DNA from: a virus
Virus record (IMG/VR): IMGVR_UViG_3300047375_000026
Span: 1-25,214 of that record
Strand: one strand, 5' to 3'
Length of the DNA stretch: 25,214 bases
A program made the position numbers and the translations under genes. This document shows positions 1-25,214 of this stretch, piece after piece. Within the stretch, counting starts at the first letter, position 1; each line of letters opens with the position of its first letter. The notes beneath the pieces are model-generated. The model worked only from the letters and a program-made list of their open reading frames with translations. It was not told the DNA's origin and did no database searches.

Positions 1-34
1 ATGTGTATATATATGTCCCCCGCAAAAAAAAATT

Positions 35-232
35 ATGACAATACATAAGATCAGACCTGACGTAGAAGACCTCATAGAAGCTCATATAAGGCATTCTAAG
101 GACTTTATTGTAATTTCTATAGGTGACCTAGGGGTTGAGGTAGGAAGTACGCTTAGAAGTGAATCTGAGGTGTTTTATCTTGAGTTAGCAAAAACACTTG
201 TAATGAAAGATTGGTTAAGGGATGATAGTTAA
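35..232 (+). CDS. small hypothetical protein, 65 aa
   Basis: This short open frame at the left edge has no function I recognise. It is rich in Asp, Glu and Ile, with no signal peptide, membrane segment or cysteine cluster. No clear Shine-Dalgarno precedes the ATG; the upstream bases are an A-run. It is followed with no gap by the next small gene, whose ATG starts right after this stop, which suggests a short co-translated set of accessory genes ahead of the terminase. A small terminase subunit would be expected somewhere left of the large subunit, but 65 residues without an evident DNA-binding helix pair does not support that assignment. Confidence 0.5.
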   Translation: MTIHKIRPDVEDLIEAHIRHSKDFIVISIGDLGVEVGSTLRSESEVFYLELAKTLVMKDWLRDDS

Positions 233-415
233 ATGATAAGTCTTAATACGGATGAACCTGTGAGTGATGCTGATTATGAATTGATTGAAGCTTTTTGTAC
301 GGCTTTAATTGATAAAGACTTATACGCGATGAAAGAAGTTCTGTATGTGTTAGATGAAAAGATGTTTAGTGAGTGTATTTGTTTAGAAGAAACGTGTATA
401 TGCGGTAGGTGGTGA
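233..415 (+). CDS. small hypothetical protein with Cys-rich C-terminus, 60 aa
   Basis: The gene begins immediately after the preceding stop codon and encodes an acidic 60-residue protein. The last 15 residues carry four cysteines in a C-x-C then C-x-C arrangement (SECICLEETCICGRW). That could bind a metal ion or be a redox pair, but no family is recognised. An AAGGG stretch about 10 bases before the ATG could serve as ribosome binding site. The frame is intact and co-directional with its neighbours, which supports it being real. Function is unknown. Confidence 0.5.
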   Translation: MISLNTDEPVSDADYELIEAFCTALIDKDLYAMKEVLYVLDEKMFSECICLEETCICGRW

Positions 416-428
416 AGAAGGTAGTAAT

Positions 429-593
429 ATGGCAAAGAAAGGCCCAAACTTAGTTCATAAGTTAGATAAAGAAACAAGAGATAGACACTTCCCTGAATAC
501 AATGGTGGTAAGGGTAGTCATGCTCGTAAGTCTACACCTAGTAGTCGAGAAGTATTTAAATCTAATTACGATAAGATAGACTGGTCTAAATAA
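429..593 (+). CDS. small basic phage protein, 54 aa
   Basis: The frame opens at an ATG preceded by a GAAGG ribosome binding site 6-7 bases upstream and stops 13 bases before the large terminase gene. The 54-residue product starts MAKKGPNLVHKLDKE and is hydrophilic, with many Lys, Arg, Asp and Ser and a motif GGKGSHARK in the middle. Proteins of this look (KGPN, HKLDKE, FPEYNGG, SHARK) recur just upstream of terminase genes in marine podoviruses, from my memory of the family. I know of no function. It might be a DNA-associated or packaging accessory protein, but that is only inferred from position. Confidence 0.6.
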   Translation: MAKKGPNLVHKLDKETRDRHFPEYNGGKGSHARKSTPSSREVFKSNYDKIDWSK

Positions 594-606
594 CAACGGG
601 GTTGTA

Positions 607-2064
607 ATGAGAATTGAATACAACTTGATGCCACAAGGCCAAGTCCTGCAAGATTTTAATGATTGCCGTGCAAGAAACTCCTTTATCATGGGACCGTTAG
701 GTTCTGGTAAGACAGTCCAGTGTATTCTTAAACTGTTTGACCTCATGTGTGAACAAGAGCCTGTTAAAGATAAGAAGCATAAGAACTATGGTGTACGCTT
801 ATCTAGGGTTATTGCCGCGCGTAACACCTATTCGGAACTGTTTTCTACAACGATTAAAGACTGGTTAGAGATACATGGGGAGTTAGGTGACTTCAAACAA
901 GGTAACAAGGAGCCTCCTACACACTTTATACGATTTAAGCTAGAAGATGGTACGAGGGTAGAGTGTGATGTTGTCTTTATTGCGTTCGACCGTCCTGAAC
1001 ACGTTAAGAAAGCTAGGGGTATACAGACTACATGGGTGTGGCTAAATGAGACTAAGGAACACGCTAAGGCTGTTTTAGATATGTTAGACCTAAGACACGG
1101 TAGATACCCCTCTAACAAGGAAGGTGCGCGTCCTACACATCATGGAATCATAGGAGATAGTAACGCCCCTGATGAAGACCATTGGTATTTTAAGTTAGCA
1201 GAGATAGAAAGACCTGATGACTGGGCATTCTACAGACAACAAGGAGGGGTATTAAAGGATGGTGAAAGCTGGATTATTAATGAAAATGCTGAGAACCTTA
1301 CTAACCTTCCTGATGGCTATTATAAAAGAGGACTTCAAGGGAAGACAGATGATTGGATCAAGGTTAATCTAGCGAATGAATACGGCTTTGTATCTAACGG
1401 TAAACCTGTACATCCTATGTATACTGATTCAGTCCACTGTCAACACATGGAATTTACACCTGATAAGTCTTTGCCTATTATCCTTGGTTTTGACTTTGGT
1501 CGTACTCCGGCCTGTGCTTTTATCCAAAGAACCTCTGTAGGGCGTTGGGTCTGCTTTGATGAAGTCGTGTTAACTGACTCTGGTGCTGTTGACTTTGCCC
1601 CTAGTCTTAAAAGATACATCGAAGAAGTCTATCCTAACCACACGTTTAAAGGATGGGGTGATCCCTCTGGTAACAATAAGAACCAGTCTAACTCTGAAAC
1701 ACCTTTCCAGATTATGAGAGCCGCAGGTATACCCTGTCAACCTACTGCATCTAATGATCCTATGAAGCGTAGAGCCGCCCTAGAAGTGCCTATGAAAGAA
1801 ATGTGCATGGATGGCAAGCCTAGATTCCTTGTCTTACCTAAAGCATCTATGATCCGTAAAGGTCTACAAGGTGGTTTCTGCTACCGTAGAGTACAGACTA
1901 CAGGGGAAAGGTACACTGATGAGCCTGATAAGAACGAATATTCCCACCCTGTCGAAGCTTTGGAGTACGCATTACAAGGTGAAGGCGAGGGTCGTGCCGC
2001 ATTAAGACGTACTGATACCTTTTCTAAGACTCATACGGCAAAGATACAAGTAAATGTCTTCTAA
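607..2064 (+). CDS. terL: terminase large subunit
   Basis: This is the DNA-packaging motor: it cuts concatemeric phage DNA and pumps it into the prohead through the portal, using ATP. The 485-residue length fits the family. The N-terminal ATPase half shows a Walker A loop, GPLGSGKT, at residues 29-36 and a Walker B-like segment, WVWLNE, at about 143-147 with Asn146 and Glu147. The C-terminal RNase H-like nuclease half shows FDFGRT, with candidate metal-binding Asp296, and WGDPSG, with Asp352. A conserved-looking SHPVEALEYAL stretch lies near residues 446-456. The start was chosen because it leaves a full N-terminal region before the P-loop and follows a GGGG stretch 6-9 bases upstream. The gene overlaps the following small gene by 11 bases. 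No small subunit is recognisable beside it. Confidence 0.95.
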   Translation: MRIEYNLMPQGQVLQDFNDCRARNSFIMGPLGSGKTVQCILKLFDLMCEQEPVKDKKHKNYGVRLSRVIAARNTYSELFSTTIKDWLEIHGELGDFKQGNKEPPTHFIRFKLEDGTRVECDVVFIAFDRPEHVKKARGIQTTWVWLNETKEHAKAVLDMLDLRHGRYPSNKEGARPTHHGIIGDSNAPDEDHWYFKLAEIERPDDWAFYRQQGGVLKDGESWIINENAENLTNLPDGYYKRGLQGKTDDWIKVNLANEYGFVSNGKPVHPMYTDSVHCQHMEFTPDKSLPIILGFDFGRTPACAFIQRTSVGRWVCFDEVVLTDSGAVDFAPSLKRYIEEVYPNHTFKGWGDPSGNNKNQSNSETPFQIMRAAGIPCQPTASNDPMKRRAALEVPMKEMCMDGKPRFLVLPKASMIRKGLQGGFCYRRVQTTGERYTDEPDKNEYSHPVEALEYALQGEGEGRAALRRTDTFSKTHTAKIQVNVF

Positions 2065-2392
2065 GGTTTATATCGTTTTTGAGGATGATCAGGTGCGTTG
2101 GTGGTCAAAATTCTTAAAAAAAGGCATTCGACACTGCTTTTTGATCAAACCTGTACCAAATTCTTACATTATTTACGGAAAATCAGCCAAAAGTTTCGAT
2201 TTATTTACTGTTTCCGACCAAAAGAGTATAATCGAAGGTAATTATATAATGGAAAGTTACGTACCGAAAGAATGTAAAAGATCGTTATTTATGTTGAATA
2301 CTTGTGTCGGACATACTAAGCAGATATTAGGTATCAACAATCCTTTCATTCTAACTCCTTATCAACTGCTAAAATACTTGAGGAAACAATAA
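2054..2392 (+). CDS. small AT-rich gene between terminase and portal; possible permuted papain-like (NlpC/P60-type) protein
   Basis: The 112-residue product has no signal peptide. It carries a conserved-looking His27 in RHCFLIKP near the start and Cys84 in LNTCVGHTKQILGI near the end, followed by TPYQLLKYL. A His before the Cys is the order seen in circularly permuted NlpC/P60 and LRAT-like papain-fold enzymes, so a hydrolase or amidase role is possible; this is inference from two residues and their setting. The start overlaps the terminase end by 11 bases, and the stop shares one base with the next ATG (TAATG). GC over the core is roughly 32 percent by line counts, clearly below the terminase, suggesting later acquisition. 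Confidence 0.75.
   Translation: MSSKVYIVFEDDQVRWWSKFLKKGIRHCFLIKPVPNSYIIYGKSAKSFDLFTVSDQKSIIEGNYIMESYVPKECKRSLFMLNTCVGHTKQILGINNPFILTPYQLLKYLRKQ
2204..2232 (+). promoter_or_regulatory. possible sigma70-type promoter inside the 112-aa gene
   Basis: TTTACT (2204-2209) and a perfect TATAAT (2227-2232) are 17 bases apart, reading toward the portal operon. A perfect -10 hexamer is not rare by chance in DNA this AT-rich, so this is a candidate only. Confidence 0.3.
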
Positions 2393-2688
2393 TGGGATTT
2401 ATGAAAAGACCTAAAGCACCAGAGCCTACTGCTCAAGAACTTGCTGTAGTAGAAAGACAAAGTAGAATGCTTGATGAAGAAATGGAAGAGTCTGAAAAAA
2501 GACTAAAGGCTATTGCTCGCGGCAAGCTAGGGTCTAAATCTTTGCTAGCTAAAAGCGCGTCAAAAAGCACCTCTGGTACAAAAGGAGCAAAAGGAGCCGC
2601 AGGATCGCGGACAGGGTCAGCTTATTCTGGCGGCCTTACTAGTGGTTTTAAACGCAATGTTGGGCGTCGAAAAATTTTAAGGAAATAA
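2392..2688 (+). CDS. small structural or accessory protein upstream of portal, 98 aa
   Basis: The 98-residue product divides in two. Residues 1-45 are charged and likely helical (KAPEPTAQELAVVERQSRML then alternating Glu, Lys and Arg), consistent with a short coiled coil. Residues 46-98 are low-complexity Ser, Lys, Gly and Ala ending in a basic tail. Small proteins of this type commonly sit between terminase and the T7-type portal in podoviruses; I recall no assigned function. The gene starts on the shared base of a TAATG stop-start junction and ends two bases before the portal ATG, so it is translated with the head genes. A role in packaging or as a minor head protein is a guess from position. 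Confidence 0.7.
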   Translation: MGFMKRPKAPEPTAQELAVVERQSRMLDEEMEESEKRLKAIARGKLGSKSLLAKSASKSTSGTKGAKGAAGSRTGSAYSGGLTSGFKRNVGRRKILRK

Positions 2689-2690
2689 CA

Positions 2691-4262
2691 ATGAAACTCC
2701 CAAAAGAGCTAGGGTCTTTACAAGACTTAAAAACAAGAGAGTCGCAAGCGTTTTCTAAAATGGCGTCTTGGTATGATTTGCTAGATGATGCTTATGAGTA
2801 TTTTTTGCCTAACAGAAATTTATTTGACTCATCGTCTTCCGGCTCAAAAAAGATGGATCGTATCTTTGACTCTACTGCTATCGAAGCTATCCAACAAGGA
2901 GCGAGCAAGCTACAAGAAAACATTGCTCCTATCTGGAGTAACTGGGCAACCTTTGCTCCTTCTCTCAGCGTTATAAAGGCATTAGAGTCAGGCGAGTTTG
3001 ATGTATCTGAAGAAGAGGTTAGACAAAATTTAGAAAATCAAGCTGATATTGTTTTTGATTACATTAATCGTTCTAACTTTGCCACACAGTTCTTTGAGCA
3101 CGCTCTTGATCTCTTAGTAGGTACAGGTACTCTACGGATTGATGAGACTGACAGTACTGATATGCCATTAGTGTTTAATGCTATTCCGCAAAAAGGTATT
3201 GCGTTTGAGGAAGGCCCATACGGTTCTATCGAAACACACTGGCGTAGGTTTAATGTTAAGGCAAGAAATCTGAAAAGACAATGGAGAGGGTTTAAGCCCT
3301 CAGAAAACGTACAAAGTCTTATCCAAAACCAACCTGATGCAGAAGTAGAAGTAAGCGAAGGTGTAGTTTATGTTCCTAAAACTGAAACTTACTATGGATG
3401 TGTGTGGGTTAAGGGAGAAGATCGTATAAGTTGGAAAGAAGATTTTGGTAATTCAAGCCCTTGGGTTACTGGCCGTTACTCTAAAGTCTCAGGAGAGATA
3501 CGTGGTCGTGGTCCTGCTATTCAAGCACTACCTGATGTACGCTCTCTAAATAAAGTAAAAGAATTTGTCTTACAGAAAGCCGCTATTGATCTATCAGGTA
3601 TGTACACTGCTACTGATGATGGCGTGACTAACCCCTACAATATAGTTATAAGCCCAGGGGTTGTTATTCCAGTTGGTTCTAATAACTCATCTAATCCTTC
3701 AATTCAAAGATTAGACACTGGTGCTAACCTTGCATTGGCGCAATTTGAAATGCAAGACTTGCAGATGTCCATTAAGCGAGCATTGTTTAACGATTTGCGC
3801 GATCCTAGTGGCGCTGTGCGTTCTGCGACAGAAGTCGCTATTGAGTCAAGAGAACTTGCTAAAAGAATTGGTAGTGCTTTTGGTCGGTTACAAACAGAAG
3901 TTCTTGTTCCTATTCTTAAGCGTGTTGTTCACATTCTAACTCGAAGAGGTATTTTACAGCCTATTCAATTAGATGGTCGTGACATAGAGATTAAATTCTT
4001 ATCACCTTTGGCTAAAGCGCAAGATGCTGAAGACATTATCAATGTTCAACAGGCTGTTCAGTTTGTCCTACAAAATGCAGGGCCAGATCAAGCTAAGATT
4101 GGCTTTAAACAAGAAGACTTTGGAACATGGGTAGCGTCTAAGACAGGAATGCCTGCCGAATTAGTCAGAACACCTACTGAGAAAGCGCAAGTGATACAAG
4201 CAGGAGCAGAAGCGGCTCAAGCAGGAATAAAACCATCACAAGCACCGATGCCTGTTCAATGA
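2691..4262 (+). CDS. portal (head-tail connector) protein, T7 gp8-like
   Basis: The product forms the dodecameric ring at the unique capsid vertex through which DNA enters and leaves, and to which terminase and tail bind. It is 523 residues, close to T7 gp8. The N-terminus shows the family pattern: charged helices, then RIFDSTAIEAIQQGASKLQ at about 57-75 and NIAPIWSNWATF at about 77-88. A later signature, FNDLRDPSGAVRSATEVA, is followed by a long helical stretch and an Ala/Gln-rich C-terminus. The start fits an AAGG ribosome binding site 7 bases upstream. The stop overlaps the next ATG by four bases, implying coupled translation. I assign it to the Head-tail connector family with high confidence. 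Confidence 0.95.
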   Translation: MKLPKELGSLQDLKTRESQAFSKMASWYDLLDDAYEYFLPNRNLFDSSSSGSKKMDRIFDSTAIEAIQQGASKLQENIAPIWSNWATFAPSLSVIKALESGEFDVSEEEVRQNLENQADIVFDYINRSNFATQFFEHALDLLVGTGTLRIDETDSTDMPLVFNAIPQKGIAFEEGPYGSIETHWRRFNVKARNLKRQWRGFKPSENVQSLIQNQPDAEVEVSEGVVYVPKTETYYGCVWVKGEDRISWKEDFGNSSPWVTGRYSKVSGEIRGRGPAIQALPDVRSLNKVKEFVLQKAAIDLSGMYTATDDGVTNPYNIVISPGVVIPVGSNNSSNPSIQRLDTGANLALAQFEMQDLQMSIKRALFNDLRDPSGAVRSATEVAIESRELAKRIGSAFGRLQTEVLVPILKRVVHILTRRGILQPIQLDGRDIEIKFLSPLAKAQDAEDIINVQQAVQFVLQNAGPDQAKIGFKQEDFGTWVASKTGMPAELVRTPTEKAQVIQAGAEAAQAGIKPSQAPMPVQ

Positions 4263-4540
4263 GTTGGTCAAATATTGATCAACTTGCTGACTCAGAAGTT
4301 GCAAAAAAACAAGCAGAACTACGCAAGCGTAACGCTAATGATTTAGCTAAAGCGTATCACAGGGTCTTTACAACTGACGATGGAGCGCGTATCTTAGCAG
4401 ACCTGACCAGAAGGTTTGTATACGATAATGATACTTCTTTTGGTGCAGAAAATATTAATTATGAAGCCGCCTACCACAATGGAGAGGCTGGTGTAGTTAA
4501 GTTTTTAATTAATCAAATGAAGCAAGCCGAAATCAAATAA
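4259..4540 (+). CDS. Bbp19-like phage protein
   Basis: This 93-residue soluble protein sits between portal and scaffold, starting inside the last codons of the portal gene (ATGA-type overlap). It has the pattern of the Bbp19 family named after a Bordetella phage gene: an N-terminal helix, then FTTDDGARILADLTRRF, and a C-terminal stretch in which a short helix follows the motif NGEAGVVKFLINQM. In podoviruses this family occurs with portal and scaffold genes and is presumed to act in head assembly, but its exact function is not established. The family call rests on remembered motifs and position, not on a search. Confidence 0.75.
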   Translation: MSWSNIDQLADSEVAKKQAELRKRNANDLAKAYHRVFTTDDGARILADLTRRFVYDNDTSFGAENINYEAAYHNGEAGVVKFLINQMKQAEIK

Positions 4541-4550
4541 GGATTACATT

Positions 4551-5258
4551 ATGTCAGAAGAACAAGCCGCTGAACAAAGCGATACCTTGTTAGATAGTGC
4601 CGAACCTACTCTCGCAGAAGGTGAATATTATTTAACTGACGGTATCAAAGGAACTGGTGAAGTACCTGAATGGTTAGACACAAAGTATAAATCTGTAGCA
4701 GATCAAGCTAAAGGTTATTCTGAACTGTCTAAGAAGTTTGGAGGATTCAAGGGTTCGCCTAAAGATGGTTACACACCCCCAGAAGGAATTGAGAGTGATG
4801 ATGCCTTGTATCAAGAGTTAGAGGCATTTGCTACTAAGACTAATATGAGTGCTGATGCATTTGGAGAAGCATGGGAATTGTTATCTGCCCAAGACTATGC
4901 CGCACAAGCTGTAGATCAAGAAGAAGAGTTGTCTAAGCTAGGCGATAACGCTCAGGAAAGAATTAAGACTGTTGAAGGGTTTATGAAAAACAACCTTGAT
5001 GCAGATACTTACGAGCAAGCTAGAGGTCTAGTGACTACCGCTGATACCATTGCATTGGTAGAAATGTTGGTACAAGCAACTGCTCCTGCTAAACTGCCAA
5101 TGGAGGGAGGTCATAACCCTCAAGGTCTATCTTGGGAAGCTATCGAGACAGAGATGTTTAAGAAAGACGAGCAAGGAAACCTTCTTAGAAGTACCAATAT
5201 CGACCATGAGCGCAAAATTCAAAAGATGATGCAAGCGTGGGGTGGTACAGGTAATTGA
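4551..5258 (+). CDS. capsid assembly scaffolding protein
   Basis: The 235-residue protein is acidic, rich in Glu, Asp, Ala and Gln, and mostly helical by composition, as expected for the internal scaffold that guides coat subunits into a prohead and then leaves. The N-terminal part contains VPEWLDTKYKSVADQAKGY and a Gly/Pro-rich GSPKDGYTPPEG segment, a pattern seen in T7-like scaffolds. The C-terminus is basic and ends in KIQKMMQAWGGTGN, suitable for coat binding. It lies directly upstream of the capsid gene, the standard order. An AAGGATTACATT stretch precedes the ATG. A promoter-like sequence for the capsid gene overlaps its stop codon. Confidence 0.88.
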   Translation: MSEEQAAEQSDTLLDSAEPTLAEGEYYLTDGIKGTGEVPEWLDTKYKSVADQAKGYSELSKKFGGFKGSPKDGYTPPEGIESDDALYQELEAFATKTNMSADAFGEAWELLSAQDYAAQAVDQEEELSKLGDNAQERIKTVEGFMKNNLDADTYEQARGLVTTADTIALVEMLVQATAPAKLPMEGGHNPQGLSWEAIETEMFKKDEQGNLLRSTNIDHERKIQKMMQAWGGTGN

Positions 5259-5284
5259 TTAATATAGGGTAAAAGGTGTATAAT
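5255..5284 (+). promoter_or_regulatory. sigma70-like promoter for the capsid gene
   Basis: TTGATT at 5255-5260 and TATAAT at 5279-5284 are separated by 18 bases. The -35 hexamer overlaps the scaffold stop codon. Transcription would start near 5291, giving a leader of about 120 bases before the capsid ATG. This is the best-matching promoter I see in the window, and it sits in the largest gap within the + strand structural and lysis genes. Confidence 0.6.
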
Positions 5285-5313
5285 CAAGACACTGGATACC
5301 CTTTCCCTAAAGG

Positions 5314-5362
5314 CCCAGTAAATTTAGGTTGAATGCTGACCATTTTTACTGGGTACTCAGCA
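5314..5362 (+). promoter_or_regulatory. structured capsid leader with two mutually exclusive hairpins
   Basis: CCCAGTAAA (5314-5322) pairs perfectly with TTTACTGGG (5345-5353). TGCTGA (5334-5339), in the loop of that stem, pairs perfectly with TCAGCA (5357-5362) beyond it. The two stems interlock as in a pseudoknot, but only three bases (5354-5356) would have to cross the nine-pair first stem, so alternative hairpins are more likely. No U-run follows, so neither is an obvious terminator. The elements lie between the candidate promoter and the capsid ribosome binding site (GAGGA near 5398). Confidence 0.5.
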
Positions 5363-5409
5363 AAAAACCTTGAAAACTTTTTTTATTACTCTTTTTCGAG
5401 GAAACTATT

Positions 5410-6237
5410 ATGAGTGCTAATCTATCATCCGTAGCGTCGATTGAATTTGACAGTATGGTCAAACACGCCTACGCACAAAAAGGGCTTCTAAAGCCTGCTG
5501 TAACAATCCGTAACAATGTAGTTGGTGACAGCTACAAATTCCGTAACATGGGCAAAGGACTTGCCAACCAGAAAACTACTTCTGCTGATGTTGTTCCTAT
5601 GGGCGTTGCTTATGACTTTAAAGTAGCAACTCTCGCTAACTGGAATGCTCCAGAGTACACTGACATCTTTGATGCCGCTGAAGTAAACTTTGATGAGAAG
5701 CAAGAATTAGCAGACACTATTGCAGGCGCACTTGGTCGTCGTAGTGATCAGCTAGTAATTGATGCATTGGATGCCGCTACTCCTACTACTATCGCTCATG
5801 GCGGTTTGGCGTTGACTATGGCTAAGGTCATTGACGCGCAAGTAGCATTACGTGGAAAAGGTGTTCCTAACTCTAACTTGTTTGCCGCTGTAAACAGTGC
5901 AGGACTTGGTGGTCTTTTGAAGGACGAGAAAGCTACTTCTGCTGATTACCAGACTGTTAAGGCGCTTGTTAGTGGAGACGTAAACAGCCTAGCAGGATTT
6001 AACTTTATCATTCTTGATGATCGTGCTGAAGGTGGTTTGACTGTTACGACTAACACTGTTGATTCGTATTTCTTCAATCGTGAATCTGTTGGACTTGCTA
6101 TTGGTATTGACATGAAGACCTCTGTTGATTGGGTTCCGCAGAAGACTTCTTGGCTTTGCAACGGTATGTTGAAAGCAGGCGCGGTTGTTCGTGATGCAGA
6201 CGGTATCGTTAAGGTTGAGTACAAAGATAACGTATAA
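5410..6237 (+). CDS. major capsid protein
   Basis: This coat protein builds the icosahedral head. It is 275 residues, shorter than T7 gp10A, and has the pattern I associate with a widespread HK97-fold phage coat family: an N-terminal region with DSMVKHAYAQKG, then GDSYKFRNMGKG at about 39-50, a segment with EYTDIFDAAEVNFDEKQEL, and ALGRRSDQLVIDALDAATP at about 107-125. No signal peptide or membrane segment is present. A GAGGAAACTATT ribosome binding sequence precedes the ATG. It lies between scaffold and tail tube A and is set apart by its own promoter-like sequence and terminator, consistent with the need for hundreds of copies per virion. Confidence 0.9.
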   Translation: MSANLSSVASIEFDSMVKHAYAQKGLLKPAVTIRNNVVGDSYKFRNMGKGLANQKTTSADVVPMGVAYDFKVATLANWNAPEYTDIFDAAEVNFDEKQELADTIAGALGRRSDQLVIDALDAATPTTIAHGGLALTMAKVIDAQVALRGKGVPNSNLFAAVNSAGLGGLLKDEKATSADYQTVKALVSGDVNSLAGFNFIILDDRAEGGLTVTTNTVDSYFFNRESVGLAIGIDMKTSVDWVPQKTSWLCNGMLKAGAVVRDADGIVKVEYKDNV

Positions 6238-6259
6238 GTTATCAATGCGTAAACTGAAT

Positions 6260-6283
6260 GGGGGGTTCGTCCCCCCTTTCTTT
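6260..6283 (+). terminator. rho-independent terminator after the capsid gene
   Basis: Six G (6260-6265), a TTCGT loop and six C (6271-6276) form a perfect stem followed by TTTCTTT. It begins 23 bases after the capsid stop codon and before the tail tube gene, so it would end or reduce transcription leaving the capsid gene. Confidence 0.85.
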
Positions 6284-6299
6284 CACATAAAGGTCTATT

Positions 6300-6857
6300 A
6301 TGGCAAGCAAACTCCAACTTATATCTAATGCTTTAATTTTAATTGGTGATTTGCCTATTACCTCTCTTACAGGCAACACTCGCGCTCAAACTGTTGCTAA
6401 TAATTTGTATGATAATATTGTACAAAACGAATTAACTAAATACCGTTGGGGCTTTGCTAAAAAGAAAGCGCAATTAAATTTAACGGTAGGCACTCCTGTA
6501 GGCAATGAGTGGCAAAATATTTATCAGCTTCCTTCTGATATGCTATTTCTTATTAAAATTAATCCTTCAGTTCCTTATGCTATTTATGGCGATAAGCTAT
6601 ATACAAATACATCAGCAGATTTGTATGCTGATTACATCTACAATGTTCCTGAAAATGAATGGCCTGTATACTTTAGTAAGATGATTGAGTATGCACTTGC
6701 TATGGACTTTGCTCCTTCTATTAGAGACAGTGCCGCATCTATGGATGCTAATGCAAGTCAGTATTTAAATGCTTCTCGCATGGCTCGGTTTACTGATTCA
6801 CAACAATATCCTACTGTTCCTATTGCGGATAGACCCTTTATTAATGTAAGGTTTTAG
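6300..6857 (+). CDS. tail tubular protein A, T7 gp11-like
   Basis: The product is the adaptor ring between portal and nozzle in short-tailed phages. It is 185 residues, near T7 gp11. The N-terminus carries the family pattern: LQLISNALILIGDLPITSL, then NTRAQTVANNLYDNIVQNEL and the aromatic stretch TKYRWGFAKKKAQL at about 47-60, followed by WQNIYQLPSDMLFLIKI near residues 72-88. The gene is separated from the capsid gene by the terminator and from the nozzle gene by two bases. The pairing with a gp12-like nozzle downstream makes the assignment firm. Confidence 0.93.
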   Translation: MASKLQLISNALILIGDLPITSLTGNTRAQTVANNLYDNIVQNELTKYRWGFAKKKAQLNLTVGTPVGNEWQNIYQLPSDMLFLIKINPSVPYAIYGDKLYTNTSADLYADYIYNVPENEWPVYFSKMIEYALAMDFAPSIRDSAASMDANASQYLNASRMARFTDSQQYPTVPIADRPFINVRF

Positions 6858-6859
6858 TT

Positions 6860-9694
6860 ATGGCAAAGTCGAAGTTTCTACAAAGTTCTTTTGTAAGCGG
6901 AGAGTTGTCACCATTACTTAAAGGCCGAGTTGATCTTGAACAATACTATCAAGGCATGGAAACTGCTGAGAATGTTCTTATCGTCCCACAAGGAGGGTTA
7001 AAGCGTAGAGCAGGCACACAGCACATAGATACCGCAGAAAACGTAATGGCTCCATTTTTGTCAGCAGGGCTAGAACAACAATTTAGCTTTGTTGTTACTA
7101 CCGGACTCCCTTCTGTTGGGCAAGAATATACTAATAATTCAGCAACATTTACAGTAACTTCTTTTACTGGTTCAGGGCTTCCATATACTGCTTATGCAGA
7201 AAGAACAGCAGGGACAAATGACCCTACTGCTACTGGGACGCTTGATTCTGTAAACAATAATTTTCCTAATTTAATCTACACTTCTTTTCAGACTTTTGTA
7301 ATTACCATGCCTGAAGGTGGAGTAGCACAAAATATAAATGATTTTAACCCTGCAACAATAGGCACAACTACTACTAATATTGGAATTTTAGGAACAGGCA
7401 GCGAAGCAGATTATGTTGTTGCTTTTTACAACATTGCAGGAACATCTAGTCTTGGTAAAGTTGTAGATGTAAATAATATACAATTAACTGGCACTGGGTC
7501 AGCCGTTTTTAAATTACAGGCGTCCACAGATAATGTTACTTGGTCTACTCGTGAAGCTATGACTATAACAGAAAACGCTCAGACGTTTAGAGTTAGAATG
7601 CCTAATGATGTAGATTATAATTATTTTCGTATAGTACGAACAGGCGATACTGGAGACTTAGGCTCTTTAAAAATACAGTTAAGCGAGTTTAATGTTTTCT
7701 ATTTTACAGATATTGTCTCTAATGTAAAAACTTTTGACTTTAGTATTGAAACAAATAAACATTATCTTTGTGTGTTAACTGGTGGAGAAGAAACTACGCC
7801 ATCTTACGGTAATTTATCTCTTTATTTTGTTTCTAATAAAACTGGCAATATTACATCTTCAGCAAGACTAGCCGTTCCTATTCGCTCGTCAGAAGTATCT
7901 ACTGTTCGTGATGTGCAAACCGAAAATGTCATGTTAATGTTCCATGAGGATCATCATCCTAAAAGAATTATTAATACAGGTCTTAATGTATTTACTATTG
8001 ACGACATTCCTTTCCTTAATGTGCCTCAGTACGATTATGATGATGCGTCTAGTCCTACGCCTACTTCCTACGTAACAACAATGACGTTAAATCATTTTGA
8101 TGCAGGCGATAGATTTCAGATAGATGTCGAAGGCGTGTTAAGTAAAAACATAACAGTAACAGAAAGCGCATCATCAACTGCCGCAAACATACAGAAAAAC
8201 TTACAAGAAATGCCTATTTTTGGTGATACAGGTATTACAGTTACAGGCGGTAATACTATATTTACAATCACGGTTGGTGGTGAGTCTGCTAAATCTTTTG
8301 AGTTATGGTCTGGTTTTGCAACATCAGAAATAGGCGGCACTAATAATGAAATATCGTTTGCTTTAAATACTCAAGGAGTTCCTAGAAAAGAAGACGTATG
8401 GTCTGCTACTAGAGGGTATCCTAAGACTGCCGCATTCTATGCAGGAAGGTTATGGCTAGGTGGTACAAAGTCTAAGCTACAGAGTTTGTTTGCATCTAGG
8501 TCTGGCTCGTTCTTTGATTTCTACACAGAAGAAGGTGATGATGACGAGGGTATCTTTACAACCATATCCTCAAGACAGCTAACAGAGATTATCGACATTA
8601 ACCCTGATCGTGGCCTACAGGTGTTTACAGCAGGAGCAGAGTTTATTGTTAGAGGTAATACTCCGTCTGACATTACTATTGAAGCTCAAACACAGCATGG
8701 AGCATCGTTCTTAGAAGTTAAGTCTGTAGATGGTGCAACATTGTTTGTAGATCAAAACGGTAGAACATTACGATCTTATTTATATAACTACAATGAAGAT
8801 GCTTATAACAGTACGGACATATCTGTGTTATCTTCTCAGCTAATTGACGATCCATTAGATTTAGGTGTGTTAACTGGCTCGTTATCTGAGGATGCTAACT
8901 GGGTATTTATTGTTAACCAAGATGGTACTGCGGCAATCCTCAATACTTTACGCACACAAGATATTAATGGATTTACAAAATGGATTAATGGAGATACGCA
9001 AACAGATTATCCATTAAAGATTGTTTCTGTATCTGTAGTAAATAACGATTTATTTTTAGTAAACAAAAGAATCACTGCATCAGATACTACCTATACAATA
9101 GAAAAATGGAATTTTGATTATTTATTAGATTCATCTGTGAAGCTAGAAGCCAGTCAAAGTATACAGGGCAATAACTTGTATTTAGCTTCGAATCATTTAG
9201 ACGGAGAAACAGTTAGTGTTGTAGCTAGAGGAACAAATCTTCCTCAAAGAGTAGTGCAGACTGATCCTGCTTCTGGATACATTATTTTAACTGATTCAGA
9301 AAAAACATTTATTTTGGCGCAAGACCCCTCTGGCGGTGTCATTGATGTAGAGGTAGGTTACAACTTTACGCCTAAACTTGTAGGTATGCCTTTAAATACC
9401 AATTCAAATAGAATTGCAGGGCAAAACCAAATGCGAGAAAAGAAAATAACTCGTATGAATTTAAGAGTCTACAAAAGTTCTGGTGTGTATATTGATGGTA
9501 ATGCTGTTCCTATTAGACAGTTTGGAGATGCGGCAGATACACCATTAGATTCCAATCTTCCTGAACAAACTGGTATTATACAGGATAACAATGGTGGTAA
9601 TGGATGGGGAATAGAAGTACAGCCTGAGATTACTATTCCTAATCCTACGCCATTCCATATTCAGGCTATTGAATACGAGGTAGAATCATCTTAA
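6860..9694 (+). CDS. tail tubular protein B (nozzle), T7 gp12-like, with inserted domain
   Basis: The product forms the conical hexameric nozzle of the podovirus tail and carries the fibres. The N-terminus matches the family: SSFVSGELSPLLKGRVDLEQYY at about 9-30 and VPQGGLKRRAGTQHI at 42-56. The next expected element, FDFSIETNKHYLCVL, appears only at about 292-306, so about 230 residues are inserted, and the protein is 944 residues against 794 in T7. Within the insertion, residues about 216-282 (LQASTDNVTW, YNYFRIVRTG) resemble a jelly-roll, F5/8C-like sugar-binding module. The rest includes AAFYAGRLWLGG near 526 and a C-terminal beta-rich half. It lies directly after the tube A gene. Confidence 0.93.
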   Translation: MAKSKFLQSSFVSGELSPLLKGRVDLEQYYQGMETAENVLIVPQGGLKRRAGTQHIDTAENVMAPFLSAGLEQQFSFVVTTGLPSVGQEYTNNSATFTVTSFTGSGLPYTAYAERTAGTNDPTATGTLDSVNNNFPNLIYTSFQTFVITMPEGGVAQNINDFNPATIGTTTTNIGILGTGSEADYVVAFYNIAGTSSLGKVVDVNNIQLTGTGSAVFKLQASTDNVTWSTREAMTITENAQTFRVRMPNDVDYNYFRIVRTGDTGDLGSLKIQLSEFNVFYFTDIVSNVKTFDFSIETNKHYLCVLTGGEETTPSYGNLSLYFVSNKTGNITSSARLAVPIRSSEVSTVRDVQTENVMLMFHEDHHPKRIINTGLNVFTIDDIPFLNVPQYDYDDASSPTPTSYVTTMTLNHFDAGDRFQIDVEGVLSKNITVTESASSTAANIQKNLQEMPIFGDTGITVTGGNTIFTITVGGESAKSFELWSGFATSEIGGTNNEISFALNTQGVPRKEDVWSATRGYPKTAAFYAGRLWLGGTKSKLQSLFASRSGSFFDFYTEEGDDDEGIFTTISSRQLTEIIDINPDRGLQVFTAGAEFIVRGNTPSDITIEAQTQHGASFLEVKSVDGATLFVDQNGRTLRSYLYNYNEDAYNSTDISVLSSQLIDDPLDLGVLTGSLSEDANWVFIVNQDGTAAILNTLRTQDINGFTKWINGDTQTDYPLKIVSVSVVNNDLFLVNKRITASDTTYTIEKWNFDYLLDSSVKLEASQSIQGNNLYLASNHLDGETVSVVARGTNLPQRVVQTDPASGYIILTDSEKTFILAQDPSGGVIDVEVGYNFTPKLVGMPLNTNSNRIAGQNQMREKKITRMNLRVYKSSGVYIDGNAVPIRQFGDAADTPLDSNLPEQTGIIQDNNGGNGWGIEVQPEITIPNPTPFHIQAIEYEVESS

Positions 9695-9738
9695 ATCAAT
9701 TAGCAAAGCAAGATGAGATATTAAAACTACAGTCATTA

Positions 9739-10068
9739 ATGTTAAAAGGTGACACTGTAGAGTTAGAAACTAAGCATCATTTTAGTGATGGCTTATATGC
9801 AAGAGAGTTGTTTATCCCTGCCGGAGTATGTTTAGTAGGAGCGTTACACAAAACGACTCACTTGTACATGGTAGTAAAGGGTAGATGTAAGGTGTCTAGC
9901 CAATTTGGTAACTTGGATATAGAGGCTCCGTTTATGGGAGAGACTATTCCGCAAACTAAGCGTGTTATATACGCTGAAACAGACTGTGTATGGATTACAT
10001 ATCACCCTACACACTTAACTGATATAGACGAGATAGAAGCGGCTTTGTTAGAGCCAGAGGATATTTAG
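9739..10068 (+). CDS. small cupin-like virion-region protein
   Basis: The 109-residue product is beta-rich and has a cupin-like core: ELFIPAGVCLVGALHKTTHL at about residues 23-42, VVKGRCKV at 45-52, and WITYHPT near 85-91. The first half of the motif has Gly34, His37, His41 and Gly48, an imperfect version of the metal-binding cupin motif, so catalysis is doubtful and a structural role is possible. It sits between nozzle and internal virion genes. The ATG has no ribosome binding site, whereas the same frame stays open upstream to about 9688, encodes a plausible amphipathic helix (NQLAKQDEILKLQSL), and is preceded by GAGG at 9677-9680. The true start may therefore be an unusual codon upstream. 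Confidence 0.75.
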   Translation: MLKGDTVELETKHHFSDGLYARELFIPAGVCLVGALHKTTHLYMVVKGRCKVSSQFGNLDIEAPFMGETIPQTKRVIYAETDCVWITYHPTHLTDIDEIEAALLEPEDI

Positions 10069-10467
10069 ATGACATGGGTAATAACGGCAATAGTTGCAAG
10101 TACAGCAGTAAGTACTTATGGTCAAATTGAAGCCGGCAAAGCACAACAAGATGCTTTAGAAGAACAGGCTAGGCAAGAAAAGATTGCCGCTGAAGGTCGT
10201 GAATTACAAAGACGACAAGAGTTAAACAAAGTTCTGGCCTCTAATGTTGTTGGAGCGTCCATGTCTGGCATGACTGGAGAAGGAACCCCTGCTAGTATCG
10301 CTCTAGAAAGTGCTAAACAAATAGGCACAAGCGAAGGAATGATAGGATTATCTGAAAAGTTACAAAGAGCGCAGTTACGCAGGCAAGGGGCAATGGCTAG
10401 AAGTACCGCTAATATACAGGCTACCTCTACTTTGTTAAAAGGCGCTTCTAATGTATTGGAGAGTTAA
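10069..10467 (+). CDS. internal virion protein, T7 gp14-like
   Basis: The 132-residue protein begins with a hydrophobic stretch (WVITAIVASTAVSTYG, residues 3-18), then a long charged, Gln/Ala/Arg-rich helical region with coiled-coil character. In the middle is a Gly/Ser/Met segment, NVVGASMSGMTGEGTPA, typical of small podovirus core proteins that enter the host envelope during DNA ejection. Size and position ahead of two large core proteins fit T7 gp14, although direct similarity is low. It starts directly after the cupin-like gene stop and is followed by 12 bases before the next gene. Confidence 0.78.
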   Translation: MTWVITAIVASTAVSTYGQIEAGKAQQDALEEQARQEKIAAEGRELQRRQELNKVLASNVVGASMSGMTGEGTPASIALESAKQIGTSEGMIGLSEKLQRAQLRRQGAMARSTANIQATSTLLKGASNVLES

Positions 10468-10479
10468 TAGGAAATAATA

Positions 10480-12849
10480 ATGGCTAAACGACCTAGACAA
10501 CAACGTATTCTATCTTACGGAGAGTTTCGCCCTACTGGTGTAGATGACTCTGCGGCTAGGCGTATGCAGGCTCTAGCAGGCTTAGGAGAGACTGTAGCAG
10601 GCGTTGCTGAACAGTTTGGAAGGGCTAAGGCTACAGAGTTGGCTCCTGAGCAGGCGGCTAAGGACGCTAGAAAGGCGGCAGAAGAAGGTGAGGAGTTAAA
10701 GAAAAGAGATCCGTTAGCTTGGGGCGCTCAAGCATATAACTCTGTTGCTGTAGCTACGTATGAAGCAAATCTAAAAGTAGACTTAGACGAAGCTATGTTT
10801 AATGCGTACAAAAACAATCCTGATAACATTGAAGGCTATCAAAAACTTGCAGATGCGGCTTTTGAAGGATTAACGTCTAAAGCCCCAGAATCAGTAAAAG
10901 CAAATGTAGATTTATTTTACAGGCAGAGAAACTCTAAGTACGCAAAGCCAATTAATGATCAAACACAGAAAAACATTGTTGCCGAGCAACGAGGCGATTT
11001 AGAAGCTGGCTTAGAAGTTTCTAAAGACAACATATCTAATTTAACCAGAAACGGTAACGAACAAGAAGCCTTAGAAGCAAAGCTAGGATTATTTTTTGAT
11101 TTAGAAAATGCTGTAAAAAACGGTGTTATCACTCCTTTGTACGCTGAACAGCAAAAAGCGGCTATTGATGATGATGTTGCAAAACAGGTTGTATTAGGGC
11201 AGTTAGATAGAACAATTTTCGATGAATCACTTGATCCTGAAGAACGGATACAAAAAGGCGAGGAATTTATTTCTGATCTTATAAAATCAGATATTCCAGA
11301 TTTAAATCCTGCACAAAAAGATGCTTTAGTAAAGACGGTAAATGCTAAAGTGCAAAGTGAACAAATTGCTTACAACAAAGAACAAAACACTCTGACTCAA
11401 GAAGAAGAAAGACAAAAAGCCGATTTAGTGCGAGAAATAAAAACAGGTCAGATTTCTGGTGAAGAAGCATACGAAAAGATTGATCAATTTTTTAAAGATG
11501 GCTTAATAAAAAATGAAAATGAATTAATTATGTATGAAGGTTTTGTAATTTCAAAAACAAAATCCGCATTAAAAGTAGAAAATGATATTAGTAATGTTAA
11601 TAAAGTTTTGCGAGGTGAAAGACCATCAGAACCTTTGGATCAGAAAGCTGTAGATACTTATTACGAAAGCATACAATCAGGTCTTCCAGAAAACCCTGAA
11701 GCCAGATCAGTGTATCAAGCACAGGTAGTGCAAAGCACTCGTTATGTGCCTTCTATGATTAAGACCGAATTGCGTAATGATTTAATTTCTAGAAACCCAG
11801 AAAAAGTTCTTGCGGCAACTGACACTATGGATAGGATATTAAACATAGCTGGTATGTCTGAAGAGTTTACCGCGCAGGAGCTTGCCTTTGCTGACCAAGT
11901 TATATTTAACATGGACTACATGGATGCAGATAAAGCTATACAAATGGCTAGAACAAATACTGATACAGATAATACAGCATTAGTAGATGCGCGAACTAAA
12001 GCCATAAAAGACAATAAGAAAGTTTTTGCAGACGCATACTCTAATGAAGTTGATGACGCATTTATGGGGTTTCGTGAAGACTTTCAGAATAATCCTGATG
12101 CGGCCGCACAGATGACCAGTGACTATGGCCGTTTAGTAGAGACATACTATAAAGCTGGTAGCAGTATTGAGTCAGCAAAGTCTAGGGCTATATCAGCTTT
12201 ACAAACTAACTGGACTAAATCAGAGTTTGGTCTAATGAAGTATGCTCCTGAGCAATTCTATGGGAAAGGAACTGACAAATACCTTAAAAAAGACATATAT
12301 GATTTAGTAAAACCTCTTTATGACGATAGAGGAGTTACATTTACTGAAGATGACATATTTCTAAAAAGCGATGACGAAACAGCTAGACAAGCAAGCCAAG
12401 GAAAACCTACATATAGCGTTTTAATTAAAACTAGTGATGGTACTTTACAGCGCCCTATGTTTATTGATAATGACGGAAACATAGCAGATCGTTATAAGCC
12501 TGATGAAGAGTTAATACAAAATGCTAAACAATCTATTATTGACGAAAATAAAGAAAAATCAGACGAAATATTAGCAGATCGTCCATATCGACAAAGAACC
12601 TTCCAAAAAATAGCTAAAGAACTTGGAGTTGATGATACGCCTAAAGAAAGCACTGGTGGAAGATTTGAAGGCGGTTCAGCAGAGTTAGACAGAAAATTTA
12701 GAACACAAGGCCTTGCAGAGTCGTTAGACATAATAGGTTCAGCGTTAGATCGAGTAACATATACTCCTTCGGAAATGTTTGAAGATGTTGCTGTTAAAAT
12801 AGGGCGTAAAAGCGATGAATACATTGAGTCATTAAAGAAGGATAAATAA
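10480..12849 (+). CDS. large internal virion protein, T7 gp15-like
   Basis: The 789-residue product is soluble and helical, very rich in Ala, Lys, Glu, Asp and Gln, with no membrane segment. The N-terminus (SYGEFRPTGVDDSAARRMQAL near 12-33, then GLGETVAGVAEQFGRAKATEL) is the pattern of podovirus ejection proteins that form the inner core above the portal and assemble a periplasmic conduit for DNA. Its position between a small gp14-like and a larger gp16-like protein supports T7 gp15 equivalence, by gene order more than by sequence. A GGAAATAATA stretch precedes the ATG. The stop shares a base with the next start (TAATG), suggesting matched expression of the two core proteins. Confidence 0.82.
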   Translation: MAKRPRQQRILSYGEFRPTGVDDSAARRMQALAGLGETVAGVAEQFGRAKATELAPEQAAKDARKAAEEGEELKKRDPLAWGAQAYNSVAVATYEANLKVDLDEAMFNAYKNNPDNIEGYQKLADAAFEGLTSKAPESVKANVDLFYRQRNSKYAKPINDQTQKNIVAEQRGDLEAGLEVSKDNISNLTRNGNEQEALEAKLGLFFDLENAVKNGVITPLYAEQQKAAIDDDVAKQVVLGQLDRTIFDESLDPEERIQKGEEFISDLIKSDIPDLNPAQKDALVKTVNAKVQSEQIAYNKEQNTLTQEEERQKADLVREIKTGQISGEEAYEKIDQFFKDGLIKNENELIMYEGFVISKTKSALKVENDISNVNKVLRGERPSEPLDQKAVDTYYESIQSGLPENPEARSVYQAQVVQSTRYVPSMIKTELRNDLISRNPEKVLAATDTMDRILNIAGMSEEFTAQELAFADQVIFNMDYMDADKAIQMARTNTDTDNTALVDARTKAIKDNKKVFADAYSNEVDDAFMGFREDFQNNPDAAAQMTSDYGRLVETYYKAGSSIESAKSRAISALQTNWTKSEFGLMKYAPEQFYGKGTDKYLKKDIYDLVKPLYDDRGVTFTEDDIFLKSDDETARQASQGKPTYSVLIKTSDGTLQRPMFIDNDGNIADRYKPDEELIQNAKQSIIDENKEKSDEILADRPYRQRTFQKIAKELGVDDTPKESTGGRFEGGSAELDRKFRTQGLAESLDIIGSALDRVTYTPSEMFEDVAVKIGRKSDEYIESLKKDK

Positions 12850-15800
12850 TGGGATTTGTTACTGGCGAATCTACTCAAATTTTTGCGCCAAAGTTAAGAG
12901 TATCTACTAAGCAGATTGAAGACCCGACTGTATCAGAAATAGCTGGTGCATTTTTTCGACAAGAAAATATTATAGGCTCTACTATCAGTGCAGAAGTAGG
13001 TATGCCTGACGCATATAAAGATGATCCTTCCTTTGACGCATATAGTTTTTTCACTGAAGAAGAAAAGATGGATGAGCAGTTTATTTCTACTGCAATATTA
13101 GCTGATAACGAAAAAGAAATTGAAGCTACACGTAGACAGATTATTAAAGAAAGAAAAGATCGCGACATAATGGTTAGAGGGGGAGCAACGTCATTTGTTG
13201 TTGGTTTACCTGTAATGATAGCTGATCCTATTTCTTTGTTGTCTATAGGTGGTGTGGCATTTAATACCTATAGGGCAGGGAAAGGCATTCTTAAAGGCGC
13301 GGCTGTAATGGGGTCTGTAGTTGGTGTTGACACAGCACTCCAAGAAGCGGCTTTACACACGCAACAGCTAACTAGAACTTACGGAGAGTCTGCCACTAAC
13401 ATTTCTGCTGGAATGCTCTTAGGTGGCGTTTTAGGAGGCACAGCGGCTAAGTTATCCACGTATGGTGTTGATGCTAAAATGATCGACGCATACGAGGACG
13501 TAATGAATGTTGAGCCTAAGATTGCTGAAGGTATCAATCCTACCATTGACGCTGTTACTGAGCCTGTAGGTTCGCGCAGTGTTGGCGCACAGCAAGTTCT
13601 CGGTGATACTGAAGTGTCTGGAGCAATAGCTAAAAAATTAGTAAAGTTATTAGGCTTTGATCCGCTGTCTCGGACAATCACAAGCGAGAACCCAACTACA
13701 CGTTTAATTGCTACCATGATGGCTGAAAACCCTATCAAAATGGATGGCAATGTTCTGCAAGCGGCTGAGTCATTAGCTAAAGCACATTCAGGAAAGTTAG
13801 GCACGTCATTGCAAAACAACGCTAATCTTTTCGCAGAATATAAGAGTGCTGGTGGAAAGATGAATCGTAAGCAGTTTAATGAAGCTGTATCTACTGCAAT
13901 TAGGAAAGGTGATAGCAACATACCTCAAGTCAAGGCTTCTGCTGATTACTGGAATAAAGAACTATACACTCCTCTTAAAGATGAGATGGTAGCTTTAAAA
14001 TTACTTCCTGAAGATGTAGATGTTAAAACAGCTAATAACTATCTAAATCGTGTGTGGAACAAAAATAAAATTTCAGCTAACTTCCCTCAGTTTATAAACA
14101 AAGTTTCTAACTGGCTTGCAGAGAAAGATGTAAAGCTATTTGAAGATGCTAAGGCGGCTTCTGAGAACATTGCTACAGCAACAGGAAAAGAAAAAGACAA
14201 TCTTCAGGCAATTATCGACAAGGCTGAGTTTAAAAAAGGCATGGATTTTGAGCGCCAAGATTATGAATCTCTTGCTCAAGAAATAGCACAAAGAATACAA
14301 GGCAGTCCAGACGGTAGACTTCCTTATGATTGGAAGTTAGGTTCTGGTTCTAACAGTCGCGGCATTAATGGCACTGCATTACGTGGACCATTAAGAAATC
14401 GTGTATTCCAAATTGATGATGAAATAGTTGAAGAGTTTTTAGAGAATGACATTGAGACATTAGGCGCTAGGTATCTGCAAAATGTAGCTGGAGACGTTGA
14501 GTTAGTTAGAAAGTTTGGTGATGTTAATATGGACGATCAACTTAAAGATATTAACACATGGTATGCAAAGAAAAAAACCGATAAATCACTGACTCCAAAG
14601 CAACAACAAAAATTAGAAAAGCAAAGAGAAAGTGACGTTAGAGACATTGCAGGAATGCGTGATCGTATTCGTGGTGTTTACGGATTTTCTGAAGATAATA
14701 TCTGGACTCGTATGGCTAGGTCTTCAAGAGACTTAAACTATTTACGTTTGCTTGGTGGTGTAACTGTATCTAGTTTGCCTGACGTTTCGCGCGTATTTAT
14801 GGCTGAAGGTTTTGCTAAAACATTTAAGAGTGGTCTAGCGCCATTAATTAAAAACACAAAAACTTTTAAAGTTGCGGCTTCTGAGTTAAAGCGTTATGGC
14901 GTAGGCACTGATGCTATCATGTCAGGCAAGTCAGAAATTATTGCTGATGTTGGAGATTATGCTCAAGGCGGTACAGCTGTTGAAAGAGGATTACGATCAG
15001 CTTCTAGCAAGTTTGGAAAGATAAACTTCTTAGATCATTGGACAGCAGGAATGAAACAACTTCACGCTGTTACGATGCAAACATCTATCTTTGATGGATT
15101 AAAGAAAGGAGTTTATGACAAGCGCCTAGCTCGATTAGGTATTGACGAGCAATCAGCAAAAGATATGTATGAGCAAGTAGTAAAGCATGGCAAGAATGAA
15201 GATGGTATTTGGCTGACTAATGCTAAAAACTGGGATAGACCAGATTTAGAAAGAATGTGGGGCGCGGCAGTACGTAAAGAAAGTGATCGCGTAATCCTAA
15301 TTCCCGGACAAGAAAAGCCATTGTTCATGTCTACTGAAATGGGTAAAACAGTAGGTCAGTTTAGATCGTTTATATTGTCTGCTACCCAGCGAGTCTTTAT
15401 TGCCGCATTACAGAATCAAGATCACAATGCAGTAGGCGGTCTTGCTTCACTTGTCGGTATGGGAATGTTTACTTATTACGTTAAACAGAAGATTGCAGGA
15501 AGGGATGTTAGTGATGATCCTGCTGTATGGGTTACAGAGGGGATTGATAGATCAGGTGCAATAGGCGTTATCGGAGAAATTACTAACACCATAGAAAAGA
15601 TATCAGGCAACTCTTTAGGATTAAGGCCGTTGTTAGGAATTGATGCCCCTGCTTCTAAGCAAGTATCTCGTACTGTTTCTGAGTCTTTGCTAGGGCCAAC
15701 TTTTGGTAGCTTGTTATCCACTACTGTAGCGGCAACTAACGCAATTACATCTGAAGGTGAAATGACTGAATCAGATATAAGGACACTTAGAAGACTTATA

Positions 15801-15869
15801 CCTTTACAGAATTTATTTTATATAAGACATGGATTAGATGAAGTTCAGAAAGCATCGAATGATTTATAA
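12849..15869 (+). CDS. largest internal virion (ejection) protein, T7 gp16-like by position
   Basis: At 1006 residues this is the biggest core protein. Early hydrophobic segments lie at about residues 111-139, 145-165 and 182-200, with many Gly and Ala, suitable for inserting into the host membrane during ejection. The remainder is helical and charged, with a further hydrophobic patch around 860-880 (GGLASLVGMGMFTYYV). I see no obvious lytic transglycosylase motif at the N-terminus, which differs from T7 gp16, so wall digestion at entry would have to come from elsewhere. It follows the gp15-like gene through a one-base TAATG overlap and ends the ejection-protein block; a promoter-like sequence lies in the gap before the fibre gene. 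Confidence 0.82.
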   Translation: MGFVTGESTQIFAPKLRVSTKQIEDPTVSEIAGAFFRQENIIGSTISAEVGMPDAYKDDPSFDAYSFFTEEEKMDEQFISTAILADNEKEIEATRRQIIKERKDRDIMVRGGATSFVVGLPVMIADPISLLSIGGVAFNTYRAGKGILKGAAVMGSVVGVDTALQEAALHTQQLTRTYGESATNISAGMLLGGVLGGTAAKLSTYGVDAKMIDAYEDVMNVEPKIAEGINPTIDAVTEPVGSRSVGAQQVLGDTEVSGAIAKKLVKLLGFDPLSRTITSENPTTRLIATMMAENPIKMDGNVLQAAESLAKAHSGKLGTSLQNNANLFAEYKSAGGKMNRKQFNEAVSTAIRKGDSNIPQVKASADYWNKELYTPLKDEMVALKLLPEDVDVKTANNYLNRVWNKNKISANFPQFINKVSNWLAEKDVKLFEDAKAASENIATATGKEKDNLQAIIDKAEFKKGMDFERQDYESLAQEIAQRIQGSPDGRLPYDWKLGSGSNSRGINGTALRGPLRNRVFQIDDEIVEEFLENDIETLGARYLQNVAGDVELVRKFGDVNMDDQLKDINTWYAKKKTDKSLTPKQQQKLEKQRESDVRDIAGMRDRIRGVYGFSEDNIWTRMARSSRDLNYLRLLGGVTVSSLPDVSRVFMAEGFAKTFKSGLAPLIKNTKTFKVAASELKRYGVGTDAIMSGKSEIIADVGDYAQGGTAVERGLRSASSKFGKINFLDHWTAGMKQLHAVTMQTSIFDGLKKGVYDKRLARLGIDEQSAKDMYEQVVKHGKNEDGIWLTNAKNWDRPDLERMWGAAVRKESDRVILIPGQEKPLFMSTEMGKTVGQFRSFILSATQRVFIAALQNQDHNAVGGLASLVGMGMFTYYVKQKIAGRDVSDDPAVWVTEGIDRSGAIGVIGEITNTIEKISGNSLGLRPLLGIDAPASKQVSRTVSESLLGPTFGSLLSTTVAATNAITSEGEMTESDIRTLRRLIPLQNLFYIRHGLDEVQKASNDL

Positions 15870-15881
15870 CCCTTTAAATAG

Positions 15882-15887
15882 TATAAT
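15882..15887 (+). promoter_or_regulatory. possible -10 element ahead of the tail fibre gene
   Basis: A perfect TATAAT lies in the 41-base gap between the ejection protein and the fibre. No convincing -35 is present 16-18 bases upstream. If used, transcription would start near 15894, leaving a leader of about 17 bases that contains the GAGG ribosome binding site. Confidence 0.35.
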
Positions 15888-15910
15888 TGGCAAAACCTAT
15901 GAGGCCATAA

Positions 15911-18900
15911 ATGACAGTCACAGCGAATACAACTAGAAACGATTACTTAGCCGGAAATAACCAGAATGTGTACAACTATACGTTCCAGTTAAATGATGCC
16001 GCTGATGTTACTGTTATACTTAATGGCGTAATACAAACGCTAAACGTACACTATACCGTACAAGATTTAGGCGTAGGTACTGGCGGTACCATTACATTCA
16101 CATTAGTAGATTCTAATAACGACCCTATCTTCCCTACACAGGGACAGCAAATAAATATCTTAATGACAATGGAGTTAGATCGAGATACTGCATATCAACC
16201 TAATGGTGCGTTTTTATCTTCAGATGTTAATAATGATTATGATAGGTTATGGCTTGCCGCAAACCAACAACAAACGGCTATTAATCGCTCGCTAAGGCTA
16301 CAGGATCAAGACGCTACTTCAGGTAGTATGGAACTCCCACTTAAAGCAAGTAGGCTTAATAGGATGCTTGCATTTGATTCTGTTACTGGTGAGCCAATCG
16401 CAGGGCCAGATATTACGTCTGTTACTGAAGGGTTAACTTTATCTGCTACTTTGATTAATGGGAATAATACGAATGGCAATGATGTTATTTTCAATGACAA
16501 CGATAAGGCTAAATTTGGCACAGGATCGGATTTAGAAATATACCATGATGGTAACAATTCCGTTATTAAAGATTCTGGTACTGGCATTTTAAAGTATACA
16601 AGTAATAATAGTACTTTAGCCGGAGTAGTCTTTGAAATTGAGAATACGGATTCTACAAATTTATCAGGATCATTTATTCATTTTAAAGATAGTTATGGCG
16701 TAACTCCTGCCAAAATAGGCTCTTATGCAAACGCATTTTATATTTTAAATAGTTCTGATGAAAGAATGCTGACAACTACTAATAGTGGGGCTATAGAATT
16801 ATATCATTCGGATGATATTAAACTATCTACAACTTCTACTGGTGTAGATGTTACTGGAGAAATTACTGTTTCTGGAAATGTAGACGGACGAGATGTTGCT
16901 ACTGACGGAGTTAAGTTAGATAGTATTGAAGCCTCCGCAGATGTAACGGACACTATAAATGTCACAGCGGCAGGCGCATTGATGGATTCTGAGGTAACTA
17001 ACCTTTCAGAAGTTAAAGCGTTTTCTTCAGCAGATTACGCTACAGCGGCACAAGGTGCTAATGCTGACGCGGCACTTCCTAAAACTGGTGGAACACTGAC
17101 AGGCGATTTAAACTTTGGTGATAATGTCAAAGCTAAATTTGGCGGTGGAGGCGATTTAGAAATCTACCACAACGGAAGCAACTCTATAATCAAAGACAGT
17201 GGAGATGGAATATTACGATACACCAGTAGCAACTCAACAAATCAAGGCGTTGTTCTTGAAGTTGAGAATACAGACAGTACCAATCTATCAGGCTCATTTA
17301 TACATTTTAAAGACAGCCTTGGTATAACGCCTGCTAAGATAGGTGCGCTTGCCAATGAAATGTATTTAATGCGCGGTAGTAATAATGACCGCATATTAGT
17401 CACAAACAACAGTTCAGTAGAACTCTATCATGCAGATGATAAAAAGTTTGAAACTAGCAGTTCAGGTGCAAGCATATCGGGCGATATTGCTGTTACAGGT
17501 ACAGTAGATGGTCGTGATGTTGCTACTGATGGAACTAAGCTAGACGGCATAGACGCTTACGCAGATGTCACTGATGCTACAAATGTAGCGGCCGCAGGTG
17601 CTTTGATGGACAGTGAGGTAACTAATCTTGCTCAAGTTAAGGCGTTTGACTCGTCAGACTATGCTACATCGACACAAGGCACTACTGCTGATAATGCACT
17701 TCCAAAGTCAGGAGGGACACTTACAGGCAATTTAAATTTAGGTGATAACATTAAGGCGCAGTTTGGCGCGTCTAATGACCTTCAAATTTACCATGATAGT
17801 ACAAACTCTATAATTAAAGACTCAGGCACAGGAATTTTACGTTATACAAGTAGTAACGCTACTCAAGCAGGGGTTGTATTTGAAATAGAAAATACAGACT
17901 CTACTAATTTGTCAGGTTCGTTCATACATTTTAAAGACTCTTTAGGTATTACTCCTGCTAAAGTTGGTGCTTATGCTAATGAACTTTATATTATGCGCGG
18001 CAGTAATGACAATAGAATTATTACTACTAATACCGATGCTGTAGAACTGTATTATTCAGATGATGAAAAACTAACTACTACAAGTTCAGGTATAGATGTT
18101 ACTGGTACTGTTAAGTTTGATGGCTTAGAAGGAACTAACTCAGTCAATATAACTCAGGTATTAGATGAAGACAGCATGACATCTGATAGCGCGACTTCAT
18201 TATCAACACAGCAGTCTATTAAATCTTATGTAGATACAGCCATAGCAGGCGTTCCTCAAGGAGACATTACAGGCGTTACAGCAGGAACTAATCTTTCTGG
18301 TGGCGGTACAACTGGAAGCGTTAATCTTGATTTAGAAAATAATATTAGCTTGCAGAACATTACCTTAACTGGGTACTTGCGTGGGCCTTCAAACTTTACT
18401 ATTGATCCTGCGGCTCATGGGGATGATACTGGTACATTAGTTATTGCAGGAAATCTACAAGTTGATGGAACAACTACAACTATTAACTCTACTACCGTTG
18501 AGATTGCTGACCTTAATTTTAAAGTTGCTAAAGACGCTACTAGTAATGCAGAAGCTAACACTGGCGGCTTTACGGTAGGTGGCTCTAACGCTGAATTAAA
18601 GTATCTAAGCAGTGGCGATAAGTGGACGATGAATAAAACGCTTTCATTTGCGGATTCTTTAAAAACTACTTATGGCAATAATGATGACCTACAGATTTAC
18701 CATGATGGGTCGAATAGTTATATTAAAGATGTAGGTACAGGAAGATTAACACTACAGAGTGCTACTGACTTTTTAGTAGCAAATACTGCGAATACACAAA
18801 ATTACATATACGCTCAAGAGAGTGGTTATGTTCGTCTTTATCATTCAGGCTCAACAAAATTAGAAACAACTTCAACAGGCATAGACGTAACAGGAGTTAT

Positions 18901-20893
18901 AACGACTGATGGTCTTACAACAAGTGCTGACATTAACTTTGGTGACAATGACAAAGCTAAGTTTGGTGATAGTGGTGATTTAGAAATCTACCATGATGGG
19001 TCAAATTCTATCATTAAAGATTCAGGCACAGGAATACTTAGATACACTAGTAGCAATTCCTCAACTGCCGGAGTCGTATTTGAGATAGAAAACACAGATA
19101 GCGCAAACCTGTCTGGTTCATTTATACACTTTAAAGATAGCTTAGGAATAACCCCTGCAAAAATAGGGGCTTTTGCTAATGAATTGTACATTATGCGTGG
19201 CAGTAATAATGATCGCATACTGACTACAAATAGTGGCGCGGCTGAACTGTATTATTCAGATGATGAAAAACTAGCCACCACCTCCACAGGCATAGACGTT
19301 ACTGGCTCAGTGACAGCAGATTCGCTTACTGTTGATACTTCCGCAGGGCAACTTGACGTAGAGGCTCTTGGCGGTTCATCGGTAAAAGTTAAATCTAGCG
19401 GAAGTTTGAAGTTGCAGGGAACAGGAGGGTCGGTTGATTTAATTAACGGTTCAACCGAAGTCTTATCTACCACTTCTAGCGGAATTTCAGTCAACGGCAC
19501 AGCCACGATGGATGGGCTTACTGTAGATGGTGCGGCTGACATAGATTATCAATCTGGCGCAACAAACAACACCGCCCCAGATACGTTGAAAGTATCAAAC
19601 AAAACCACTGGCGTACATGCCGCAGGTTTAGGGGCGTCTATTAAGTTTGAGCATACAAACTCTTCCGCTAGTTATGCTGGGTCAAGAATATCTAACGTAT
19701 CAAATGCAGACCCCTTTACGTCTAACTTATCCTTTTACCCATATAATTATGGTTACAAAGAGGCTATGCGAATATCCAACAACGGAGACATCAGCTTCTA
19801 CGAGGACACAGGCACAACGGCTAAGTTCTTCTGGGATGCCTCTGCGGAGTCTTTGGGTATTGGTACGGATTCGCCTCAAGCACTAATTGATCTAACAGTC
19901 CCCCAAGCAAAAACCGCTACAGGTGGTGCAACCTTTGCCCAATTAGGCAAAACCAATGAATCAAGTGGCTATGCATCCCTCCAGTGTGAAGTCAAAGGTG
20001 GCTCATCAGCGGCAGATAGGAAATGGTCATTCCAGACTATTGAACAAGGTGTTGCCAATGCAGGGAGTATTGTTTTACAGCCTGATGGCGGCACCCTGAT
20101 GGTGGGTAATACTGACCCTACGCCTTACGACAGAACGTCAGGCAACGCTATTGCACTAGGAGATGGTCTTATATCTTCAGCGCAATCTGGTGGGAATGCG
20201 GCAATATTTAATCGCATGACAAACAATGGAAGCATTGTCCAGTTCCGCTATGGGGGCACAGCCGTAGGTAGTATAGCCTCTGAGGGAGGTGACTCTTTAG
20301 TAATACAATCAGGCACAACCAGTGGTTCAGGCCTTCTTTTTCACCCCACAGTAGCAAGTATAACTCCTGTGAGAAACAGCGTAAAAATAGATGCAACTAT
20401 TGATTTAGGTCGTTCTGGTTTTAGATTCAAAGACCTACACCTATCAGGCTCTTTAAAATCTACTGCCCCAACAACTTCAGCGTCTACCCCTGCATGGTTA
20501 TCTACAGCCAGTACTAATACTTCAGGACAAACACATTATCATGCAGTGTTTAAGTCTTTAAATGGCACAACGAACGGTAAAATCACTACTAACTACTTTG
20601 CTACAACTTACTCGACTACTTCTGATTACAGGGTTAAAGAAGATATACAGCCTGTTATTAATGCAACTGAGCGATTACTAAATTTAAATGCAATCAATTT
20701 CCAGTGGAAAGGCAGTGATATTAGAACGGATGGCTTTTTGGCACATGAGGTTGCTGAAATAATTCCAGAGGCCGTTGTTGGTGAAAAAGACGAAGATGAA
20801 TTGCAGTCCTTAGATCAATCTAAAATTGTCCCTTTGTTGGTTAAAACGATTCAGGAATTAGAGGCAAGAATAACGCAACTGGAGAATCAATAA
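15911..20893 (+). CDS. repeat-rich tail fibre protein with S74 chaperone C-terminus
   Basis: This is the host-recognition fibre, 1660 residues, about three times T7 gp17. The first 150 residues (TRNDYLAGNNQNVYNYTFQL, AANQQQTAINRSLRLQD) match the T7-type N-terminal domain that anchors fibres to the nozzle. A long beta-rich shaft follows with repeats built on DLEIYHDG, KDSGTG, FEIENTDS, SGSFIHFKDS and ELYYSDD, starting at residues 199, 407, 615, 918 and 1015. The C-terminus is a Peptidase_S74 intramolecular chaperone: SDYRVKEDI with Ser1571 and Lys1576 at the spacing of the known Ser/Lys dyad, then a coiled-coil end (LVKTIQELEARITQLENQ). Self-cleavage before Ser1571 would release about 90 residues after trimer folding. 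A GAGG ribosome binding site precedes the ATG. Confidence 0.93.
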   Translation: MTVTANTTRNDYLAGNNQNVYNYTFQLNDAADVTVILNGVIQTLNVHYTVQDLGVGTGGTITFTLVDSNNDPIFPTQGQQINILMTMELDRDTAYQPNGAFLSSDVNNDYDRLWLAANQQQTAINRSLRLQDQDATSGSMELPLKASRLNRMLAFDSVTGEPIAGPDITSVTEGLTLSATLINGNNTNGNDVIFNDNDKAKFGTGSDLEIYHDGNNSVIKDSGTGILKYTSNNSTLAGVVFEIENTDSTNLSGSFIHFKDSYGVTPAKIGSYANAFYILNSSDERMLTTTNSGAIELYHSDDIKLSTTSTGVDVTGEITVSGNVDGRDVATDGVKLDSIEASADVTDTINVTAAGALMDSEVTNLSEVKAFSSADYATAAQGANADAALPKTGGTLTGDLNFGDNVKAKFGGGGDLEIYHNGSNSIIKDSGDGILRYTSSNSTNQGVVLEVENTDSTNLSGSFIHFKDSLGITPAKIGALANEMYLMRGSNNDRILVTNNSSVELYHADDKKFETSSSGASISGDIAVTGTVDGRDVATDGTKLDGIDAYADVTDATNVAAAGALMDSEVTNLAQVKAFDSSDYATSTQGTTADNALPKSGGTLTGNLNLGDNIKAQFGASNDLQIYHDSTNSIIKDSGTGILRYTSSNATQAGVVFEIENTDSTNLSGSFIHFKDSLGITPAKVGAYANELYIMRGSNDNRIITTNTDAVELYYSDDEKLTTTSSGIDVTGTVKFDGLEGTNSVNITQVLDEDSMTSDSATSLSTQQSIKSYVDTAIAGVPQGDITGVTAGTNLSGGGTTGSVNLDLENNISLQNITLTGYLRGPSNFTIDPAAHGDDTGTLVIAGNLQVDGTTTTINSTTVEIADLNFKVAKDATSNAEANTGGFTVGGSNAELKYLSSGDKWTMNKTLSFADSLKTTYGNNDDLQIYHDGSNSYIKDVGTGRLTLQSATDFLVANTANTQNYIYAQESGYVRLYHSGSTKLETTSTGIDVTGVITTDGLTTSADINFGDNDKAKFGDSGDLEIYHDGSNSIIKDSGTGILRYTSSNSSTAGVVFEIENTDSANLSGSFIHFKDSLGITPAKIGAFANELYIMRGSNNDRILTTNSGAAELYYSDDEKLATTSTGIDVTGSVTADSLTVDTSAGQLDVEALGGSSVKVKSSGSLKLQGTGGSVDLINGSTEVLSTTSSGISVNGTATMDGLTVDGAADIDYQSGATNNTAPDTLKVSNKTTGVHAAGLGASIKFEHTNSSASYAGSRISNVSNADPFTSNLSFYPYNYGYKEAMRISNNGDISFYEDTGTTAKFFWDASAESLGIGTDSPQALIDLTVPQAKTATGGATFAQLGKTNESSGYASLQCEVKGGSSAADRKWSFQTIEQGVANAGSIVLQPDGGTLMVGNTDPTPYDRTSGNAIALGDGLISSAQSGGNAAIFNRMTNNGSIVQFRYGGTAVGSIASEGGDSLVIQSGTTSGSGLLFHPTVASITPVRNSVKIDATIDLGRSGFRFKDLHLSGSLKSTAPTTSASTPAWLSTASTNTSGQTHYHAVFKSLNGTTNGKITTNYFATTYSTTSDYRVKEDIQPVINATERLLNLNAINFQWKGSDIRTDGFLAHEVAEIIPEAVVGEKDEDELQSLDQSKIVPLLVKTIQELEARITQLENQ
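16505..19309 (+). repeat. diverged internal repeats of the fibre shaft
   Basis: A module of about 120 residues starting KAKFG recurs at fibre residues 199, 407, 615 and 1015, with a shorter, more diverged copy at 918. The first three starts (16505, 17129, 17753) are exactly 624 bases, or 208 codons, apart. Copies one and two also carry a second module of about 88 residues (DVDGRDVATDG-like, then GALMDSEVTNL). Protein similarity is high, while synonymous sites differ widely between copies. Confidence 0.9.
20621..20893 (+). other. Peptidase_S74 intramolecular chaperone domain, predicted cleavage at Ser1571
   Basis: The segment begins SDYRVKEDIQPV. The Ser and the Lys five residues later match the catalytic dyad spacing known for endosialidase-type chaperone domains. 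The remaining 90 residues contain FLAHEVAEIIPEAV and a terminal coiled coil. The domain would trimerise the shaft and then cleave itself off. Confidence 0.8.
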
Positions 20894-21087
20894 TGAATAA
20901 AATTACACAAGCATTAAAATCAAAAACCGTACAGTTTAGTATTGCTCTTGCAGTTCTTTCTATTCTTCAGGCTTATGTTGGGTTTTTACCTGTCAGCCCT
21001 ATGGGTCAGGCTGTGGTTGGTTGTATTATCGCAAGTTGTGTAACAGTTCTTAGATCAATAACTACTAAGCCGCTTTCAGAAAAATAA
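20893..21087 (+). CDS. small membrane protein, holin-like
   Basis: The 64-residue protein has two hydrophobic segments, about residues 14-33 and 38-53, with a basic N-terminus (KSKTVQF) and a charged C-terminus (LRSITTKPLSEK). Small proteins with this ending are common beside phage lysis genes. It begins on the shared base of a TAATG junction with the fibre gene and leads the lysis cassette. It could be a holin, an antiholin or a helper; the sequence cannot decide which of the three small membrane proteins here makes the lethal pore. Confidence 0.7.
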   Translation: MNKITQALKSKTVQFSIALAVLSILQAYVGFLPVSPMGQAVVGCIIASCVTVLRSITTKPLSEK

Positions 21088-21098
21088 AGGAATAACAA

Positions 21099-21272
21099 AT
21101 GATTGAAGAAACTAAGGAAAGTATAGATGTATTGGCGGCTTCAACGGCTGTTTTTTCTTTGGCACAGTGGCTACCTCCTATGGCCTCTCTGTTTACAATA
21201 ATATGGCTTGGATTAAGGATATATGAAAGTGTTACTGTTCAATCATTATTAGACAAGAGAAGCAAAAAGTAG
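21099..21272 (+). CDS. small holin-like membrane protein, 57 aa
   Basis: The ATG follows an AAAGGAATAACAA ribosome binding sequence, and the frame runs 57 residues. The N-terminus is acidic (MIEETKESID). The core, residues about 13-41, is hydrophobic with the motif QWLPPMASLFTIIWLGLRIYE, and the C-terminus is basic (LDKRSKK). The WLPP ... TIIWLGLRIYES pattern matches small phage proteins I recall being annotated as holins, of a size like T7 gp17.5. It lies 11 bases after the preceding membrane protein gene. The role is probably membrane permeabilisation for endolysin release. Confidence 0.78.
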   Translation: MIEETKESIDVLAASTAVFSLAQWLPPMASLFTIIWLGLRIYESVTVQSLLDKRSKK

Positions 21273-21292
21273 AATATTATTACAATCAAGAG

Positions 21293-21298
21293 TATAAT
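21293..21298 (+). promoter_or_regulatory. possible -10 element within the lysis cassette
   Basis: TATAAT occurs in the 52-base gap between the holin-like gene and the next small gene, preceded by AAGAG. The -35 region is poor (TAGAAT at 21270-21275, 17 bases upstream). It resembles the contexts at 2227 and 15882, where AG also precedes TATAAT. Confidence 0.3.
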
Positions 21299-21324
21299 TT
21301 TATCTTTTACTACAGGTTATAAAA

Positions 21325-21531
21325 ATGATTACTATTGATGATGTAGAATATACTGAAGATGATTTAACTGATTCTCAAAAAGTATTGGTTAATAGAGTTA
21401 ATGAACTTAATAATCAATTTAATGCTTTAAAAATGCAGTTACAAGAATTAGATGTGCTTATGTCTGCATACGGTAATGCTTTAAGAAAAGATTTGGCAGG
21501 GGATGAAGAAGAAGTAGTAGAAGATGCTTAA
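21325..21531 (+). CDS. small coiled-coil protein, DUF6447-like
   Basis: The 68-residue protein opens with ITIDDVEYTEDDLTDSQK, continues as a leucine-, Asn- and Gln-rich helix (NRVNELNNQFNALKMQLQEL) with clear heptad spacing, and ends in an acidic tail. I recall similar short phage proteins grouped as DUF6447, with unknown function. It overlaps the following holin gene by eight bases, so it is translated with the lysis cassette and might regulate lysis timing; that is inference from position only. No membrane segment is visible. Confidence 0.7.
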   Translation: MITIDDVEYTEDDLTDSQKVLVNRVNELNNQFNALKMQLQELDVLMSAYGNALRKDLAGDEEEVVEDA

Positions 21532-21901
21532 AGATTTAATCGCCCCTATTACTGGACTCCTTGATAAATTTATTGAGGATAAAGATAAAAAGGCCGCGTT
21601 AGCCCATCAAATAGCAACCATGTCTGAGCGTCATGCTCAAGAGTTAGCTAAAGGGCAATTAGAAGTAAACAAGGTAGAGGCGGCTCATCCGTCTTTATTT
21701 GTCAGTGGGTGGCGGCCTGCGGTGGGTTGGGTTTCTTGTTTAGGATTGTTCTATAATATAATCTTAGCCCAGTTCTTAGACATTTGGTATGATGTACCTC
21801 AAATAGATAGCAGTCTACTTACTACTGTTCTCATGGCTATGTTAGGCATGGGTGCAATGCGCTCGTATGAAAAGAAGAACAACGTAGCTAGAATAAAATA
21901 A
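21524..21901 (+). CDS. holin, 3TM superfamily-type
   Basis: The 125-residue protein starts with an amphipathic helix (LKDLIAPITGLLDKFIEDKD), then a charged region with a His/Glu-rich helix, and then the signature HPSLFVSGWRPAVGWVSCLGLFYN at about residues 54-77. Hydrophobic segments lie at about 66-85 and 95-112. This is the pattern of the GTA/phage three-transmembrane holin family (WRP-x-VGW motif). It sits immediately before the endolysin with a TAATG overlap, the usual holin-endolysin order. Its product would permit endolysin access to the cell wall. Of the small membrane proteins here it has the clearest holin family signature. Confidence 0.85.
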   Translation: MLKDLIAPITGLLDKFIEDKDKKAALAHQIATMSERHAQELAKGQLEVNKVEAAHPSLFVSGWRPAVGWVSCLGLFYNIILAQFLDIWYDVPQIDSSLLTTVLMAMLGMGAMRSYEKKNNVARIK

Positions 21902-22242
21902 TGAGATACTTTCAACTAAAAGACTTTGATTGTCAGGAGACAGGCAACAATGAGATGTGTTCTGATTTTCTTGATAAGTTGGATGAGTTACGCCATGTAT
22001 GCGGATTTCCGTTTATCATTACCAGTGGGTACAGGGACAAGACCCACAGCATTGAAGCTAGAAAGGCAAAGGTCGGAACCCACGGACAAGGGATAGCGGC
22101 AGACATTAGAATTAATAACGGTAACGAAGCCTACGAGATTATAAAGAACGCTCAGTCAATGGGCTTCAATGGAATAGGGGTAGCCAAGACCTTTATCCAT
22201 GTAGACACTAGAAAGACTATGCCTGTTATCTGGACTTACTAA
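21901..22242 (+). CDS. endolysin, M15-family peptidase
   Basis: The 113-residue product is a zinc peptidase that would cut peptide bonds of peptidoglycan stem peptides at lysis. It shows the M15 pattern: TSGYRDKTHS at about 41-50, then GTHGQGIAADI with His61 and Asp68, and FIHVDTR with His100 and Asp102. His61, Asp68 and His100 are the expected zinc ligands, and Asp102 follows as in the family. There is no signal peptide, so export depends on the holins just upstream. The length is typical for a single-domain enzyme without a wall-binding domain. Its last 17 bases overlap, on the other strand, a small basic gene, so the two transcription units converge here. Confidence 0.93.
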   Translation: MRYFQLKDFDCQETGNNEMCSDFLDKLDELRHVCGFPFIITSGYRDKTHSIEARKAKVGTHGQGIAADIRINNGNEAYEIIKNAQSMGFNGIGVAKTFIHVDTRKTMPVIWTY

Positions 22243-22384
22243 GTAAACTCTTTGCTGTCTTCTTAGACTTCCTGAACGCCTTGGCTGTAGGTGCGCCTTT
22301 AGACCCAACCTTACGCATCTTCTCACCAGACCCAGCGGCTATTCTCTTTCTCTTAGCGTGTATGTTTGCGTATAAACCTTTCAT
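22226..22384 (-). CDS. small basic phage protein, 52 aa
   Basis: Reading leftward from an ATG at 22384, this frame encodes 52 residues, MKGLYANIHAKRKRIAAGSG then EKMRKVGSKGAPTAKAF, with roughly one third Lys or Arg. I recall nearly identical short proteins in many marine phages, always without function; the composition suggests nucleic-acid binding. The start shares one base with the preceding stop (TAATG), and the 3' end overlaps the endolysin gene by 17 bases in the opposite orientation. The recognised family pattern makes it real despite its size. Confidence 0.8.
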   Translation of the reverse strand: MKGLYANIHAKRKRIAAGSGEKMRKVGSKGAPTAKAFRKSKKTAKSLLSKSR

Positions 22385-22566
22385 TATTTCTTCAACATTG
22401 ATTTCTTTTTACGATACTTCTTTCTTCCTGCCTCATCTCGCAAAGCCTGTATAGCTTCTTTAGCTTGCTTATCGGTAAGCGGCATAGAACGCGCATTCTT
22501 AGTTGTTGGTTTCTTTTTCTTTGGTCGTCCTACCTTACTACCGTATGTACCCTTACCTTGTGGCAT
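22384..22566 (-). CDS. small basic phage protein, 60 aa
   Basis: The product begins MPQGKGTYGSKVGRPKKKK, is extremely basic, and has a central helix (DKQAKEAIQALRDEAGRKKY). The GTYGSKVGRP start is a pattern I recall from many phage small proteins without known role. The GRP-K-K-K-K stretch is reminiscent of an AT-hook, which binds the minor groove of AT-rich DNA, so DNA binding is a reasonable inference. An AGGAGAATACA ribosome binding site, partly overlapping the previous gene's stop, precedes the ATG. It lies between two other basic genes and is presumably co-transcribed with them. Confidence 0.8.
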   Translation of the reverse strand: MPQGKGTYGSKVGRPKKKKPTTKNARSMPLTDKQAKEAIQALRDEAGRKKYRKKKSMLKK

Positions 22567-22575
22567 TGTATTCTC

Positions 22576-22854
22576 CTACCATTTAGATTTATTAGCCCAG
22601 TATGCCGCAGACATCTTACCCTTAGCGATGTTCCTAGCGTGTCGAGCTTTGAATGATTTACGTCTAGCCTTCTGTTTCTCTGACTTAGGATTAGACCCTG
22701 CACCTGATACGCCTTGTTGTCCAAACCTGATGGTCTTTACTTGATCGCCAGACTTGGCAACAACAACGTGAGATTTTGTTGAATGGTTAGGTGTACGCTT
22801 AGGCTTGTTAACACCAGAGACACCGATACGGCTTAATAGGGATTGTATACTCAT
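22576..22854 (-). CDS. basic phage protein, DUF6321-like
   Basis: The chosen start, ATG at 22854, gives 92 residues beginning MSIQSLLSRIGVSG. A longer frame to 22899 would translate a terminator hairpin and has no ribosome binding site, so I reject it. The central part reads KSHVVVAKSGDQVKTIRFGQQ, and the C-terminal part KARRKSFKARHARNIAKGKM then SAAYWANKSKW, a strongly conserved pattern I associate with DUF6321, of unknown function. It is basic and probably binds nucleic acid. Upstream there is no Shine-Dalgarno; instead an extended -10 element ends six bases before the ATG, so the message may be leaderless. Confidence 0.82.
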   Translation of the reverse strand: MSIQSLLSRIGVSGVNKPKRTPNHSTKSHVVVAKSGDQVKTIRFGQQGVSGAGSNPKSEKQKARRKSFKARHARNIAKGKMSAAYWANKSKW

Positions 22855-22860
22855 GCTCTG

Positions 22861-22869
22861 ATTATACCA
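22861..22869 (-). promoter_or_regulatory. extended -10 promoter, possibly giving a leaderless transcript
   Basis: On the - strand TGGTATAAT (22869 to 22861) is a perfect extended -10 element (TGnTATAAT), and the ATG begins six bases after it. Start of transcription would fall on or next to the A of the ATG. No -35 is visible, because the upstream bases form the terminator hairpin. Confidence 0.45.
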
Positions 22870-22889
22870 AAAAAAGCCCCCGAAGGGGC
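22869..22889 (-). terminator. rho-independent terminator with TTCG tetraloop
   Basis: On the - strand GCCCC (22889-22885), a TTCG loop and GGGGC (22880-22876) form a stem followed by seven T (22875-22869). It would end leftward transcription of the replication and recombination genes. On the + strand no T-run follows, so it acts in one direction only. Confidence 0.88.
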
Positions 22890-22932
22890 AAAACAACATA
22901 GGAGGTACAACATTTTTAGGGGGTTTACAGTT

Positions 22933-23172
22933 TTATTCTACACTAAACGTAGGGTGATGCAACTTTAATTCTTCATCTGTAGGAGGTTCAGCAAGAGCCT
23001 CTTGTTCAGCCTCTACCTCAGACCAGATTATATCTATCTCTTCTACTGCATAAGCAGGCAGGGCAGAACCATACAGCACAGCCTCGAAGATAGAATCCAT
23101 CTGCAATGGAACATGATCCATTTTTAACTCAATGGCTTTATTCCGTAAATCGTTTAAAAATCCATTAGTCAT
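22933..23172 (-). CDS. small acidic hypothetical protein, 79 aa
   Basis: The 79-residue protein is unfamiliar. The N-terminal half is helical (NGFLNDLRNKAIELKMDHVP), the middle has hydrophobic patches (SIFEAVLYGSALPAYAVEE), and the C-terminal half is strongly acidic. It has no cysteines or membrane segment. The start forms a four-base overlap with the NinG stop, and an AGGAAAG ribosome binding site lies about 6 bases upstream. It ends about 45 bases before the terminator, making it the last gene of its unit. Function unknown. Confidence 0.7.
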   Translation of the reverse strand: MTNGFLNDLRNKAIELKMDHVPLQMDSIFEAVLYGSALPAYAVEEIDIIWSEVEAEQEALAEPPTDEELKLHHPTFSVE

Positions 23173-23573
23173 AACAATCTTTCCTCATGGTATTTAATTA
23201 AATCATTAAACTCTTTTAACATATCCCTGTAATCAGCAGTGTACAACTTCTTAATTTTTCTCTTGTCTTGGTGCATCTGCCTAACAAAGTCTTCTCCGTA
23301 CATATCAATCATCCATAGTGTGTACTGTCCTTCAGCACTACCCTTGGACATGCCAAAGGCATTACAGCCCTTGCACTGGGGGTGGACATTCTCAACCTCT
23401 AATGCCCAGTACGAACTACTACCCTTGGCTATGTAGTGACCACCATCACATTCCTTCCAGTGCATCCTCTTATCACAAGATACACATTGAACCATTCCAT
23501 ATTCATCTGCCGCTGAAATCCTTGCTAACTTTTGGATTGCAGTCAAACACTTAGAACGTAATGTTACAGCCAT
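23169..23573 (-). CDS. ninG: NinG-type recombination protein
   Basis: The product belongs to the lambda NinG (Rap) family, structure-specific endonucleases acting on branched recombination intermediates. I chose the start at 23573 because GAGG lies 6 bases upstream, giving 134 residues (MAVTLRSKCLTAIQKL); upstream in-frame ATGs at 23612 and 23585 lack this. Zinc-binding and HNH-like residues are all present: Cys30 and Cys33, then CDGGHYI with Cys42, Asp43 and His46, then ENVHPQCKGCNAFG with Cys67, Cys70 and Asn71. The C-terminus is basic and helical. It is translationally coupled to the next small gene and lies near a NinB-like gene, which suggests a recombination module. Confidence 0.88.
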   Translation of the reverse strand: MAVTLRSKCLTAIQKLARISAADEYGMVQCVSCDKRMHWKECDGGHYIAKGSSSYWALEVENVHPQCKGCNAFGMSKGSAEGQYTLWMIDMYGEDFVRQMHQDKRKIKKLYTADYRDMLKEFNDLIKYHEERLL

Positions 23574-23589
23574 AAATAACCTCATTTTA

Positions 23590-23607
23590 CCATACCCTGT
23601 GGGGTAG
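23590..23607 (-). other. inverted repeat upstream of ninG
   Basis: TACCC and GGGTA flank a TGTG spacer in the region just upstream of the ninG ribosome binding site (about 23593-23606). It is short and could be an operator or chance; nothing else supports a role. Confidence 0.25.
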
Positions 23608-23687
23608 ATCATATTTTTACCTAAACGCGCTTAGAAAGCTCTACAAGCCCTTTAAGCGCCCTTCCAGAACCCTTCACGGAGTATACC

Positions 23688-23810
23688 CTAGTGTTTCTTT
23701 TTCTTTTTCCTTTCTTCCCATTCTTTTTGTTCATCACTAATCATATCCCACCAACCTTTTGCACACATTCCGATTAGTATAAGCCATGCAATTCCTAATA
23801 AAATATCCAT
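23688..23810 (-). CDS. 40-aa single-span membrane protein
   Basis: This frame encodes MDILLGIAWLILIGMCAKGW followed by WDMISDEQKEWEERKKKKKH. Residues 2-20 form one membrane segment and the tail is strongly charged and basic, giving a typical bitopic microprotein with the C-terminus probably cytoplasmic. A strong AGGAGATAAC ribosome binding site precedes the ATG, the best argument that it is real. It lies between the NinB-like gene, whose stop is 9 bases upstream, and ninG. I recognise no family. Possible roles are membrane anchoring of a phage process or interference with a host membrane protein; both are guesses. Confidence 0.7.
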   Translation of the reverse strand: MDILLGIAWLILIGMCAKGWWDMISDEQKEWEERKKKKKH

Positions 23811-23818
23811 GTTATCTC

Positions 23819-24250
23819 CTATTTAGTAATATCTTCAGTCATGTCTTTTGAAGGGAATGGTATGTGTATACCAGTTCGCTCCACTAAACCCCGATTGATA
23901 GCGTCATATACTTTAGCTACTTTGTCAGAGTGTATCTCGGTAGTAGATTCTATGCCGTACATGGTGTTTTGAATCTGCTTCCAAAATAATTTAAATGATT
24001 TTTGAGTCCACGGTATTTCAATGTCACCTTTCATAAACTTGGCGTTCATCTGGTGGTATATACCTGCATCGTTTAGACGTCTAGCCGCCTCTTTAAAGTA
24101 CACTTCCAGTGCCGCCTGTTGCTTTGGTGATCGTGGTTTACCAAGTTTGTAATTAAACGTAACGTATTTCTTTTCCTCATACAGTTCAGTTGCAAACTTT
24201 AGGTAGTCTTCCAAGGACTTGTCGTTTTTGACTGTATAACCTTCAGGCAT
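23819..24250 (-). CDS. NinB-like recombination protein
   Basis: I start this gene at 24250, where TAATG joins it to the preceding stop and AAGGA lies about 7 bases upstream; the frame is open to 24271 but has no better site there. The 143-residue length is close to lambda NinB (Orf), a single-strand DNA-binding recombination mediator. The pattern KPRSPKQQAALEVYFKEAAR at about 38-57 parallels the NinB RSLDQN region, and GIESTTEIHSDKVAKVYDAI then ERTGIHIPFPS follows as in phage proteins I remember next to replication genes. Direct similarity to lambda NinB is weak, so the function is inferred from the pattern, the size and nearby ninG. Confidence 0.6.
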   Translation of the reverse strand: MPEGYTVKNDKSLEDYLKFATELYEEKKYVTFNYKLGKPRSPKQQAALEVYFKEAARRLNDAGIYHQMNAKFMKGDIEIPWTQKSFKLFWKQIQNTMYGIESTTEIHSDKVAKVYDAINRGLVERTGIHIPFPSKDMTEDITK

Positions 24251-24744
24251 TAGAGTTTCCTTCTTAACCATTTTGCACTTATGAATTCAGCGTGGCTTTC
24301 AAAGACGCTACTCGCTAACTGTGGTTGAAAGTGGCTTTTATTTACAGCTTTAGATATTGGTCTTACATGGTGATTACTAAACGTAGTAGCCTTACCTATC
24401 CTTTTGCTTAACGCATTTGGTTTAAGACCAGTAATCTCAGCTAATTTTTTAATAGTGTATTTTTCTCCTACTTTAAAACGAGCATCATCTCCTACGAAAG
24501 TCATCAATTTTTGTTGATGTTGATTGCCATTAAACTGTGTTTGAACGCGCTTAATTTTCTTAAAGTTATTGTCTCTCGCAGTTGCCTTGTATCTCAGCCG
24601 TTCGCATACAAATGTTTTAGATACGCCAAATGCTTTAGCCAACTCGTCCCTGCTGTAAAATGTACCTGATGTTAGCTTAGGATTTTTACCCTTATACTCA
24701 ATTAAAATTGTTCTGCTATCGTGTTTCATAATTAATTCGCCCAT
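24250..24744 (-). CDS. protein with two similar HTH-like segments
   Basis: The 164-residue basic protein contains two similar segments: GTFYSRDELAKAFGVSKTFV (about 27-46, then CERLR) and GEKYTIKKLAEITGLKPNAL (about 93-112, then SKRIG). Each reads as a turn followed by a helix-turn-helix of the kind that selects DNA sites, so the protein is probably a DNA-binding regulator or replication accessory with an internal duplication. Between them is a Gln-rich linker. The C-terminus ends SAKWLRRKL. The start is uncertain: ATG at 24744 overlaps the upstream gene by 13 bases, whereas ATG at 24729 lies just after its stop; neither has a strong ribosome binding site. Confidence 0.7.
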   Translation of the reverse strand: MGELIMKHDSRTILIEYKGKNPKLTSGTFYSRDELAKAFGVSKTFVCERLRYKATARDNNFKKIKRVQTQFNGNQHQQKLMTFVGDDARFKVGEKYTIKKLAEITGLKPNALSKRIGKATTFSNHHVRPISKAVNKSHFQPQLASSVFESHAEFISAKWLRRKL

Positions 24745-25214
24745 GATGTGTCTGTTAGTGCATCTTCAATAGATCGATCTTTTATTGTCCCTTCTTTTCG
24801 AGGCTTAGATCGCTGTTTACGGTTAGTTTCCCACGTTCTCACGCAAGCCTTCCAGTCTTTCATTTTGTTCTTACCTACCATCCATCCCTTTGCTTGATAG
24901 AAATCAATAAAGGTTTGTGGATCAACTGAATTGTTCCTTTGATCACAATAATCATTAACTTCATCAACACTGGGAGGAGTGAAACGAGTCCCCTTATTAG
25001 TTGTATTATTAAATGTATTATTAATTGTCTTATTATCCTCCATTATTTTATGGGGAGGGTCCCCATCATTTTGTGGGGAGGGTATACATTTTTTAATGGG
25101 GAGGGTATCCATTATTTTATCCATACCCCCCTCGTTAATTCTTATGTATCTTTTAAGGACTTGCTTAGTACCTTCTTTGTATTCAAGTTGTACTGTAATG
25201 TATCCTTTTGTCTT
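24732..25214 (-). CDS. replication initiation-type protein, C-terminal part (N-terminus beyond the window)
   Basis: The frame is open from the right edge with no stop, so the gene is cut; an internal ATG at 25124 is not its start. The first visible part (KGYITVQLEYKEGTKQVLKR then YIRINEGGMDKI) looks like the wing and end of a winged-helix DNA-binding domain. Then comes a Pro-rich and Asn/Thr-rich linker, then a C-terminal domain, FTPPSVDEVNDYCDQRNNSV through FYQAKGWMVGKNKMKDWKAC and VRTWE, a pattern common at the end of phage HTH replication proteins. By analogy with lambda O it would bind the origin and load helicase. The linker DNA holds iteron-like and AT-rich repeats. Confidence 0.8.
   Translation of the reverse strand, partial: KTKGYITVQLEYKEGTKQVLKRYIRINEGGMDKIMDTLPIKKCIPSPQNDGDPPHKIMEDNKTINNTFNNTTNKGTRFTPPSVDEVNDYCDQRNNSVDPQTFIDFYQAKGWMVGKNKMKDWKACVRTWETNRKQRSKPRKEGTIKDRSIEDALTDTSWAN
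24991..25038. repeat. four 12-bp AT-rich repeats, candidate DNA unwinding element
   Basis: Units begin at 24991, 25003, 25015 and 25027. All share TTATTA at positions 4-9, and the two central units are identical over their first ten bases, GTATTATTAA. They encode the Asn/Thr-rich linker of the replication protein. They adjoin the 23-bp repeats, as an unwinding region adjoins iterons in lambda-type origins. Confidence 0.6.
25051..25119. repeat. three 23-bp direct repeats, candidate replication-initiator iterons
   Basis: Units start at 25051, 25074 and 25097. Each begins with the exact core TGGGGAGGGT and continues with a diverged AT-rich half. An additional half-unit, TCCATTATTTTA, at 25039-25050 matches the end of unit three. 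Because 23 is not a multiple of three, each core is read in a different codon frame (Thr-Leu-Pro, Pro-Ser-Pro, Pro-Pro-His), so the repetition is at DNA level. GGGTAT at 25103-25108 also pairs with ATACCC at 25123-25128. Confidence 0.7.

Follow-up and report, generated by a model that had tools for sequence, protein, structure and literature searches.

A candidate replication origin in the linker-coding part of an HTH_36-type phage initiator gene

An initiator gene and the repeats within it

The window analysed here, a 25,214-nucleotide stretch of viral DNA (IMG/VR record IMGVR_UViG_3300047375_000026), ends within a gene on the (−) strand that encodes a predicted replication initiator. Only the 3’ two thirds of the gene fall inside the window; most of the N-terminal winged helix is encoded beyond its end and was read from the contigs L004 and L088. 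The complete gene is present in the first of these, an overlapping contig (L004:1648-2325) that is 100% identical over the shared part, and encodes a protein of 226 aa. The N-terminus of this protein matches HTH_36 in Pfam (PF13730, E = 1e-10, 41.7 bits at a cut-off of 25), and among the PHROG models the protein matches a replication initiation protein (E = 3e-31), the ‘replication initiation O-like’ model phrog_678 (E = 5e-12) and a ‘DnaD-like’ model. Neither Phage_rep_O (PF04492) nor RepA_N gave a Pfam match at E ≤ 1. AlphaFold2 predicts a confident winged helix (residues 1–95), a disordered linker (residues 96–140, pLDDT < 50) and a helical C-terminal domain. Searching solved structures by sequence with the N-terminal family gave no good match (best E 0.066). 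By fold, the N-terminal domain matches RepA (4pql, Z 9.3, 3.6 Å, 91 residues; 4pt7, Z 9.2), with LexA and riboflavin kinase scoring equally. The C-terminal domain has no match in Pfam or NCBIfam and, when predicted alone, found no useful fold match among the 8 chains compared (best Z 3.5), and a nucleotide search against named phages returned short matches in this domain only. The features of the locus are listed below.

24732–25214, (−) strand: initiator gene, 3’ two thirds, residues 67–226 of 226; open reading frame cut by the window end
24732–24990, (−) strand: C-terminal domain (F.DFYxxKGWMVGKNKMKDWKA.VRTWE), probable replisome-recruiting part
24993–25127, (−) strand: linker-coding stretch, residues 96–140, from AlphaFold2 pLDDT, with coordinates by arithmetic from the gene end
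24994–25041, (−) strand: AT-rich block of four 12-mers, peptide EDNKTINNTFNNTTNK, probable DNA-unwinding element
25040–25051, (−) strand: A-box 4, ATAAAATAATGG, not counted in the initial annotation
25052–25061, (−) strand: GC block 3, GACCCTCCCC, with the ACCCTCCCC core at 25052–25060
25063–25074, (−) strand: A-box 3, ACAAAATGATGG
25075–25084, (−) strand: GC block 2, TACCCTCCCC
25086–25097, (−) strand: A-box 2, ATTAAAAAATGT
25098–25107, (−) strand: GC block 1, TACCCTCCCC
25109–25120, (−) strand: A-box 1, ATAAAATAATGG
25124–25133, (−) strand: degenerate inverted GC block, GAGGGGGGTA on the coding strand

The gene downstream of the initiator (24250–24744, (−) strand) overlaps its 3’ end at 24732–24744. 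The product of this gene contains two HTH-like segments that lie just under the Pfam cut-off (HTH_10, 22.9 of 23.1 bits) and has no P/DnaC match, and no P/DnaC-type gene lies directly downstream of the initiator in the window. The neighbourhood had been described as ninB/ninG-like. The ninG assignment is borne out by Pfam, and the ninB assignment is not: the gene concerned (23819–24271, (−) strand) gave nothing that reaches threshold in Pfam, PHROG or NCBIfam, and the hint comes through its homologue in the related contig G016, which has a sub-threshold PHROG match to NinB/Orf (E 0.08).

Read along the coding (−) strand, the array begins with the degenerate inverted GC block, continues with four A-rich boxes whose starts are exactly 23 bp apart and which alternate with three GC blocks, and ends in the AT-rich 12-mers. 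The 10-mer TGGGGAGGGT occurs at 25051–25060, 25074–25083 and 25097–25106 and nowhere else in the 25-kb record, and the repeat family starting at 25041, 25064 and 25087 has start-to-start spacings of 23 and 23 bp. These cores and this spacing are as described in the initial annotation, which had counted three repeats where there are four A-boxes; the additional box, at 25040–25051, fills what had been taken for a 12-bp gap between the iterons and the AT repeats. The four AT-rich 12-mers are likewise present, though their best register (24994–25041) is 3 nt off the one first assigned (24991–25038). The best box in the window has inverted arms (CCAT-AAAATA-ATGG) and 23-bp spacing, and the A-box arms in this phage are less well kept than its GC blocks. 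A step of 23 bp corresponds to 2.19 turns at 10.5 bp per turn, so successive sites are rotated by ~69 degrees and the earlier statement that they occupy similar faces of the DNA is a loose one. The stretch encoding linker residues 96–140 coincides with the repeats and is almost exactly the interval first noted, in agreement with the proposal that the repeats lie in the linker-coding part of a replication-type gene.

Since 23 is not divisible by 3, successive copies fall into three different reading frames and encode the unrelated peptides TLPI, IPSPQ and DPPHK, which indicates that the constraint is on the DNA. The three-unit out-of-frame repeat scores 28/32. When synonymous codons were shuffled over the complete gene, none of 3000 shuffles attained this score (maximum 25), and the array is the sole place in the window that scores within 2 of this value. 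The AT-rich stretch adjoins the iterons on their 3’ side, as in lambda-type ori, and A+T content is 80% in 24991–25050 compared with 61% in the window. The AT-rich 12-mers are in frame, so that their repetition does not by itself tell a constraint on the DNA from one on the peptide, and the AT minimum of the window gene alone was not significant against synonymous shuffles (p = 0.16).

Linker architecture among related initiators

Initiators with the same N-terminal domain were gathered from viral contigs, named phages and plasmids, giving a set of 47 with N-terminal domains < 85% identical. Repeats of at least 12/14 are found in the linkers at 22, 23 and 24 bp in 15, 16 and 23 of these genes, and two-step repeats at 45, 46 and 47 bp in 16, 5 and 4 genes, compared with 0–1 repeats at 22–24 bp and 0–3 at 45–47 bp in the rest of the same genes. 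An out-of-frame repeat was significant by synonymous shuffling (p < 0.05) in 24 of the 47, where ~2 are expected; that no such repeat reaches significance in the other 23 is partly because many use a 24-bp, in-frame spacing. The GC blocks are common to phages of very different hosts. Their TACCC/GGGTA motif is 3.9 times commoner in linkers than expected by synonymous shuffling (73 vs 18.9) and shows no enrichment in the rest of the genes (37 vs 45.3 expected). Repeats, spacing and the AT block persist among relatives of the protein while the linker peptide varies, except that in the nearest sister group (e.g. L009–L014) what is left of the three-copy GC core is one inverted copy plus degenerate ones. 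The outer A-boxes of this sister group keep a 45-bp (22+23) distance, and its block corresponding to 25124–25133 is a perfect inverted GGGGAGGGTA. Taken together, these comparisons suggest that diverged initiator linkers tend to keep the 22–24 bp spacing, the GC blocks and the AT-rich block.

An Asn/Thr-rich, AT-rich block follows the array in 44 of the 47 relatives, and its codon usage across the family is distinctive. AAT is used at 159/166 positions vs 577/799, ACC does not occur, and ACA/ACT and AGT are strongly preferred, AGT being chosen over TCT/TCA of equal composition (p = 7e-5). This suggests that the AT block is a specific triplet-like sequence (AATAATACAAGTATTAATAATACA), beyond mere AT richness, and possibly a single-strand binding motif comparable to DnaA-trios. 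ATT is also preferred over ATA in the AT block of HTH_36 initiator linkers (e.g. L161 gene nt 380–420).

Repeat arms, the recognition helix and module exchange

The arms around the AAAA vary between phages and largely agree among the copies within one phage. We analysed their covariation with the initiator in 42 sequences (< 80% identical) with clear iterons, a set that includes a second round of relatives, over 62 N-terminal columns. Recognition-helix position 8 predicts the inner arm dinucleotide better than any other column (z 8.1), with position 5 ranking second (z 4.7); for the middle dinucleotide the strongest predictor is helix position 4 (z 5.2). Arginine at position 8 is accompanied by CA in 16 of 17 sequences, and other residues in 0 of 25 (Fisher 1e-10). 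In a partial Mantel test the arms follow the helix given the rest of the domain (r 0.39, p = 0.0002), compared with at most 0.17 for 300 control sets of other variable columns, and the arms show no relation to the rest of the domain (r 0.00). The iterons were detected without using the protein, so the covariation is not circular. The automatic iteron register is shifted in a few relatives (e.g. L015, L051 and L285), and because these were kept in the set the covariation is weakened rather than helped.

The covariation supports binding of the repeats by the initiator's own N-terminal domain, and it suggests a tentative helix-to-iteron code in which R at position 8 would specify CA.AAAA.TG, K, N or S mostly AG.AAAA.CT, D, E, L or I mostly GA.AAAA.TC, and G mostly AT.AAAA.AT. 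The window phage has glycine at this position and belongs to a small class whose boxes are mostly AT around the AAAA; the helix-arm contact is less certain here than in the R class because the arms are less kept and the G class has few members. Nothing on such a recognition code or on AATAATACA was found in the largely open-access literature searched.

Comparison of two relatives, L008:2653-3330 and L017:1928-2644, revealed an exchange within the gene. The first 360 nt are identical and the next 60 nt are 95% identical, after which the two are abruptly unrelated, the switch point lying just 3’ of the AT block. The helix, the iterons and the AT block are unchanged, and the C-terminal domains are of the GKNKMKDWK type in one and the YPRK type in the other. 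Another C-terminal domain stands in place of the GKNKMKDWK type in L016–L022, and phages and prophages of several phyla in turn carry the GKNKMKDWKAxVRTWE domain (L174–L252) behind many unrelated N-termini. By these alignments the HTH and the putative origin are exchanged as one module. The L008/L017 swap is what would be expected if origin recognition and helicase recruitment were separate modules, with the origin travelling with the DNA-binding part. The chimeric initiators of the plasmids pPR9 and pUSA03 are a published parallel: in pPR9, a functional replicon, the C-terminus of pSK41 is preceded by a pfam13730 (HTH_36) N-terminus together with a new stretch of origin (PMC5703833). The pUSA03/pPR9 rep was not found among the plasmids with two family members, so this experimental anchor comes from the review (PMC5703833) only.

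Known intragenic origins and the proposed mechanism

An origin inside its own initiator gene is a known layout, found in lambda, SPP1, Tuc2009 and pSK41. In lambda the mapped origin lies inside gene O (PMC7466680), and Stx phages are alike; the annotated lambda iterons (CCCTC-AAAA-CGAGGG) are 20, 24 and 23 bp apart and lie upstream of the AT-rich part of O. The window array resembles them in that its coding-strand iterons have arms flanking AAAA and lie midway along the initiator gene, with an AT-rich stretch on the 3’ side. It differs in its prominent GC blocks between the A-boxes and in the initiator itself, which is an HTH_36 and not a Phage_rep_O protein and is not directly followed by a P/DnaC-type gene. 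The original description as lambda-O-type is therefore apt for the layout and not for the Pfam family. In SPP1, oriL consists of direct repeats and an AT-rich unwinding element inside gene 38, which encodes the origin-binding protein (PMC6316719), and judged by this description it has the same combination of intragenic repeats and AT-rich element as the window; SPP1, however, also has oriR as another origin and itself encodes a loader (gp39) and a helicase (gp40). The RepA_N plasmid pSK41 has an origin central in rep, a winged-helix N-terminus, a linker encoded by the origin and a host-specific C-terminus (PMC5703833). The window gene is comparable in its central putative origin and in the linker that this encodes; its predicted winged helix fits RepA structures no better than generic winged helices, and it has no RepA_N match by Pfam. 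The Rep of Lactococcus phage Tuc2009 is annotated as ‘contains origin of replication’ and is DnaD-like, in line with the PHROG ‘DnaD-like’ match of the window protein. Its linker, however, has 15-bp repeats and not arm-AAAA-arm iterons at 22–24 bp, and in the TP901-1 rep gene, too, 15-bp repeats stand in place of the architecture described here.

We consider it very probable that the array is the phage's replication origin, situated where the gene of its own initiator codes for the linker. It would work as follows. The N-terminal winged helix would bind the 23-bp iteron array and, through its recognition helix, read the arms that flank AAAA in every A-box; the GC blocks would be a family-wide element, probably read by a non-varying part of the protein. 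The nucleoprotein complex would then open the adjoining AT-rich 12-mers, and the C-terminal domain, tethered by the disordered linker, would bring in the replicative helicase or its loader. The helicase is probably the host's, as no helicase or loader gene was seen beside the initiator. We infer the binding of initiator to iterons from sequence, and the melting and helicase recruitment by analogy with lambda, SPP1 and pSK41. Both the place and the function given to the origin in the initial annotation are supported by repeat conservation, DNA-level constraint and covariation. The GC-skew check suggested at that stage did find a local cumulative minimum near the initiator, 60–386 bp upstream of its start, in four related contigs, but it is uninformative: the minimum coincides with divergent transcription, which explains it equally well, and we give it little weight. 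GC skew was also rejected as an origin locator in the window, where the cumulative curve peaks away from the origin, at 22,182, the point at which transcription turns.

The array might instead be mainly an operator, through which the initiator represses its own gene or operon while replication starts elsewhere. Winged helices of such a fold are often repressors (MarR and LexA types in the Foldseek and VIA matches), and binding there would produce the same covariation. However, the array is inside the coding region, ~300 nt from the start codon, it is followed by the AT-rich block in 44 of 47 relatives, and origins with this layout have been mapped in lambda (PMC7466680), SPP1 (PMC6316719) and pSK41 (PMC5703833). 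We judge a mainly operator function improbable; a dual role as operator and origin is possible. Another reading is that some other protein of the host or phage, such as a host initiator or a nucleoid protein, binds the array in place of the initiator encoded there. The occurrence of the GC blocks in phages of very different hosts, and the second HTH-like protein encoded directly downstream (24250–24744), would fit such a binder, but variation in the arms follows the recognition helix of the initiator itself and is unrelated to the remainder of the domain, and HTH and array are exchanged together, which makes this very improbable.

That the repeats are a by-product of a low-complexity linker peptide, with no function in the DNA, we find hardly credible. 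The linker is predicted to be disordered and the 12-bp AT repeats are in frame, both of which would fit a peptide-level cause; this explanation is contradicted by the 23-bp copies, which lie in three frames and encode different peptides. Moreover, the repeat is lost on synonymous shuffling (0/3000), codons in the AT block show a preference that base composition does not account for (AGT over TCT/TCA, p = 7e-5), and the arms track the DNA-reading helix.

Beyond this locus, we lean slightly towards a general reading for HTH_36 phage initiators, in which the origin would lie in the linker and follow one architecture (GC block, phage-specific arms around AAAA, AT block), the arms would obey a simple helix-arm code, and a mobile ‘HTH plus origin’ unit would move between different helicase-recruiting domains. 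Its scope would run from Lactobacillus, Staphylococcus and Fusobacterium phages to environmental podovirus-like phages. Within the literature searched, the family-wide architecture and the tentative helix-to-iteron code are new. If the general reading is true, a large class of phages would have origins that can be located straight from their sequence, and the same coding-hidden origin architecture would be recognisable across Bacillota, Fusobacteria and uncultured environmental phages. With helix and arms varying together, origin finding and initiator specificity would become sequence-level predictions, and the arrangement suggests how initiator genes could swap their helicase-recruiting end with origin recognition intact.

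The joining of a podovirus-type virion module to a lambda-O-type origin had been singled out as notable, but the combination is not unusual. The isolate whose portal matches best, Methylophilales phage MEP301, likewise has an O-like initiator and ERF/YqaJ genes alongside a podovirus-type virion. Its gp55 (L346:34057-34662), annotated as hypothetical, matches PHROG replication initiators (phrog_270, E = 1e-7), and no iterons were found in the gp55 gene. In the related contig G016 the initiator is the first gene of a rightward operon, with a NinG-like gene further down, and a divergent leftward operon encodes a Sak annealing protein and a YqaJ nuclease, an arrangement that resembles the lambda early region. 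The window also carries a 1660-aa tail-fibre-like gene (15911–20893, (+) strand) with repeated EIYHDG/IIKDSGTGILRYTS segments, which in the otherwise close G016 is replaced by several unrelated genes (L335:7450-10687).
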